Shown one piece after another: positions 1 to 64,000 of a DNA stretch of 64,000 bases. This stretch comes from Alphaproteobacteria bacterium. GTDB taxonomy: Bacteria; Pseudomonadota; Alphaproteobacteria; UBA8366; Aestuariispiraceae. The DNA is taken from NCBI GenBank assembly GCA_030065235.1, contig JASJDC010000003.1:248001-312000 (forward strand), written 5' to 3'. The notes below the pieces were generated by a model. The model worked only from the letters and a program-made list of their open reading frames with translations, ran no database searches and was not told where the DNA came from. The position numbers were made by a program, and so were the translations under genes. Position 1 is the stretch's first letter; the number at the start of each line of letters is the position of its first letter.

Positions 1-837
1 CACCGCGGCGCGCACCTCTTGTTGTGAGACGCCGGCGAGGATGGCGATCGCGAGCTGAAACCCGGATTCGCCGCCCGATTCCGCCGCCCCGATCAAGCGC
101 TGCGCGTGACCGCGTCCGCCCTGATCGGCCCATTCGACGCCGCCGCCCTGTTCTTCCTGAATGCGATTGATCGCGACACTGACCGCGTCTTCCAGAACCG
201 CGCCGTCAATGTCGAAATTCGTTTCAATATGCGCGCGTAGAGCCGCCCCAACCCAGGCGTACATCGTCTTGGCCACCCCCGCGCCAATCCCGTCGCGGTT
301 CAGGATGGGCTCGCACAGCTCTTCCTCCGAGATCGAGCGGATGACAGATTTCGCCATGCTGTCCGCCGAAAAATTGGCGCCCGGGCTGCGCAGGACCTGG
401 ATCAGCACCTCGCGATCGCCGGTATCGATTAGAGCGTCGACGACACGGGCCGACAATTCCGGCCGTTTCGTAATCGCCATCTGGTGCCCGCGCCCGTGGC
501 TGCGGATGACGTCGAGCATAAGCTCATCGCTGATTTGCACCGAACGCACCAGAACCGGGTAGGCGACATTCACGACATCGTTCGCCAGGAAGACCAGCAG
601 ATCCTCCGGGACGTCGCGCCGGTCCGCCAGATAGTCAGCGATATAGCGGCGAATCTGCACTTCAACCTTGTCGATCAGCTTGCGCAGAATATCGAAGGTC
701 AGGCGCAGTTCTTCGTCGGTCAGATCGGCGCGCGCATCCAAGCACATTTTGGCGATCGATGCGGCTAGCCCGCCTTTTCCATCGATGGCGCGTCTATGCG
801 CCAGCTTCAGAAGTTGTTCGAATGACGCCTTGTTCAT
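1..837 (-). CDS. DUF2336 domain protein (3' end cut by window edge)
   Basis: The frame is open without a stop from an ATG at 837 to the first base of the window, giving 279 codons, so the C-terminus is missing. The protein begins MNKASFEQLLKLA and is a helical, charged protein with repeated segments such as RRYIADYLADRRDVPEDLL and RELSARVVDALIDTGD-like helices. This fits the alphaproteobacterial DUF2336 family, made of HEAT-like helical repeats. No catalytic motif or signal peptide is visible. The family has no established biochemical role. It is transcribed away from a roughly 450-bp gap. The family call rests on pattern recognition and the alphaproteobacterial setting. Confidence 0.7.
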   Translation of the reverse strand, partial: MNKASFEQLLKLAHRRAIDGKGGLAASIAKMCLDARADLTDEELRLTFDILRKLIDKVEVQIRRYIADYLADRRDVPEDLLVFLANDVVNVAYPVLVRSVQISDELMLDVIRSHGRGHQMAITKRPELSARVVDALIDTGDREVLIQVLRSPGANFSADSMAKSVIRSISEEELCEPILNRDGIGAGVAKTMYAWVGAALRAHIETNFDIDGAVLEDAVSVAINRIQEEQGGGVEWADQGGRGHAQRLIGAAESGGESGFQLAIAILAGVSQQEVRAAV

Positions 838-1289
838 CTTAGGCGAACCGACTTTCCGCACATCGTTTCTGACGACTCATTCTGCAGGCGCGTGCGCGAC
901 GCGCGGTCAACACGGTCCGATTCGGGCCGTCTGGCGTATGGTTCGCCCGGTGATAGCGATACAGAAGCAATTCTCATACCAAGGTCATTCAAAATGATGA
1001 GGCACCTTAGGCGCTTTCGTTGTGCGTCGATAGAGCCTGTTCTGTACGTCTAGGCCAAAACCCAAAACAAACCCTTAACAGAACAAAGGTCTCTCGATCC
1101 GGGCTTTCAAAAGAACGTTGCCCGCCGGTAAACGCTCCGCAGTCTAGAACCAGTCTCATCGTCGGAACCTATGGTGCGGTGCGGAATCCGTCCAGAATTG
1201 ATCGGCGAATTATCGGACGGTTTTTCGCTGAATTTTAGCGGACCGGCAAAGCGCCCCAGCGTATTCTATGCCGGTCTCCGCCTGTCTGG
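838..1289. other. Intergenic gap without a supported gene
   Basis: This 452-bp gap lies between the DUF2336 gene and the dprA stop codon. Short open frames on the + strand here are rich in Arg and Ser, lack recognisable domains and lack good ribosome sites. It is less GC-rich than the flanking genes in parts (for example around 960-1110), which suits a promoter region for the leftward DUF2336 gene. I found no clear -35/-10 pair, tRNA or terminator. Confidence 0.5.
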
Positions 1290-2402
1290 TCATCTTAGGG
1301 ACACGACGCCGCCCGGTCCGCGCTGGGCGAGGCCGGCCAGTTCGAGTTCGAGAATAACGCACAGCGCGACGCTTGGAGAAACGCCGACCGTGCGACAGAA
1401 GGCGTCGAGTGCGACCGGCGTATGGCTAAGGCCTTCCAAGATCGGACGGCGGGCCTGATCGATGTCCGCCTCGGTCGCGGCGATCGGTCCAGACTCGAAT
1501 AGATCGCGATTTTCGAAGGCTCCTGCGCCGACCGACGGCCGAATTTCATCCAGAACGTCCTGCGCGTTCTGGATAAGCGTCGCGCCTTGGCGAATCAGCC
1601 CGTTTCCGCCGGCGCTGCGCGGATCCGCCGGCGCGCCTGGAACGGCGAAGACTTGCCGTCCTTGTTCGTTCGCCGTCCGCGCGGTGATCAACGTCCCCGA
1701 CCGCGCTTTCGCCTCGATCACGACGACGCCGAGCGACAGGCCGGAAATGATGCGGTTCCGTTTCGGAAAGTGTCGCGCAATGGGCTTCATGCCTGGCGGC
1801 TCTTCAGACAGGGCCGCGCCCCGCGCTGCGATTTCTCCGTACAGGTTCTGATTTTCGGGTGGGAAAACGGCGTCCACTCCGCCAGCCATCACGGCGACCG
1901 TGCCGGTATCCAGCGCACCGGCATGCGCCGCCGCGTCGATCCCGCGCGCCATGCCGGAGACGATGGAAAAGCCGGCGGCGCCCAAGTCCCGAGCGATCTT
2001 CTCGGCGAAGGCCCGGCCGGCGACCGACGCGCCGCGCCCGCCGACCACGGCCAGCATCGGATTGTCCAGCAGATGCAGGCTGCCCAATAGATAGAGCAGC
2101 GCCGGCGCGCCGTCGACGGCCGCTAAAGGCGCGGGGTAGCCGTCGACTCCCAAATGCAGGATCTGCGCGCCGAGTTCTTGCGCCGCCGCCAGTTCCGTTT
2201 CCGCAACGTCCGCTCCCGCGACCTTGAGCCGGCGCTGTTTGCCGCCGCGCCGCGCCAGATCGGGCAGGGCCTCAAGCGCCGCCGTCGCCGCGCCATACCG
2301 GTCGAGAAGCGCGCGAAAGGTGATCGGCCCGACATTCTCGCTGCGGATCAGTCGGACGCGGGCGATTTCCTCTTGCGGATCGATGGCGCTGAGCGGGGAC
2401 AT
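1290..2402 (-). CDS. dprA: DNA-processing protein DprA
   Basis: DprA (Smf) binds incoming single-stranded DNA during natural transformation and loads RecA. It also occurs widely in bacteria not known to be competent. From the chosen ATG at 2402 the product is 370 aa. An N-terminal helical region (IARVRLIRSENVGPITFRAL) is followed by the Rossmann-like core with SGMARGIDAAAHAGAL, FPPENQNLY, FPKRNRIISGLS and a SGTLITARTANEQGRQVFAVPG stretch. A C-terminal winged-helix segment (about residues 315-370) is also present. The frame continues upstream of the ATG, but that extension is Arg-rich and overlaps plsY, so it was rejected. It follows plsY by 68 bp on the same strand, a common alphaproteobacterial arrangement. 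Confidence 0.93.
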   Translation of the reverse strand: MSPLSAIDPQEEIARVRLIRSENVGPITFRALLDRYGAATAALEALPDLARRGGKQRRLKVAGADVAETELAAAQELGAQILHLGVDGYPAPLAAVDGAPALLYLLGSLHLLDNPMLAVVGGRGASVAGRAFAEKIARDLGAAGFSIVSGMARGIDAAAHAGALDTGTVAVMAGGVDAVFPPENQNLYGEIAARGAALSEEPPGMKPIARHFPKRNRIISGLSLGVVVIEAKARSGTLITARTANEQGRQVFAVPGAPADPRSAGGNGLIRQGATLIQNAQDVLDEIRPSVGAGAFENRDLFESGPIAATEADIDQARRPILEGLSHTPVALDAFCRTVGVSPSVALCVILELELAGLAQRGPGGVVSLR

Positions 2403-2470
2403 GGCGGGGCAAGTGTTCTCGCAAAGCGCGAAATCGTCAACGCCTGCGACCGGCTTTGGGGCGCGGTTTG

Positions 2471-3070
2471 TCAGGACCGCCGTTTCTTGCCGATCTTCGG
2501 CTCTTCGCCTTTTAAAAGCCGTGCGATGTTGTCGGTGTGCCGAAGCCAGACAAGCGCCGCCAGAAACGCCGCCGCCGTTGCGGCCCGGATGTCGCCGAGG
2601 AACCAGGCGTAGGCGGGCGCGGCGGCGAGGGCCACAAGGGCTGAGAGCGAGGAGAAGCGGAAGGTGGCCGCCACCAGCAGCCAAGTCGCACAGGCGCCGA
2701 GGCCGGCCGGCCAGGAGATCGCAATCAGCGCGCCCAGGGTCGTCGCGACGCCCTTGCCGCCCTTGAACCGCAACCAGATCGGAAAATTATGCCCAAACAC
2801 AGCCGCCACGCCGGCTGCGAGCGCCGGATCGCGCCCGAACAGCGCGCCGGCGGCCAGCGCGGCGATGGCGCCCTTGCCGCCATCCAGCAACAAGGTCGCC
2901 GCCGCCAACGGCTTGTTCCCGGTGCGCAGCACATTGGTCGCGCCGATATTGCCGCTGCCGATGTCGCGAATGTCGCCGAGCCCGGCCGCTTTCGTGAGCA
3001 CTAAGCCGAAGGGGATGCCGCCCAGAAGATAGCCGCCGATAAGCGCGATCAACACATCGATATCGATCAT
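2471..3070 (-). CDS. plsY: Glycerol-3-phosphate acyltransferase PlsY
   Basis: This 199-aa integral membrane enzyme transfers the acyl group of acyl-phosphate to glycerol-3-phosphate, the first step of phospholipid synthesis, with acyl-phosphate made by PlsX. Family signatures are intact: GSGNIGATNVLR near residue 38, LLDGGKGAIAAL near 61 and GHNFPIWLRFKGGKGVATTL near 92. Hydrophobic segments alternate with these loops, as expected for a five-helix membrane protein. The length is normal. Its ATG overlaps the end of pyrC by 4 bp, so translation is probably coupled to the pyrimidine genes. The C-terminus is basic (GKKRRS). Confidence 0.95.
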   Translation of the reverse strand: MIDIDVLIALIGGYLLGGIPFGLVLTKAAGLGDIRDIGSGNIGATNVLRTGNKPLAAATLLLDGGKGAIAALAAGALFGRDPALAAGVAAVFGHNFPIWLRFKGGKGVATTLGALIAISWPAGLGACATWLLVAATFRFSSLSALVALAAAPAYAWFLGDIRAATAAAFLAALVWLRHTDNIARLLKGEEPKIGKKRRS

Positions 3071-4377
3071 GCGAAGGGCCCGTCCGGCGCGCAGTAGACG
3101 CGCCGCCCGTCGACGACGGTGAGGAGCGCGTGGCCCTGCACCGGCCGCAGATCAAACGCGGTGTTTTTCGCCTGACTGGCGAGGTTCTCTTCCTGGATCC
3201 GCCAGGGCTTGTCCGGGTCGAAGATCACCAGATCGGCGGGCGCGCCCTTCTTCAGTCGCCCCGCCGGCAGGCGCAACAGGCTGGCGGGGCGCTCGGTCAC
3301 AAGGGCCAAGGCCTCAAGCAGCGACAGGTGGCGGTTGTGATAGAGCTCCAGCGTCAAGGGCAGCAGGGTCTCGACGCCGATCACGCCGAATGAGGCCTGG
3401 GCGAAGGGCAGTCGTTTCGAATCCTGGTCATGCGGCGCGTGATCGCTGGCGACAGCGTCGATCACGCCTTCGGCGAGACCTTGCACCACCGCGCGCCGGT
3501 CCTCTTCGCTGCGCAGCGGCGGCGAGACTTTCGCATAAGTCCGATAGTCGCCGATCGCGGTCTCGTTCAGGGCGAAATAGTGCGGGGCCGTGTCGCAGGT
3601 GACGCGCTGGCCGCGGGCTCGCGCCTCTGCAATCGCCGCGATCGCCGGCGCCGTCGTGACATGGGCGAAATGCAGCCGCGCGTCCGACATCGCCGCCAAA
3701 CGCAGGTCGCGCTCGACCATGATCACTTCGGCCTCCGGCGGAATTGCGCTGAGACCCAACCGGCTCGCCAATTCGCCGCGATTGACCAACCCGCCCTCGG
3801 CGAGACTGGGCTCTTCCGGATGCTGCACGATCATAGCGTCGAAACTGGCTGCGTATTTCATCGCGCGGGCCAGCAGTTTTGCGTTTGCCGTCGCCTTGTC
3901 GCCATCGGTGAAGGCGATCGCGCCGGCTTGTTGTAAGAGGCCGATTTCGGTGATTTCCGTCCCCGCCAAGCCACGCGTCAAGGCGCCGTAGCAGGTCAGT
4001 TTGACCTTCTTGGCTTCGCGCGCGCGCCGGGCGATGAACTCCACGACGGGCACATCATCGATCGGCGGATGGGTGTTCGGCAGACAGGCCGCCTCCGTCA
4101 CCCCGCCCGCCAAGGCTGCGTCGCCCAGCCCATCAATGCTTTCGAGATACTCCTCGCCCGGTTCGCGCAGATGCACCCGCATATCGACCAGGCCAGGGGC
4201 GAGGCAATGTCCCTGGCAATCGACGACTTCACGCACCGAAGGCGCGCCGTCGCGAAACAGATGCGGCCCGAAATCGGCGATCTTGCCGTCATCGACCAGC
4301 AGCGCGCCCGGCGCGTCTAGGCCGCTCGCCGGATCGAGCAGGCGGGCGTTCAGATAGGCGATGCGGCCGCGCGCCAT
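3067..4377 (-). CDS. pyrC: Dihydroorotase, class I (PyrC)
   Basis: This 436-aa amidohydrolase-superfamily protein would cyclise carbamoyl aspartate to dihydroorotate in de novo pyrimidine synthesis. It lies 12 bp after pyrB, which makes the role likely. The N-terminal metal motif reads DMRVHLREPG (residues 65-74). The first His of the usual HxH pair is Arg67, while His69 is kept. Later elements are ACLPNTHPPIDD, AFTDGDKA, QHPEEPSL, FAHVTT, CDTAPHYFALNE, a SPPLRSEEDR loop and DAVASDHAPHDQDSKRLPF. From memory, alphaproteobacterial pyrB-linked dihydroorotases often carry similar substitutions, so it may still be active. It could instead be a structural partner of PyrB with a second PyrC elsewhere. 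Confidence 0.88.
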   Translation of the reverse strand: MARGRIAYLNARLLDPASGLDAPGALLVDDGKIADFGPHLFRDGAPSVREVVDCQGHCLAPGLVDMRVHLREPGEEYLESIDGLGDAALAGGVTEAACLPNTHPPIDDVPVVEFIARRAREAKKVKLTCYGALTRGLAGTEITEIGLLQQAGAIAFTDGDKATANAKLLARAMKYAASFDAMIVQHPEEPSLAEGGLVNRGELASRLGLSAIPPEAEVIMVERDLRLAAMSDARLHFAHVTTAPAIAAIAEARARGQRVTCDTAPHYFALNETAIGDYRTYAKVSPPLRSEEDRRAVVQGLAEGVIDAVASDHAPHDQDSKRLPFAQASFGVIGVETLLPLTLELYHNRHLSLLEALALVTERPASLLRLPAGRLKKGAPADLVIFDPDKPWRIQEENLASQAKNTAFDLRPVQGHALLTVVDGRRVYCAPDGPFA

Positions 4378-4389
4378 GACCCGGCCTCC

Positions 4390-5361
4390 CTAACCGTCCA
4401 CAGCCGCGACGCGACGCGCCTGGTTTCGGGTTAAGAGATCGATGCAGGCCATCCGGACAGCGACGCCCATCTCGACCTGCTCGCGGATGACCGACCGGTC
4501 GATATCGTCGGCCAGGTCGCTGGCGATCTCGACGCCTCTGTTCATCGGCCCGGGATGCATGACCAGCGCATCCTCCTTGGCGAAACCCAGTTTCGCGCGA
4601 TCTAACCCGTAATAATAGTAATATTCACGGACCGACGGCACATAGCTGCCCTGCATCCGTTCGGTCTGAAGCCGCAGCATCATGACGATGTCCACATCCT
4701 TTAGACCGGCTTCCATATCGGTGAAGATGTCGACCCCGAACCGATCCATCGCCGGCGGCAGCAGGGTCGGCGGCGCAACGACACGGACCTGCGCGCCCAT
4801 CGTGTGCAGCAACTGGATGTTAGACCGGGCGACCCGGCTATGCGCGACATCGCCGCAAATCGCAACCGTCAGGCCGTTGATCCGGCCTTTGCGTCGGCGG
4901 ATCGTCACGGCGTCGAGCAAGGCTTGGGTCGGGTGTTCGTGACTGCCGTCGCCGGCGTTGATCACCGCGCAATTCACCTTTTGCGCGAGCAGGGCGACGG
5001 CGCCGGAATCGCCATGTCGGACCGCCAGAATGTCCGGATGCATCGCGTTCAGCGTCATCGCCGTATCGACCAGGGTCTCGCCCTTCTTGATCGCGCTGGT
5101 GGCGACCGAGATGTTGATCACATCGAGGCCCAGCCGCTTGGCCGCCAGTTCGAATGAGGTGCGCGTGCGGGTCGAGTTCTCGAAGAACAGATTGATCAGC
5201 GTGCGACCCTTTAAGATCGGCGTCGTCTTGTCATCCTGGCGGTTCTGTTCGACGTATCGGTCGGCGAGATCGAGAATGGCTTGGATTTCGAAAGGATTGA
5301 GGCCTTCGATGCCGAGCAGGTGCTCGTGCGGATAGACGATATCGGTCGATGCGGCGGCCAT
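4390..5361 (-). CDS. pyrB: Aspartate carbamoyltransferase catalytic subunit
   Basis: This enzyme condenses carbamoyl phosphate with aspartate to give N-carbamoyl-aspartate, the committed step of pyrimidine synthesis. From the ATG at 5361 the product is 323 aa, the normal length. Signatures include the carbamoyl-phosphate loop [20 protein letters not shown], an [15 protein letters not shown] segment, [20 protein letters not shown], and an aspartate-domain [14 protein letters not shown] stretch followed by [11 protein letters not shown]. An ATG 51 bp further upstream would add 17 residues with no family similarity, so the downstream start was preferred. pyrC follows after 12 bp. No pyrI regulatory subunit is present, as is usual outside enterobacteria. 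Confidence 0.96.
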
Positions 5362-5468
5362 GGACCCCTCATTGAGCTGCGCGGAGCATACGCCGGAGTC
5401 GCGATTTGGCAATGGGCGAGATGGGGCGCTTTGCCTGTTCCGAGGAGGGGTCTGTCATACGGCTCTGT

Positions 5469-6452
5469 TTAGCCCGGCGCGAAGCCGCCGGGAAGCAGGA
5501 TCAGCGCGGCGATCACCAGGACGATTGGCGCGGTCACGGCGGTTAGCAGCGTCTGGCTGGTGATGATCGCCGCCATCAGCGACGCGTCGCCGCCCATCGC
5601 CTTGGTCATTTGATAGGAACTGGCGCTGGTCGGCATCGCCGCGAAGAGCACCGCGATAAAGGCGGCCGCGCCTTCCAGCCCGACCGCCAAAGCAAGCGCC
5701 AGGGCCGCCAGCGGCGCGAAGATCAGCTTCAACGCGGCGGCCACGGCCGTTGGCGCGCCGGCCGTGCGAAGCGTCTTCAGCCGAAGACCGGCCCCGACCC
5801 CCAACAGCGCAAGCGGCAGCGCCGCTTGGCTGGCGATGCGGATCGTTTCGTCCAGAACGGCGGGCGGCGGCGCGTCGAGTGCGTTGAGCGCCGCGCCCGC
5901 CAGGGTGGCGAGAATCAGCGGGTTGCGCATGAACCCGATAATGATGCGCGCGGCCGGGCTTTGCAGGACCGCCCCGCTCGGGGCCGGGCCCAGCCGGACC
6001 AGTTCGACCAGCGCGACAGCGTTCATCACCGGCGCCGTCACCGCCGTCGCGATTGCGGCGATCACCACGCCTTCCGCGCCCAGCAAAGCCTCGCTGACCG
6101 CGATGGCGATATAGACATTGATCCGGAACGCCGCCTGATAGACGGCGACATGGCTCTCGGCGGGCAGACCGAGGGCGGGCTTCAACAGCCGCGCCGCAAC
6201 GGCGCCAATTAGGATCACGCCGATCAGGACGACGGCGATGGGTCCGACCAGCGCGCCCGATAGATCGGCGTGCAGCGTCCGGTAGAAAAGGAAACAGGGG
6301 AACAGCACCCAGAAGACCAGCCGGTCGATCCCACCCCAGACCGATTCGATGATGACGCCACGACGGCGCAGGAGATTGCCGAGTGCAAAAAGAGCGAAAA
6401 CCGGGAACAGCGCCGCCAGGATCGGCGCCAGCAAAGGCCAAGGCGTCTGCAT
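5469..6452 (-). CDS. AEC family transporter (auxin efflux carrier-like)
   Basis: This 327-aa inner-membrane protein has about ten hydrophobic segments. They are arranged as two five-helix halves separated by a hydrophilic loop around residues 150-165. The start (LFPVFALFALGNLLRRRG), the central AFRINVYIAIAVSEALLG stretch and the FAAMPTSASSYQMTKAMGGD segment match the AEC family. Bacterial members export or take up small organic acids such as malate or malonate. The substrate cannot be told from sequence. It sits downstream of ruvX on the same strand, 45 bp away, so it may be co-transcribed, but no functional link to ruvX or pyrB is evident. Confidence 0.85.
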   Translation of the reverse strand: MQTPWPLLAPILAALFPVFALFALGNLLRRRGVIIESVWGGIDRLVFWVLFPCFLFYRTLHADLSGALVGPIAVVLIGVILIGAVAARLLKPALGLPAESHVAVYQAAFRINVYIAIAVSEALLGAEGVVIAAIATAVTAPVMNAVALVELVRLGPAPSGAVLQSPAARIIIGFMRNPLILATLAGAALNALDAPPPAVLDETIRIASQAALPLALLGVGAGLRLKTLRTAGAPTAVAAALKLIFAPLAALALALAVGLEGAAAFIAVLFAAMPTSASSYQMTKAMGGDASLMAAIITSQTLLTAVTAPIVLVIAALILLPGGFAPG

Positions 6453-6497
6453 CGCTGGGGCGACTCCCGCCTGTCTCTGCGCGCCCGGCCGACCGGA

Positions 6498-6977
6498 TCA
6501 GCCGAGCGCGTCCAGCGCGCCTTGCAGGATGAAGGCGGCGGCCATCTTATCGACGACGGTGCCGCGACGCTTCCGCGTCATATCCGCTTCATCCACCAGT
6601 AGGCGTTCGACGGCGCTGGTCGAGAGCCGCTCATCCCAGAAGGCGGTGGGCAGCATCATCCCGCGCTTGACCAGATTGCGATGGAACTGCCGGGTCGATT
6701 GGCAACGGGGGCCTTCGCTTCCGTCCATGTTCACCGGCAGCCCGAAAACCAGACCGCCGACGCCCCAATGCTGGATCAATCCATCCAGCGCGTCCGCGTC
6801 TGCGGTGAATTTCTTCCGCCGGATCGTCTCCAGCGGCGTCGCCACTTTGAAGCCCGGATCGCTGATCGAGAGCCCGATGGTCTTGTCGCCAAGATCGAGG
6901 CCGAGCAGGCGCAATCCAGGCTTCACGGATTTCGGCAGGTCGGGTACGTCGACAATCGTCTCGGGCAGGGCGGACAT
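6498..6977 (-). CDS. ruvX: Putative pre-16S rRNA nuclease / Holliday junction resolvase RuvX (YqgF)
   Basis: This 159-aa RNase H-fold protein belongs to the YqgF family, which is implicated in trimming the 5' end of 16S rRNA. The family nucleophile segment GLDLGDKTIGLSISD lies near residue 26. VFGLPVNMDGSEGPRC is near residue 77, WDERLSTSAVERLL near 114 and the terminal acidic VVDKMAAAFILQGAL near 142. These give the expected acidic triad. The N-terminal 20 residues are a proline-rich extension common in alphaproteobacteria. It starts 22 bp after the stop of the amidohydrolase gene. Length and motifs are normal. Confidence 0.94.
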   Translation of the reverse strand: MSALPETIVDVPDLPKSVKPGLRLLGLDLGDKTIGLSISDPGFKVATPLETIRRKKFTADADALDGLIQHWGVGGLVFGLPVNMDGSEGPRCQSTRQFHRNLVKRGMMLPTAFWDERLSTSAVERLLVDEADMTRKRRGTVVDKMAAAFILQGALDALG

Positions 6978-6999
6978 AATAGAGACGGCCGATGCGCGC

Positions 7000-8220
7000 T
7001 TATTCGGCGGCGATGGCGAGGCCGGCGCGCACCGGGTCGACGCTGATCAGCCGGCCGCCTTTATAGACGGCGCGGTGGCTCGCTTTGTTCACGACGGCCT
7101 GAATATCGACCGTCGGGTCGCCCTCGACGATGACCAGATCTGCGACCGCGCCCTTGGCGATGACCCCGTGATCGTCGAGCCCCATCAGGTCCGCCGCATT
7201 GCGCATCGCCGTCGCCAGGGCTTCGGTCGCGCTGAGCCCATATTCCATCATATAGGCCAGCTCTTGCAGGTTTTCGCCATGCCGGTTGAAGGGCGTGCCC
7301 GCGTCCGTGCCCATCGCGATCTTGCCGCCAGCGGCGTGATAGGCGCGGAAGCTCGCCTGATGCGCTTCCGAGACCCGCTCGGTCTTCTCGACCGCAAAGG
7401 CCGGGACGCCCCGGTCCTTGTTGGCCAGAATGTTGCGCAGAGCGGCGATGGTCGGGACGAGATAGACGCCGCTCTCCACCATCTCCTCGATGCATTTCTC
7501 CGACATGAAGATGCCGTGTTCGATGCTGGTGATCCCGCCGCGGACGGCGTTCAAGATGCCTTCGGTCCCCTGGGCGTGGCTGGCGCTGCGCTTATGAAAG
7601 CGTTTGGCCTCATGAATGCCGGCGGCGATTTCCTCGGCGCTGTAATGGGCGTCCTCCGGATTCACGCCGGGCGTCATCACCCCGCCCGTCGCCATGATCT
7701 TGATCAGATCGCAGCCGGCGTGGATCTGCTCGCGGACCGCCTTCTTGACCTCGTCTTCGCCGTCGGCGACGCGGCCGATCCGGTTGCCGTGGCCGCCGGT
7801 CATGCAGATCATCTTGCCGGCCGCCAGGATGGTCGGGCCGACGAATGTGCCGTTCCTGATCGCGTCGCGCACGGCGAATTCGATATAATCCTTGCCGCCG
7901 CAATCGCGCAGCATGGTGAGGCCGGCGCGCAGGTCGGTCTGCGCGTTCTCCAGCACCGTCATGGCGACCGCCGCGTCGGACTTCTTGCTCATCGACGCGA
8001 AGGGATCGGCGGCGCCTTCGTAGCAGAGATGGACATGGCAATCGCCCATGCCGGGGATCAGCGTTCCGCCGGTTGTGTCGATGATCTCGCCCGAGAAACC
8101 GCCGAATTCCGCGACCGGCGCGAACGCCGTGATCCGGCCGTCCTCGATGACAACGCCATGGTCGCGCAGCAGTTGGTCCTTGCCGTCGAACACCAAGCCG
8201 CCTTGGAAGAGAGTCGCCAT
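7000..8220 (-). CDS. Metal-dependent amidohydrolase (imidazolonepropionase/prolidase-like)
   Basis: This 406-aa amidohydrolase-superfamily enzyme carries the N-terminal metal motif GMGDCHVHLCYEGAADPF (about residues 57-74). A strand holds LIKIMATGG with the bridging Lys. The later His ligands lie in RSASHAQGTEG and ITSIEHGIFMS. The catalytic Asp lies in IAMGTDAGTPFNRHGEN (about residue 309). All metal ligands look intact. Members of this branch hydrolyse N-acyl or dipeptide-like substrates, and the substrate here cannot be assigned. There is no signal peptide, so it should be cytoplasmic. It lies between copA and ruvX on the same strand with short gaps. Confidence 0.85.
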   Translation of the reverse strand: MATLFQGGLVFDGKDQLLRDHGVVIEDGRITAFAPVAEFGGFSGEIIDTTGGTLIPGMGDCHVHLCYEGAADPFASMSKKSDAAVAMTVLENAQTDLRAGLTMLRDCGGKDYIEFAVRDAIRNGTFVGPTILAAGKMICMTGGHGNRIGRVADGEDEVKKAVREQIHAGCDLIKIMATGGVMTPGVNPEDAHYSAEEIAAGIHEAKRFHKRSASHAQGTEGILNAVRGGITSIEHGIFMSEKCIEEMVESGVYLVPTIAALRNILANKDRGVPAFAVEKTERVSEAHQASFRAYHAAGGKIAMGTDAGTPFNRHGENLQELAYMMEYGLSATEALATAMRNAADLMGLDDHGVIAKGAVADLVIVEGDPTVDIQAVVNKASHRAVYKGGRLISVDPVRAGLAIAAE

Positions 8221-8266
8221 CGCCGCGATCCTTGTCGCCTAAAACATCAAACCCGAAAAGGGATCG

Positions 8267-10459
8267 CTACAGGTTAGCGCGCCAGCGCTTCAATAACAGT
8301 GAATTCGTCACCACGCTGACGCTGGACAGCGCCATCGCCGCCCCGGCCAAAGCCGGAGTCAGGTACCCGAAAGCGGCGAGCGGGATGCAGATTACGTTGT
8401 AGATGAAGGCCCAGAACAGGTTTTGCCGCACCTTGGCCATGGTCGCTTTCGAGACCGCGATGGCGGCGGGAACCAGCCGCAGATCGCTGCGCATCAGTGT
8501 GACGCCCGCGGTCTCCATCGCGACATCGCTGCCGGTTCCCATGGCGATCCCGACATCGGCCTCGGCCAGGGCCGGCGCGTCATTGACGCCGTCGCCGACC
8601 ATCGCCACGACCTTCTCGCCGTCCGGGCCGGACTGTCGCAACGCTGCGATCTTGGCGCTCTTGCCGCCGGGCGAGACGGGCGCGATACAGGCGTCGACGC
8701 CGACTTGGGCGGCGGCGGTTCGCGCGGTCTTGGCGGCGTCGCCGCTGAGCAGGACCGTTTCGACGCCGGATTTCCTGAGCTTGTGGACCGCCGCGCCGGC
8801 GCTGTCGCGAATCCCGTCGGCGATCGCGAAGGCGGCCAAGAGCCGCCCGTCGGCCGCGCACAGAACGGCCGTAAAACCCTCGGATTCCAGCGCGTCCAAA
8901 ACGGCCGCCGCCATGTCTGTTTCGACGTTGCGTTCCGACACGAATTGTCTGTTGCCCAGCAGGATGTCAGCGGCCTCGACACGCGCCGCGACGCCGCGCC
9001 CAGGGTAGGCGGTGAAGTCGGAGACCGGCGCCAAGGCTATGCCGGCCTCTTCCGCTCGGGCCAGAAACGCGCGTGCAATCGGATGCTCGCTGCCGACCTG
9101 GGCGCTGGCGGCGATTCGCAATGCATGGGCGGCCGCGCCCTCGAACGGGTGGACTTCAGCGAGGTACAGGCGGCCTTCGGTCAGAGTGCCGGTCTTATCG
9201 AACACGACGGTCTCAACCCGGCCCGCCTGTTCCAGAGCTTGCGCGTCTCGAATCAGGATACCCGCGCGCGCCGCGACCCCGGTCCCCGCCACAATCGCCG
9301 TCGGTGTCGCCAAGCCAAGCGCGCAGGGGCAGGCGATTACAAGGACCGAAATCGCCGCCACCAGGGCCGTCTCGAATTCGGCGCCCGCTACCATCCAGCC
9401 GATCAGCGTTACCGCAGCGATCATCACCACCGCCGGCACAAAGACGGCGCTGATCTGGTCGACCAGGCGCTGGACCGGCGCCTTACCAGATTGCGCGTTT
9501 TCGACCAGCCGGATGATCCGGCCGAGGGTCGAGTCGGCGCCGACGGCGGTCGCCCGATATTGAATAAAGCCGGTTCCGTTGATCGCGCCGGCGAGGATCG
9601 GGTCGCCGCGCTTTTTCGCGATGGGCAAGCTTTCGCCCGTGACCAGCGCCTCATCGAATTCGGTCTCGCCGTCTTCCACGACACCGTCGACCGGCGCCCG
9701 CTCGCCCGGCCGAATCAGCACGCTGTCGCCCGGGACCACGGACTCGGCGGCGACGGTGACCTCGGCCCCATCCTTCAGGATTTGCGCCGTGTCAGGGCGC
9801 AGCCGCATGAGCGCGCGAATGGCCGAAGCGGCGCCGCGTTTCGCCCGCGTCTCCAGCGCCTTGCCCGCCAGGACCAGGGTGATGATCACGGCCGACGCTT
9901 CGAAATAAAGATGTCCCGCCGCACTCTCCGGCGTCAGGATCAGGATCGCCAGACTGTAGAAAAAGGCCGCCGACGTGCCCATCGCGACCAGCACGTCCAT
10001 ATTGGCCGCCCCTGTCCGCAACGCCTTGGCCGCGCCGATATAGAAACGCGCGCCGATGACCAACTGGATCGGGGCCGCCAAGAGAAGTTCGACATAGGGC
10101 GGCATATGCAAGCCCAAGCCGGCGGCCATGGCGGCCATTTGCAGCATGAAGGGCGCAGTCAGCGCCGCCGCCGCGATCAGCCAGACCCGATCGCGCCGAT
10201 CCAGCGACGCCTCTGCGTCATCAAGATCGGTTTCCGGCGTCAACGGCGTGTAGCCGGCCTCGGCAATGGCGGCGGACAAGGCGGCCCGATCGCTCGCACC
10301 CCTTGCGACCGTCACATCGGCCCGATCCACGGCGAAATTCACTGTGGCGGAGAGGACGCCGGGCGTCGCCAGCAGCGCTTTCTCGACCCGGCCGGCGCAA
10401 TTGGCGCAGGTCATGCCTTGCACGGGAATGCGGATCGTTTGCGTCAGACGATTGGACAT
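8267..10459 (-). CDS. copA: Cu(I)-exporting P1B-type ATPase CopA
   Basis: This 730-aa ATPase pumps Cu(I) out of the cytoplasm. It has one N-terminal heavy-metal domain with GMTCANCAGRVEKAL at residues 15-29, eight expected membrane helices, and the actuator motif TGESLPIAKK. The membrane metal site is IACPCALGLATPT, the phosphorylation loop VVFDKTGTLTEG, and the nucleotide-domain HP motif GSEHPIARAF. The hinge is GDGVNDAPALAEADVGIAMG. All key residues are present. It is transcribed away from a CueR-type regulator, with a matching operator between them. The predicted transcription start falls on or next to the ATG, so the mRNA may lack a leader. Confidence 0.95.
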   Translation of the reverse strand: MSNRLTQTIRIPVQGMTCANCAGRVEKALLATPGVLSATVNFAVDRADVTVARGASDRAALSAAIAEAGYTPLTPETDLDDAEASLDRRDRVWLIAAAALTAPFMLQMAAMAAGLGLHMPPYVELLLAAPIQLVIGARFYIGAAKALRTGAANMDVLVAMGTSAAFFYSLAILILTPESAAGHLYFEASAVIITLVLAGKALETRAKRGAASAIRALMRLRPDTAQILKDGAEVTVAAESVVPGDSVLIRPGERAPVDGVVEDGETEFDEALVTGESLPIAKKRGDPILAGAINGTGFIQYRATAVGADSTLGRIIRLVENAQSGKAPVQRLVDQISAVFVPAVVMIAAVTLIGWMVAGAEFETALVAAISVLVIACPCALGLATPTAIVAGTGVAARAGILIRDAQALEQAGRVETVVFDKTGTLTEGRLYLAEVHPFEGAAAHALRIAASAQVGSEHPIARAFLARAEEAGIALAPVSDFTAYPGRGVAARVEAADILLGNRQFVSERNVETDMAAAVLDALESEGFTAVLCAADGRLLAAFAIADGIRDSAGAAVHKLRKSGVETVLLSGDAAKTARTAAAQVGVDACIAPVSPGGKSAKIAALRQSGPDGEKVVAMVGDGVNDAPALAEADVGIAMGTGSDVAMETAGVTLMRSDLRLVPAAIAVSKATMAKVRQNLFWAFIYNVICIPLAAFGYLTPALAGAAMALSSVSVVTNSLLLKRWRANL

Positions 10460-10465
10460 CCTACA

Positions 10466-10496
10466 TCTATGGCGCTTCCAGTTACTGGAAGGTCAA
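10466..10496 (-). promoter_or_regulatory. CueR-type copA promoter and operator
   Basis: Read on the minus strand, a -35 TTGACC (10491-10496) and a weak -10 CATAGA (10466-10471) are separated by exactly 19 bp, the stretched spacing typical of MerR-family promoters. The 17-bp sequence CTTCCAGTTACTGGAAG (10475-10491) is a perfect inverted repeat centred on one base and resembles known CueR boxes. The copA ATG is at 10459, so transcription would begin at or within a base or two of it. The divergent regulator gene starts 30 bp to the right. Confidence 0.82.
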
Positions 10497-10525
10497 GCAG
10501 AGATCGGCGAATTGGGAGAGGATGC

Positions 10526-10915
10526 GTGAATATCGGAGAAGTCGCGGAGCGCAGCCATTTGCCGGCGAAAACGATCCGCTATTACGAAGAAATCGGCCTG
10601 ATCAAGCCGCCGCGCGACGAAAACGGCTATCGCCGGTTCCGTGAAGAAGACGCGCATAGTCTGCGGTTTCTCGCCCGCGCCCGGTCGCTGGGATTCTCGA
10701 TCGAGGATTGTCGGGCGCTTTTGTCGCTCTATCACGATCGCGGGCGGGCCAGCGCCGATGTAAGGCGGATCGCGCAGGAGCATCTGACCCGGATCGAGGC
10801 CAAGATCGGGGCGCTGCAATCGATGCAGACGACCCTGCGGCATCTGGTCGAGACCTGTCATGGCGACAACCGGCCCGGCTGCCCGATCCTGGACGATTTG
10901 GCGGGGTTGGAGTGA
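10526..10915 (+). CDS. cueR: CueR-type copper-responsive MerR regulator
   Basis: This 129-aa MerR-family activator senses Cu(I) and switches on copA. It starts at GTG 10526, preceded by GGGAGAGG at a suitable distance. The N-terminal winged helix-turn-helix reads NIGEVAERSHLPAKTIRYYE, followed by a coiled-coil dimerisation helix. The C-terminal metal loop CHGDNRPGCPIL has two Cys eight residues apart, the pattern of monovalent-metal (Cu/Ag/Au) sensors. The gene is divergent from copA with its box between them. Its TGA overlaps the ATG of the next gene (TGATG), suggesting coupled translation with a c-type cytochrome. Confidence 0.93.
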   Translation: MNIGEVAERSHLPAKTIRYYEEIGLIKPPRDENGYRRFREEDAHSLRFLARARSLGFSIEDCRALLSLYHDRGRASADVRRIAQEHLTRIEAKIGALQSMQTTLRHLVETCHGDNRPGCPILDDLAGLE

Positions 10916-11421
10916 TGCGCCGGCGTCTGTCGTTGGGCCTTGCGGTTGTTGCAGTCCTGGCGCCCTTGGCGATGGCTTGGGCGCATGGCGTCGCCACCGG
11001 GATCGTCAAGGAACGGATGGATTTCATGGTCACGGTCGGCAAGGCGATGGAGGGCATGGCGAAGATGTTGCGTGGCCGTGTCGACTACAATCCAGAGGTG
11101 ATGCGGATGCATGCGGCGACGCTCGCCAGCCATGGGGGCGAGCGGCTGACCGTACTGTTTCCACAAGGCACGCTCGATCCCCCGACTGAGGCGCTGCCGG
11201 CGATCTGGGACGATTGGTCCGAATTCCAGGTCCAGGCGGCGCGCATGAAGGTGGCGGCGGAGGCGATGCGGACCGCCGCTGACAATCCGCGCTCGACAGC
11301 AACCAGCGCGGATCTCGGGCTCGACGCGGCGGGTCTGGCCGCCGCCTCGCCGGATATCGTGTTTCGCAATCTGGCTGCGACCTGTCAGGCCTGCCACGAC
11401 AAGTTCCGCAAGGAACAGTGA
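10915..11421 (+). CDS. Class II cytochrome c (cytochrome c'-like), exported
   Basis: This 168-aa protein has an N-terminal Sec signal (RRRLSLGLAVVAVLAPLAMAWA, about 22 residues) and one haem-binding CQACH motif near the C-terminus. A C-terminal CxxCH preceded by a four-helix body is the layout of the cytochrome c' / c556 family. It should be a periplasmic haem protein. Family members bind NO or act as electron carriers. Its start overlaps the stop of the CueR gene, tying it to copper control. Whether it helps with copper or oxidative stress is inference. It ends 28 bp before a convergent small gene. Confidence 0.87.
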   Translation: MRRRLSLGLAVVAVLAPLAMAWAHGVATGIVKERMDFMVTVGKAMEGMAKMLRGRVDYNPEVMRMHAATLASHGGERLTVLFPQGTLDPPTEALPAIWDDWSEFQVQAARMKVAAEAMRTAADNPRSTATSADLGLDAAGLAAASPDIVFRNLAATCQACHDKFRKEQ

Positions 11422-11449
11422 CCGCTCACCAGGAGGATGGCGCGGGCGG

Positions 11450-11743
11450 TCAGTCCAGCGTCTCGACGGCGATCGCGTTCGTGTCGGCGATTTCCGTGCG
11501 AAGGGCCAAGGCCTCGGCATAGATTTCCGATGAATGCCACGCCTTGAGCCGCTCCATCGACGGGAATTCCAGCACAACCAGCCGGTTTGGCGTCCAATCG
11601 CCTTCCATGACCGATACATCGCCGCCGCGCACCCGGTAGCGTCCGCCGTATTTCTCGATCGTCGGCGGGGTCATCGCCTGATACAGCTTGAACCGGTCGG
11701 GGTCCCGGATCTCGGTGATGTTAACGATGAACAGGGCGGCCAT
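11450..11743 (-). CDS. DUF1330 domain protein
   Basis: This small cytoplasmic protein of 97 aa begins MAALFIVNITEIRDPDRFKLY. It has the ferredoxin-like DUF1330 pattern, including a KYGGRYRVRGGDVSVMEGDW segment and FPSMERLKAWHSSEIY. The fold resembles dimeric alpha/beta-barrel (EthD/monooxygenase-like) proteins, but no reaction is known for the family. The start was set at 11743 because the upstream extension of the frame has no family similarity. It is divergent from the PLP-enzyme gene to its right. A second DUF1330 gene lies at 54609-54893. Confidence 0.85.
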   Translation of the reverse strand: MAALFIVNITEIRDPDRFKLYQAMTPPTIEKYGGRYRVRGGDVSVMEGDWTPNRLVVLEFPSMERLKAWHSSEIYAEALALRTEIADTNAIAVETLD

Positions 11744-11868
11744 GACGGGTTCCTCTGTTGGCTGGACGATGCGCGTCGCCGGCGTAGCGTAGCGGCAATT
11801 GACGTCGCCGCGCCAGGGGCTACGATCCCGCCGGGCTGCGGCCAAAGGCGGCGTCAGGCGGAGTGCGC

Positions 11869-13029
11869 ATGAAAGATTTGTCCAAATCCAATCTGGGTCT
11901 GTCGCCGGACACGCTGGCGGCGCAAGGGCTCGGCTGGGAGGATGCGGAGACCGGCGCGGTGATTCCGCCGGTTCATCTATCCACCACCTTTGCGCGTGAC
12001 GACCAATATCAATTGCCGACGCATCGGGTCTATGCGCGCGACGGCGCCGCGTCTCTGGATCAGGCCGAGGCCATGATCTCCGCGTTCGAGCAAGCCCAGG
12101 AGGCGATGGTTTTCGCCTCAGGCCTCGCCGCCTGCATGGCGCCGTTCCACGCGCTGCAGCCGGGCGACCGGGTGGTGGCGCAGAGCGGCATCTATTTCGG
12201 GGTGCCGACCTGGCTGGATGAATTCGGCGATGCGCAAGGGCTCGAGGTCGTCTTCGTTCCCGGCGGCGACGAGCCTGCGCTATTGGCGGCGATCGCAGCG
12301 GCCGCGACCGCGCTGGTTTGGATCGAGAATCCGTCCAACCCGCTGATGGATGTAACCGACATCACCGCCGTCGCCGAGGCGACCCATCGGGCGGGCGGCG
12401 TGCTGTGCGTCGATTCGACGACCGCGACGCCGGTTCACTGCCAGCCGCTGACCCTCGGCGCCGATATCGTCGTGCATTCCGCGACCAAATATCTGAACGG
12501 CCATTCCGACCTTCTGGCCGGCGCGCTGGCCACGCGTGTTCAGACCGATTTTTGGGAGCGCATTCGCCGCCATCGCTATCTGACCGGTCCGCTATCGGGC
12601 GGATTCGATCTGCATCTTTTGGTGCGCGGCATGCGGACGCTCTATCTGCGGGTCGAACGGCAGTCGGCCAATGCGCTGGCCATCGCTGAGTTCCTCGAGG
12701 CGCATCCGAAAGTCGCGCGTGTGCGCTATCCAGGCCTGCCGAGCCATCCGCGCCATGCGCTGGCCGCCAGACAGATGCAAAGGGGTTTCGGCGGGTTGCT
12801 GAGTTTCCACCCCAAGGGCGGCCGCGATGGCGCGCTTGCGGCGGCCAACGCGCTGCAGGTCATTATCCGCGCCACCTCGCTGGGCGGCGTTGAATCGCTG
12901 GTTGAGCATCGCCATTCGGTGGAGCCGCCGGGCTCGGGCGTGCCGGATGATCTCTTGCGCCTGTCGGTCGGGATCGAGTCAGCCGAGGATCTGATCGCCG
13001 ACCTGGACCGGGCGCTGGCGCAGTTGTAG
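11869..13029 (+). CDS. Cys/Met-metabolism PLP-dependent enzyme (trans-sulfuration family)
   Basis: This 386-aa fold-type I PLP enzyme belongs to the cystathionine gamma-synthase/beta-lyase family. Visible features are PVHLSTTFARDD near the N-terminus, the cofactor-phosphate region VFASGLAACMAPF, VWIENPSNPLMDVTDI, the Asp of LCVDSTTATP and the PLP lysine in VVHSATKYLNGHSD. The C-terminus has ATSLGGVESLVEHR, typical of the family. ATG 11869 is favoured over GTG 11863 because the AGGCGGAG ribosome site lies at the right distance. Which reaction it performs (beta-lyase, gamma-lyase or gamma-synthase) cannot be told. The neighbouring GST could fit sulfur or thiol metabolism, but this is weak context. 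Confidence 0.88.
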   Translation: MKDLSKSNLGLSPDTLAAQGLGWEDAETGAVIPPVHLSTTFARDDQYQLPTHRVYARDGAASLDQAEAMISAFEQAQEAMVFASGLAACMAPFHALQPGDRVVAQSGIYFGVPTWLDEFGDAQGLEVVFVPGGDEPALLAAIAAAATALVWIENPSNPLMDVTDITAVAEATHRAGGVLCVDSTTATPVHCQPLTLGADIVVHSATKYLNGHSDLLAGALATRVQTDFWERIRRHRYLTGPLSGGFDLHLLVRGMRTLYLRVERQSANALAIAEFLEAHPKVARVRYPGLPSHPRHALAARQMQRGFGGLLSFHPKGGRDGALAAANALQVIIRATSLGGVESLVEHRHSVEPPGSGVPDDLLRLSVGIESAEDLIADLDRALAQL

Positions 13030-13067
13030 CGAACCGCCATTATGGCGACGAATGAGAAGGCTTAACA

Positions 13068-13706
13068 ATGAGCATCGATCTATACACTTGGGGAACGCCG
13101 AACGGGCGCAAGGTTTCCATCGCTCTGGAGGAGATGGGGCTCGATTACACCTGTCATCCGATTGACATCATGAAGGACGACCAGTTCGACCCTGCCTTCC
13201 TGAAGATCAGCCCGAACAACAAGATCCCCGCCATTGTCGACCATGACACGGGCCAGACGCTGATGGAGACGGGCGCCATCCTGCTCTATCTCGCCGAGAA
13301 GACCGGCCAGTTTATTCCCGCCGACAAACCGGGCTATTGGCGTTGCGTCGAATGGCTGATGTGGCAGATGGGCGGCTTAGGGCCGATGCTGGGACAGGCG
13401 CATCATTTCGTCAGGTTCAACCCCGATGTCTCGGAATACGCGACCAACCGCTACGCGACCGAGGCCAAGCGCCTGTACGGCGTTCTTGACCGCCGGCTGT
13501 CGGAAACCAGCGCGTTTATCGCCGGCGCCGACTACACGATCGCCGACATGGCCGCCTGGCCTTGGATCAGCCGGTTTGAATGGCAGGGCGTCGATCTGAA
13601 CGCCTATCCGGCGGTGAAGCGCTGGTATCTGGAGATCTCGGCGCGGCCGGCGGTTCAGCGCGGCTATGACAAGCCGCACTATGTCAGCGATATTCCCGTA
13701 CCGTAA
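13068..13706 (+). CDS. Glutathione S-transferase family protein (YfcG/YghU-like)
   Basis: This 212-aa protein has a thioredoxin-like N-terminal domain starting MSIDLYTWGTPNGRKVSIAL. It contains the conserved ISPNNKIPAIVDHD (cis-Pro) and ETGAILLYLAEK glutathione-binding segments. An all-helical C-terminal domain follows, with FIAGADYTIADMAAWPW and a conserved N-capping-box Asp. The TPNGRKVSIAL start is typical of the nu-class disulfide-bond reductases YfcG and YghU. It follows the PLP enzyme by 38 bp on the same strand and is probably co-transcribed. A related GST lies at 18460-19161. Confidence 0.92.
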   Translation: MSIDLYTWGTPNGRKVSIALEEMGLDYTCHPIDIMKDDQFDPAFLKISPNNKIPAIVDHDTGQTLMETGAILLYLAEKTGQFIPADKPGYWRCVEWLMWQMGGLGPMLGQAHHFVRFNPDVSEYATNRYATEAKRLYGVLDRRLSETSAFIAGADYTIADMAAWPWISRFEWQGVDLNAYPAVKRWYLEISARPAVQRGYDKPHYVSDIPVP

Positions 13707-13753
13707 CGCTTGGACTGGCGCGCCCAGCCAACGCCACGCCGACTAGGTGGCCG

Positions 13754-14494
13754 ATGCAGGCGCTTTCTTTTATCGCGACGCTGGATTGGGCGATCGTCGC
13801 CGTCGCGGCGTTTCTGGCCGGGCTGGTGCGCGGTTTCTCAGGATTCGGCGCGGCCATGATCTTTATGCCGCCGGCCGCCGCCATTCTGACGCCGGCCGTG
13901 GCGGCGCCGATCCTTTTGATCGTCGACGGTTTGCTCACGTTGCCGCTCATTCCCTCGGCCCTGAGGCGCTGCAACTTGGCCGAGGTCGCGCAAGTCGCCA
14001 TTCCCGGTGTGCTCGCAGCGCCGCTGGGCGTTTACCTGCTTGTGACGCTAGACGCCGACCTGTTGCGTATCGGCATTGCGTTGGTGGTGCTTGCGCTCAC
14101 CGCGGCGCTGGCCTCCGGCTGGCGCTATCGGGGCCAGCCGCACCGTGCAGTGACTGTGGGAACCGGCGTCGCGGCCGGGTTGTTGGGCGGCGCGGCGGGG
14201 CTGAGCGGACCGCCGGTTATCTTGTTCTGGCTGGCCGGACAGTCCGGCGGCGCCGTCGTCCGGGCCAATATGATCCTATTCCTGGCGGCGACAGGGATCG
14301 GAAGCCTGGTCAGCTATTTGGTCGCCGGATTGTTCACCAATCAGGTGTTTTGGTACGCGCTGACCCTGTTTCCGATCTATGGCGCGGCGATCTGGCTCGG
14401 CGCGCAGGGGTTCGGCCTTGCGTCGGAAGCGGTGTTCCGGCGGGTCGCTTTCACGCTCATCGTCTTGGCGGCGACGACCAGTCTGGTGCTGTAG
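13754..14494 (+). CDS. TauE/SafE family membrane permease
   Basis: This 246-aa membrane protein has eight or so hydrophobic segments. The family signatures occur in its two halves: LAGLVRGFSGFGAAMIFMP near residue 21 and AAGLLGGAAGLSGPPVILFW near residue 140. TauE/SafE proteins are thought to export sulfite, sulfoacetate or related organic anions. The substrate here is not known. It follows the GST after 47 bp on the same strand. Proximity to a sulfur-amino-acid-type PLP enzyme would suit a sulfur anion, but this is only suggestive. Confidence 0.86.
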   Translation: MQALSFIATLDWAIVAVAAFLAGLVRGFSGFGAAMIFMPPAAAILTPAVAAPILLIVDGLLTLPLIPSALRRCNLAEVAQVAIPGVLAAPLGVYLLVTLDADLLRIGIALVVLALTAALASGWRYRGQPHRAVTVGTGVAAGLLGGAAGLSGPPVILFWLAGQSGGAVVRANMILFLAATGIGSLVSYLVAGLFTNQVFWYALTLFPIYGAAIWLGAQGFGLASEAVFRRVAFTLIVLAATTSLVL

Positions 14495-14667
14495 TCCGGT
14501 CAGTCGGATCGAACGGCCGCCGATTGTCGGAATTCTTTGCTGCAATGTCGCCAATGGGCGGATTCTGTCGTCGGAAGGAAAATACGTTGGCATTTCTGCG
14601 ACCGGCTTTACAATCGTTGTGAGTGTTAGGTTCAGAGTGACAAAAAACAGGGAACTTGGAGGTTTTT

Positions 14668-16284
14668 ATGTCTGATCAATCCAATGATGCGCGCCTCGAT
14701 GTGCTGGCGCGGCAGGCGTTGAGCGGTAAGCTCGACCGCCGCCGCTTCATGGAAGGCGCGATGGCGACGGGCTTGACGGCTGCGGCCGCCTCGACGCTGT
14801 GGAGCAAGAAGGTCGCCGCCGAGACGCCTAAGAAGGGCGGCACGTACCGAGTCGGGGTGCATGACGGCAACACGACCGACAGGCTGGATCCGGCCACGAC
14901 GGAAGGCACGATGATGATTCAGATGAATCACGCCATCCGGTCGTATCTGACCGAAATCACAAATACGGACCAGCTTGGTCCCGACGCCGCCGCGTCCTGG
15001 GAAGCGTCGAATGGTGCCAAGACGTGGAATTTCAAACTTCATGAAGGCATGACCTTCCACAATGGCAAGGAATTCACGTCGGCCGATGCGGTCGCCTCGT
15101 TGAACTATCACCGCGGCGAGGAATCGACGTCGCCGGGCAAGGCGATGCTCTCCGATGTCGCCGAAATCAAAGAGGACGGCAAATACAGCTTCACCATCGA
15201 GATGCAGTCGGGCAACGCCGACCTGCCCTACACGCTGTCCGCCTATCAATTCGTCATGATGCCCTCTGATGGGGAAGGCAATGTCGATTGGCAGAGCGGG
15301 GCGGGAACCGGCCCTTATAAAATCGAGAATTTCGACGCCGGCGTGCGCGCCGAACTGGTCAAGCATGACGGCTTCCACAAAGAAGGCCGGGGTCATTTCG
15401 ACGCCGTCGAGATGGTTGTCCTGAACGACGTGAACGCCCGCCAGACGGCGGTCACCACAGGCGACGTCGACGCGATCACGGAATTCGATCTCAAGACCGC
15501 GAACCTGATGAAGCGGAACCGGAATATCGAGATCCTTGAGGTGGCCAGCGGCGCCCATGTCACGATGCCGATGCATGTTGATACGGCGCCGTTTGACAAT
15601 TATGACGTGCGCAAGGCGATGAAACTGGCGATCGATCGCCAGGATATCATCAACAAAATCTTGAACGGCTTTGGCACCATAGGGAACGACCACCCGATCG
15701 GCCCGACCGTGCCTTACTGGTCGGACATCCCGCAAACGCCGTACGATCCGGATCAGGCCGCGTTCCACCTCAAGAAAGCGGGCGCCGAAGGGCTTTCGGT
15801 TGATCTGTCCGCGAGCGAGGCGGCTTTCTCCAGCGCGGTGGATATGGCCACCTTGTACAAGGAGCATGCGGCCAAAGCGGGCATCAATATCAACGTGGTT
15901 CGTGAGCCGTCCGATGGCTATTGGTCGAATGTCTGGCTGAAGAAACCGTTCGTTGTCGTTCAGTGGGGCGCGCGTCCGACGCCGGATGTGATGTTCTCCC
16001 TGGCCTACAAGGATGACGCCGCCTGGAACGAGGCGCGTTGGAAGAACCCACGCTTCAACCAATTGTTGCTTGAGGCGAAAGCCGAACTGGACGACGCGAA
16101 GCGTCAGGCGCTGTACACAGAGATGTACACGCTGTGCAATGACGACGGCGGTACGATCGTCCCCTTCTTCCGCAGTCGGGTCGGCGCCCTCAGGACCAAT
16201 GTGGGCCACGATGCACGGACGGCGGGCAACTGGGAGCTCGACGGCGCCCGCTCTTATGAGCGCTGGTGGTTTAAAGACGCCTAA
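14668..16284 (+). CDS. Periplasmic peptide/nickel-type ABC substrate-binding protein, Tat-exported
   Basis: This 538-aa SBP family 5 (DppA/OppA-like) protein starts at ATG 14668 after a strong GGAGG. It has a cytoplasmic N-terminal stretch with the twin-arginine motif LDRRRFMEG, then a hydrophobic Ala-rich segment ending near KVAAETP. Body landmarks are FKLHEGMTFHNGKEFTSADA, GTGPYKIENF and YDVRKAMKLAIDRQDI. Members bind peptides, opines, glycosides or nickel. No permease or ATPase gene is adjacent, so it is an orphan. It is followed directly by a strong terminator and so appears monocistronic. Its transporter partners must be encoded elsewhere. Confidence 0.9.
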   Translation: MSDQSNDARLDVLARQALSGKLDRRRFMEGAMATGLTAAAASTLWSKKVAAETPKKGGTYRVGVHDGNTTDRLDPATTEGTMMIQMNHAIRSYLTEITNTDQLGPDAAASWEASNGAKTWNFKLHEGMTFHNGKEFTSADAVASLNYHRGEESTSPGKAMLSDVAEIKEDGKYSFTIEMQSGNADLPYTLSAYQFVMMPSDGEGNVDWQSGAGTGPYKIENFDAGVRAELVKHDGFHKEGRGHFDAVEMVVLNDVNARQTAVTTGDVDAITEFDLKTANLMKRNRNIEILEVASGAHVTMPMHVDTAPFDNYDVRKAMKLAIDRQDIINKILNGFGTIGNDHPIGPTVPYWSDIPQTPYDPDQAAFHLKKAGAEGLSVDLSASEAAFSSAVDMATLYKEHAAKAGININVVREPSDGYWSNVWLKKPFVVVQWGARPTPDVMFSLAYKDDAAWNEARWKNPRFNQLLLEAKAELDDAKRQALYTEMYTLCNDDGGTIVPFFRSRVGALRTNVGHDARTAGNWELDGARSYERWWFKDA

Positions 16285-16313
16285 GCCGTCTAGTGGAAAA
16301 CCGAACGATGGAG

Positions 16314-16339
16314 AACGGGAAGCTTCGGCTTCCCGTTTT
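16314..16339 (+). terminator. Rho-independent terminator after the binding-protein gene
   Basis: The arms AACGGGAAGC (16314-16323) and GCTTCCCGTT (16328-16337) enclose a stable TTCG tetraloop and run into TTTTC. It sits 30 bp after the stop of the substrate-binding-protein gene and also separates it from the convergent YjbR gene. Confidence 0.93.
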
Positions 16340-16356
16340 CATTTCGACTGTCGGGC

Positions 16357-16728
16357 CTAGCCGTCCACCTGTTTGAGAATGGATTTCGGCGCCACGGCGC
16401 GATAGCTCTGTTCGATCCAGCCTTTCCAGAGGTCCAGGTCGGGCGTCACCGACGCATCGATCCTCAGCGTGACCCAGCCGGATCGCCCGAGATTGTAGCC
16501 TGCGCGCGTGACGTAAGGCAGCGTCAACGCCATCTCGCCGGAGATCGGCAGTTTGAGGGTCAGGATCAGGACCCCGTCCGCCAGCGCCTGCGCATTCAGG
16601 AAAACAAAGCTTTTCTTCTTCACCTTGAAGGCGGACTCGCCCCAGGGGAACGCCTCTTCCGCTAGAGGCAGGCTGAGCGCGTACGCTTTCAGAGAGTCGC
16701 GGATACTTTCCAGATCGGGAGGTCCCAT
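16357..16728 (-). CDS. MmcQ/YjbR family protein
   Basis: This 123-aa protein shows the MmcQ/YjbR (CyaY-like fold) pattern: LPLAEEAFPWGESAFKVKKK near residue 20, LKLPISGEM in the middle, and the terminal GWVTLRIDAS and LWKGWIEQSYRAVAPKSI segments. Family members are described as DNA-binding in E. coli YjbR, but no clear function is established. It is convergent with the binding-protein gene and separated from it by a terminator. Length is normal for the family. Confidence 0.88.
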   Translation of the reverse strand: MGPPDLESIRDSLKAYALSLPLAEEAFPWGESAFKVKKKSFVFLNAQALADGVLILTLKLPISGEMALTLPYVTRAGYNLGRSGWVTLRIDASVTPDLDLWKGWIEQSYRAVAPKSILKQVDG

Positions 16729-16876
16729 ATACTTAGAATGGCTTGTGAGTCCCGCTTGGTAAAGCGGCGCGCCTTAGCTGTGGAAAGACCTTCAAATGGA
16801 GAGGTTTGGGCGTCGCGCGCCATCTGATTTGTCACACAGTCCATGTGCAAGATGCGCGCTCGGACCGGAGAAAAGC

Positions 16877-17983
16877 ATGGTGACGATACCAAAAACGATG
16901 CGCGCGGTTGTGCTGATCGGCCATGGCGGTTTGGAGAAACTGGAGTTGCGGGAGTCCTACCCGGTCCCGGCGGTCGGACCAGAGGACGCCTTGATCAAGG
17001 TCGGCGCCTGCGGGCTGAACAACACCGATATCAACACCCGCATTGGCTGGTACAATAGCGACGTCCGCGACGGCACCACGGAGGAAGGCGGCGTCGAGGG
17101 TTTTGCGGCGCTTGGCGACGCGGATGGGGCCTGGGGCGGCGGCATAGACTTTCCCCGCATCCAGGGCGCCGATGTCTGCGGAACCGTCGTCGCCGTGGGA
17201 CAGGCGGTGGACCCCGCCCTGATCGGCAGCCGCGTGCTCGTCGACACCTGGCTGCGGGATTGGCGCGATCCTGAGGACACCGACAAGTGCCGCTATTTCG
17301 GCTCGGAACATGACGGCGGCTATGCGGAATACGCTTCGGCGCCCGCCGCCAATATCCATCCGATCGACAGCGATTTGAGTGATGCCGAGCTCGCCACTTT
17401 CGCGACCTCTTATATCACGGCGGAAAACCTGCTGGTCCAAGCGCATGTCGGGCAGGGGGATGTCGTGCTCATTCCTGGAGCGAGCGGCGGCGTCGGTTCG
17501 GCATTGGTGCAGCTCTGCCGGAGGCGCGGCGCGATCCCGGTCGCGCTCTGCGGCGCATCGAAAGCGCAGGCGGTGCAAGCGCTGGGCGCGGAGGCGGTGC
17601 TGCCGCGCGCACCGGAGGACTTGGGCGCGGCGTTGCAAGAGGCGATTGGGCGGCCTACTGTCGATGTCGTCGCCGATGTCGTCGGCGGCCCGATGTTTGG
17701 CCAATTCCTCAAGGTCTTGGTCCAGAAGGGTCGTTATACCTGCGCAGGCGCCATTGCCGGGCCGATCGTCGAGTTTGATCTACGGGATTTCTATCTCAAG
17801 GACCTGGTCTTCACCGGCGCGACGATCATCGCACCCGGACTGTTCGCCGATCTGGTGGGATATATCGAGCGCGGCGAGATTAAGCCGTTGGTCGCGGCCA
17901 CTTTCCCGCTAGAGCAAGTGCCGGATGCGCAACGGCTATTCCTGAAAAAGACGCATGTTGGCAATATCGTCGTTGTTCCTTGA
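16877..17983 (+). CDS. Zinc-type alcohol dehydrogenase / quinone oxidoreductase family (MDR) protein
   Basis: This 368-aa medium-chain dehydrogenase/reductase starts at ATG 16877 behind a CGGAG site. It has the GroES-like N-terminal domain with VGACGLNNTDINTRIGWY and IQGADVCGTVVAVG. The Rossmann domain has VLIPGASGGVGSALVQLCR around residue 200. Cysteine is sparse and the classical structural-zinc cluster is absent. This suggests a quinone-reductase-like or zinc-poor subgroup, although the CGLNNTD segment resembles zinc-type enzymes. An insertion (about residues 60-85) after the first domain start is unusual. The cofactor is expected to be NADPH, and the substrate is unknown. Confidence 0.85.
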   Translation: MVTIPKTMRAVVLIGHGGLEKLELRESYPVPAVGPEDALIKVGACGLNNTDINTRIGWYNSDVRDGTTEEGGVEGFAALGDADGAWGGGIDFPRIQGADVCGTVVAVGQAVDPALIGSRVLVDTWLRDWRDPEDTDKCRYFGSEHDGGYAEYASAPAANIHPIDSDLSDAELATFATSYITAENLLVQAHVGQGDVVLIPGASGGVGSALVQLCRRRGAIPVALCGASKAQAVQALGAEAVLPRAPEDLGAALQEAIGRPTVDVVADVVGGPMFGQFLKVLVQKGRYTCAGAIAGPIVEFDLRDFYLKDLVFTGATIIAPGLFADLVGYIERGEIKPLVAATFPLEQVPDAQRLFLKKTHVGNIVVVP

Positions 17984-18016
17984 AAGTCGGGCGCCGAATC
18001 GTGGCCTGTTGAGCCG

Positions 18017-18457
18017 ATGGAGCTCAGTTGGATTTTCCCTTTCACCCTGATCCCCGGCACGGCCATGCTGGTCCTGTCGACGGCGAACCGTTTTCATCAT
18101 GTCAATGGCGTCATACGAGCGCATATGGCGGCGCATGGCGAAGATGAGACGGTGAAGTTTTACATGCGCCGAACGCACAAGCTGTATATCGCCCTGGTGG
18201 GGCTCTATTGCGGTGTGGCTTTCTTCGCGATCTCCGCTTTGCTGGCGAATATCAGCACGCACTATGCGCCGGAATCTTGGGTCGATTCCGCTTGGACGAT
18301 CCTGCAGACCTGCGGCGTCCTGTGCGTGTTCTTTAGCGCCGTTCAATTAACGTTAGAGGCGCTGATGGCCTATGAAGGGATCAAGCGGGAAGTCGCCGAC
18401 GAGCACGCCCACCGCCTCGCCGAACGCCCACCCAAGTCGTCGAGCGGGACGGGATAA
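18017..18457 (+). CDS. DUF2721-like membrane protein
   Basis: This 146-aa protein has three hydrophobic stretches (about residues 5-22, 57-80 and 92-115). An LSTANRFHHVNGVIRAHMA motif lies between the first two, the usual hallmark of DUF2721 proteins. The C-terminus is charged and probably cytoplasmic. No function is known for the family. It follows the MDR dehydrogenase by 33 bp on the same strand and converges on a GST gene 2 bp beyond its stop. Confidence 0.7.
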   Translation: MELSWIFPFTLIPGTAMLVLSTANRFHHVNGVIRAHMAAHGEDETVKFYMRRTHKLYIALVGLYCGVAFFAISALLANISTHYAPESWVDSAWTILQTCGVLCVFFSAVQLTLEALMAYEGIKREVADEHAHRLAERPPKSSSGTG

Positions 18458-18459
18458 AC

Positions 18460-19161
18460 TTACCCGGCCGATCCGGTCTGATTGAACAGGATCTTGCGCT
18501 CTTCCTCGGTCGGCGGCGCGCTGCGGCGCAGCTCTTTCGCCAGATCGACGCCGCGTTGCACCGCCGGGCGTTCCTTGATCCGCGCGCGCCAATCCTTGAC
18601 CTTTGGATAGGGGTCGAGCGATCCGCCCAAAGGCTTTGCGATCAGGACCCAGGGCCAGGCGATCATGTCGGCGATCGAATAGTCCGCGCCCAACAGATAA
18701 GGCCGGTCGGCCAGTTGTCGCTCCAGGACCCCCAGATTACGGTCATACTCATTGGCGTAGCGCTGATGGGCGTAGGCGTTGTCGCCTTGGGCGTAGTTCA
18801 CAAAATGGCTAAGCTGGCCAGCCATCGGGCCCTGATTGCCCGTCTGCCAGAAAAGCCACTCCAGCGCTTCCTTCCGGCCGCGCGCGTCCTGTGGGATGAA
18901 GCGATGATGCTTGTCGGCCAGATACAGCATGATCGCGCCCGACTCGAAGACGCTGACCGGTTCGTCGCCATAGTCGGCGGGCGGCTCGGGATCGACCAGG
19001 GCCGGCATCCGGTTGTTCGGACTGATCGCCAGAAACTCCGGCTTGAACTGGTCGCCCTTGCCGATATTCACCGGGATCAGCCGGTACGGGACGCCCAATT
19101 CTTCGAGCAGGATGGCGACTTTCCAGCCGTTCGGCGTCGGCCAATAATAGAAATCCAACAT
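18460..19161 (-). CDS. Glutathione S-transferase family protein (YghU-like)
   Basis: This 233-aa GST begins MLDFYYWPTPNGWKVAILLE. It has ISPNNRMPALVDPEPPADYG, FESGAIMLYLADKHHRF and a helical C-terminal domain with YLLGADYSIADMIAWPWV. The motif set matches nu-class GSTs such as YghU, which reduce organic hydroperoxides or disulfides with glutathione. It shares recognisable motifs with the GST at 13068-13706 and so is a paralog. Its start lies 6 bp after the stop of the CoA-transferase gene, so the two are probably one transcript. Confidence 0.9.
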   Translation of the reverse strand: MLDFYYWPTPNGWKVAILLEELGVPYRLIPVNIGKGDQFKPEFLAISPNNRMPALVDPEPPADYGDEPVSVFESGAIMLYLADKHHRFIPQDARGRKEALEWLFWQTGNQGPMAGQLSHFVNYAQGDNAYAHQRYANEYDRNLGVLERQLADRPYLLGADYSIADMIAWPWVLIAKPLGGSLDPYPKVKDWRARIKERPAVQRGVDLAKELRRSAPPTEEERKILFNQTGSAG

Positions 19162-19167
19162 GCGGGG

Positions 19168-20388
19168 TCACTCCGCCGCGCGTTCATGGGAAGGCGGGTT
19201 TGGGGCCATGGCCGCGCCATCCGCCAGCATCGCCGCGATCTCAGCCGGATCGAGCCCCGCCTCGGTCAGAATTTCCCGCGTATGTTCGCCCTGAAGCGGC
19301 GCGCCCCGGCGATATTCGATCGGCGATTTCGAGAATTGGCCGGCCGGACGCGCTTGACGCAGCGGTCCCGCATGCGCGTGCTCCAACTCGACGATGATGT
19401 CGTTCTCGACGATCTGCGGATGCGCAATCATCTCCTTGCGTCGCAACACCGGCGCGCAGGGGATGTCATGCGCGTCCAGGACTTTCAGCCAATGCGCGGC
19501 GCTATCCGTCGCCAAGACATGCTGCGTCAACTCCAGCCGCTCGTCGATATGGTGGTGGCGATTCTCCGGCGTGTTGAAACGCGGATCGTCGCGCCATTCC
19601 GGATGGCCCAACGCCTCGGTCAGCGCGACCCATTGTTTGTCGGTGTTCACCGCGACGCTGATGAAGTCTGTCGTGGTTTCATAGATCAGGTCGATGAAGC
19701 TGTGCGCCGTTTCGCTGTCGATTTCATCGCCGATGAAGGTGTGGCCGCCCATGTCCGAGTTCCACAGGAAGGCGACGATGCTGTCCAGCATCGAGACACG
19801 GACATGCTGGCCCTCGCCGGTTCGGAAACGGTGCAGCAGGGCGGCGGTGATCGACTGCGAAGCCATAACGCCGGTCAGCTTGTCCGGCAGAATCGTGCGC
19901 ACCAGCCGGGGCCGCGCCTTGTCCGAGCCGCCTTGTATCGTCGTCAGGCCGGACAGCGCCTGCACCAGCGGGTCATAGACCGGCTTGGCGGCGTAGGGCC
20001 CGTTTTCGCCGAACCCGCTGATCGAGGCGTAGATGATATCCGGACGTTCTTGGCGGACGGCGTCTTCACCCAGGCCCAATCGCTCGATTACGCCGGGGCG
20101 AAAGTTATGCATGAAGACATCGGCCTCCCGGGTCAGCGCCTTGACCGCCTTGAGGCCGCGCTCGTCCTTCAGATCCAGCGCGATCGACCGCTTGTTCCGG
20201 TTGTTGTTGACGAAAGAGGCGGTGAACCCGTTGCGCCGGGTCGAGACCTGGCGCGTCACATCGCCGGCCCCGGTATTCTCAATCTTGATCACGTCCGCCC
20301 CTTGATCCCCCAGCATCATACTGGCCGATGGGCCGGAGACGACCTGGGTCAGGTCAACAATGCGAACGCCGTCCAATGGTCCGGGCAT
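19168..20388 (-). CDS. CaiB/BaiF (family III) CoA-transferase
   Basis: This 406-aa enzyme moves CoA between carboxylic acids without a ping-pong glutamyl-CoA intermediate. Family features are LDGVRIVDLTQVVSGPSASM at the start, GADVIKIEN, FVNNNRNKRSIALDLK, DVFMHNFRPGVIERLGLG and the VSMLDSIVAFLWNSDMGG region, where the catalytic Asp is expected. ATG 20388 has a good AGAGGTGAG ribosome site, and the longer upstream frame was discarded. A GST follows 6 bp downstream. The acyl substrate cannot be deduced. Confidence 0.9.
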   Translation of the reverse strand: MPGPLDGVRIVDLTQVVSGPSASMMLGDQGADVIKIENTGAGDVTRQVSTRRNGFTASFVNNNRNKRSIALDLKDERGLKAVKALTREADVFMHNFRPGVIERLGLGEDAVRQERPDIIYASISGFGENGPYAAKPVYDPLVQALSGLTTIQGGSDKARPRLVRTILPDKLTGVMASQSITAALLHRFRTGEGQHVRVSMLDSIVAFLWNSDMGGHTFIGDEIDSETAHSFIDLIYETTTDFISVAVNTDKQWVALTEALGHPEWRDDPRFNTPENRHHHIDERLELTQHVLATDSAAHWLKVLDAHDIPCAPVLRRKEMIAHPQIVENDIIVELEHAHAGPLRQARPAGQFSKSPIEYRRGAPLQGEHTREILTEAGLDPAEIAAMLADGAAMAPNPPSHERAAE

Positions 20389-20566
20389 GGTCTCACCTCT
20401 GTTACAAATCCATTGCGGTCTCGCCATCGAATATGAGGGACAGCGAGCGCTTCGCAATGGCGCTAGTCCGCCCGAGGGCGGATCGCCCTGTAAAAACTGT
20501 GTGTATTGCGCGGCAAAGACGGCCGCCGCGCTTGGCAAGCAAAATGAAGGCGCCTATCTCCCTGCC

Positions 20567-21622
20567 ATGGATTCGCTGACTCAATTCACCCTTGGCGCCG
20601 CGATTGGCGTGGTTGCGTTCGGCCGCAAGATGGGGCCGCGCAAGGCTGCGATTGTCGGCGGCGCGCTTGGGACCTTGCCGGATCTTGATGTGTTCTTGCC
20701 AGCGGACGATCCGATCGACGCCTTTATCGGACATCGCGGCTTCAGCCATTCTCTGATCGTGCATACGGCGCTCGCACCCTTGATCGGCGAGGGGCTGAGA
20801 CGCCTGTTCGAGGGGCTGCGCGCGCATCGGGCCTGGACCATCTTCTCGGTCTGGATCATCCTGACGACACATGCGCTGCTCGACGCCATGACGGTCTACG
20901 GAACCAAACTGCTCTGGCCGCTGACCGACTATCCTTTCGGCATGGGCTCGCTCTTCATCATTGATCCGTTCTACACACTGCCGATCCTGATTCCGGTCCT
21001 TTGGGCGCTTCTGTCCGGAATTGGGCCGATTTCGCGCGGCCCGGTCCTGATGAAGACAATGGCGATAATGTTGGCCGTCAGCACCGGATACGCCGGCTGG
21101 TCGATCGCGGCGCAGGCCTGGGCGACGTCGAGGATCGAGACGGCGCTGCGGGCCGAAGGCGTCACCGCCGACCGGCTTCTGGTCACGCCCATGCCCTTCT
21201 CGACGATCCTCTGGAAAGGCATCGCCATCGATGGAGACCGCTACTTCAACGTCTACAGCTCGCTTCTCGACAATGGCGACTGGGCGACGGGTCAGATTTT
21301 CGAACATCAACGCCATACCGCACTGATGGACGGGCTGACAGACCCGACAAACGCCGAGAATATCGCCCGCTTCACGAAGGGCTTCTACGGCATGCTGGCC
21401 TGGGGCGACGCGATCATCATCCGCGATTTACGCATGGGGGCCACGCCGAACTACGTCTTCACCTTCAAGATCGCCAATGGCGATGCGGCGGAGGCGCGAC
21501 CGATCGAGCCTGTCCAGATGGAAAGCCCGCGCGCTTCGGACGGCGATATGGCCTGGCTCTTCTCGCGGATCACCGATCAGACTCTCGTCCGCAACGAACC
21601 GCTTAGCCCCAGCTTCCGCTAG
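20567..21622 (+). CDS. YdjM/DUF457-type membrane-bound metal-dependent hydrolase
   Basis: This 351-aa protein starts MDSLTQFTLGAAIGVVAFG. It carries the metal-binding features of the YdjM/YbcI family: GALGTLPDLDVF near residue 40, HRGFSHSLIVHTALA near 60 and THALLDAMTVYG near 105. Four or five membrane segments follow, then a roughly 150-residue soluble C-terminal region. The family is annotated as inner-membrane hydrolases with unknown substrate. In other bacteria related proteins are linked to the LexA regulon, but no LexA box was seen here. It is divergent from the CoA-transferase across about 180 bp. Confidence 0.85.
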   Translation: MDSLTQFTLGAAIGVVAFGRKMGPRKAAIVGGALGTLPDLDVFLPADDPIDAFIGHRGFSHSLIVHTALAPLIGEGLRRLFEGLRAHRAWTIFSVWIILTTHALLDAMTVYGTKLLWPLTDYPFGMGSLFIIDPFYTLPILIPVLWALLSGIGPISRGPVLMKTMAIMLAVSTGYAGWSIAAQAWATSRIETALRAEGVTADRLLVTPMPFSTILWKGIAIDGDRYFNVYSSLLDNGDWATGQIFEHQRHTALMDGLTDPTNAENIARFTKGFYGMLAWGDAIIIRDLRMGATPNYVFTFKIANGDAAEARPIEPVQMESPRASDGDMAWLFSRITDQTLVRNEPLSPSFR

Positions 21623-21652
21623 GGCCTCAATGCCGACCTTGCAGGGCCGCTG

Positions 21653-22315
21653 ATGTCTCTCTCATTAGGCTGGCCGGCGCTCGCCGCCGCAGCCGGCTTC
21701 GGCGTGATCGGCGGCTGGCTGGTCTCGAGAGACACGCGGGGCCTTGCGAGGACGGCGCTCTGGTCGCTGGCCTGGTACGCCGCCGTCTGTCTCAGCAACC
21801 TTCAATTCCTCGGCCGGCTGCTTGATCGCTATCCCGGCGATTCCTTCCACACCTTGACGCCGCTTGCCGGCGCCGTTCTGGGTCTACTCTCGCTTCTATT
21901 CTGCATCGCCGCGCTCGGCGCCGCCTGGACCGCAATCCGATGGTCGGCGCCGCGCCTCGATCAGCCTTGGCGCGCCCTGGCGCCCTTCCCAATCGTCGCT
22001 GTCTGCTATCTGATCTGGGAGTTCTTCGCGCCGCAGATGCACTATTTCTACTACCTGATCATCTTCGAAGGGCTGCCCTGGCAATGGGTTGTGCAGCTCG
22101 GGCAGATTTGGCGCCGCATCCTCAGTTTCCTGGGACCGACCGCAGAAGGGTCCTACGCCGCGGACTTCGGCGCGCTTTTCCTGCACGCCATGATCCTGCT
22201 GGCGCTCGGCATGGCGCTGCGAAGCTTCCCCGGCCCTAAGATGCAGACAGCGGTATTCGCCGCCTTCGGGTTGGGCGCCGGCCGATTGGCGCTGTCGGCG
22301 GGTGCGCCGCTTTAA
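21653..22315 (+). CDS. Hypothetical integral membrane protein
   Basis: I do not recognise this 220-aa protein. It has about six hydrophobic segments (near residues 6-25, 36-50, 70-92, 110-122, 128-146 and 178-195), separated by short loops with Arg, Trp and Tyr clusters (IWEFFAPQMHYFYYLIIF). It starts 30 bp after the hydrolase gene and is probably co-transcribed with it. Its last bases overlap the 3' end of the convergent Rieske oxygenase gene by 4 bp. No catalytic motif is apparent. Confidence 0.7.
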   Translation: MSLSLGWPALAAAAGFGVIGGWLVSRDTRGLARTALWSLAWYAAVCLSNLQFLGRLLDRYPGDSFHTLTPLAGAVLGLLSLLFCIAALGAAWTAIRWSAPRLDQPWRALAPFPIVAVCYLIWEFFAPQMHYFYYLIIFEGLPWQWVVQLGQIWRRILSFLGPTAEGSYAADFGALFLHAMILLALGMALRSFPGPKMQTAVFAAFGLGAGRLALSAGAPL

Positions 22316-23493
22316 GCGCTTTCCGCCTGTGAGAGGTCGGGCGTCGCGCTGTCCAACAGAGCGCGGGCCACCCATTCATGGAAACAGCGCGTCGGCGCGT
22401 CCAGAACCGGGGTCAGAACGCCGCCGTCAAAGGCCGGCGAGGTCCGACCGCGCTGCATCGCCGAGACCACCCCGACATCCTCGGTGAAGACCAGGCGCCA
22501 GGCGCGCGTGTTCGCTTCCCGCAAGCCGGCGAAATCAGGGCTGACGCTGGCCTCGTCGAAATAAAAGATCTCGACCCGCTCACGCGTTTCATGGGCGCTG
22601 ATCGGCTCGATCAGGATGCCGTAGAAATGGTCCTTGTGAACGCCCAGCAGGACGTTCGGATAAAGCGCGACATACTCCCCGCGCGTGTCCCAATACTCCG
22701 ACAGGCCGCTTAGAGGTGGAAAGGCCGCGCCGTCCTGGGACAGCATCGGGCGGTAGACGCGGGTGACCTGGCCGGAGTAGCGCTGATCCTCGACGATATT
22801 GTCATGGTCTTCCAAGCGCGAATAGCTGTTCAGGCCGGGATGCACCCAGGGCAGGTGATAGGCCTCGACGTAATTTTCCACCGCCAGCTTCCAATTCGCG
22901 TTCAAGGTCAGCTCGATGGTCGAATCCGCGCCGGAATTGTAGAGCGGCGCGTCGGCGAAATCGGACCAGCGTGATAGGAGGCTGGCATGGGCGAGATTGA
23001 AGGGCGCGGCCTGGCCGCTGAGATCGACAAAGACCATCCCCATCCAGACATGGCTGCGCACCTCGCGCAAACCATGCTGCGCCGGGTCGAAATCCGGATG
23101 CGTATCGACGCCCGGCCCGCCGACGAAGGGCGTCTTGCGCAGGGCGCCGCCCAGATCGTAGCACCAGGAATGATAGGGGCAGCGGATCACGCCCTTGGTG
23201 TTGCAGGCCTGCTCGACCAGGACGACGCCGCGATGGCTGCAGATATTGTGAAAGACCCGCAACGCGTTTTCCTTGTCGCGCACCATGACCAGCGGCTGGC
23301 CCAGGAACGTGACGGGGTAGGCGTCGCCGGGTCGGGGCGCGTCCTTCGCGAAGCCGAGACAAGCCCAGTGGTCGCGAAACAGAGAGTCGCGCTCCCAGGC
23401 GAACACAGTGTCAGCCGTATAGCAGTCGTTCGGCGCGCCCGCTGACGGCGTTTCCAGGACCTGAGAGAGGGCGGAGCGGAGATCGGTCGTCAT
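22312..23493 (-). CDS. Rieske non-haem iron oxygenase, alpha subunit
   Basis: This 393-aa ring-hydroxylating-type oxygenase large subunit has the Rieske [2Fe-2S] ligands in HNICSHRGVVL and IRCPYHSWCYDLGG (about residues 84-113). The mononuclear iron site is in NWKLAVENYVEAYHLPWVHPG (about residues 196-216). These are all intact. The substrate range includes aromatics, quaternary amines and carnitine-like compounds. The family resembles choline- or glycine-betaine-type monooxygenases as much as aromatic dioxygenases. No reductase or beta subunit is adjacent, so its electron-transfer partner is elsewhere. Confidence 0.9.
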   Translation of the reverse strand: MTTDLRSALSQVLETPSAGAPNDCYTADTVFAWERDSLFRDHWACLGFAKDAPRPGDAYPVTFLGQPLVMVRDKENALRVFHNICSHRGVVLVEQACNTKGVIRCPYHSWCYDLGGALRKTPFVGGPGVDTHPDFDPAQHGLREVRSHVWMGMVFVDLSGQAAPFNLAHASLLSRWSDFADAPLYNSGADSTIELTLNANWKLAVENYVEAYHLPWVHPGLNSYSRLEDHDNIVEDQRYSGQVTRVYRPMLSQDGAAFPPLSGLSEYWDTRGEYVALYPNVLLGVHKDHFYGILIEPISAHETRERVEIFYFDEASVSPDFAGLREANTRAWRLVFTEDVGVVSAMQRGRTSPAFDGGVLTPVLDAPTRCFHEWVARALLDSATPDLSQAESA

Positions 23494-23576
23494 CGCGGCG
23501 TTCCTTTTCGAAAGCGAGAACCGTGAGATTAGACTCCGCGGAAAATCGTACAGGTCGAATTCGGATAACGAGCAGG

Positions 23577-24593
23577 TTAGGCGATTTCACCGATCAGGTC
23601 GGCCAGGCGTCGATCCGCCTCTTCGGCGCTGGGCGCGTCATCAACGGGCTGCGTTTGGGGATGCGCCTCGAATCGGGCGGCGCTGTCGGCCCGCAGCGCT
23701 GGCGCCGCCTCGGCCAGAGCCGTCATTTCCTCGAATTCGCCGTTGCAGTGCAGCGCGACATCGCATCCCGCGCTCAACGCGCTCAAGGCCCGTGAGACAG
23801 GGTCGCCGCTGAGCGCGCCCATCGAAATATCATCGCTGAACAGCGGGCCTGCGAGTGCGATGTCGCCTCGGATGATTTTCGCGATCGCGGTCGGCGAATG
23901 GGTCACGGGCCGGTCGGGATCGACCTCTGTGAGGACCAGATGTCCGGTCATGCCCCAAACGCCCGATGGCGCCGCTGCGAAAGGGGTGAAATCCGTTGCG
24001 CGCAATTCCGCCGCAGGCGCGTCGATGATCGGCGTTCTGACATGACTGTCGACGCTGGCGCGGCCGTGGCCGGGCAGATGCTTCACGATCGGCGTGACGC
24101 CCGCCGCGCGATATCCATTGATCGCGGCGCGCCCGAGAGCTGCGACAAGGTGTGGGTCTGGGCCATAGGATCGGTCGCCGATCACGCTGCTGGCCCCTTT
24201 GAAGGCCAGATCGAGACAAGGCGCGCAATTGACCGAGACGCCGCAACGCCTCAATTCGAGACCGATACGCAGCGCGTGCCAGAACGCGGCCTCCGCCCCT
24301 TTCTCGCGGTCATGCTGGGCGACCTGGCCGATGCGGGCGGCGGCGACTGAGCCTTGAAAAGCGGGTTTTCGCAAGCGCTGTACTCGGCCGCCTTCCTGGT
24401 CGATGAGAATCGGCGGGTCGTCCCGCCCGTCCGCGTTCCGGATCGCATCGGTCAGGGCGCGCAGTTGATCGGGCGTTTCGATGTTGCGGCCGAACAAGAT
24501 AACGCCGAACGGGCGGGCCGCCTTGATCAGGTCGGCTTCGCGCGCGGTCAGGCGTGCGCCTTCCAGGCTTAGAGTCAGGGCGCGGCGGGTCAC
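23577..24593 (-). CDS. nagZ: Beta-N-acetylhexosaminidase NagZ
   Basis: This 338-aa glycoside hydrolase family 3 enzyme removes GlcNAc from anhydro-muropeptides in peptidoglycan recycling. It has the family motif VKHLPGHGRASVDSHVRTPI with the catalytic His/Asp dyad. The catalytic-nucleophile loop FSDDISMGALSGD (about residues 252-264) and NCAPCLDLAF are also present. It is cytoplasmic, with no signal peptide. It is 12 bp upstream of the next leftward feature boundary. The adjacent MatB-like gene shows no evident link. The length is close to other NagZ proteins. Confidence 0.93.
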   Translation of the reverse strand: MTRRALTLSLEGARLTAREADLIKAARPFGVILFGRNIETPDQLRALTDAIRNADGRDDPPILIDQEGGRVQRLRKPAFQGSVAAARIGQVAQHDREKGAEAAFWHALRIGLELRRCGVSVNCAPCLDLAFKGASSVIGDRSYGPDPHLVAALGRAAINGYRAAGVTPIVKHLPGHGRASVDSHVRTPIIDAPAAELRATDFTPFAAAPSGVWGMTGHLVLTEVDPDRPVTHSPTAIAKIIRGDIALAGPLFSDDISMGALSGDPVSRALSALSAGCDVALHCNGEFEEMTALAEAAPALRADSAARFEAHPQTQPVDDAPSAEEADRRLADLIGEIA

Positions 24594-24605
24594 GATCGAT
24601 CCATC

Positions 24606-26099
24606 CTAGCCATAGATCTCGCGCAGCATAGCCTTCTGCACCTTGCCCATGGCGTTGCGCGGCAACGCGTCCAGAAAGATATAGGATCTCGGCTGCTTGA
24701 ACCGCGCCAGACTCTCCGCGACGCCGGTCTCCAAGGCGGCCTGGTCCGGCGCGCATCCTGGCTCTAGGACGATGGCCGCGGCTACCGCCTCGCCGAAATC
24801 CGCGTCTGGGACGCCGAAGACAGCGCTCTCGACGACGCCTTCCAACTGGTTCAGACCCGCCTCGACCTCAACCGGGTAGACATTATAGCCGCCGGTGATG
24901 ATCAAATCCTTCTGCCGTCCGACGATCTCGACATAGCCGTCCGCGTCGACCCGACCCAGATCGCCGGTAATGAAGAAGCCTGTCGGACGGATTGCCGCCT
25001 CTGTCTTTTTAGGCATGTTCCAATAGCCTTGAAAGACATTCGGGCCGCGCACCTCCAGCATACCGACAGCGCCTGGAGGCAGTATAGCCCCGGTTTCCGG
25101 ATCGGTGACGACAATTTCCACCCTGTCGAGCGGCGGACCGACCTTGCCGGGTTTGCGCGGGCCGTCATACGGGTTCGAGGTGATCATGGTGGTCTCGGTC
25201 ATGCCGTAGCGTTCGAGAATCCGATGACCCGTCCGCGTCTCGAAGGCGGCGTGCGTGTCCGCGAGAAGCGGCGCGCTGCCGGAGATGAATACGCGCATGC
25301 GCTTGACCAGATCGCGGGTTAGGCGCGGATCGCTCAACAGTCGGGTGTGGAAGGTCGGCACGCCCATCATCGCCGTCGCGTGGGGGAGGGCTTCGATGAC
25401 CTGATCCAGGTCGAACTTCGGGAAAAAGCGGACCGTCAGCCCGGCCAGCAACGCCACATTCATCGCGACGAACAGGCCATGGGCGTGGAAGATCGGCAAG
25501 GCGTGCAGCAAGACGTCTTCTTTCTCGAAACGCCAGGCCTCGACGAGGGTCCGTGCGTTGGACAGCAGGTTGTCGTGGCTCAACATCGCCCCTTTTGACC
25601 GGCCGGTCGTCCCTGACGTGTAAAGCAGTCCGGCCAGATCGTTTGCGCCGCGCGGAACTGTGTCGAACTTGGAGGGCTTATCCGCCGCCTCGGTCAGACT
25701 CCCGGAACCGTCTGCATCGAGGGTCAAGACGCCCGCGCCCTGCGCCTCTGCGACCGGGCGCAGGTGTTGCGCCGCCGTTTCATCGCAGACCAGAAGGCGT
25801 GCGCCGGAATCTTGCAGGAAATAGGTGACCTCCGCCGTCGTGTAGGCGGTGTTGAGCGGCAGGAAGACAGCGCCGGCCTGTAGCGACGCGGCGTATAGGG
25901 CGAGAGCCTCGACCGATTTTTCGACCTGAACGACGATCCTGTCTCCCGGCGTCGCGCCCTGGTCAACAAGAACATGCGCCAGACGGGCGGCGCGGGCGAC
26001 GAAGTCGCAATAACGCACGGCGCCGCCGTCCGGCGTGATCAGGAAAGCGTCGGTATTCCCCGCATGCGGGGCGAACAAGGCGTCATAGAGCAGATTCAT
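24606..26099 (-). CDS. Malonyl-CoA synthetase-like acyl-CoA ligase (MatB family)
   Basis: This 497-aa ANL-superfamily adenylating enzyme would convert malonate or methylmalonate plus CoA and ATP to the CoA thioester. Core motifs are GLLYTSGTTGRSKGAMLSH, MMGVPTFHTRLL, RYGMTETTMITSNPYDG, the TGDLGRVDADGYVEIVGR hinge and the C-terminal catalytic Lys in PRNAMGKVQKAML. The MGVPTF and TMITSNPYDGPRKPGKVG segments are typical of MatB. The start was set at ATG 26099. No malonate decarboxylase or MatC transporter is adjacent. The nearby nagZ follows 12 bp downstream on the same strand. Confidence 0.87.
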   Translation of the reverse strand: MNLLYDALFAPHAGNTDAFLITPDGGAVRYCDFVARAARLAHVLVDQGATPGDRIVVQVEKSVEALALYAASLQAGAVFLPLNTAYTTAEVTYFLQDSGARLLVCDETAAQHLRPVAEAQGAGVLTLDADGSGSLTEAADKPSKFDTVPRGANDLAGLLYTSGTTGRSKGAMLSHDNLLSNARTLVEAWRFEKEDVLLHALPIFHAHGLFVAMNVALLAGLTVRFFPKFDLDQVIEALPHATAMMGVPTFHTRLLSDPRLTRDLVKRMRVFISGSAPLLADTHAAFETRTGHRILERYGMTETTMITSNPYDGPRKPGKVGPPLDRVEIVVTDPETGAILPPGAVGMLEVRGPNVFQGYWNMPKKTEAAIRPTGFFITGDLGRVDADGYVEIVGRQKDLIITGGYNVYPVEVEAGLNQLEGVVESAVFGVPDADFGEAVAAAIVLEPGCAPDQAALETGVAESLARFKQPRSYIFLDALPRNAMGKVQKAMLREIYG

Positions 26100-26213
26100 A
26101 GGGCTGGGGCGGCGAAACCTTCGGAGGGGCGGAGGTTTAGCCGTTCCGGCGCCCCCTCTCAATCCCGATCGCCTAGCGAACCGAGTCAGGCGTCGGGTCC
26201 GATCGCCCGAGCG

Positions 26214-27119
26214 TCATTTGTCGCCTTTGGCGACCGCCTCGAATTGTTCCGGGATGAGCAGGTAGCCGCCAATCAAAAAACACACCGCCCCGGCGAATGT
26301 GCTGAAATTCGCCAGCCACGGCGCGGCCAGCGCCTCGTCCGGCGTGACGAAGCTGGCCAGCGCCGAGATCATGAAAAAGATCGATCCGATCATATTCACA
26401 AAGGTGATCCACCAGGAGAGATCGTTGAAGCGCCATGTCCAATATCGATGCGACACTTCGATCACCGCGGCGTGGCTGGCGATGAGAAAAAGGATCGACC
26501 CGATCAAATTGGGCGTCCAAACAATGACATCCTCCGCCACCCAATCCAGGCCGGCGATCATCGCGTCCGCTGTGTTCAGATTGAAGAACAGCATCCCGAC
26601 CAGTTGGGCCACCACGGCGACATAGCCGATGTTGCGCGGACGCCAGGCGAAAAGCAGACGGCGGCGCCGGCTTGCGCCCTCGGGGTCGCCGATGTCCTCC
26701 ACATCGCCTTTGGCGACTTCGACATATTGCAGAATGCCCGCCGAGGTGAAGAACAGCGAGCCGATAAAGAAGATCCAGCCAACATGACCCGGGTCGATCG
26801 AGCGTATCCAGGGTGCGTCCGGCCAAGTTCCCATCGCCCCGCCGACCGCGAACAGCGCGGAGCCTATGATGAAAAACACGCCCGTCCACCAGCCCATCCG
26901 CCGCGGGCCCCAGAATTCCAGCCATCGATGGCGTATCCTCCGAAGCGCTCTGTCAGGGCGTGCGTCAATCGTCTGAACCGCGAGCGGCGGAAGACCTTTG
27001 CGCTCGCGGCGTGACGTATAGAGCAGCGCGCCCTCGCCGGACTGCGTTTCGGTCGCCCAGGTGACGAAGGGGCCGACCTGATGTCGATATGGTTTTAGAC
27101 CGGATTCCGTTTCAGACAT
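26214..27119 (-). CDS. Hypothetical six-helix membrane protein with internal repeats (YrhK-like)
   Basis: This 301-aa protein has an N-terminal soluble region of about 75 residues, then six hydrophobic segments with a repeating pattern. VGWIFFIGSLFFTSAG, PNLIGSILFLIASHAA and VNMIGSIFFMISALAS share a glycine-serine-phenylalanine core. This looks like an internally duplicated two-helix unit, possibly three copies, resembling the YrhK domain. ATG 27119 was preferred over the adjacent GTG 27122. No function is known. It is divergent from ppx to its right. Confidence 0.7.
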   Translation of the reverse strand: MSETESGLKPYRHQVGPFVTWATETQSGEGALLYTSRRERKGLPPLAVQTIDARPDRALRRIRHRWLEFWGPRRMGWWTGVFFIIGSALFAVGGAMGTWPDAPWIRSIDPGHVGWIFFIGSLFFTSAGILQYVEVAKGDVEDIGDPEGASRRRRLLFAWRPRNIGYVAVVAQLVGMLFFNLNTADAMIAGLDWVAEDVIVWTPNLIGSILFLIASHAAVIEVSHRYWTWRFNDLSWWITFVNMIGSIFFMISALASFVTPDEALAAPWLANFSTFAGAVCFLIGGYLLIPEQFEAVAKGDK

Positions 27120-27287
27120 CACGCTTCGCCCGCGTTATCTCGCTTGCAGCGACCCTAGCAACACCGCGCGTGGCGCAAAAGCGCAGATGCCGCCGGCGTG
27201 CGCCCATCCGCTTGCGTCCAGGCGCCGTCTCCCGCACACTGTCACGAGAGTTACGGTTGGAACAGGCGGTGTGTCGGCGGACGGGCG

Positions 27288-28424
27288 ATGATGGATGGCG
27301 GCGTGACAGAGGCGGAACGGGGGGCGCGGGTTCCCGACGCCGTGTCGCCGGCCAGCGTCGCATCACAGGCCGAGGACGTGGGGGATTCTGAAACCCGCGC
27401 CGTCTACGCCGCCATCGACTTGGGGACGTCGAGCTGTCGCCTGTTGGTGGCAAGGCCCCATCCTCCCCATAGACCCGCGCCGCCCCAAAGCAATTTCCAG
27501 GTTGTCGCCTCCTACGCCCGGAATGTGCGTCTGGGCGAAGGCGTAGGCGAGAACGGCGCCCTCAGCGACGCGGCGATGGCCCGGGCGATGGAGGCGCTGC
27601 GCCATATCGACGGCAAGATGCGGCAAAACAGCGTGACGCGCCTGCGCGGCGTCGCCACCGCCGCCTGCCGCCGCGCGTCGAACAGCCTGGATTTTCTCGA
27701 CACGGTGCGGGACGCGTTCGGCTTCAAGCTGGATATCATCGACCCGCAGGAAGAGGCTCGCTTGGCGCTGCACGGGTGTTTGCCTCTGATGGACGAAGGG
27801 CGACCCTATGGGCTGGTTTTCGATATCGGCGGCGGATCGACCCAGATCATCTGGATGAAACGCAATGCCGAGGGCGGCCCCGGCGCTGGGAGCGGGACGA
27901 AACAGCCGGACGTATCGGTTCTCGCCACCCATTCGGTGCCTGACGGCGTCGTGTCCCTGACCGAGCGGTACGGTGCAAAACTGGCCGACCCGCATGTCTA
28001 TGACCGCTGTGTCGCAGAACTCGCCGACTCGATCGGGCGGTTCTGCAAGGCGCATGGGGTCAAGGAGGCGGTCGAGGCGGGCCAGGTGCAGATGATCGGC
28101 GCTTCCGGCACCGTGACCACACTGGCCGGGATCGAGATGGGGCTGCGGCGCTATATCCGCAGCGAGGTCGACGGCGCGACTTTAAGCTTTCAGAGGGTTC
28201 AGCGGCTGACCGGATTCTTGCGCGACCTGGGGCGGGCCGACTTGGCGGCCCAGCCCTGCATCGGCGAGGACCGGGCGGAGCTGATGCGCGCCGGCTGCGC
28301 CATCCTAGACGCGCTCTGCGCCTGTTGGCCGGTCGGGCGCCTGCGGGTCGCCGATCGCGGCCTGCGCGAGGGGATCTTGCTCGACATGATGCGCGAGGAC
28401 GGCGTTCTGCCGTTGGGCTTGTAG
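27288..28424 (+). CDS. ppx: Ppx/GppA family exopolyphosphatase
   Basis: This 378-aa member of the sugar-kinase/actin ATPase fold hydrolyses polyphosphate or pppGpp. It has the phosphate-1 segment YAAIDLGTSSCRLLVARP, the TAACRRASNS region and the GGGSTQIIWM phosphate-2 loop. An acidic stretch follows (IDPQEEARLALHG), which suits the catalytic Glu. An internal GASGTVTTLAGIEMGLRRY is typical. A helical C-terminal HD-like extension is not visible, so it is the shorter alphaproteobacterial form. A longer N-terminal frame exists but is poor. rlmE begins 13 bp after its stop. Confidence 0.92.
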   Translation: MMDGGVTEAERGARVPDAVSPASVASQAEDVGDSETRAVYAAIDLGTSSCRLLVARPHPPHRPAPPQSNFQVVASYARNVRLGEGVGENGALSDAAMARAMEALRHIDGKMRQNSVTRLRGVATAACRRASNSLDFLDTVRDAFGFKLDIIDPQEEARLALHGCLPLMDEGRPYGLVFDIGGGSTQIIWMKRNAEGGPGAGSGTKQPDVSVLATHSVPDGVVSLTERYGAKLADPHVYDRCVAELADSIGRFCKAHGVKEAVEAGQVQMIGASGTVTTLAGIEMGLRRYIRSEVDGATLSFQRVQRLTGFLRDLGRADLAAQPCIGEDRAELMRAGCAILDALCACWPVGRLRVADRGLREGILLDMMREDGVLPLGL

Positions 28425-28437
28425 GCGCGGACAGGCC

Positions 28438-29193
28438 GTGGCGCGCAAATCCGGGTCCCGCTCCGGGAGGTCCTCCCGAGGCTCTGTCGGCGGCGCCGGC
28501 CTGGGCGGCGCGCGCCAGAAAACGGTGCGGGTCAAAACGGCGAAACGCCGGTCGAACGCGTCCGCGCGTTGGTTGCAGAGGCAACTGAACGATCCTTACG
28601 TCGCCGAGGCTCGTAAGCGCGGCTACCGCAGCCGGGCCGCCTTCAAGCTTTTGGAACTGGACGACCGCTACGGCTTCTTGAAGCGCGGCGCCTCTGTGGT
28701 TGATCTCGGCTGTGCGCCAGGCGGCTGGACGCAGATCGCGGTTAAAAGGGCCAATCCCAACCATGATGCTGACAACAAGGTCATCGGCATCGATATCCTG
28801 GCGGCGGAACCGGTCGCCGGCGCCGAGATCCTGCTCGGAGACTTCATGGCGCCGGATGCGCCGGACCGTTTGCGCGCCGTCCTGAACGGCCCGGTCGACG
28901 TGGTGCTCAGCGACATGGCGGCCAGCAGCACCGGTCACGCCCAGACCGATCATCTGCGGATCATCGGTCTGGCGGAAGCGGCTTTGGAATTCGCGTTGGA
29001 AGTCCTCGCGCCGGGCGGCGTCTTCGTGGCGAAAGTGTTTTCCGGCGGGGCCGAGGGCGCGTTGCTGAAGGCGTTGAAGCGCAGTTTCGCCAAGGTCGCT
29101 CATTTCAAACCGCCCGCCAGCCGGAAAGAATCGGCCGAGACCTATGTCATCGCCCTGGGCTTTCGCGGTGATCCTGCGCGTCCAGAGGACTAA
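28438..29193 (+). CDS. rlmE: 23S rRNA (uridine-2'-O)-methyltransferase RlmE
   Basis: This 251-aa SAM-dependent enzyme methylates U2552 of 23S rRNA. The K-D-K-E catalytic set can be seen in YRSRAAFKLLELDDRYGF, DLGCAPGGWTQIAVKRAN (SAM site), VVLSDMAASSTGHAQTDH and VFVAKVFSGGAEG. It starts with GTG 28438. The first 35 residues are basic and Ser/Gly-rich, a longer N-terminal extension than E. coli RlmE and probably disordered. It follows ppx by 13 bp, a widespread alphaproteobacterial pair. Confidence 0.94.
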   Translation: MARKSGSRSGRSSRGSVGGAGLGGARQKTVRVKTAKRRSNASARWLQRQLNDPYVAEARKRGYRSRAAFKLLELDDRYGFLKRGASVVDLGCAPGGWTQIAVKRANPNHDADNKVIGIDILAAEPVAGAEILLGDFMAPDAPDRLRAVLNGPVDVVLSDMAASSTGHAQTDHLRIIGLAEAALEFALEVLAPGGVFVAKVFSGGAEGALLKALKRSFAKVAHFKPPASRKESAETYVIALGFRGDPARPED

Positions 29194-29239
29194 AATCATA
29201 CGAATTTGCATGACGGTGGTCTTTGACCGCTTGTTTTGA

Positions 29240-30904
<1,665 letters not shown>

Positions 30905-30950
30905 GCCTCGGGTGCGGCGGCGGGTCAGGGGTCGTTTGGGCGGGGCGGTC

Positions 30951-32264
30951 GTGAAGCCCGGCGCGCGGCTGCAAACGGCGATCGAGCTGTTGCGCGAAAT
31001 CGACGCGACCGGCCGGCCGGCGGACCAGGTCCTGAATGAAGGCTTCAGAAAGCGGCGCTATGCGGGGTCGAAGGATCGCGCCGCCATCGCCGAGTCCGTC
31101 TATGGCGTGATGCGACGGCGTGGCGAATTGGACTGGCTCAGCGAGCAGGCGGGCCTCATCCCCGACCCGCGCCGCCGCGTCCTGATCCGAGAACTCGCCT
31201 GGAACGGTGTCGATCGGCAAGCGCTCGTCGAGCAGATCGGCGCGGCCGCGCATGGGCCGGCGGCGCTGAGCCCGGAGGAGGCCGCGGCCTTCGACTCGCT
31301 GCCCGAGGGCGCGGCGGCGCCGGAGGCCGCTCGCGGCAACATGCCGGCCTGGATGCAGGATCGTCTGCGCGTCACCTTCGGGGCTGACTGGCGGGCGGAG
31401 ATCGCCGCGCTGAACAAACTGGCGCCGGTCGATTTGCGGGTGAACACGCTCAAGACCGACCGGCCCGGCGCAGTCGCCGCTCTCGCCGCCGAGGGACTCG
31501 AGGCCGCGCCGACGCCGCTCTCGCCGATCGGGTTGCGGCTTTCGGCGCGCCGCCCGATCGCCGGGACGGAGGCTTTCAAGAAAGGTTTGGTCGAGATCCA
31601 AGACGAAGGCTCGCAACTCGCGTCGGCGCTTGTCGATGCGCGGCCCGGCATGAAGGTCGTGGATTTTTGCGCCGGCGGCGGCGGCAAGTCGCTGGCGCTG
31701 GCCGCGGCGATGCAGAACACCGGCCGGATCGTCGCCTGCGACACGTCCGAGAGCCGGCTGAAACGCGCGGCGGACCGGCTGCGCAGGGCGGGGGCGCACA
31801 TGGTGGAACGCCGGGTCCTCTCGTCGGAGCGTGACAAATGGATCGGTCGGCGCGCGGGCAAGTTCGATGGCGGCTTCGATCGGGTTCTGGTCGACGCGCC
31901 CTGTTCCGGGACCGGCACCCTGCGCCGCAGCCCGGACCTGAAATGGCGGATCGACGCGGCGGATGTCACGGCCTATTCGGAGCGGCAGGCGCATATCCTG
32001 GAAGCCGCCGCGCGGCTGGTCGCGCCGGGCGGGCGGATGATCTATGTTACCTGTTCGCTGTTTGACGAAGAGAATGGCGACCCGGTCCGCCGGTTTCTCG
32101 ACAGTCGCGACGATTTCTTCAGCCACCCTTTGAGCGATCTCTGGCCCGGGGTTCTTCCGGGAACGGCGCCGGACGCGGCGCTCAGTGGCGACGCCTTGCT
32201 GATGACGCCGCGCCGGACCGGGACCGACGGGTTCTTCATCGCTATCATCGGCCGGAAACGGTGA
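30951..32264 (+). CDS. RsmB/NOP family RNA m5C methyltransferase
   Basis: This 437-aa SAM-dependent RNA cytosine-C5 methyltransferase has an N-terminal NusB-like helical domain (GARLQTAIELLREID) and a Rossmann domain with the SAM site VVDFCAGGGGKSLALAAAM. The catalytic cysteines are in LVDAPCSGTGTLRR and MIYVTCSLFDEENG. GTG 30951 gives the usual family N-terminus after a GGGGCGG site. A TTG at 30894, overlapping guaB by 11 bp, is possible but adds an Arg-rich leader. The rRNA site cannot be assigned, although RsmB (C967) is the most common annotation. It is placed between guaB and guaA. Confidence 0.92.
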   Translation: MKPGARLQTAIELLREIDATGRPADQVLNEGFRKRRYAGSKDRAAIAESVYGVMRRRGELDWLSEQAGLIPDPRRRVLIRELAWNGVDRQALVEQIGAAAHGPAALSPEEAAAFDSLPEGAAAPEAARGNMPAWMQDRLRVTFGADWRAEIAALNKLAPVDLRVNTLKTDRPGAVAALAAEGLEAAPTPLSPIGLRLSARRPIAGTEAFKKGLVEIQDEGSQLASALVDARPGMKVVDFCAGGGGKSLALAAAMQNTGRIVACDTSESRLKRAADRLRRAGAHMVERRVLSSERDKWIGRRAGKFDGGFDRVLVDAPCSGTGTLRRSPDLKWRIDAADVTAYSERQAHILEAAARLVAPGGRMIYVTCSLFDEENGDPVRRFLDSRDDFFSHPLSDLWPGVLPGTAPDAALSGDALLMTPRRTGTDGFFIAIIGRKR

Positions 32265-32309
32265 TGTGGCTTGTAAGAGCAGTGAGCGGTACAAAAGGAA
32301 CAGCGCGGT

Positions 32310-33860
32310 ATGAGTGACCGTATACTGATCGTCGATTTCGGCAGCCAAGTGACGCAACTGATCGCCCGCCGCGTCCGCGAATCCGGCGTCTATTGCGAGG
32401 TTCATCCTTTCAACAAGACCAGTGTCGAGAGCATCAAATCTTTCGATCCGAAAGGCGTGATCCTGTCGGGCGGGCCCGCCAGCGTCACCCATCACGACAC
32501 GCCGCGCGCGCCGGACGGTCTGTTCGAGATGGGCCTGCCGATCTTCGGCATCTGTTACGGTCAGCAGACCATGTGCGCGCAACTGGGCGGCGCGGTTGAG
32601 ACCTCGGACCATCATGAATTCGGCCGCGCCGAGCTCTCGGTCACCGAAGACTGCGCCCTTTTCCAGGATGTCTGGCCGCCCGGCGAACGCCACATTGTCT
32701 GGATGAGCCATGGCGACCGCGTCGCGCGACTGCCGGACGGATTCCAAATCGTCGGGACCAGCGACGGCGCGCCCTATGCGGCGGTGGCGGACGAGTCGCG
32801 CGGCTTCTATGCCGTGCAATTTCACCCGGAAGTTGTGCATACCACTCATGGCGCCGACATCATCCGCAACTTCACGCATCGGATATGCGGCTGCGCCGGG
32901 GATTGGACCATGGCCGCCTTTCGCGAGCACGCGATTGCGGAGATCCGAAAACAGGTCGGCGCGGGGCGGGTCGTCTGCGCCCTCTCGGGCGGTGTGGATT
33001 CGTCGGTCGCAGCGGTCCTTCTCCATGAAGCCGTTGGTGATAAGCTGACCTGCATCTTCGTCGATCATGGGCTCTTGCGTCAGGGCGAGGCCGAACAGGT
33101 CGTCGCGCTGTTCCGACAGCATTACAACATCCCACTGGTGCATCGCGATGCGTCTGATCTGTTCCTCAGCGCGCTGGACGGCGTTGAAGACCCGGAGAAG
33201 AAACGCAAGATCATCGGCGGCCTGTTCATCGACGTGTTCGACGAGGAGGCGACCAAGGCGGGCGGGGCGGACTTCCTGGCCCAAGGCACGCTCTATCCCG
33301 ACGTGATCGAAAGCGTCTCTTTCGCTGGCGGCCCGTCGGTCACGATCAAGTCGCACCACAATGTCGGCGGCTTGCCGGAGCGTATGAAGATGGCCCTGGT
33401 CGAGCCGCTGCGCGAGCTGTTCAAGGATGAGGTCCGCGCGCTGGGCCATGAATTGGGACTGCCGGATAGCCTGATCGGCCGGCACCCTTTTCCGGGGCCG
33501 GGGCTCGCCATTCGAATACCGGGACCTGTGACTCGGGAGAAGGCGGATATCCTGCGCCAAGCCGATGCGATCTATCTCGACGAGATCCGCAAGGCGGGGC
33601 TGTATGACGAAATCTGGCAGGCCTTCGCCGTACTGTTGCCGGTGAAGACGGTCGGCGTGATGGGCGACAGCCGGTCCTATGACTATGTCTGCGGCTTGCG
33701 CGCCGTCACCTCGACCGACGGCATGACGGCCGACAGCTACCCGTTCGAGCACGCCTTCCTCGCCCAGACCGCCACTCGCATCATCAACCAGGTCCGCGGC
33801 GTCAATCGTGTCGTGTACGATGTCACCTCAAAACCACCGGGAACCATTGAGTGGGAGTGA
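32310..33860 (+). CDS. guaA: GMP synthase (glutamine-hydrolysing) GuaA
   Basis: This 516-aa two-domain enzyme converts XMP to GMP using glutamine-derived ammonia and ATP. The N-terminal class I glutamine amidotransferase has the Cys triad residue in [17 protein letters not shown], and the His/Glu in [10 protein letters not shown]. The C-terminal N-type ATP pyrophosphatase has [15 protein letters not shown] and [16 protein letters not shown]. The dimerisation domain ends [11 protein letters not shown]. Length is normal. It starts 45 bp after the RsmB-type gene. No purine riboswitch is visible in that short gap. Confidence 0.97.
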
Positions 33861-33932
33861 CGAAGCGGTGACGATCCCAATTCAGGTACGACTATTATTT
33901 GTATCGACTAAATCCTGTCCTTGAGGGTCGCC

Positions 33933-34640
33933 ATGGCCGAGGCAAGATATCGGGTCACGTACTGGCCGACCGCTTTCCGCGGGTGCTTTGTCAGTTACCT
34001 GTTGGCCTATCGGGACGTTGCGTTCGTCGAAGAGGAGGACCCGGAGAAGATCGCGTATAGGATGGCGCTGCCGACGGAGGATCAACCGGTCCCTTGGATT
34101 GGCCCACCCTTGTTGGAAGACCTGAAGACGGGGCGCGCCCTCAGTCAGGTTCCGGCGATTGCGCTCTATCTGTCGCGCGCTCTCGACCTGCAACCGGACG
34201 ATCCCTATCACCTGGCGCGATGCCTCAAGATACAAATGGATTGCAACGACGTCTTGATGGAGATCTGCCGCTACAATGGAACCATGATGTGGGAACGCGA
34301 GGCGTGGAGCTTTTTCCGGTCGGAGCGTCTGCCGCGCTGGATGGACGTGTTTGAGCAGGAGCTCGACCAGGGAACGATCGGCAAGCCCCGCATGAATTTT
34401 GCCGACATTGCGGTGTTTGCACTGTTCGGAAACATGGTCCGATGTTTGCCCGACCTCGCGTCGGACCTCGCGCGACAGGCGCCGCGCCTATGCGCGCAGT
34501 GCCTTGAGATCGGATCGGCGCCGTCGGTTGCGGCCTATGTCGCCGAGCAAGAGAAGAAATTCGGCCTCTCGTATTGCGGCGGTCAGATCGAGCAATCGAT
34601 CCGCGATCAGTTGCGGTTGGACGCTAAAGCTTCGTCTTAG
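33933..34640 (+). CDS. GST-like protein (thioredoxin-fold N-terminus, helical C-terminus)
   Basis: This 235-aa protein starts MAEARYRVTYWPTAFRGCFVSYLLAY, with an ALSQVPAIALYLSRALDL segment resembling the GST glutathione-binding strand and helix. The C-terminal region is helical, with a conserved RMNFADIAVFALFG. Similarity to GSTs is looser than for the paralogs at 13068 and 18460. A specific class is not assignable. ATG 33933 sits after GAGGG. It follows guaA by about 70 bp but is probably a separate unit. Confidence 0.75.
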   Translation: MAEARYRVTYWPTAFRGCFVSYLLAYRDVAFVEEEDPEKIAYRMALPTEDQPVPWIGPPLLEDLKTGRALSQVPAIALYLSRALDLQPDDPYHLARCLKIQMDCNDVLMEICRYNGTMMWEREAWSFFRSERLPRWMDVFEQELDQGTIGKPRMNFADIAVFALFGNMVRCLPDLASDLARQAPRLCAQCLEIGSAPSVAAYVAEQEKKFGLSYCGGQIEQSIRDQLRLDAKASS

Positions 34641-34663
34641 GCGCCGCTATAGGCAGGTCGTCG

Positions 34664-34692
34664 GCGGGCTCCGACAGGGCGCCGGAGCCCGC
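34664..34692. terminator. Hairpin between convergent genes
   Basis: Perfect ten-base arms GCGGGCTCCG (34664-34673) and CGGAGCCCGC (34683-34692) flank a nine-base loop. It lies 24 bp past the rightward GST-like gene and 8 bp past the stop of the leftward dehydrogenase. No U-run follows on either strand, so it may act as a bidirectional pause, a Rho-assisted end or an RNA 3' protector rather than a classical terminator. Confidence 0.5.
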
Positions 34693-34699
34693 ACGACCG

Positions 34700-35809
34700 T
34701 TACTTCTTCGGCGCGATGCGATAGATCCCGCCTTCTGGGTCGTCATTCAAGACGTAGAGCGCGCCGTCCGGTCCTTCGCGCACATCGCGAATACGGCCCA
34801 ATACGCCGTCAATGACGTATTCCGTGCCGATCACCGATCCGCTGTCGTTCAGCATCACCCGAATCAACGCAGTCTGAACCAAGGAGCCTGTGAACAGGTC
34901 GCCCTTCCAATTGGGGAAGGCGTCGCCTTCATAGACTTCAAGACCCGAGAGCGCGACGGTCGGCGCGACGCCCCAGGTGAAAACCGGCTCTATAAACGTG
35001 TTGGCCGCTTCCGCGCCGGGCGCATCCGAGCCGCCAAAGGTGCGGGTCGGCCAGCCGTAGTTGCCGCCCATGTCGACCTTGTTCAGTTCGCCGCCGCCGA
35101 CGCCGCCATGGTCGATCGCCCAAATCTCACCGGCCTCCGTAATGGCCACGCCTTGAGAGTTCTTGAAGCCCCAAGCGTAGATCGCCGGATGCAGATCGCC
35201 GCCTGGATTGCCGGCGACGGGCGCGCCTTCCGGCGTCATGCGAATGATCGTCCCCAACGTGTTCGAGCCGTCTTGCGCGTTCGCGCGGGCGTTATGGTCA
35301 CCGACTGTAATCAGCAGGTTGCCGTCAGACATGAACCGGATGCGCGAGCCAAACCCCTGATCCTGCTCGACTTTGACTTCTGCTTCGTAAATCGTCGTGA
35401 CATTCTCCAGCGCGCCGCCTGAGATCTGCGCCGAGGCGACCTTCAACCACCGCATGCCGTCTGCGAGGTCGGAGTAGGCGAAAAACACAGTATTATCGTC
35501 GGCGAAAGACGGGCTGGCGCTGATATCCAGAAGACCATCGCGAAACTCGCTTGTGATCGCCGGCACGCCTGTCAGAGGCGCACCGACCGTGCCGTCCGCC
35601 TCAACGATCCGGATACGCCCAGGACGTTCGGTGACGACCATCCGCCCGTCCGGAAGGAAATCCAGCCCCCAAGGATGCTCGAGCCCTTCGGCGACGGTTT
35701 GCAACAAGTAACTATGTTCAGATGTGACGACCTCATCGCCGTGACCGTCCGCCAAAGCCGCGCTCGACATCAGCGCGCAGGCGGCGACGCATCCCAGAAA
35801 CTTCTTCAT
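34700..35809 (-). CDS. PQQ-dependent sugar dehydrogenase / sorbosone dehydrogenase family protein (exported)
   Basis: This 369-aa protein has an N-terminal signal peptide (MKKFLGCVAACALMSSAALA) and is likely periplasmic. It shows the beta-propeller features of the soluble aldose-dehydrogenase (YliI) family: GLEHPWGLDFLPDGRMVVTE, ERPGRIRI, TVGDHNARANAQ, IYAWGFKNSQGVA, INHG-like DHGGVGGGELN and RDVREGPDGALYVLND. PQQ and Ca2+ binding is typical. ATG 35809 is preceded by AGGGAGGG. The frame extends upstream without similarity and was trimmed. The physiological sugar is unknown. Confidence 0.88.
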   Translation of the reverse strand: MKKFLGCVAACALMSSAALADGHGDEVVTSEHSYLLQTVAEGLEHPWGLDFLPDGRMVVTERPGRIRIVEADGTVGAPLTGVPAITSEFRDGLLDISASPSFADDNTVFFAYSDLADGMRWLKVASAQISGGALENVTTIYEAEVKVEQDQGFGSRIRFMSDGNLLITVGDHNARANAQDGSNTLGTIIRMTPEGAPVAGNPGGDLHPAIYAWGFKNSQGVAITEAGEIWAIDHGGVGGGELNKVDMGGNYGWPTRTFGGSDAPGAEAANTFIEPVFTWGVAPTVALSGLEVYEGDAFPNWKGDLFTGSLVQTALIRVMLNDSGSVIGTEYVIDGVLGRIRDVREGPDGALYVLNDDPEGGIYRIAPKK

Positions 35810-36065
35810 TCGAAGCACCCTCCCTACTCGGTATAAATGGTGACCAAAATATAACACGTGAGACATCACTATATCGCAGGGCCGAAGAAATACATCCAGT
35901 TTCTTATGCATTTTAAGCCGCAGATACATGCGATCTGACTAAACGAGACAGTTGTATGCAAAGACAGCCGTGCCCGGCTGTTCGCCGGCCTTTCCTGTGC
36001 ACGCCGCCCCGGTCCGCTGGTCTCAGGGCGGGGAGAACGGCGAGCAATTCGGGAGGCCGGCTCGA

Positions 36066-37094
36066 CTAAGGCCGGAACAGGTGGGATTTCCGCAAGAGCG
36101 ATCTGGGCTTGATGTCGTGCCGTTCAAACCCGGCATCGGGGCGGCGCCCGCCCTGATCGAGATGCCGCAGCATGACCTGACTGAGAAGTTCGGCGACCCG
36201 GTCGTCTTCAGTCGAAAAGGTCGAGAGCGGGGGCGCGGTATGCGCGGACCCGGGGAAGTTTTGTCCGCCAAAGATCGCCAAATCGCGCCCGACGGTCTTG
36301 CCCGCCGCCGCGGCGGCGCGAAAGACGCCGAACGCCAGCGAATCTTGGATGCAGGCGAAGGCGTTGCGGCCGCGGCCGCCGGCGAGGACACGGGCCGCAG
36401 CGTCTTCGCCAGACGCTTCCGTCATTTCGACCCGCCAGACCCGGGGCTCGCGCCGCCCCTGCGCCGCCGCTTCTTCCAGAGCGCCGCGCACATAATTGTC
36501 TGCGAAGTTCAAACCCTCGGGCGCGCTTATAATCTCTATGGCGTCACCCGCCGTGGCGCTAAGGGCGCGAATGGCGAGACGCCCCGCTTCGGCATAGTCG
36601 ATCTCGACCGACGGGTGACTGTCTGGCCAATCTGTCCTGCCGAACGTGATGAAAGGCAGACCGGCGTCCAGCAGCAGCCGCACCCGTGGATCATGTCTAC
36701 GTGTGCGGCCCAGGACCATTGCGTCGGCCAGCCGTTCTTCTACGATCTGCCTGACGAGGGCGGCCTCTTCCGCGCGCTGGCGCGCCGCGAAAACGGCCAG
36801 AGTCCGACCCTTGTCGCGCAAATGCTGATCGAGCGTGGACAGCAGTTCGAGAAAGATCGGCGAGGCGAATCGTTGCTGCGGCGGCGAGAGCAGCACGGCG
36901 ACGCGCCCCGTCGCGCCCCCCCGAAGCGCGCGGGCCGCAGCGTTCGGACGGTAGTCATAGCGCTGCGCCAAATCCTGCACCGCATGGCGCGTCTCGGGCT
37001 TCACGCGGGGGTCGTCGCGCAACGCGCGCGAGACTGTCGACACATCGACCCCGAGTTCCGCCGCCAGCGTCTTCAGCCCCACCGGTTTCTGCAT
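36066..37094 (-). CDS. LacI-family transcriptional regulator
   Basis: This 342-aa repressor has the N-terminal helix-turn-helix KTLAAELGVDVSTVSRALRD, a YDYRPNAAARALRGG hinge and a periplasmic-binding-like effector domain (about residues 62-335). It is divergent from an EthD/SDR/GH31 operon. An 18-bp palindrome, AATCCAAACGTTTGTATT, lies in the 135-bp gap between them (37164-37181). The near-identical palindrome AATACAAACGTTTGTATT occurs upstream of the ABC-transporter operon at 45922-45939. CAAACGTTTG cores suit LacI-family operators, so this protein is the probable shared regulator of both operons. The effector is presumably a sugar or sugar lactone. Confidence 0.92.
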   Translation of the reverse strand: MQKPVGLKTLAAELGVDVSTVSRALRDDPRVKPETRHAVQDLAQRYDYRPNAAARALRGGATGRVAVLLSPPQQRFASPIFLELLSTLDQHLRDKGRTLAVFAARQRAEEAALVRQIVEERLADAMVLGRTRRHDPRVRLLLDAGLPFITFGRTDWPDSHPSVEIDYAEAGRLAIRALSATAGDAIEIISAPEGLNFADNYVRGALEEAAAQGRREPRVWRVEMTEASGEDAAARVLAGGRGRNAFACIQDSLAFGVFRAAAAAGKTVGRDLAIFGGQNFPGSAHTAPPLSTFSTEDDRVAELLSQVMLRHLDQGGRRPDAGFERHDIKPRSLLRKSHLFRP

Positions 37095-37163
37095 GCGCCG
37101 ACTTCCTCTCCGATACTCCTCGCCCCATGAAGCCTAGCGCCCGTGACGCGTCGAGAAAACAAG

Positions 37164-37181
37164 AATCCAAACGTTTGTATT
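37164..37181. promoter_or_regulatory. LacI-type operator between the regulator and the glycosidase operon
   Basis: AATCCAAACGTTTGTATT is an 18-bp near-perfect palindrome around a central CG, 70 bp upstream of the regulator and 49 bp upstream of the EthD-like gene. It differs at one base from the site at 45922-45939. The central CG with flanking AAA/TTT is typical of LacI-family operators. Confidence 0.85.
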
Positions 37182-37229
37182 GACCCTGCGCTGGATTCAT
37201 CGTGTCATTGAAAGGGAGGACTGACAGGG

Positions 37230-37562
37230 ATGATAAAGCTCGTCGCGCTCGTCAAAAAACGGCCGGACCTGTCGGTCGAGGCCTTCCGCGATTATTGGCT
37301 CGGAACCCATGCGCCGCTGGCTGCGGCCATTCCGGGCATGCGCGGATATCGCATCAATATCGCGGGCGATCCCGGAGCGGCGCCGCCCGCGTCGTATGAC
37401 GGATCGGCCGAAATCTGGTTTGATGACCGCGCATCGATGGAAGCGGGCCTCGACTCGCCGGAAGGCGTGATCGCCGGCGACGACACCGCGCATTTCGCCG
37501 CTGACATCCAGTTCCTCGTGACGGAAGAGCATGTGATCCTGCCCAAAGACGCGGCGTCATGA
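37230..37562 (+). CDS. EthD-domain protein
   Basis: This 110-aa protein begins MIKLVALVKKRPDLSVEAFRDYWLGTHAPLA, the typical EthD ferredoxin-like fold start with the WxGTHA motif. EthD-like proteins are small alpha/beta-barrel dimers of uncertain catalytic role, often encoded with oxidoreductases. Its last 4 bp overlap the next gene (ATGA), so translation is coupled. As the first gene of the operon it sits directly downstream of the operator. A role in sugar metabolism is inferred only from position. Confidence 0.88.
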   Translation: MIKLVALVKKRPDLSVEAFRDYWLGTHAPLAAAIPGMRGYRINIAGDPGAAPPASYDGSAEIWFDDRASMEAGLDSPEGVIAGDDTAHFAADIQFLVTEEHVILPKDAAS

Positions 37563-38314
37563 CCGCCCGCATGTTCCCTGTCCCCGGCCGCCATCAGGAC
37601 CGTGTCTATGTCATCACCGGCGGCGCGCACGGCATCGGGCGGGCCTGCGCCGAGCGGTTTGCCGAGGAAGGGGCGCGGGTCATGATCGCCGATCTTGATG
37701 ATCGCGGCGCGAAGGTCGCCGACGCCATCGGCGGCGCCTTCCACAAGACCGACATGAGCGATCCCGACGCGGTGCGGGCGCTGGCCGACGCGACGGTCGC
37801 AAGCTTTGGGCGGATCGACATCTGGCACAACAACGCTTTCTCCGCCGTCTTCAAACCGATCCACGAACAGACGCTGGAGGAGTTCGACACGATCACTGGC
37901 GTCGGTATCCGCGGCTACTGGATGGGCGCCAAGGTCGCCGTGGAACAGATGCGCGGCCAGGGCGGCAAAGGCGTGATCGTCAACACCGCGAGCGTCCAGA
38001 GTTTCGTCGGCGAGAAGGGGTTTTCGGCCTATCAAGCGACCAAGGGGGCGGTGCTCGCCATGACGCGGTCGCTCGCCATTGACCACGCGCCGGATATCCG
38101 CGCGGTGGCTATCGCGCCAGGCCTGATCGCGACGAACGCCATCAAGGGCATCCCCGACGACGTGATGGAAGGCGTCATCGCCGATATCCCCGCCGCCCGC
38201 GCGGCCCAACCGGAAGAAGTGGCGGCCCTCGCCGCCTTTATCGCGTCGGACGAGGCGGACTATATGTCCGGCACCGCCGTCATCCTCGACGGCGCCTATC
38301 TGGCGATCGGATAA
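37559..38314 (+). CDS. Short-chain dehydrogenase/reductase
   Basis: This 251-aa classical SDR has the cofactor motif VITGGAHGIGRACAERFAEEG, the HNNAFSA segment in place of the usual NNAG, and the catalytic Ser (NTASVQSF), Tyr and Lys (YQATKGAV). It ends in a typical IASDEADYMSGTAVILDGAY. D35-like acidic residues after strand 2 (IADLDDRG) suggest NAD+ preference. Given the neighbours, it most plausibly oxidises a free sugar to its lactone, as glucose- or xylose-1-dehydrogenases do. It overlaps the EthD-like gene by 4 bp and precedes the GH31 gene by 5 bp. Confidence 0.92.
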   Translation: MTARMFPVPGRHQDRVYVITGGAHGIGRACAERFAEEGARVMIADLDDRGAKVADAIGGAFHKTDMSDPDAVRALADATVASFGRIDIWHNNAFSAVFKPIHEQTLEEFDTITGVGIRGYWMGAKVAVEQMRGQGGKGVIVNTASVQSFVGEKGFSAYQATKGAVLAMTRSLAIDHAPDIRAVAIAPGLIATNAIKGIPDDVMEGVIADIPAARAAQPEEVAALAAFIASDEADYMSGTAVILDGAYLAIG

Positions 38315-38319
38315 GCGGG

Positions 38320-40401
38320 ATGGCGGCGTTTCGTGAGACGGACGGCGGGCTCGAGTGCCAATTCATGGGCGAAACACTCCGCATTGCGCCTTGGGGGCCC
38401 GACGCCCTGCGGGTCCGGGCGCGGCCGGGTCTCGGCCTTGCGTCGCCTCACGTTGACGCGCTCTTGCCCGTCGACGGTCAGAGCGCGCAGATCGAGATCG
38501 GAGAAGGGCGGGCCAGCATCACGCGCGGCCGCATCCGGGCGGAGATTGTGCTGACCGACCGCTATGGCGCCGATATCAAGCGCGAGGCGGTAATCCGGTT
38601 CTTGCGCGCCGATACGAGCGCGGAGCTACTGGCCGAAACCCGCTCCCACTTCGCCGGGCCGCGCACCCGCGGCTTCAAGGCGCTGGCCTCCGGCTCCTGG
38701 CGCTTGGAGCAGCAGTTCCGGGCCTATGAGGGCGAGAGCCTCTGGGGCATGGGCCAGCCTCAGCACGGCGCCATGGACCTCAAGGGCGTGTCGACCACCC
38801 TGCTGCAGCAGAACGCGCACGCCGTGATACCCTTTGTCGTCTCGTCCCGCGGCTACGGCCTGCTTTGGAACAATCCCGCGGTCGGCAAGGCCGAGTTCGC
38901 CCGCAATGTGACGCGCTGGACGGCCGAGGCCGCCGGCGGGCTCGACTATTGGATCACTGCAGGCGACGGACCGGCGGAGATCGTGCGCGCCTACGTCGAC
39001 GCTACGGGCCATTCGCCGGATATTCCGGACTGGGTGTCGGGTTTCTGGCAATGCAAACTGCGCTACCGCACGCAGGATGAGCTGATGTCCGTCGCCCGCA
39101 AGTACAAACGCCGGGGCCTGCCGCTGAGTTGTATCGTCGTGGATTTCTTCGCGTGGACACGGCAAGGGGAATGGAAGTTCGACCCGAACGACTGGCCCGA
39201 TCCGGAAGGGATGGTGGCGGAGCTTGCAGAGATGGGGATCGAGCTTGTCGTCTCGATCTGGCCGACCGTCTCGGCGTCGTCCGAACACTATAAGGAGATG
39301 ACCGAGAGAGGGCTGTTGCTGACAACGGAACGGGGCGTCCCGGCGGTCATCCCGTTCCCTGACAAAGACCCGTTCGGCCCCGGTTTCTTCACCTATGTCG
39401 ACGCCTTCAACCCGGCGGCACGGGACTACCACTGGGATCTGGTGAAGCGTAACTACGTGGACCGGGGCGTTCGGAACTTCTGGCTCGACGCCTGCGAGCC
39501 TGAGATGCGTCCCGCGCACCCGGAGAACGTGCGTACGGCCTTGGGGAACGGCGCGGAGATGCTGTGCGCCTATCCGCTGCTCCATGAAGAGACCTATCGC
39601 AAGGGTCTCACACAGGCCGGCGTTCCGGACGGCGCGCTCCTCTGTCGCTCAGCCTGGGCCGGGTCTCAACGGCATGGGGTGATCCTTTGGTCCGGCGATG
39701 TCTGGTCCGACTGGGACTGGTTTCGGGCGCAGATCCCGGCCGGTCTGCACGCCGGGATGTCCGGCATGGGCTGGTGGACCACCGATATCGGCGGGTTCTA
39801 TGACGGCCATGGCGGGTCGGAGGCGTTCCGAGAATTGCTGGTCCGTTGGTTTGAGTTCGGCGTCTTCTCGCCCATCTGCCGCTTGCACGGTTTTCGTGTG
39901 CCTGATGACGTGCCGCCCCCAGGCCCAGGAGAACCCGTTACCTATGGGCAGGACACGTTCAGTATTTTCACCAGTTCCGGCGGTTCGAACGAAATCTGGA
40001 GCTTTGGCGAGCGGGTCGAAGAGGTTCTGGTCGGATTGTTGGCGCTGCGCGAGCGGCTGCGCCCCTACCTGCGTGACGCGTTCGCGCATTACGCTAGAAC
40101 GGGCGATCCGGTGATGGCCCCTCTATTCTACCATTTCGCGCACCAGCCGGACCTCCATGACCGAGGTGACGCCTATATGCTGGGGCCTGACTTGCTTGTC
40201 GCGCCGATTCTGGAGCCCGGCGCGACCCGCCGTGACGTGGCGCTGCCCTCTGGCGAGACCTGGATCGACGCGTGGACCGGCGCGGCGCATGATGGCGGGA
40301 CCACACCGAGCGTCGACGCGCCGTGGGGCCGCATTCCCGTCTTCATTCGAGAGAGCAAGGCGGCTGCCCTGCGCCCCATTTTCGACTCGTCTACAGATTG
40401 A
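38320..40401 (+). CDS. Glycoside hydrolase family 31 alpha-glycosidase (alpha-xylosidase/alpha-glucosidase-like)
   Basis: This 693-aa GH31 enzyme has an N-terminal beta-sandwich (about residues 1-220), the (alpha/beta)8 barrel and C-terminal beta domains. The nucleophile region is NFWLDACEPEMRPAHP (Asp near residue 390), and the acid/base region is ILWSGDVWSDWDWFRAQI (about residues 450-467). The substrate-shaping GWWTTDIGGFYDGHGG is close to bacterial alpha-xylosidases. It has no signal peptide, so the substrate would be imported first. That suits the linked ABC transporter. Substrate is inferred only to subfamily level. Confidence 0.9.
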   Translation: MAAFRETDGGLECQFMGETLRIAPWGPDALRVRARPGLGLASPHVDALLPVDGQSAQIEIGEGRASITRGRIRAEIVLTDRYGADIKREAVIRFLRADTSAELLAETRSHFAGPRTRGFKALASGSWRLEQQFRAYEGESLWGMGQPQHGAMDLKGVSTTLLQQNAHAVIPFVVSSRGYGLLWNNPAVGKAEFARNVTRWTAEAAGGLDYWITAGDGPAEIVRAYVDATGHSPDIPDWVSGFWQCKLRYRTQDELMSVARKYKRRGLPLSCIVVDFFAWTRQGEWKFDPNDWPDPEGMVAELAEMGIELVVSIWPTVSASSEHYKEMTERGLLLTTERGVPAVIPFPDKDPFGPGFFTYVDAFNPAARDYHWDLVKRNYVDRGVRNFWLDACEPEMRPAHPENVRTALGNGAEMLCAYPLLHEETYRKGLTQAGVPDGALLCRSAWAGSQRHGVILWSGDVWSDWDWFRAQIPAGLHAGMSGMGWWTTDIGGFYDGHGGSEAFRELLVRWFEFGVFSPICRLHGFRVPDDVPPPGPGEPVTYGQDTFSIFTSSGGSNEIWSFGERVEEVLVGLLALRERLRPYLRDAFAHYARTGDPVMAPLFYHFAHQPDLHDRGDAYMLGPDLLVAPILEPGATRRDVALPSGETWIDAWTGAAHDGGTTPSVDAPWGRIPVFIRESKAAALRPIFDSSTD

Positions 40402-40437
40402 ACCGGAAAAGGCCGCGCCCTCTCCGACGTCTAAGCC

Positions 40438-41307
40438 TCAGGCGCGGCCGCAGCGCGTCGTGGTCTGAACGCGGTAGAGCGAGGCGGTTGCGGTGATGAA
40501 GAGTTGTGACCGGTCTTGCCCGCCGAACTCGATATTCGTCACCATCTCCGGCACGGGAATATGCCCGACCTGAGCGCCGGCGGCGTCCCAGACATACACG
40601 CCGTCGCCGCCCGCGACCCACAGCCGCCCCTCACTGTCGACGCGCATTCCGTCCGGCACCCCAACGGGCATCACGGCGAAATCCTGGGCGTTTGACGCGA
40701 CGCCGCCCGCATAGTCCAGCGCGATCACTTTGTGATGCGTCTCGGAACTGTCGGAGACATAGAGCGTGGCCTCGTCCGGCGACAAACAAAGCCCATTGGG
40801 ACGGTAAATCTTCGTTGCGACCGGTTGCGGCGCATCGGGATCGTCGGTCACAGCAAAGACAAAGGCGCCGTCAATCTCCTGAGCCTGTTGGTATCCGTGC
40901 AACGCGCCTTCCAGCATCCGCACCCCAAAGGGTGGGTCGGTGAACAGAACTGCGCCGTCCGACGCGCAGATCACGTCATTGGTGGAATTCAGTACCCTTC
41001 CGTCCCAGCCGCGCGCCAGCACAGCACGGCCCGCCAGCGCCCCATTCTGGTCGAGCGACAGCGCCGTCAGGGAGCGTGTCGAATGCTCGCAGGACAGGAC
41101 GCGGCCCTGTCGGTCGCGCGTCAGGCCGATGGCGAAATGTGTGTTCTCCATCCAGGTCGACATCCCGTCTCCGTCGGCCCATTGCATGATGGCGTTGCCT
41201 GGAATGTCGGTGAAGAGCAGGCGGTTATGCTCCGCGATCCAGACCGGTCCTTCGGTGAAACTGAGGCCTGTCGCCAGCCGCTCGACCGCGCCCGATACGA
41301 TGCTCAT
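40438..41307 (-). CDS. SMP-30/gluconolactonase-family lactonase
   Basis: This 289-aa six-bladed propeller protein has the family features ERLATGLSFTEGPVWIAE at the start with the metal-binding Glu, NSTNDVICASDGAVLFTDPPFG in the middle, YRPNGLCLSPDEATLYVSDSS and GVPDGMRVDSEGRLWVAGGDG. These carry the Glu/Asn/Asp metal ligands of gluconolactonases. It would open a sugar lactone to the acid. It is the last gene of the ABC operon and overlaps the upstream permease by 4 bp (ATGA), so it is strictly co-translated with import. A 9-bp inverted GC-rich repeat flanks its stop and may end both convergent transcripts. Confidence 0.9.
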   Translation of the reverse strand: MSIVSGAVERLATGLSFTEGPVWIAEHNRLLFTDIPGNAIMQWADGDGMSTWMENTHFAIGLTRDRQGRVLSCEHSTRSLTALSLDQNGALAGRAVLARGWDGRVLNSTNDVICASDGAVLFTDPPFGVRMLEGALHGYQQAQEIDGAFVFAVTDDPDAPQPVATKIYRPNGLCLSPDEATLYVSDSSETHHKVIALDYAGGVASNAQDFAVMPVGVPDGMRVDSEGRLWVAGGDGVYVWDAAGAQVGHIPVPEMVTNIEFGGQDRSQLFITATASLYRVQTTTRCGRA

Positions 41308-42248
41308 GCCGTTCTCTCCTTGCCGCGCGCCCAGCGGTCAATCAGCACGACGGCCACGACCAGCCCTCCCTTGATCACCTGCTGGGTGTTGAAATCCACA
41401 TTCAGGATCGCGAGCCCGTTATTCAGGACTCCGATCAACAAGACGCCCAGCATGGTCCGGGGCATCGTCCCATAGCCGCCGCCCAGCCGCGCGCCGCCGA
41501 TCACCGCTGCGGCGATGGCGTCGAACTCCAACCCGATGGCGCCGTCGGCGCGCGCATTGCCGATCCGTGCGATCAGGATCATGCCTACCAGTCCCATCAG
41601 CGCGCCGGTCATCGTAAAAATGATCAGCCGCAGGCGTCCGACGGGAAGCCCCAGCATCGATGCGCTTTCTGCGTCGCCGCCAAGCGCGTAGATCTGCGCG
41701 CCGAACCTTGTGCGCGCCATCAGCCACCACAGGATCAGCGCGACCGCAACGAGCCACCAAAAGGCGCTGCGGTTGCCGAGGAAGGAGCCGGTCGCGAAAA
41801 GCGCGCGGAACCAGTCCGCGTCGAACAGGATCGTCTGGCCGCCGGTCAGCGTCAGCGCCACGCCTTGGGCGATGAAGAAACTGACCAGCGTGGCGATGAA
41901 GCTGGGGACCGCGATGGTGACGATCAGCAAACCGTTCAGCAGGCCGAACAGTCCCCCGACCAGCAGGCCGATGGGGATCGCCAGAATGCCCCATCCTTGG
42001 GCCAGCACGATCGCGGTGACGACGGCGGAGGCGGAGGCGACAGCGCCGACAGACAGGTCGATCTCGCCGGCCAGGATGACAAAGGTCATGGCCGCCGCCG
42101 CGATGCCGAGGATCGCCACCTGCCGTCCGATCCCGAGAAGGTTCGCCGGGTCCCGGAAGGCGGGGCTCAACACCATCAGGCCGCCGACGATCAGGATGAC
42201 AGCGACGACGAGGCCGTAATCGGCGAGGTTGGCGCGTGTGGGCTTCAT
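41304..42248 (-). CDS. Sugar ABC transporter permease (second)
   Basis: This 314-aa RbsC/AraH-type inner-membrane permease has the signature AGEIDLSVGAVASASAVVTA near residue 60 and the NGLLIVTIAVPSFIATLVSF stretch near 108. The EAA-like GARLGGGYGTMPRTMLGVLLIG lies near 260. About ten helices are expected. The frame upstream of ATG 42248 is out of frame with the preceding permease and was rejected. It overlaps the other permease by 4 bp and the lactonase by 4 bp. Two different permeases imply a heterodimer, as in the rhamnose RhaP/RhaQ and autoinducer LsrC/LsrD systems. Confidence 0.93.
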   Translation of the reverse strand: MKPTRANLADYGLVVAVILIVGGLMVLSPAFRDPANLLGIGRQVAILGIAAAAMTFVILAGEIDLSVGAVASASAVVTAIVLAQGWGILAIPIGLLVGGLFGLLNGLLIVTIAVPSFIATLVSFFIAQGVALTLTGGQTILFDADWFRALFATGSFLGNRSAFWWLVAVALILWWLMARTRFGAQIYALGGDAESASMLGLPVGRLRLIIFTMTGALMGLVGMILIARIGNARADGAIGLEFDAIAAAVIGGARLGGGYGTMPRTMLGVLLIGVLNNGLAILNVDFNTQQVIKGGLVVAVVLIDRWARGKERTA

Positions 42249-43216
42249 GGTCGCGCCCCGCTGGCCAGACGCTCCAGCACGACGGCGAGCAGGATGATGA
42301 CGCCCTTCACGATATATTGCGCATCGATATTGACGTTCAGCAGCACCATGCCGTTGTTCAGGACCGCGATCAGCGCCGCCCCCATCAGCGTCCGCACGAG
42401 CGAGGCGCGCCCGCCGAACAGGCTCGCGCCCCCGATGATGACCGCCGCGATGGCGTCGAGCGTGAGCGCCGGCGCCGAGGCCGGGGCGCCGGACCCCAGA
42501 CGCGCCGCCGACAGGACCGCCGCCATCGCCACCAGCGCGCCCATAATCGCGAAGACGGTGATCTTCCTGCGCTTGACCGGCACGCCGGAAAGCCGCGCCG
42601 CAGCCGGGTTGGCGCCGACGGCGAAAAGCTCCCGCCCCGGGACGCTGCGGATCATGAAGAGGAGCGTCGCGGTGAAGGCCGCTCCGGTGATCCAAAGCGG
42701 GACAGGAAGCCCGAGGAACCGAGCGTCATAAAACAGGATCAGGAAAGGCTCATTCATGATCGCGACAGAAATCGAGCCGGTGAAAACGTAAGAAAGGCCT
42801 GTCGCCACCGCCATCATACCGAGCGTGACGATGAAGGAGGGGATGTCGCCCAGCACCGTGATCGCGCCGTTCAGAAGTCCGATGCCGAACCCGATGATGA
42901 GGACGGCCAGGACGGCGACCGGCCAAGAGACGCCCGCATCCATGACCTGCGCCAGAATCACCGCGAGAAGCGCGACGACCGCGCCGACGCTTAGGTCGAT
43001 TTCTCCCAGAAGGATCACCAGCGTCATGCCGAACGCCACGAGCATCAGGGTGGCGGAGTCGGTCACCAGACGCTCGAAATTCCGTGTGTTGAAGAAGAAT
43101 TCGGACGAGAGGCTGAACAACAGGATCACCGCCGCCAGCCCAGCATAGGGCAGCGCGTCGCGAGCCAAAGCGGCGAAGCGGCGTCCGCCCGATGGAGTCT
43201 CCGCCGCGACGCTCAC
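42245..43216 (-). CDS. Sugar ABC transporter permease (first)
   Basis: This 323-aa RbsC-type permease starts at GTG 43216, overlapping the ATPase gene by 4 bp. Landmarks are LGEIDLSVGAVVALLAVI, LNGAITVLGDIPSFIVTLG, and the terminal GGASLFGGRASLVRTLMGAALI and ILLAVVLERLASG. It is paralogous to the neighbouring permease (41304-42248) but clearly diverged. It should partner it in the membrane, powered by the single ATPase. The substrate is probably a monosaccharide or small glycoside. Confidence 0.93.
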   Translation of the reverse strand: MSVAAETPSGGRRFAALARDALPYAGLAAVILLFSLSSEFFFNTRNFERLVTDSATLMLVAFGMTLVILLGEIDLSVGAVVALLAVILAQVMDAGVSWPVAVLAVLIIGFGIGLLNGAITVLGDIPSFIVTLGMMAVATGLSYVFTGSISVAIMNEPFLILFYDARFLGLPVPLWITGAAFTATLLFMIRSVPGRELFAVGANPAAARLSGVPVKRRKITVFAIMGALVAMAAVLSAARLGSGAPASAPALTLDAIAAVIIGGASLFGGRASLVRTLMGAALIAVLNNGMVLLNVNIDAQYIVKGVIILLAVVLERLASGARP

Positions 43217-44706
43217 GCCGCTGTCCCCTCGTCGAAGGCGAGGTCGAGCAGGCCTTCCTCAGTGGCCTCGGCGGCTGGGACGACGCCGGAAATCCGACCA
43301 TGCGCGACCACCGCGATCCGATCAGAGATTTGGATCAGCTCAGGCAATTCCGACGAAATGGCCAGCACCGCGGCGCCATCCGCCGCAATCTGGCGGATCA
43401 ACTTGTAAATCTCGGCTTTGGCCCCGACATCGACGCCGCGGGTGGGTTCGTCGAGCAGGATGACCCGCGGCTGAATGGCGAGCCATTTGGCCAGCGACAC
43501 TTTCTGCTGATTGCCGCCCGACAGCGTCTCGACCGCGACGGCGCTGTCTTTCGCTTTGACGCCCAGCCGCTGCATCCAGTCGCGCGCGAAATCGCGAATG
43601 CGCCGCGGCGCAATCAGGCCGCGTTCCGCCAATCGGTCGAGGCTTGGCAGCGCGATATTGTCGCCGATCGTCAGCGGCAGGATCAGGCCCAGGCCTTTGC
43701 GATCCTCCGAGACATAGGCCACCCCTCGACCCAGCGCGGCGCGGATATCGTGCGGCCGGTAGTCTTCCCCGAACAGCGTCATCGTCCCGCCCGTGGGCTG
43801 ATCAATCCCCGCCAGCAGCCGCGCTAATTCGGTCCGCCCGGACCCCATCAGCCCCGCCACACCCAGCACCTCGCCCGCATGCAGCGTCAGGTCGACGCCG
43901 CGCACGGCGGGGTCGCGCGCCAGGCCCTGCGTCTCCATCGCCACGGGAAGGGCGTCGATGTCGAGCCCGTGCCGGTCCTCAGCCACGTCGCGCCCGACCA
44001 TGGCGCGGATTAGCGCCGGACGGTCTAGGTTCTTTGTTTCGCCGGTCAGGATGAAGCGGCCGTCGCGCAGCACCGTGATCCGGTCGGACAGCGCAAAGAC
44101 CTCCGACATGCGGTGCGTGATATACACGATCCCAACTTCCTCCGCCTTGAGCTGGGCGATGAGCGAGAACAACAGTTCTTCCTCCGCGCGGCCCAAGGAC
44201 GATGTCGGTTCATCCAGGATCAGGACCTTCGGCGACTGCGCGCAGGCCCGTGCAATTTCGACCATCTGTCGCTGACCGGTCGACAGTCCGCCCGCCTGGA
44301 CCCGCGCATCGAGGTCGATCCCTAACCGGTCGAGGATGCTTTGCGCCTCCGCAATCATCGCCTTTCGGTCGAGCCAGAGGCCGCCCGCCCGAACCGGTTC
44401 GCGCCCGATCAGCAAATTCTCGGCGACGCTCCGGTTGGGTAGAACGGTCAGTTCCTGAAACACGGTGTGGATGCCGGCCAGCTTCGCTTCCGCGGGGTTG
44501 GCGAAGCTGACTGGTTCTCCGTCGAGCGAGATGGCGCCGTGATCGGGGGCAAACAAGCCCGAGGCGATCTTCATCAGGGTCGATTTGCCGGCGCCGTTTT
44601 CACCCATGAAGGCGTGCACCTCGCCGGCGCGTAGGTCGAACCGCGCGCCGTCGAGCGCAAGAACGCCGGGGAAGCGTTTGGTGATGTCGCTCAACGCAAG
44701 GAGCAT
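43213..44706 (-). CDS. Sugar ABC transporter ATP-binding protein (RbsA-type, two ATPase domains)
   Basis: This 497-aa protein has two fused ATPase domains. The first has Walker A GENGAGKSTLMKIASG, the signature LSTGQRQMVEIARA and Walker B KVLILDEPTSSL. The second has LMGSGRTELARLLAG in place of Walker A (degenerate, lacking the GKT/S), LSGGNQQKVSLAKWL and Walker B VILLDEPTRGVDVGAKAEI. This asymmetric layout is typical of RbsA/XylG/AraG. ATG 44706 was chosen because the longer frame lacks similarity. It is the second gene of the five-gene operon, 123 bp after the binding protein. Confidence 0.94.
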   Translation of the reverse strand: MLLALSDITKRFPGVLALDGARFDLRAGEVHAFMGENGAGKSTLMKIASGLFAPDHGAISLDGEPVSFANPAEAKLAGIHTVFQELTVLPNRSVAENLLIGREPVRAGGLWLDRKAMIAEAQSILDRLGIDLDARVQAGGLSTGQRQMVEIARACAQSPKVLILDEPTSSLGRAEEELLFSLIAQLKAEEVGIVYITHRMSEVFALSDRITVLRDGRFILTGETKNLDRPALIRAMVGRDVAEDRHGLDIDALPVAMETQGLARDPAVRGVDLTLHAGEVLGVAGLMGSGRTELARLLAGIDQPTGGTMTLFGEDYRPHDIRAALGRGVAYVSEDRKGLGLILPLTIGDNIALPSLDRLAERGLIAPRRIRDFARDWMQRLGVKAKDSAVAVETLSGGNQQKVSLAKWLAIQPRVILLDEPTRGVDVGAKAEIYKLIRQIAADGAAVLAISSELPELIQISDRIAVVAHGRISGVVPAAEATEEGLLDLAFDEGTAA

Positions 44707-44829
44707 TGGATCATGGCGCACGGGGCAGGGCGATCGGTCAATGGCCTTAGGTAAAAAAGAAGGCCGAGGCGTTCGGGTCTGGACCCGCACCCCGGCGCTG
44801 TGAAGAGGTTTTTCTGGGGAGGCGTCTGA

Positions 44830-45861
44830 TCAGTTCTCCCAGGGCGGCTTCACGCCCGGATACTGAATGTCCCACATCTCTGCGTAATTCTCAGCGGTCA
44901 CCAGGAGGTTGGAGGTGATGATCTCTTCGCACAGCTCGGCCTCCAAGATCGCCTGGCTTAGCCCTTCTAATGCGGCACGCCCTTGCAGCGCGGCTTGCTG
45001 ACCGGAAAGCGCGACGATGTTCGTGTCCCCGGAATGTAGTTCCATATAGCCGGGCGCTTCGCTGTCATAGCCCGCGATCAGGATATCCCGCCCGGACTGC
45101 GCCACCGCTTCCGTGGCGGCGTTCACGGCCAGCGACCAGGTGGCGACGACGCCCGCGAGGTCGGGATTCGCTTGGATCACGTTGGTGGCCAGTTCCAGCA
45201 AACGGTCCTGACTGAAGTCCGACTGCAATGAAATGATCTGGCCGCCCGCGGCGCCCACGGCGTCCAGCACGCCTTTTTCCCGATCCCGGATTGTTTGAAG
45301 CGCGAAGGGGATTCCCAGGATGGCGATTTGAGCGTTCGGGGTCCCGATCGCTTCCATCATCGCCGCGGTGGCGTCGTAGCTGCCCTGGTAGGAGGCGGCG
45401 TTCATCACCGAGATCACCTCGCCCCGCGCAGGCGCGCCGCCGACGATGAAGACGGGGATATCCGCGCTATTCGCCCGCCGCACAGCTTGCCCGATAGAGC
45501 CTGCATCCACCGCCGTCAGGAAGATCCCGTCCACACCTCGCTGCACCAGCGCGTCGAATTGGCTGAGCTGTGTGTTGGCGTCGAAATCCGCGTTGTTGAT
45601 GACAAGATCGACTCCAATCTCGGCGGAGTAGGCCTCGGCGCCCGCGACGAGCGTACGGCTGAAATCGTCGGATTGGTTGTTGGTCAAAAAGCCGAAGGTC
45701 AGCCCGCGCGCGCTGACATCGGCCACCTGTTCTGGCGTCAGGGTCAGCGCCTCAGCCGTTCCCAGGCATTCCTGGGCGGCGGCGGGGCCCGCCGTCAGCA
45801 CGCCGATGGCGAAAGCCGAGGCGATCCCAAGGCCAAGCGGCGATCGTGCGATCCGTTTCAT
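44830..45861 (-). CDS. Periplasmic sugar-binding protein (SBP family, RbsB-like)
   Basis: This 343-aa periplasmic binding protein has an N-terminal signal (MKRIARSPLGLGIASAFAIG) ending near AAAQE. The binding fold has TFGFLTNNQSDDFSRTLVAGAEA, an AQLDALVQRGVDGIFLTAVD-like segment and a C-terminal NLLVTAENYAEMWD. ATG 45861 is favoured over TTG 45867 because of GGAGGAG at good spacing. It is the first gene of the transporter operon. The 18-bp LacI-type operator lies about 60 bp upstream. The sugar is not identifiable. Confidence 0.92.
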   Translation of the reverse strand: MKRIARSPLGLGIASAFAIGVLTAGPAAAQECLGTAEALTLTPEQVADVSARGLTFGFLTNNQSDDFSRTLVAGAEAYSAEIGVDLVINNADFDANTQLSQFDALVQRGVDGIFLTAVDAGSIGQAVRRANSADIPVFIVGGAPARGEVISVMNAASYQGSYDATAAMMEAIGTPNAQIAILGIPFALQTIRDREKGVLDAVGAAGGQIISLQSDFSQDRLLELATNVIQANPDLAGVVATWSLAVNAATEAVAQSGRDILIAGYDSEAPGYMELHSGDTNIVALSGQQAALQGRAALEGLSQAILEAELCEEIITSNLLVTAENYAEMWDIQYPGVKPPWEN

Positions 45862-45921
45862 TGTCAAGCTCCTCCCTTATTTTCATTCAGATTAAACAAA
45901 GCTCGAATCCGGCACAGTTGC

Positions 45922-45939
45922 AATACAAACGTTTGTATT
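45922..45939. promoter_or_regulatory. LacI-type operator upstream of the sugar ABC operon
   Basis: AATACAAACGTTTGTATT is a perfect 18-bp palindrome, 61 bp upstream of the binding-protein start. It matches the site at 37164-37181 in 17 of 18 bases. It marks this operon as a second target of the LacI-type regulator encoded at 36066-37094. The rest of the gap to 46163 shows no gene that I can support. Confidence 0.88.
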
Positions 45940-46163
45940 TTTAGCGCTGCTACGAATGCCATCGCCATTCCTTCTGGCAAACAGGGAGGCTCAATCGAAA
46001 AGCCAGAGGCCGGGGACGAGAGGCCGCCGGACGCGCCGTCCGTCTGTACTATCGGAAGAAAGACCTATAGCCGCACGACACCAAGCGAGTGGAATAAGAA
46101 CTTCGGCAAAGTCTGAGCGTTGATCGCGCCAGCATGTCGGACGACTGGACCGACCAGATTTTA

Positions 46164-47045
46164 TCATTGCCCTTTGAATTGGTCGACAAGCCAGACTTTT
46201 GTCGCCTCAATCGCGGTTGTTGGCGCCATGCCTTTGGGATGCACAAACCAATAGGCGAAACTGGCTGGGATCGAGACTGCGAAAGGCGCCACCAGCCGGC
46301 CTGTCGCAATGTCATCTACGACAAGAATCGACCGGCCCAGCGCGACCCCCTGACCATCGACGGCCGCCTGAAGGATCGCGGCGTCATCCCCCAGTCGAGG
46401 CCCTGCAGGAGGAGTCGAACGGCGCCCGGCGGCCTTGAACCAAGCGGCCCAGTCTTCGGGAATGTCCCCACATAAAAGGGTCGCCCGATCTAAATCCTTT
46501 GGCGTCTTTAAATTAAGCTCTTCAGCGTACTGGGCCGAGCAGACGGGCGTCACCGTCTCGCCGCCAAGCTTAGTCGCTTCCAGATCGGGCGGAGGCGCGG
46601 GGCTGTAGCGGATCGCCGCGTGAACAGCTTCCGAAGCAAAATCCACCAAATGTCGGGATGCGGTGATACGAAGATCGATATCAGGGTTTTTGGCGAGGTA
46701 GTCGCCCAATCGCGGTGCAAACCAACGCGCCGCCACCGACGGAAGCATTGAAAGGGTTACAAATCGATCGGATCGCCGCGCGTCCGTGACAGCGGACCTA
46801 ATGTTAGCAAAGGCCGTCGCCAATTGGCGCGCCAAGCGTTCGCCTGACGGCGTCACAGTCAGTCTGGCGCCATTGCGCACGAACAAATTAACACCCAGCG
46901 TCGCCTCGAGATCGGAGACCTGTCGAGACACGCCGCTTTGTGTGATGCCAAGCTCTTCTCCAGCGGCGGTGAATCCGCCGCATCGGGCGGCGGCCTCAAA
47001 TACCTGAAGCGATCTCAATGGCGGTTTAGCATGAGTGATACGCAT
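46164..47045 (-). CDS. LysR-family regulator (GcvA-like)
   Basis: This 293-aa LysR regulator has the winged helix-turn-helix FEAAARCGGFTAAGEELGITQ (about residues 17-37), a linker helix and an effector-binding domain. The IPASFAYWFVHPKG end is typical of the GcvA-like branch that often acts on amino-acid or transport genes. It is divergent from a GntP-like permease 50 bp away. Both starts lie inside near-identical 16-bp repeats. The regulator most likely controls the permease and its downstream acetyltransferase. The co-inducer is unknown. Confidence 0.92.
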   Translation of the reverse strand: MRITHAKPPLRSLQVFEAAARCGGFTAAGEELGITQSGVSRQVSDLEATLGVNLFVRNGARLTVTPSGERLARQLATAFANIRSAVTDARRSDRFVTLSMLPSVAARWFAPRLGDYLAKNPDIDLRITASRHLVDFASEAVHAAIRYSPAPPPDLEATKLGGETVTPVCSAQYAEELNLKTPKDLDRATLLCGDIPEDWAAWFKAAGRRSTPPAGPRLGDDAAILQAAVDGQGVALGRSILVVDDIATGRLVAPFAVSIPASFAYWFVHPKGMAPTTAIEATKVWLVDQFKGQ

Positions 47046-47105
47046 GCTTTCACTCTCATTTTTGCATTATGACAATGATTCTCCGAGGGTTAGCATGAGC
47101 CATAC
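47026..47105. repeat. Pair of 16-bp direct repeats spanning the two divergent starts
   Basis: TTAGCATGAGTGATAC (47026-47041) and TTAGCATGAGCCATAC (47090-47105) match at 14 of 16 bases in direct orientation, 64 bp apart. They flank the 49-bp gap between a LysR regulator and the permease, and each one lies over or beside a start codon. They could be a duplicated LysR site, or partly an artefact of similar coding starts. Confidence 0.55.
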
Positions 47106-48339
47106 TCAAATAACAATCAGCCTCAGAATGCCAGTCACTCGCGATTCTCTCCTCTCTCCCACAAGCGTCAAAGACCATGTACCCGATTTGCCCTTGGTCG
47201 TTTGGATGGTCTTGCTGACCATCGTCATTGGGCTAACGGCGGGCCTCGGATCGGATGAAGTCATCGGGTTGTTCAGTGCGGGGTTCGGTCGGGCTCTAGG
47301 CGAATTCGCCTTGATCCTCTTGCCTTCTTTCGCCTTGGCTGCAGCTTTGGCGCGCCGGGATATTGCATCCCATACGGCGGGCCGGACTGTCGCGCTCGCC
47401 GCGCCGGTCGCAGGCGCGGGCATGATCTGCCCGGACACTGCCTATGCGGCGCTCTCTCCGGCGGCTGGACGCTATAAAATCGATACAGCGTTTGGCGCGT
47501 ATGCCGGGTTCAAGCTTCTCTATCCCGCCGGACCATTGATCGTGGCTGTAGGCCTCGGCGTAACCGGCGAACAAGGTATAGAACCGATCATATTGCTGCT
47601 GTGGGGCATGCTTTTGACCATGCCTGTCTGGGCGGCGGGCGTGATTTGGGGGCGGTTCGCGACCAGAAGCGGCGCCACAGCGAAAGGCGTCGACAGCCAG
47701 TGGTACAAAGGACGCATGTTAAAGGCCTTTGCACCCTTTCTGGTGATGACTGGTCTGCTGACCCTTGGCGGTGTGGTAGGTCCGACCGGCATTGGCGTGT
47801 TGGACTTTGCACTGCTTCCTAAAGGCGCTTTGATCGCCGCCGCGACCCTTGCTCTGTTGCAGAGTCAATCCGGCGACCGGCGCGCCTGTCTGGATAGCGC
47901 GGTCCGCCGCACCGGATCTTTGCTTCTGGTCATCGGCGCAGCCAGCGCGTTTGGGGCGGTGGTGACAGGGCTGGTCCCTTTGGATCGTTTGCCGCCGCAA
48001 GTCGACGGTGTGCAAACGCTTATTGCGCTGTTTGTCTTGACGGTCCTCTTCAAACTCGCCCAAGGATCGTCGATGGCGACGTTCGCCGCCGTCGGGCCTG
48101 TTGCGGCCCCGATCGTGCTTGCAAGCGATGTGCAGCAGATCGCCGCCGTCTTCGCTATTTGCCTGGGCTCCTTTATCGCTATCTTGCCGAATGATAGTTA
48201 CTATTGGTTGGTGCGTCGAGACGCGCTGGATGACATCAAAGGGGAAGGGCGGGTTATGCGCATCCTATCTGGAGGAGCCGCGGTGCAGGCGTTGATCGGT
48301 ATGGCGGTGCTACTCTTGATGAGTTCCCTATGGCCTTGA
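47095..48339 (+). CDS. GntP-like (gluconate:H+ symporter family) permease
   Basis: This 414-aa membrane protein has about twelve hydrophobic segments. The GntP-family features are AGMICPDTAYAALSPAAGRYK near residue 110, KLLYPAGPLIVAVGLGV near 140 and GSSMATFAAVGPVAAPIV near 340. GntP relatives carry gluconate, D-serine, glycerate or similar hydroxy acids. ATG 47095 was used, and an in-frame ATG at 47128 is an alternative. The nearby threonine aldolase hints at a hydroxy-amino-acid substrate, but this is weak. It overlaps the next gene by 10 bp. Confidence 0.83.
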   Translation: MSHTQITISLRMPVTRDSLLSPTSVKDHVPDLPLVVWMVLLTIVIGLTAGLGSDEVIGLFSAGFGRALGEFALILLPSFALAAALARRDIASHTAGRTVALAAPVAGAGMICPDTAYAALSPAAGRYKIDTAFGAYAGFKLLYPAGPLIVAVGLGVTGEQGIEPIILLLWGMLLTMPVWAAGVIWGRFATRSGATAKGVDSQWYKGRMLKAFAPFLVMTGLLTLGGVVGPTGIGVLDFALLPKGALIAAATLALLQSQSGDRRACLDSAVRRTGSLLLVIGAASAFGAVVTGLVPLDRLPPQVDGVQTLIALFVLTVLFKLAQGSSMATFAAVGPVAAPIVLASDVQQIAAVFAICLGSFIAILPNDSYYWLVRRDALDDIKGEGRVMRILSGGAAVQALIGMAVLLLMSSLWP

Positions 48340-48851
48340 ACGGGGTCACGATCCGGACGCCGACGCCGTCGGATGCTTCTGGAATAAGCGCTATCGACGC
48401 GCAGGGTCTCGCAACCGGTCACGCTACATTTCGCGACACGCCGTATGATTGGAAGAGCTTTAGCGAGAGCTTTTTGGTTGGACGGGGGCTTGCGCTGGTC
48501 GCCGAAGACGCCGCGGGAATTGCGGCTTGGGCGGGTGTGAGCCCGACGTCCGCCCGCGCCGTCTATAGAGGGGTGGGCGAGGTCTCGATCTATGTTTCAA
48601 CAGAGAAACAAGGCGGCGGACTGGGCCGCCATCTGTTGGAGGCCATCGTGGCGGCGTCCGAGGATGCCGGTTATTGGACGCTGGTCGCTCAGATCTTTCC
48701 GGAAAATGAGGCCAGCCTCTCCCTTCATTCGGCGTTGGGGTTCGAGGCCGTCGGCCTCAGAAAGAGATTGGGGCAAATGGGGTACGGCCCATTCGAAGGC
48801 CGCTGGCGCGACGTCATCATGCTGGAACGGCGCAGCCGCTCAATAGGCTGA
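48330..48851 (+). CDS. GNAT N-acetyltransferase (phosphinothricin acetyltransferase-like)
   Basis: This 173-aa GNAT protein starts inside the 3' end of the permease gene (10-bp overlap). Motif A, the acetyl-CoA loop, is visible in VSTEKQGGGLGRHLLEAIVA (about residues 92-111). ASLSLHSALGFEAVGLRKRLG follows, as in the PAT/Bar group that acetylates phosphinothricin or methionine sulfone/sulfoximine analogues. The W-A-G-V-S-P segment is also typical. Its coupling to a permease suggests that it modifies a transported amino-acid-like compound. Confidence 0.88.
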   Translation: MALNGVTIRTPTPSDASGISAIDAQGLATGHATFRDTPYDWKSFSESFLVGRGLALVAEDAAGIAAWAGVSPTSARAVYRGVGEVSIYVSTEKQGGGLGRHLLEAIVAASEDAGYWTLVAQIFPENEASLSLHSALGFEAVGLRKRLGQMGYGPFEGRWRDVIMLERRSRSIG

Positions 48852-48906
48852 CGCGCGACAATGAAGTTGATTGAGCCTTTGCCGCGCGTGCGCTGCGCGG
48901 TGTTCT

Positions 48907-49929
48907 TCATTCAAAGATATTTCGCGAGGCTCGCGCAAAGCGCGTCTCCCGCTTCCGGATCGACGTCAAGATGCGTGACGATCCGGATGCGCCGTTCTCC
49001 GAAAGCCCCGATCTGAACGCCGTGGGCTTGAGAGCCGTCGCCAAACTCTCGGCGTCCGGCGCTTCCGGCGAGACGTCAAGAATGACGATATTCGTCTCGA
49101 CGGGCAGTACGGCGATGACGGACTCGAGAGCCGATATTTGAGAAGCGATGGACGACGCTAAATCGTGATCCTCGGTAGGCCGGTCAATATTGTGCTCAAG
49201 GGCGTAGAGACACATGGAGGCGACAATGCCCGATTGCCGCATGGCGCCGCCGATCTGCTGTTTGATGCGCCAGGCCCGTTCGATAAAATCGACGGAGCCC
49301 GCGAGCACGGCGCCGATCGGCGCGCCCAGGCCTTTTGTGAAATCGATCCAGCATGAATCGTATCGTTCGGCCCAGGTCGCGGCGGGCACGCCCGATCGAA
49401 CGACGGCGTTCATCAGGCGCGCGCCGTCCATATGGGTCGCGAGGCCGGCGTTCTTTGCAACCTCGGCGACGGCTTGGATCTTTTGCAAAGGCCAAACCGC
49501 GCCGCCGCCCGAGTTGGCTGTCTGTTCAACGCACAGCAATCGGCTTTCCGGCATATAGCGGGAGCGCGGGCGAATGGCCTGAGCGACCTGATCTGTTTCA
49601 AAGATCCCATGCTTTCCCTCGATGGCGTGGATCATAACGCCGCTGATTGCGGCCGGCCCGCCGGTCTCGTAGTTGATGATACGACTGCTGCGTTCGCAGA
49701 TGACCTCATCACCGGGCCGCGTATGCACCCGTATCGCGATCTCGTTGCACATGGCGCCGGATGGAAGAAATAGGGCGGCGTCCTTGCCGAGCAGCGAAGC
49801 GACACGGTCGCACAGGTCAAGCGCGGTCGGGTCTTCGTCTTTCTGCTCATCGCCCACGACAGCACGCAGCGACGCGTCGCGCATCGCCATGGACGGCTTG
49901 GTCTTCATGTCGGAGTAGAAATCGTACAT
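48907..49929 (-). CDS. ltaE: Low-specificity L-threonine aldolase-like enzyme, frameshifted near the 3' end
   Basis: This PLP enzyme cleaves L-threonine or L-allo-threonine to glycine and acetaldehyde. Residues 1-301 are normal, with YDFYSDMKTKPSMAMRDA, FLPSGAMCNEIAI, HMDGARLMNAVV and the PLP-lysine in WIDFTKGLGAPIGAVLAGS. After residue 301 (49027-49029) the frame reads an atypical Ser/Arg-rich tail. The next frame reads HGVQIGAFGERR, then RIVTHLDVDPEAGDALCASL, then AKYL and a stop at 48911-48913. This looks like a 1-nt loss (ctcaaagcc to ctcaagcc). The intact product would be about 340 aa. It could be a real mutation or an assembly error. Confidence 0.85.
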   Translation of the reverse strand: MYDFYSDMKTKPSMAMRDASLRAVVGDEQKDEDPTALDLCDRVASLLGKDAALFLPSGAMCNEIAIRVHTRPGDEVICERSSRIINYETGGPAAISGVMIHAIEGKHGIFETDQVAQAIRPRSRYMPESRLLCVEQTANSGGGAVWPLQKIQAVAEVAKNAGLATHMDGARLMNAVVRSGVPAATWAERYDSCWIDFTKGLGAPIGAVLAGSVDFIERAWRIKQQIGGAMRQSGIVASMCLYALEHNIDRPTEDHDLASSIASQISALESVIAVLPVETNIVILDVSPEAPDAESLATALKPTAFRSGLSENGASGSSRILTSIRKRETRFARASRNIFE

Positions 49930-50223
49930 CGGGATAGACGCCTAGCGAGAAATAGCCGATTATCCAGTCAAGTCGCCTGTCGCGCGTTATACTGAGTGAG
50001 GAAGGGCGCGGTCGGCGGCAGGCCACGCCTCACTTACAGCCTCATACGGGCGGAGTACAAATCAACGTCGGCATCGGTCGGTGAGTAGTTTGCGTTAGGG
50101 CGCGCGGCTCTTCGATGGGCCGTTTTCTGGGAATGGGCGCGCCCTTGCACATCCAATAGGGTCGCGTCCATTGACAAGCTTCTACCAAGAGCCGGATGCG
50201 CGCCGAGTAAGGAGCCGCCCCTC
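49930..50223. other. Divergent intergenic region
   Basis: This 294-bp gap separates the leftward threonine aldolase gene from the rightward DUF1971 gene. It holds no open frame with recognisable similarity. Local short frames are Arg/Pro-rich. It should contain promoters for both flanking genes, but I could not assign clear -35/-10 pairs. Confidence 0.45.
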
Positions 50224-50496
50224 GTGAGATCCCTGCCAAAGACGGTTTCGGCCTACAAGCGGACGCCCGACTTTACCGAGGCGACCGTGCCCGCGGGTTT
50301 GACCAAAGACCATAGTACGAAAGCCGGAGTCTGGGCTGTGATCAGCGTTTTGTCCGGTCGGTTGCGGCTTGAAATCTCGAGCGAAGACACCGACGTCGAC
50401 CTCGCTCCGGACCAGCCCGGCGTCGTCGCGCCCGAGGCGGCGCATCGCGTCACGCCGCTTGGGCCTGTTCGGTTCTACGTCACATTCTACCGCTAG
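50224..50496 (+). CDS. DUF1971 domain protein
   Basis: This 90-aa cupin-like protein begins with GTG and includes VSAYKRTPDFTEATVPAGL, HSTKAGVWAVISVLSGRLRLE and PEAAHRVTPLGPVRFYVTFYR. That is the DUF1971 pattern also found in the N-terminal part of some tellurite-resistance TehB-type proteins. No methyltransferase domain is present here. Its 3' end overlaps the convergent LysR gene by 4 bp. Function is unknown. Confidence 0.87.
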   Translation: MRSLPKTVSAYKRTPDFTEATVPAGLTKDHSTKAGVWAVISVLSGRLRLEISSEDTDVDLAPDQPGVVAPEAAHRVTPLGPVRFYVTFYR

Positions 50497-51401
50497 GCGT
50501 TGTCGGTCCGCGCCTCTTCGAGCAGCCAGTCGCGGAAGGCGGCGACCTTGGGCGTATCGGCGCCTTCCTTTGCAGTCAGCAAGTAATAAGCGAACGCAAA
50601 GGGCGTGCTGAGGGCGGGGTCGAAGGGACGCACCAGACGACCCGCAGCGATGTGATGCGTCGTTAGTTTGTCGCCGACCAAGGCGACGCCATGGCCGTCG
50701 AGCGCGGCTTGCATCGCCATGGTCTCCATCGAGAAACGCGGTCCCCGGGTCGGATCGATATTGGTCAGGCCGGCGGCCAGCAGCCACATCCGCCAAGACG
50801 CGTCGGCCTGTTGCCATTCGACATGCAACAACGTATGATAGCGTAGGTCATCGGGCTCGCGCAATGGGCGCTCGCCGTGAAGAAGAGCAGGGCTGCAGAC
50901 CGGTGTGAAGGCGTCGCTGAACAACCGATCGACCCGGACCCCCTCATAGCCGCCCCGACCGTAACGCAGCGCGATATCGGCGTCGCCGCGCGCCACATCG
51001 ACCAGCCGGTCGGTGCCGTCGATCCGGACCTCGATATCCGGATGCTTTGTGCGGAACCGGTCAAGGCGGGGTACAAGCCAAGAAGCGCCGAAGGAGGGTG
51101 AGACGCTGATCGTCAACACCCCGCCGTCGGCATGGGCGCGCATCCGCTCGACGCCTTGGCTGAGCATATCAAAGCCTTCGCCGAGCAACGGCAGGGCCGC
51201 TTGGCCGGTGTCGGTCAGGCGCAGCGCCCTTGTCAGGCGGCGGAACAAGCGGACCTGAAGCAAATCCTCTAGCGCCTTGACCTGATGGCTCACCGCCGCC
51301 GGCGTGACATTCAACTCGGCCGCCGCCTTGGTGAAGCTAAGATGCCGCGCGGCGGCTTCGAAGGCCTTCAGGGCGTTCAGGGGCGGTAGAGGTCTCGACA
51401 T
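50493..51401 (-). CDS. LysR-family regulator (GcvA-like)
   Basis: This 302-aa regulator has the helix-turn-helix AARHLSFTKAAAELNVTPAAVSHQ near residues 17-40, the LLQVRLFRRLTRALRLTDTG stretch and an effector-binding domain. The GPRFSMETMAMQAALDGHGVAL region is typical of the GcvA branch. ATG 51401 was chosen over the adjacent TTG 51404. It is divergent from a small DUF1127-type gene. A 13-bp palindrome lies 34 bp upstream of its start and may be its binding site. Confidence 0.93.
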   Translation of the reverse strand: MSRPLPPLNALKAFEAAARHLSFTKAAAELNVTPAAVSHQVKALEDLLQVRLFRRLTRALRLTDTGQAALPLLGEGFDMLSQGVERMRAHADGGVLTISVSPSFGASWLVPRLDRFRTKHPDIEVRIDGTDRLVDVARGDADIALRYGRGGYEGVRVDRLFSDAFTPVCSPALLHGERPLREPDDLRYHTLLHVEWQQADASWRMWLLAAGLTNIDPTRGPRFSMETMAMQAALDGHGVALVGDKLTTHHIAAGRLVRPFDPALSTPFAFAYYLLTAKEGADTPKVAAFRDWLLEEARTDNA

Positions 51402-51434
51402 CAACTATAACTACAATTTTTCTAACTCATCTGT

Positions 51435-51447
51435 CGAGAACTTCTCG
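51435..51447. promoter_or_regulatory. Palindrome between LysR and the DUF1127-type gene
   Basis: CGAGAACTTCTCG is a perfect 13-bp inverted repeat centred on one base, 34 bp upstream of the LysR start in a 196-bp AT-richer gap. It is a candidate operator for the regulator or the divergent small gene. Confidence 0.5.
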
Positions 51448-51597
51448 TTTGTTCAGCGCAGCGTCTGCCTCTATTTCAAGCTCATATCCGAACTGAAACG
51501 CGCATGAAGCGGCGCGGCGTCGAACGGTTCATGGCCAAGTCAGATTTGGTCATGCGCTCGCCGGCGAACAGCCGAACGCACCCAAATGGAGGACACC

Positions 51598-51936
51598 ATG
51601 AGTGAGACAACCGCACTTCCGCTTTCGACAGAGGGGTTCGCCAGCGGCCGGCCCAGCTCGACGCACGGCGCAGCGCGCGCCGCAGGCCGATCCCAAGAGG
51701 CGGGTATCCGAGTGAAGATCAGAAGTCTGCTCACAGCGCTCCGGCGTGTGACGGCCGAGATCGCCGATCGGCGCTCGCTTATCGGCGCGCCCGAACAAAC
51801 AGCCAAGCTCAACGATCATCTGCTGCGCGATATCGGTTTGGACAGTGCTGACGCGGCGGCGCCGACGGCGCCCGGTTTGGACAGCGCCGGCGAACCGTCG
51901 CTGTGGATCATCCATCGCAAGCGGTGGCTGTCTTGA
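51598..51936 (+). CDS. DUF1127-type small protein
   Basis: This 112-aa protein starts at ATG 51598 after GGAGGA. The C-terminal part has LTALRRVTAEIADRRSLIG followed by KLNDHLLRDIGLDSADA, which matches the DUF1127 (YjiS-like) motif LxxLxDxxLRDIGL. The rest is low in conserved features. Short DUF1127 proteins in alphaproteobacteria have been linked to phosphate uptake and RNA turnover, but the role here is unknown. It lies divergent from the LysR gene, a frequent arrangement. Confidence 0.72.
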   Translation: MSETTALPLSTEGFASGRPSSTHGAARAAGRSQEAGIRVKIRSLLTALRRVTAEIADRRSLIGAPEQTAKLNDHLLRDIGLDSADAAAPTAPGLDSAGEPSLWIIHRKRWLS

Positions 51937-51982
51937 GGCCGCTGAGACGACAGGCCGACGCAGCGTTGCGCCGGTCTGTCGC

Positions 51983-52927
51983 TCAGCCTTTTAGATCGAT
52001 CGCGTTTTGCGGCGCGAACGGGTCTTCGACCGCCTCCAAAAGGCGTCGGCGATCCTCGGCCGTCTCCGGCAACGGAAGTCCGAAGCGCACGTCGAACAGA
52101 CCCGTATAAGGACCGACGAACAGAGTTCTCGCCGCCGCCACCGGCTGCAGCCGCGCCGTCTTCTCGAAACTATGCCCGAGGCCTGACACGGTGAAACGAG
52201 GCGCGTCGGCGATCGGTTCGAGATAGCCTTCCACAGACAATCGGGCCAGCGCGCCGGCGGCCCCGACGAACCGGCCCGGCCTCAGTGACTCGACGACAAA
52301 AACGCCCTCGGCATAACGGCCGCGCGCGGTGACATATTGCCCCTGCAGCGAAGCCAGCGCCGCGGGTTCGGCGATAGGCGCGACGCCGATGCGGTCGCCC
52401 GCGACCGCGCCGCTGACGATGTCTTGCGGTTGCGGCGCGACGGCCAGGCGAGTCGCCTGAACCCGCTCGCGGCGCCACAGGCCTGAGACCGCAACCCGGT
52501 CGCCCAGGCGCAGCCCCTCTGGAAGCGCGGCGTTGGAAGCCACCGGCGCGCCCATGACTTCAAGACCGCCGTTCAGGCTGGTGATCGGCCCGATTAGCGG
52601 GCGCTCACGCACGACGCGCTTGGCGACAAGCGCGCCATCCGCGCGTGTCTCGGCCTCGATGGTCAAGGTGTCGCCGACATGCAGAGCGCTGGACTCGACG
52701 GGCCCATAGCCGTCCTCAACCGCCGTCGTCGTCGGAAGCTCGACGGTCATGCCATTGATTTTGAGGCTGCCGAACCCGGTCACCGTTCCAACAATACCCG
52801 TCCCGCCGATGCCGCCCTCGCGATTATCCGTCACCGCAAGCGATTGCGTCCCGGTCTCGCAGCCGACGAGCGATACGCCCGCAAGGCCCATCAAGACGCG
52901 GCGACGGTCAAACCATGGCGCGGTCAT
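51983..52927 (-). CDS. DUF5666 domain Tat-exported lipoprotein
   Basis: This 314-aa protein has a twin-arginine start FDRRRVLMGLAGVSLVGC, with a lipobox (LVGC). It is probably a Tat-exported lipoprotein. The mature part has repeated small beta domains, such as GIGGTGIVGTVTGFGSLKIN and FVGAAGALARLSVEGYLEPI, which are the DUF5666 (OB-like) repeat pattern. It overlaps the upstream DUF6502 stop by 1 bp (TAATG), so translation is coupled. No function is established for the pair. Confidence 0.87.
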   Translation of the reverse strand: MTAPWFDRRRVLMGLAGVSLVGCETGTQSLAVTDNREGGIGGTGIVGTVTGFGSLKINGMTVELPTTTAVEDGYGPVESSALHVGDTLTIEAETRADGALVAKRVVRERPLIGPITSLNGGLEVMGAPVASNAALPEGLRLGDRVAVSGLWRRERVQATRLAVAPQPQDIVSGAVAGDRIGVAPIAEPAALASLQGQYVTARGRYAEGVFVVESLRPGRFVGAAGALARLSVEGYLEPIADAPRFTVSGLGHSFEKTARLQPVAAARTLFVGPYTGLFDVRFGLPLPETAEDRRRLLEAVEDPFAPQNAIDLKG

Positions 52928-53796
52928 TAATCTTCATCCCCTGCGCCGTCCGGCGGCGATTGGCTGTCCGGCTCTTCCGTGGCGTGATACACATAGACGC
53001 CCAGCCGAAACCGCTCCGTCGCCGCCGGATTGCCCGCGTCTTTTTCCTGGAGAGCGAACGCGCGAGCGTTGAGGTCGGTCAACAGCGTCATACCCCGTTC
53101 ATGAGCTTCTTTTTCCAAGGCTTCAACCGAGTTTTGCGTGAGTCGGTTGTAAAAGACCGCTCTTTCGAAAAACGGGGCCGGGTCCGTCAACAAGTTCTCA
53201 GTCGCTGCTGAGACATGGTCGCCGAGGTTTCGGCCATAGAATACAAGCTTCTCGTCGGCGGCGCCGGGCGCGACGACGGCCGCCGCGGTCAGAGCGATAT
53301 GCGCCGCGGACCCGTGTCCCTCGACAATCACCAGTCCTTGCGACTCCATCGCGTCTAGAACGGTCCTCGGCCGCACATCCTTGCTGACCGCCGCCACCAA
53401 CCCGTCGAAACTCGGTCCGTCATCGGCCGTCCGCGGCAGCGGTTGCGGCGCGCCCGAGGGCGCCAGCGCAGGGTCTGCGAGCCAGCGTCCGACCACGGTC
53501 GCCAAGGTGGTGACCCGGCGGGCGGCGGCGCGGCGGTTCTCGTCCGGACCGCCGCGCAACGCCTTGACGTCGCGTCTGTGGATCCCAGTCAGCACGCTGA
53601 TCCGGCTATCGGTGGGGCGCGCGCCGCGCTCCTCCGAGAAATCCGCTTCGGCCGACTCAACATAGACCTCTTTCAACAGACGATAGGCGCTGGGCGCTGT
53701 CACGCCGCGGGCGATCATCATCTTCACCAATGGGCGCAAGACCGCTTTCAGAGCGCGGTCCAGCACGGGCGGATCTTGGGCGTTTTGCTCAGTCAT
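52927..53796 (-). CDS. DUF6502 family protein
   Basis: This 289-aa protein starts MTEQNAQDPPVLDRALKAVL at ATG 53796. It has an N-terminal helical region with GVTAPSAYRLLKEVYVESAE and SRISVLTGIHRRDVKAL, which resembles a small helix-turn-helix segment, then a longer helical body. It matches the DUF6502 family often seen upstream of DUF5666 proteins. It may be a DNA-binding or regulatory protein, but that is inference. Its frame continues upstream without similarity and was trimmed. It is divergent from the fasciclin gene. Confidence 0.85.
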   Translation of the reverse strand: MTEQNAQDPPVLDRALKAVLRPLVKMMIARGVTAPSAYRLLKEVYVESAEADFSEERGARPTDSRISVLTGIHRRDVKALRGGPDENRRAAARRVTTLATVVGRWLADPALAPSGAPQPLPRTADDGPSFDGLVAAVSKDVRPRTVLDAMESQGLVIVEGHGSAAHIALTAAAVVAPGAADEKLVFYGRNLGDHVSAATENLLTDPAPFFERAVFYNRLTQNSVEALEKEAHERGMTLLTDLNARAFALQEKDAGNPAATERFRLGVYVYHATEEPDSQSPPDGAGDED

Positions 53797-53839
53797 CTCG
53801 CTAGTATCGCCTATTGTGTAAAAAATTCCCACAAATGAA

Positions 53840-53896
53840 TTGACACGATCGAACGTTTGTTGGATAACTCCGTCGTGACGTGTGCAAATTGCACAC
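53840..53896 (+). promoter_or_regulatory. Fasciclin-gene promoter and palindrome
   Basis: TTGACA (53840-53845) and GATAAC (53863-53868) are spaced 17 bp apart. Just downstream, GTGTGCAAATTGCACAC (53880-53896) is a perfect inverted repeat of eight-base arms around one base, within the expected transcript start or early leader. It could be an operator or a leader hairpin. The fasciclin gene begins 24 bp further on after AAAGGAGA. Confidence 0.65.
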
Positions 53897-53919
53897 TCAA
53901 TCATAAAAGGAGATCTCAA

Positions 53920-54405
53920 ATGTTCAAACGACTTTTTGCCGCGGCTGCGCTCGTCGCCCTCGCAGCGTGCTCCTCGGCCAACACCGCGCCCGCGCCGAAG
54001 GCCGATATCGTCGACACCGCTGTCGCCGCCGGCGACTTCAACACGCTGGTCGCCGCCGTTCAGGCTGCGGGTCTCGTCGACACGCTGAAAGGCCCCGGCC
54101 CGTTCACCGTTTTCGCGCCGAACGACGACGCTTTCGCGAAGCTGCCCGCCGGCACGGTCGAAAACCTCTTGAAGCCCGAAAACAAAGACCAACTGGTCGC
54201 GGTGCTGACCTATCACGTCCTGCCGGGCAAAGTGATGTCGGGTGACATCGCCGGTCAGACGCTCTCGCCGGCCACGGTGCAAGGCAGCACGGTCGACATT
54301 GACGCGACCGATGGTGTGAAAGTCGACAACGCGACCGTGATCGCCGCCGATATTGAGACGAGCAACGGCGTGATCCATGTCATCGATGCGGTGATCTTGC
54401 CGTAA
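53920..54405 (+). CDS. Fasciclin domain lipoprotein
   Basis: This 161-aa protein has a lipoprotein signal ending in LVALAAC (cysteine near residue 18). A single fasciclin (FAS1) domain follows. The H1 motif is [19 protein letters not shown]. The YHV segment is [14 protein letters not shown], and the H2 end is [17 protein letters not shown]1 proteins mediate adhesion or matrix contact. It would be anchored in the outer membrane or the outer face of the inner membrane. ATG 53920 follows AAAGGAGA. It is divergent from the DUF6502/DUF5666 pair and is monocistronic. Confidence 0.95.
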
Positions 54406-54562
54406 TTTTTGTGACGCCCGGACGCGGAGCGTTTTTCCGCGCGCCGGAGCTCCCGCCCTGACGGAAGCGGTCAACGCTCCCGCATGGCGCATCGATTGGT
54501 CGGCCGCGTCGCCCCGTGCTCCCCCCCAACGCGGGTGCGGCTGTCAAACGATTACTCTGAGA

Positions 54563-54593
54563 GGCGAGAGCGGTATGCGCTCTCGCCTTTTTC
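54563..54593 (+). terminator. Rho-independent terminator downstream of fasciclin
   Basis: The stem GGCGAGAGC (54563-54571) pairs with GCTCTCGCC (54579-54587), with one further G-C pair at the loop, followed by TTTTTC. It lies about 160 bp beyond the fasciclin stop, and the intervening stretch has no supported gene. The DUF1330 gene to the right runs toward it. Confidence 0.85.
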
Positions 54594-54608
54594 TTTCCCC
54601 GTCGACGT

Positions 54609-54893
54609 CTATCCCGCTTCGACGATGCACAAAGTCCGATCGGCGCTGGCCTTCGCCAACCCAACCACCGACTGGTAGGCTTCCGATTCATAGCAGGCGA
54701 CCGCGGCCTCCAAGGTCGGGAACTCGGCGACGACGTTGCGCGCATGATCCGGCCCCTCCATCGTGACGTGGCGACCGCCGCGCGCCAAGAACGCGCCGCC
54801 ATGCGCCTTCACGCATTCGCCGGCGACTTTCACATATTCAGCGTATCCGTCTTCATCATGGACGGTGACATGGGCGATCCAATAGGCGGTCAT
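54609..54893 (-). CDS. DUF1330 domain protein
   Basis: This 94-aa protein begins MTAYWIAHVTVHDEDGYAEYVK and has the DUF1330 pattern KAHGGAFLARGGRHVTMEGPD and FPTLEAAVACYESEAYQ. It is cytoplasmic. The longer frame upstream of ATG 54893 is Arg/Pro-rich and was rejected. It is a paralog, distant in sequence, of the DUF1330 gene at 11450-11743. It is divergent from preT. Confidence 0.85.
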   Translation of the reverse strand: MTAYWIAHVTVHDEDGYAEYVKVAGECVKAHGGAFLARGGRHVTMEGPDHARNVVAEFPTLEAAVACYESEAYQSVVGLAKASADRTLCIVEAG

Positions 54894-55065
54894 CTGGTCT
54901 TCTCCTCGTTGGACATGCGCGCCGAAAACCCGCGGCGCGGCTGGCTGACTGTGGGGTCGTCCGGCCAGTATCGCCCGCATTCGGTGAAATTTCCTATTCC
55001 CCCGTGAAAATTTTATCGTATGATCAAAATTCGAAACCGTTCAGCGGTCGAATAGGGAGACATAC

Positions 55066-56436
55066 ATGTCGAGTACACCAGTCACGGCCGCCAAAGCGGC
55101 CAGCGGCGTCGCGTCCGGCCGTTTGGACGCAGACGCGTACGCCGAGAATTTCAGCGATCTGCATCCTCTGTTCGAACCGCATGAAGCGCTTGTTGAGGCG
55201 GACCGGTGTTATTTCTGTTATGACGCGCCCTGCGTGCAGGCCTGTCCCACCGGCATCGACATCCCGATGTTCATTCGCCAGATCGCGACCGGCAATACGC
55301 TGGGCTCGGCCGAGACCATCTTTGACGCAAACATTCTGGGCGGGATGTGCGCGCGCGTCTGTCCGACGGAGACCCTGTGCGAGCAGGCCTGCGTCCGGCA
55401 TGAGGCCGAGGAAAAGCCGGTGCGGATCGGCCGCTTGCAACGCTACGCCACCGATCATGCGATCCGCGAGGACGTCCAGTTCTATGAGCGCAAGGACCCG
55501 ACCGGCAAACATGTCGCCGTTGTCGGGGCCGGGCCCGCGGGACTGGCCTGCGCCCACGCTTTGGCGCGCGAGGGGCACGCTGTCACGCTGTATGATGCGA
55601 AAAAGAAGCTGGGCGGGCTCAACGAATATGGCATCGCCGCCTATAAGACGGTCGACGATTTCGCGCAGAAGGAAGTGGATTATATCTTGGCGATCGGCGG
55701 CATCGAACTGAAGGCCGGCGTTGCGCTCGGCCGCGATATCCATCTCGCGACTCTGCAAGATGACTTCGACGCCGTGTTTCTCAGTCTCGGCATGGGCGGC
55801 GCGAACGACCTGGATATCAAAGACGCCGATCTGGGCGGCGTTCATGACGCCATCGATTTCATCGCGGATATCCGTCAGGCGCCGGATTTGAGCGCTCTGC
55901 CGGTCGGCCGTTCGGTCGTGGTGATCGGCGGCGGCATGACGGCGATCGATATTGCGAGCCAGGTCAAACGTCTGGGGGCGGAAGACGTCACCATCGTTTA
56001 TCGCCGTGGCGCGCCGGATATGAAGGCGAGCGAATTCGAGCAACATCTGGCGCAGACCACCGGCGTCCGGATCAAACATTGGGCGATCCCCAAGGAAATC
56101 ATCGGCGAGGGCGGCCGCGTCCGCAGCATTGTATTTGACTATGTTGCGCCGGACGCGGGCGGCGCGCTGACCCCGACCGGGGAGAGCTTTACCTTGGCCG
56201 CCGATCAGGTTTTCAAGGCGATCGGCCAGAACTTCCTTGAAGACGCTTTGGGGTCGGCGGGCGTCGCCCTGAAGCGGGGCCGTATCGCGGTCGATGCGGA
56301 CCGGCGAACCAATCTGGAGACCGTATGGGCCGGCGGCGATTGCATCGAGGACGGTCTGGACCTGACCGTGGCGGCGGTCGAAGACGGCAAGATCGCCGCC
56401 CGCGCCATCAACGCCCATCTCGCGTCCGGCGGCTGA
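55066..56436 (+). CDS. preT: Dihydropyrimidine dehydrogenase subunit PreT
   Basis: This 456-aa flavoprotein is the NAD(H)-side subunit of the bacterial dihydropyrimidine dehydrogenase that reduces uracil and thymine. It has N-terminal iron-sulfur Cys clusters (CYFCYDAPCVQACPTGIDI and GGMCARVCPTETLCEQACV). An FAD-binding Rossmann motif VAVVGAGPAGLACAHALARE and an NAD-binding VVVIGGGMTAIDIASQVKR follow. It is followed by preA after 60 bp. No dehydrogenase-like gene fusion is seen. Confidence 0.94.
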   Translation: MSSTPVTAAKAASGVASGRLDADAYAENFSDLHPLFEPHEALVEADRCYFCYDAPCVQACPTGIDIPMFIRQIATGNTLGSAETIFDANILGGMCARVCPTETLCEQACVRHEAEEKPVRIGRLQRYATDHAIREDVQFYERKDPTGKHVAVVGAGPAGLACAHALAREGHAVTLYDAKKKLGGLNEYGIAAYKTVDDFAQKEVDYILAIGGIELKAGVALGRDIHLATLQDDFDAVFLSLGMGGANDLDIKDADLGGVHDAIDFIADIRQAPDLSALPVGRSVVVIGGGMTAIDIASQVKRLGAEDVTIVYRRGAPDMKASEFEQHLAQTTGVRIKHWAIPKEIIGEGGRVRSIVFDYVAPDAGGALTPTGESFTLAADQVFKAIGQNFLEDALGSAGVALKRGRIAVDADRRTNLETVWAGGDCIEDGLDLTVAAVEDGKIAARAINAHLASGG

Positions 56437-56496
56437 GCCGCCTTAAGAAAGCACAACCCGGACTGGCGCGACCCGATAAGAATAGGAGACCCGATC

Positions 56497-57807
56497 ATGG
56501 CCGATCTACGCAGTGAGTTTCTGGGCGTGAAATCGCCGAACCCGTTCTGGCTCGCCTCGGCCCCGCCGACCGACCGTGAGACCAACGTGGTCCGGGCTTT
56601 CAAGGCGGGCTGGGGCGGCGTTGTTTGGAAGACGCTCGGTGAGGACCCGCATGTGGTCAATGTGAACGGGCCGCGCTATGGCGCGATCCATTCAGGCGAC
56701 CGCCGCTTGATCGGGTTCAACAATATCGAGTTGATCACTGATCGGCCGCTCGAAACCAACTTGCAGGAAATCAAGAAGGTCAAACGCGACTGGCCGGACC
56801 GGGCGATGATCGTCTCGCTGATGGTGCCGTGTGAAGAAGAGTCGTGGAAAAGGATCCTGCCGCTGGTCGAGGATACCGGCGCGGACGGCATCGAGCTGAA
56901 TTTCGGCTGCCCGCACGGCATGTCCGAGCGCGGCATGGGCTCGGCCGTCGGTCAGGTGCCGGACTATGTCGAGATGGTCGCGCGCTGGTGCAAGGCGCAT
57001 ACGCGCATGCCGGTTATCGTCAAGCTGACGCCGAACATCACCGATATCCGCCATCCGGCCCGGGCCGCGAAGAAGGGCGGCGCCGACGCGGTGTCGCTGA
57101 TCAATACGATCAACTCGATCGTCGGGGTCGATCTCGACCGGATGGCGCCGGAGCCGCATACCGACGGGAAGGGCACCCATGGCGGCTATTGCGGCCCGGC
57201 GGTGAAGCCGATCGCCATGAACATGGTGGCCGAGATCGCCCGCGATCCCGACACGCACGGCTTCCCGATCTCCGGCATTGGCGGGATTACGACCTGGCGC
57301 GACGCTGCCGAATTCATGGCGCTCGGCGCGGGCAATGTTCAGGTCTGTACGGCGGCCATGACCTATGGCTTTAAAATCATCGAGGAACTGACCGACGGCT
57401 TGAGCAAGTGGATGGATGAGAAAGGCTATAGCAGCACCGATCAGTTCGTCGGCTCGGCCGTGCCCAACATCACCGATTGGCAATATCTGAACCTGAACTA
57501 CATCGCCAAAGCGCGGATTGATCAGGATCTCTGCATCAAATGCGGCCGCTGCCACATCGTCTGCGAGGACACCTCGCATCAGGCGATCACCAATATGGTG
57601 GACGGCGTTCGCAGGTTCGAAGTGATCGACGCCGAATGCGTCGGCTGCAACCTCTGCGTCTCGGTCTGTCCGGTGGAGAACTGCATCACCATGGAGCACC
57701 AGACCGACGGCGTCGACCCGCGCACCGGCGAGCGCTACGACAAGCCCTACGCCAATTGGACGACGCACCCGAACAACCCGAACCGCGTGACCGAAGCGGC
57801 GGAGTAG
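56497..57807 (+). CDS. preA: Dihydropyrimidine dehydrogenase subunit PreA
   Basis: This 436-aa FMN protein is the pyrimidine-reducing subunit. The TIM barrel has NPFWLASAPPTDRETNV, GIELNFGCPHGMSERGMG with the catalytic Cys region, VIVKLTPNITDI and SGIGGITTWRDAAEFMALG. The C-terminus carries two 4Fe-4S motifs (LCIKCGRCHIVCED and CVGCNLCVSVCPVENC). Together with PreT it forms the dehydrogenase, producing dihydrouracil or dihydrothymine. The RutR-type regulator gene is convergent, ending 5 bp away. Confidence 0.95.
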   Translation: MADLRSEFLGVKSPNPFWLASAPPTDRETNVVRAFKAGWGGVVWKTLGEDPHVVNVNGPRYGAIHSGDRRLIGFNNIELITDRPLETNLQEIKKVKRDWPDRAMIVSLMVPCEEESWKRILPLVEDTGADGIELNFGCPHGMSERGMGSAVGQVPDYVEMVARWCKAHTRMPVIVKLTPNITDIRHPARAAKKGGADAVSLINTINSIVGVDLDRMAPEPHTDGKGTHGGYCGPAVKPIAMNMVAEIARDPDTHGFPISGIGGITTWRDAAEFMALGAGNVQVCTAAMTYGFKIIEELTDGLSKWMDEKGYSSTDQFVGSAVPNITDWQYLNLNYIAKARIDQDLCIKCGRCHIVCEDTSHQAITNMVDGVRRFEVIDAECVGCNLCVSVCPVENCITMEHQTDGVDPRTGERYDKPYANWTTHPNNPNRVTEAAE

Positions 57808-57812
57808 GGGGG

Positions 57813-58535
57813 TCAGTCCCCCGGCTCTGAGGTCCGCGGCGTCAGCCCATCAAAAAGTAGGCCGCAGAGTGACTCCTCGGCTCGGTCGAACACACCTTCC
57901 GATACGTCGTCTATGCCCAACACGGCGCGGACCTGGGGGGCGAAATCGGCATAGTGCTGGGTCGCCGCCCAGATCGTGAAAATCAGGTGATAGGGATCGA
58001 TCGGACGCAGCTTTCCCTGAGCGATCCAGGCGTTGATCACATCCGCCTTGCGCGCGACCAGCCGGCGCAGCGGCCCGGCGAGATAGTCCTGCAGGATCGG
58101 CGCGCCTTGAATGATCTCTGTCGCGAAGACGCGTGAGGCAGTCGGGTGGCGTCGCGACGCGTCGAGCTTCAGGTGAATGTAGCGGCGGAGTTCGGATTGC
58201 GGGTCGGCGGCCGGGTTAAGCTCTTCCAGCGGATCGAGCCAGATCGTCAGAATGCGCAGCAGCACCGCCTGATAGACATCCTTCTTGCGGCGATAATAAT
58301 AGTGCAGGTTCGGCTTGGACATGCCGGCGCGGGCGGCGATTTCGTCCACGCTGGCGCCGGCGAAGCCCCGTTCGGCGAAAACGTCCTGCGCGGCGTCAAG
58401 GATTTTGGCTTCATTGCGCCTCCGGATCCGGGATTTCGGCGCGTCCTTTTGGAGCGCCATCGGCGCAGGGGCCCGGCCGGCCGAGTCGAGCGAAACGGCG
58501 CCCGATTCAAACAGGCGGGCGTCGGCCTTTGTCAT
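57813..58535 (-). CDS. rutR: RutR-type TetR-family regulator of pyrimidine catabolism
   Basis: This 240-aa TetR regulator has the helix-turn-helix DVFAERGFAGASVDEIAARAGMSKPNLHYYYRRK (about residues 54-86). A ligand domain follows with RRYIHLKLDASRRHP and LIFTIWAATQHYADFAPQV, as in RutR, which senses uracil or thymine. The N-terminal 35-40 residues before the repressor domain are poorly conserved. ATG 58535 is used, and ATG 58460 is an alternative. A RutR-like operator (TTGATCAATTGGTCAA) is at 58758-58773, 223 bp upstream. It is flanked by pyrimidine-catabolic genes, so the role is well supported. Confidence 0.92.
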   Translation of the reverse strand: MTKADARLFESGAVSLDSAGRAPAPMALQKDAPKSRIRRRNEAKILDAAQDVFAERGFAGASVDEIAARAGMSKPNLHYYYRRKKDVYQAVLLRILTIWLDPLEELNPAADPQSELRRYIHLKLDASRRHPTASRVFATEIIQGAPILQDYLAGPLRRLVARKADVINAWIAQGKLRPIDPYHLIFTIWAATQHYADFAPQVRAVLGIDDVSEGVFDRAEESLCGLLFDGLTPRTSEPGD

Positions 58536-58946
58536 TTGGCTCTTTCCCACGGTTCCATGTCCAGGTCTCACTGTCGCTCGGTTGCTCTCAATGCGTGAAC
58601 AGGCGCTGCGTGCGCCCGCGGGACCGGTCTCAACCACCCGTCTGCGCGCCTTGCCTCGACCGCCGGTAGGTCCCGTCGCGGCGGCGTTTTTCAGGGCGGC
58701 CTGCCCCGGCCCGATTTCGGAGTTGACCGTCCGCGCAACCCCGGTGTAGCGTCATTGTTGATCAATTGGTCAAGTTTTGTCGAGGTCTGATTTCGACGGG
58801 TCGACTGGTCAATTGAAAGCGGCTGAGAGCGCCCCACGAGCGATCCCTATGGATCGCGGATAGACGGGCGCCGGTGGGAGCCGAGGGAGCAACGACAGCG
58901 GCGGCCGGGCGGCGATCCCGGACGGCGCTGCTTTGGGGTTTGTCTG
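58536..58946. other. Regulatory gap between rutR and the aminotransferase gene
   Basis: This 411-bp stretch has no supported gene. It contains the RutR-type site at 58758-58773 and a TGGTCAA half-site at 58806-58812. Local frames are Arg-rich and without domains. Both the rutR promoter and the rightward catabolic promoter should be here. Confidence 0.6.
58758..58773. promoter_or_regulatory. RutR-type operator
   Basis: TTGATCAATTGGTCAA matches the RutR consensus TTGACCA-NN-TGGTCAA at 13 of 14 defined bases. It lies in the gap between rutR and the aminotransferase gene, 174 bp before the latter's start. A partial half-site, TGGTCAA, lies 33 bp further right. Confidence 0.8.
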
Positions 58947-60275
58947 ATGTCGATGACATCCACCGCGCGGCCTAACGATCTGGACGCCTTCTGGATGCCG
59001 TTCACTGCGAACCGGCAGTTCAAGAAAGCGCCGCGACTTTTCGTTGAAGCGAAAGACATGCACTACACGACCGACGACGGTCGAAAGGTGTTGGATGGGA
59101 CCGCCGGCCTGTGGTGCGTGAACGCCGGTCATCGCCGTCCGAAGATCGTCGAGGCGATCGCGCGGCAAGCGCATGAATTGGACTATGCGCCGGCGTTCCA
59201 GATGGGCCATCCGAAGGCCTTCGAACTGGCCGCCCGGCTGACCAACTTGACGCCGCCGGGCCTGGACAAGGTGTTCTACACCAACTCGGGCTCTGAATCG
59301 GTTGAGACGGCGCTTAAGATCGCCATCGCCTATCACAATGCACGCGGCCACGGTTCGCGCACCCGTCTGATCGGGCGCGAGCGCGGCTATCACGGGGTCA
59401 ATTTCGGCGGCATCTCGGTCGGCGGCATTGTGCCGAACCGCAAGGTGTTCGGCTCTTTGCTGACCGGCGTCGATCATATGCGCCATACCCATGACCTCGC
59501 CCGCAACGCCTATTCGCGCGGCCAGCCGGAGCATGGCGCCGAGCTTGCGGACGATCTGGAGCGCATCGTCGCGCTGCATGACGCTTCCACCATCGCAGCC
59601 GTGATCGTCGAGCCGGTCGCCGGCTCCACCGGCGTTCTGATCCCGCCCAAGGGCTATCTGCAGCGCCTCCGCGAGATCTGCGACAAGCATGGCATCCTGT
59701 TGATTTTCGACGAGGTGATTACCGGCTTCGGGCGCTTGGGTTCGCCCTTTGCGGCCGAGCATTTCGACGTGACGCCCGACATGATGGTGACGGCGAAAGG
59801 GCTGACCAACGGGATCATCCCGATGGGCGCGGTCTTTGTCCGCAACGAGATTCACGACGCCTTCATGCATGGGCCCGAACATCTGATCGAGCTGTTCCAC
59901 GGCTATACCTATTCGGGCAATCCGATGGCGGCCGCCGCGGGGCTTGCGACGCTGGAGACCTATCAGGAAGAAGGACTGCTGCAGCGGGGCGCCGAACTCG
60001 AAGACTACTGGGCCGACGCGATTCACTCGCTGCGCGACTGCCCGCATGTCATCGACACCCGCAATATCGGCTTGATCGGCGCAATTGAACTGGAGCCGAT
60101 CGACGGGCAGCCGACCCGCCGGGCCTTCAGCGCCTTCTTGGACGCGTTCGAGTCGAACATCCTGATCCGCACCACCGGCGATATCATCGCTCTGTCGCCG
60201 CCTCTGATCATCGAGAAAGCCCATATCGACGAACTGTTCGAGACGCTGCGCGCGGTGTTGAAACGCCTTGATTAA
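58947..60275 (+). CDS. Omega-aminotransferase (beta-alanine:pyruvate type)
   Basis: This 442-aa class III PLP aminotransferase begins MSMTSTARPNDLDAFWMPF, like beta-alanine/omega-amino acid:pyruvate aminotransferases. It has FYTNSGSESVETALKIAIAYH, ERGYHGVNFGG, LIFDEVITGFGRLGSPF with the cofactor Asp, and the PLP-lysine MVTAKGLTNGIIPMGAV. In this cluster it should transaminate beta-alanine (or beta-aminoisobutyrate) made from uracil (or thymine). It follows the RutR-type operator. The nitrilase-family gene starts about 40 bp after its stop. Confidence 0.92.
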   Translation: MSMTSTARPNDLDAFWMPFTANRQFKKAPRLFVEAKDMHYTTDDGRKVLDGTAGLWCVNAGHRRPKIVEAIARQAHELDYAPAFQMGHPKAFELAARLTNLTPPGLDKVFYTNSGSESVETALKIAIAYHNARGHGSRTRLIGRERGYHGVNFGGISVGGIVPNRKVFGSLLTGVDHMRHTHDLARNAYSRGQPEHGAELADDLERIVALHDASTIAAVIVEPVAGSTGVLIPPKGYLQRLREICDKHGILLIFDEVITGFGRLGSPFAAEHFDVTPDMMVTAKGLTNGIIPMGAVFVRNEIHDAFMHGPEHLIELFHGYTYSGNPMAAAAGLATLETYQEEGLLQRGAELEDYWADAIHSLRDCPHVIDTRNIGLIGAIELEPIDGQPTRRAFSAFLDAFESNILIRTTGDIIALSPPLIIEKAHIDELFETLRAVLKRLD

Positions 60276-60316
60276 GGATACGCGCTGGATGGCGCGGTAG
60301 GAAAGGGATGCGACGC

Positions 60317-61183
60317 GTGAGCAAGCTGAGAGCCGGTCTGATTCAAATGAGCCTGAAGGGCGATACGGCGCAGACGCCCCTCGAAATTCGCGACGCCATG
60401 CTGGACGCGCATATTCCGCTGATCGACGCGGCGGGCGAGCAGGGCGTACAGGTTCTTTGTTTCCAGGAGGTTTTCACCCAGCCCTATTTCTGCCCCAGCC
60501 AGGACGACAAATGGTACGCGGCGGCGGAGGCGATCCCGGACGGCCACACGACCCGGCTGATGCAGGAATACGCGAAGAAGCACAACATGGTCATTGTTGT
60601 CCCGATCTATGAAGAGGAGATGACGGGCGTCTACTACAATACGGCGGCCGTGATCGACGCGGATGGGTCCTATCTCGGCAAATACCGCAAGACGCATATC
60701 CCCCATGTCGCCGGCTTCTGGGAGAAGTTCTTCTTTAAGCCCGGCGCCACTGGGTGGCCGGTCTTTGACACCGCCTATTGCAAGCTCGGCGTCTATATCT
60801 GCTACGACCGCCACTTCCCGGAAGGCTGGCGCGCGCTGGCTCTGAACGGGGCGGAGTATATCGTCAATCCGTCGGCGACGGTCGCGGGCGTTTCCGAATA
60901 TCTCTGGCGCTTGGAGCAGCCGGCCTCGGCGGCGGCCAACGGGGTCTATATCGGCGCGACCAACCGGGTCGGAACAGAAGGCCCCTGGAATGTCGGCGAG
61001 TTTTACGGGCAAAGCTATTTCGTCAATCCGCGCGGCGAGATCGAAAAAGAAGCCAGCCGGGACAAGGATGAGCTGATTGTGCACGATCTCGACATGGAGA
61101 TGATCCGCACGATCCGGAACAAATGGCAATTCTTCCGCGACCGTCGGCCCGAATTGTATGGCCGGCTGATGGACTTGGACTAG
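60317..61183 (+). CDS. Nitrilase-family beta-ureidopropionase (PydC-like)
   Basis: This 288-aa carbon-nitrogen hydrolase would cleave N-carbamoyl-beta-alanine to beta-alanine, CO2 and ammonia. The catalytic triad is visible: Glu in LCFQEVFTQPYFCPS, Lys in GKYRKTHIPH and Cys in VYICYDRHFPEGWRALALNGAEY. The HFPEGWRALALNGA stretch is typical of the eukaryotic-type beta-ureidopropionases. GTG 60317 is favoured because GAAAGGG sits at good spacing, although ATG 60308 is possible. It lies in the pyrimidine cluster directly after the aminotransferase. Confidence 0.9.
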   Translation: MSKLRAGLIQMSLKGDTAQTPLEIRDAMLDAHIPLIDAAGEQGVQVLCFQEVFTQPYFCPSQDDKWYAAAEAIPDGHTTRLMQEYAKKHNMVIVVPIYEEEMTGVYYNTAAVIDADGSYLGKYRKTHIPHVAGFWEKFFFKPGATGWPVFDTAYCKLGVYICYDRHFPEGWRALALNGAEYIVNPSATVAGVSEYLWRLEQPASAAANGVYIGATNRVGTEGPWNVGEFYGQSYFVNPRGEIEKEASRDKDELIVHDLDMEMIRTIRNKWQFFRDRRPELYGRLMDLD

Positions 61184-61216
61184 GCGGCGGACGCGCCTGA
61201 ATGGATGGAGGCTTCG

Positions 61217-62464
61217 ATGTCGGACGCCAAGAATTTAAGGATCGACGGGGAACGGCTGTGGAACAGCCTGATGGAGATGGCCAAGATCGGCGCCACGGAG
61301 AAGGGCGGATGCTGTCGTCTGGCCCTCACCGATCTCGACCGCGAGGGGCGCGACCTGTTCGTGCGCTGGTGCGAAGAGGCGGGCTGCTCGATCAAGGTCG
61401 ATAAGATGGGCAACATCTTCGCCCGCCGTCCGGGCAAAGACGAGTCGTTGCCGCCGGTCATGACCGGCAGCCATCTCGACACCCAGCCGACCGGCGGGCG
61501 CTTCGATGGAGTCTTCGGCGTGCTGTCGGGGTTGGAAGTAGTCCGCACCATGAACGATCTGGGAATCGAGACCAAGCATCCGCTGGAGGTCGCGGTCTGG
61601 ACCAATGAGGAAGGTTCGCGTTTCGCCCCGGCCATGGTGTCGTCGGGCGTCTTCGCCGGCGTGTTCGATCTGGACTACGGGCTTAGCCGCGCCGACGCCG
61701 ACGGTAAGACGATGGGCGAGGAATTGGCGCGTATCGGTTATGCCGGGCCGGAAGAGGTCGGCGGCCGGCCGCTCCACGCCTTTTTTGAGACTCATATCGA
61801 GCAAGGCCCGATTCTGGAGGCCGAAGAGAAGACCATCGGCGTGGTCACCGACGCGCAAGGACAACGCTGGTACGAGTTGGAGATCACCGGCGTCGAATCC
61901 CACGCCGGTCCGACTCCCATGCAGCGGCGCAAGGACGCGCTTCTGGGCGCCAGCCGGATCGTCGATCTGGTGAACAAGACCGGCATGGACAACCAGCCCA
62001 GCGCCTGCGCTACCGTCGGCATGATGAATGTCTTTCCGAACTCGCGGAACGTGATCCCGGGCCGCGTCTGGATGACCATCGACATCCGCCATCCGAACGA
62101 TGCGGTGCTCGCCGGCATGGACAAGGCGATTCGCGAGGGGATCGAGCGCATCACGTCTGAGATCGGCCTGACCTACGAACTTGAGCAAATCTTCTACTAC
62201 GCGCCGGTGCCGTTCGAGGAAAGCTGTGTTGACGCCGTGCGCAAAGGGGCCGAAGCCTGCGAATACAGTATGCGGGATATGGTTTCCGGCGCAGGCCATG
62301 ACGCTTGCTACATCTCTAAGGTGGCGCCGACCTCGATGATCTTCGTGCCCTGTATCGACGGCATCAGCCATAACGAGGTCGAGGACGCGAAGCCGGAATG
62401 GATCACCGCCGGAGCCAACGTCTTGTTGCACGCCATGCTGGAGAAGGCCGGCGCCGCTTCATGA
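61217..62464 (+). CDS. M20-family Zn-dependent amidohydrolase (N-carbamoyl-amino acid hydrolase/allantoate-type)
   Basis: This 415-aa peptidase M20-fold enzyme hydrolyses N-carbamoyl amino acids or ureido acids. Metal-binding features are TGSHLDTQPTGGRFDGVFG, VWTNEEGSRFAPAM and FFETHIEQGPILEAEE. A lid region has TGVESHAGPTPMQRRKDAL. GAGHDACYISKVAPTSMIF and DGISHNEVEDAKPEWI are at the end. Family members include allantoate amidohydrolase, beta-ureidopropionase and L-carbamoylase. Being directly downstream of a nitrilase-type ureidopropionase, it gives the cluster a second candidate for that step. ATG 61217 fits GGAGG. Confidence 0.9.
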   Translation: MSDAKNLRIDGERLWNSLMEMAKIGATEKGGCCRLALTDLDREGRDLFVRWCEEAGCSIKVDKMGNIFARRPGKDESLPPVMTGSHLDTQPTGGRFDGVFGVLSGLEVVRTMNDLGIETKHPLEVAVWTNEEGSRFAPAMVSSGVFAGVFDLDYGLSRADADGKTMGEELARIGYAGPEEVGGRPLHAFFETHIEQGPILEAEEKTIGVVTDAQGQRWYELEITGVESHAGPTPMQRRKDALLGASRIVDLVNKTGMDNQPSACATVGMMNVFPNSRNVIPGRVWMTIDIRHPNDAVLAGMDKAIREGIERITSEIGLTYELEQIFYYAPVPFEESCVDAVRKGAEACEYSMRDMVSGAGHDACYISKVAPTSMIFVPCIDGISHNEVEDAKPEWITAGANVLLHAMLEKAGAAS

Positions 62465-63312
62465 ATGGACCGGCAAGCGGCGCAGCTCTAGACAACACGA
62501 TCGAGGACGGGGCCCAGCCTGCGCCTGCCGCTGACGACCGCGTCGTCGAGATCAAGAATCTGTCGGTCACGTTCGATACGGCCGACGCGCCGGTTTATGC
62601 GCTGTCTGATGTCGATCTGGATATCGCCCGCGGCGACTTCGTTTCTTTCATTGGCCCGTCCGGCTGCGGCAAGACGACCTTGCTGCGGGTGATCGCGGAT
62701 CTGGAGAAACCGACTGGCGGCGCGATTTACGTCAACGGGGTCTCGCCCGTCGAGGCGCGCGAGGGGCGGGCTTACGGCTATGTCTTTCAAGCGCCAGCGC
62801 TCTACCCCTGGCGCACGATCGAACGCAACGTCACGCTGCCGCTGGAGGTGATGGGCGTGCCGGCGGACGAGCGCAAGGAGCGCGCGCGACGCTACCTCGA
62901 TCTGGTCAATCTCGGCGGCTTCGACAAGAAGTTCCCGTGGCAATTGTCAGGCGGCATGCAGCAACGCGCCTCGATCGCCCGCGCCTTGTCCTTCGATCCC
63001 GACTTGCTGCTGATGGACGAGCCCTTCGGCGCCTTGGACGAAATCGTCCGCGACCATTTGAACGAGCAACTCCTCAGGTTGTGGGACAAGACCGGCAAGA
63101 CCGTTGTCTTTGTCACGCATTCGATCCCCGAGGCGGTGTTCCTCTCGACCCGGATCGTCGTGATGTCGCCGCGGCCCGGGCGGATCATCGACGTGATCGA
63201 GTGCGGCTTCCCGCGCGACCGCACGCTCGATATCCGCGAGACGCCCGAGTTCCTGGAGATCGCGCATCGTGTGCGCGAAGGGTTGCGGGCGGGACACTTC
63301 TATGACGACTGA
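62461..63312 (+). CDS. ABC transporter ATP-binding protein (NitT/TauT type)
   Basis: This 283-aa single-domain ABC ATPase starts at ATG 62461, overlapping the previous gene by 4 bp. Walker A is GPSGCGKTTLLRVIAD. The Q-loop region reads VFQAPALYPWRTI, the signature LSGGMQQRASIARAL and Walker B LLLMDEPFGALD. The H-loop reads FVTHSIPEAV. These are typical of nitrate/sulfonate/taurine-type importers, which also include pyrimidine-related ThiXYZ and hydantoin/uracil-type systems. In this cluster it is likely to import pyrimidine or a ureido acid. The start overlap makes it co-translated. Confidence 0.93.
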   Translation: MNGPASGAALDNTIEDGAQPAPAADDRVVEIKNLSVTFDTADAPVYALSDVDLDIARGDFVSFIGPSGCGKTTLLRVIADLEKPTGGAIYVNGVSPVEAREGRAYGYVFQAPALYPWRTIERNVTLPLEVMGVPADERKERARRYLDLVNLGGFDKKFPWQLSGGMQQRASIARALSFDPDLLLMDEPFGALDEIVRDHLNEQLLRLWDKTGKTVVFVTHSIPEAVFLSTRIVVMSPRPGRIIDVIECGFPRDRTLDIRETPEFLEIAHRVREGLRAGHFYDD

Positions 63313-64000
63313 GGTTGCCGCGTCCGTTGGGTCGAGGCGGCCGTCCTTTCTGACCCGCATGGCGGAGGGAAGGGCGCTGCCCATCGCGGTCGTCTCGCTT
63401 GCCGTGCTTGTGATCTGGTATCTCGGCGCAATCTATCTGAACGCCCAGCTTCAGATCGACCGGTTCGACCGCGCCGAACAGGACTGGACCGCGCGCGATC
63501 TGATCGTCGGGACGCTGTCGCAAGACCGTCCGCTTCTGCCGGCGCCGCATCAGATCCTCTTGGAGATGAATAAGACGATCTTCCAGACCAGCATCACCTC
63601 GAAACGCAGCCTCGTCTATCATTCCTGGGTGACGCTTTCCTCAACGCTATTGGGGTTCGCGGTCGGATGCCTGCTGGGGATCCTGCTGGCGGTCGGCATC
63701 GTCCATGTCCGCACCATGGAGAAGAGCCTGATGCCTTGGGTGATCTCCTCGCAGACCATCCCGATCCTGGCCATTGCGCCGATGATCGTCGTGGTGCTCG
63801 GCGCCATCGGTCTGAAGGGGCTCGTGCCCAAAGCGATCATCTCGACCTATCTCTGCTTTTTTCCGATCACGATCGGCATGGTGAAGGGGCTGCGCTCGCC
63901 GGAAATACTGCAGATGGATCTGATGCGCACCTACGCCGCCAGCCGTTGGCAGACCTTCTGGAAATTGCGCTGGCCGGCGGCGACGCCCTTCCTGTTCGCC
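63302..64000 (+). CDS. ABC transporter permease, NitT/TauT type (3' end cut)
   Basis: The frame opens at ATG 63302, overlapping the ATPase by 11 bp, and is open to the window end (233 codons). It begins MTTEVAASVGSRRPSFLTRM. It has a hydrophobic first helix (LPIAVVSLAVLVIWYLGAIYL), a non-membrane loop of about 60 residues, and then the transmembrane core with HSWVTLSSTLLGFAVGCLLG. The EAA-like region MVKGLRSPEILQMDLMRTYA is typical of BPD_transp_1 permeases of the SsuC/TauC type. The C-terminus lies outside the window. Confidence 0.92.
   Translation, partial: MTTEVAASVGSRRPSFLTRMAEGRALPIAVVSLAVLVIWYLGAIYLNAQLQIDRFDRAEQDWTARDLIVGTLSQDRPLLPAPHQILLEMNKTIFQTSITSKRSLVYHSWVTLSSTLLGFAVGCLLGILLAVGIVHVRTMEKSLMPWVISSQTIPILAIAPMIVVVLGAIGLKGLVPKAIISTYLCFFPITIGMVKGLRSPEILQMDLMRTYAASRWQTFWKLRWPAATPFLFA

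Follow-up and report, generated by a model that had tools for sequence, protein, structure and literature searches.

Does the open reading frame (ORF) at window positions 48907-49929, which by its length and family looks like an ordinary threonine aldolase gene, encode the complete enzyme, or has its 3′ end been moved out of frame? The window is the whole stretch of 64,000 nucleotides that was analysed; the ORF lies on its minus strand, encodes 340 aa and ends with the stop codon 48909-48907. According to the initial annotation, the product is a normal threonine aldolase up to residue 301, which agrees with the matches of the ORF to Pfam PF01212 (298.4 bits, cut-off 27, residues 3-286) and to NCBIfam NF041359, the GntG family PLP-dependent aldolase (287 bits, cut-off 230). 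The name GntG derives from an enzyme of the guanitoxin pathway. The NF041359 match joins residues 3-304 of the ORF to positions 7-310 of the 343 in the profile, and the intact relative L010 was aligned as far as position 340. In tblastn, the body of the ORF is 58-75% identical to its 24 closest loci, values that for L032, L049, L050 and L052 cover only part of the body, in the best segment, and the closest solved structures are L-allo-threonine aldolases (best 1jg8, 7.5e-72). The name "threonine aldolase" holds at the family level and fails at the equivalog level: with PRK10534 (low-specificity L-threonine aldolase) the ORF scores 217.6 bits, below the cut-off of 312, and L010 likewise stays under it with 243.3 bits, so the substrate can be assigned at the family level only. 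Residues 1-301 are those of a normal member of the L-allo-threonine and low-specificity L-threonine aldolases (1jg8, 3wgc, 4lnj; PF01212; NF041359), but in contrast to these enzymes the ORF has its C-terminal motif with the carboxylate-binding Arg in another frame. Two ORFs that look by eye like LysR-type regulators, at window positions 46164-47045 and 50493-51404, flank the aldolase region.

A frame-by-frame table shows where the product leaves its family. In the annotated frame, resemblance to aldolases extends to about Lys301 and is followed by PTAFRSGLSENGASGSSRILTSIRKRETRFARASRNIFE up to the stop 48909-48907. The neighbouring frame, one base upstream, reads AHGVQIGAFGERRIRIVTHLDVDPEAGDALCASLAKYL and ends at the stop codon 48913-48911, which lies 4 bp away from the annotated one. 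The locus divides into the following parts:

49027..49929, minus strand: in-frame aldolase body, residues 1-301 (PF01212, NF041359, identity to the 24 closest loci)
49025..49031, minus strand: junction, where homology passes from the annotated frame to its neighbour, with a net deficit of one base against relatives (frame table against the continuous frame of relatives)
48911..49027, minus strand: family C-terminus in the displaced frame, with RIVTHLDVD among its 38 codons, and its stop (23 of 24 in-frame matches, 13 of 13 invariant columns, pN/pS)
48907..49026, minus strand: annotated Ser/Arg-rich tail plus stop, out of the family frame (matches in relatives out of frame, 2 of 13 invariant columns)

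The sequence places the junction within a range of about 49031-49025 rather than at a single base. Open alternative frames are common in this genome (228 of the 514 examined across the final 36 codons of 257 long ORFs in 464 kb), so that an open neighbouring frame says little on its own and homology is decisive.

Hence three queries, the body (residues 1-300) and each of the two tails, displaced and annotated, were run separately in tblastn against 52 loci, and the frames were re-checked by script. The 24 closest loci are those with at least 58% body identity (L010-L018, L032 and L039-L052), among which L040, L041, L043 and L044 were taken as duplicates of L013-L016, their contigs being equal in length to those of the latter. 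The displaced tail matches 23 of these 24 with 54-81% identity (E 6.5e-9 to 4e-16), each time in frame with the last body segment of the locus, which for L049 and L050, whose bodies have frame changes of their own, is the segment after the change; the remaining locus, L032, ends at residue 262, before the tail, and falls outside the tail count. The annotated tail also finds matches near the same place in 19 of the 23 loci, with E <0.01 in six (L016, L017, L039, L044, L050 and L052), and every one of them is out of the frame of the gene. Weaker matches to the displaced tail occur in the distant loci L019-L031 and L033-L038 (E >0.01 in L030, L031 and L038), and none was found by tblastn in the paralogue L001. 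As the normal C-terminus of a relative, the Ser/Arg-rich tail is absent from all 43 C-termini visible among the 44 translated loci (L001 and L010-L052); L025, L049 and L051 stop early through lesions of their own and had their C-termini viewed separately, and L032 is cut by the contig end. When the L010 protein was searched at the order level, in 43 genomes (E up to 1e-70), 37 rows were obtained, in which the window gene ends at query residue 304 and the other 36 reach at least residue 325, one of these being the source of the query itself and many being paralogues at about 50% identity. At the level of sequence comparison, it is confirmed that the last 39 residues of the annotated product are Ser/Arg-rich and foreign to the family and that the neighbouring frame holds the family C-terminus. 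All of this bears out the earlier description of a Ser/Arg-rich tail after 49027 next to a frame that continues the family to its stop at 48911-48913, and of a net loss of one base, as the frame of the relatives runs on unbroken through the junction. With a downstream frame that continues the family and a shift not common to the examined relatives, the locus shows the pattern of a recently frameshifted gene (pseudogene), and the frameshift interpretation of the initial annotation is supported. One of the close relatives, L048 (3816-4832, 68% identical), comes from a record titled Acidimicrobiales bacterium, and the other close relatives of the window gene mostly stand in records titled Proteobacteria; a transfer or a mis-binned contig is possible.

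The same relatives allow one to ask in which frame selection has acted. Thirteen tail columns are invariant in 18 relatives (the 24 closest loci minus the four duplicates, L032, and L018, the tail of which is the most divergent); the displaced frame retains all 13 of them, a strong family match, and the annotated tail 2. Against 14 chosen relatives, the displaced codons give pN of 0.11-0.35 and pS of 0.56-0.87, with differences mostly at third positions, and the body gives pN of 0.14-0.29 and pS of 0.60-0.73. In per-codon log-odds of codon usage, the annotated tail (0.068) falls below both the displaced tail (0.273) and the body (0.225). Conservation is at about the same level in the displaced codons and in the body, and the lesion is therefore either fresh or an artefact. 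These values also bear on the idea that the ancestral C-terminus was replaced by a functional Ser/Arg-rich tail, an idea that would suit the near-normal length of the ORF and nothing else that we found. The tail is common to no examined relative, has weak codon usage, keeps 2 of the 13 invariant columns and lacks both the conserved Arg and the RxVTHLDV motif, and the old frame is undecayed, so we consider such a replacement highly improbable.

A conserved, open downstream frame in the -1 direction formally fits programmed -1 ribosomal frameshifting as well, by which the two frames would be joined into a normal enzyme. An X XXY YYZ heptamer is absent at the junction, and there is no homopolymer of 4 or more either. 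The sole in-frame heptamer of the gene, GGGAAAG at 49618, lies about 590 bases upstream and cannot serve, because a stop of the displaced frame at 49078-49076 lies between it and the junction. The shift is moreover common to none of the examined relatives, and with neither a usable slippery heptamer nor a conserved shift, programmed frameshifting is very unlikely indeed.

The frameshift in the deposited sequence is best read either as a mutation or as an error, and we lean slightly towards a real, recent mutation over an assembly or sequencing error. According to the favoured reading, a gene of the threonine-aldolase family that was once normal would have lost a single base near codon 301, in a recent and lineage-private event, and with it the frame of its last 38 codons. 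Translation would then run into a nonsense Ser/Arg-rich tail and stop by chance 4 bp later, so that the length of the ORF would conceal the damage. In the competing reading, to which we give a substantial but somewhat lower probability, the gene of the organism is intact and the deposited sequence is one base short. An error would yield exactly what is seen in the displaced tail, which is about as constrained as the body, shows no extra decay and carries no second lesion at the invariant columns. The comparison included one draft genome of the genus, in 19 contigs, an error fits equally well on most points, and the lesions in family members from other draft assemblies (L025, L049, L050 and L051) may partly be errors too. 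The position of the junction speaks against an error, however, since it lies outside any long homopolymer, the only run of 4 or more within 48907-49100 being CCCC at 49006, and so do codon-usage scans of 464 kb, which revealed no other demonstrable frameshifted gene, albeit with limited sensitivity.

These scans covered the window and 20 stretches of 20 kb, together 464 kb of the 4.18 Mb genome. Among 472 coding segments, a codon-usage frame HMM returned 104 frame changes on the same strand, 90 of which were set aside solely on a start codon at most 40 bases from the preceding stop, the usual arrangement of adjacent genes. Of the remaining 14, which were listed, five pairs were scanned with Pfam; in three of the five the members match different families, and in one, L055, the downstream member has no Pfam family. 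The fifth pair consists of two photolyase-type frames, the upstream one covering FAD_binding_7 almost whole, and was taken as two genes. In L058, overlapping frames at 10104-11726 and 11374-13137 both carry FAD_binding_7 and apparently belong to neighbouring photolyase/cryptochrome-type genes, and L072 (8984-9570) holds a ParD/ParE-type toxin-antitoxin pair (Pfam) in overlapping open frames. The HMM did not flag the aldolase and therefore does not see short tails. A further scan took in the final 36 codons of each of the 257 long ORFs and found a better alternative frame in 11, the window aldolase included. The main ORFs of seven of the 10 other candidates have no Pfam family, which fits shadow ORFs; this check left out window 30863, L057 and L058. 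The alternative frames of L054, L062 and L073 were scanned as well, and all three have a Pfam family. In the 464-kb sample, displacement of the frame could be demonstrated for no other gene, a weak control given the partial Pfam checks and an HMM blind to short tails.

What the annotated product would lack can be seen from one displaced codon:

48983..48985, minus strand: codon of the displaced frame encoding the conserved Arg in the R(I/V/L)VTH motif, which corresponds to Aeromonas jandaei Arg313 (L010-3wgc alignment, numbering check)

The structure 3wgc, the own label of which is only L-allo-threonine aldolase, we take to be the A. jandaei enzyme. In the alignment of L010 with 3wgc, the RVVTH Arg of L010 falls on chain residue 316. 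The His of HIYRYE is residue 88 of the chain and was taken as His85, with the Tyr four residues on as Tyr89; the resulting offset of 3 makes chain residue 316 Arg313. In published work on the A. jandaei enzyme, His85 and Tyr89 are named (PMC6411801), and Arg313 is described as conserved and as stabilising or binding the substrate carboxylate (PMC6411801, PMC4761611). The annotated frame encodes Gly at the equivalent codon, and the C-terminal Arg of the family is missing from it. Judging from its sequence, the annotated product is probably inactive, because the carboxylate-binding Arg sits in the displaced frame; a protein without the C-terminal segment and this Arg would most likely be inactive or unstable.

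The genome does contain another threonine aldolase. The second strong PF01212 gene, L001 (G000:C1:326414), encodes a full-length protein of 384 aa with a VRLVLHLDIS tail at its end, exceeds the cut-offs of both NF041359 and PRK10534 (416.1 bits vs. 312 for the latter) and shares about 40% identity with the window protein. There is also one gene for SHMT. Loss of the window enzyme may be tolerated because the second family member and SHMT remain, although tolerance through L001 is uncertain, since two proteins only about 40% identical may differ in substrate.

Damaged copies are found in four of 39 non-duplicate loci (L010-L052 less the four duplicates, with L032 and L052 visible only in part), each with a different lesion:

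L050, 784-1800: frame change near residue 120
L049, 5001-6012: frame change near residue 241
L051, 5001-6020: in-frame TAG at residue 87
L025, 1495-2600: in-frame TGA near residue 124

All four damaged copies stand in draft assemblies, which for L049-L051 are metagenome assemblies. Among the rows of the order-level genome search (E up to 1e-70) no further copy is damaged, and the one TGA flagged there, in G030, turned out to be the end stop of an ORF seen complete. That this aldolase subfamily, with otherwise well-conserved copies, has been lost repeatedly and independently in the window genome and the four relatives seems to us improbable; if true, repeated loss would point to an enzyme that is dispensable or conditionally selected in these bacteria. 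Three passages in the bacterial literature that name the enzyme (a presence/absence row, a gene list and its lack in Lactobacillus ruminis) describe no frameshifted threonine aldolase copy.

With its net loss of one base, its intact remainder and a full-length paralogue in the genome, the locus resembles other frameshifted genes and recent pseudogenes of bacteria. It is an ordinary single-gene frameshift, real or artefactual, and in itself a frameshifted aldolase tells nothing new on biology. Its difference from the usual frameshifted gene or pseudogene is that the two stops, 48913-48911 and 48909-48907, lie within 4 bp, so that checks based on length miss it; the initial annotation had rightly noted that the damage is hidden from annotation in this way. 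The finding is a caution for annotation: where the stops of two frames lie 4 bp apart, a frameshift leaves ORF length and family naming unaffected, and an inactive or mis-sequenced enzyme would pass for a functional aldolase, with the risk of misleading metabolic models.
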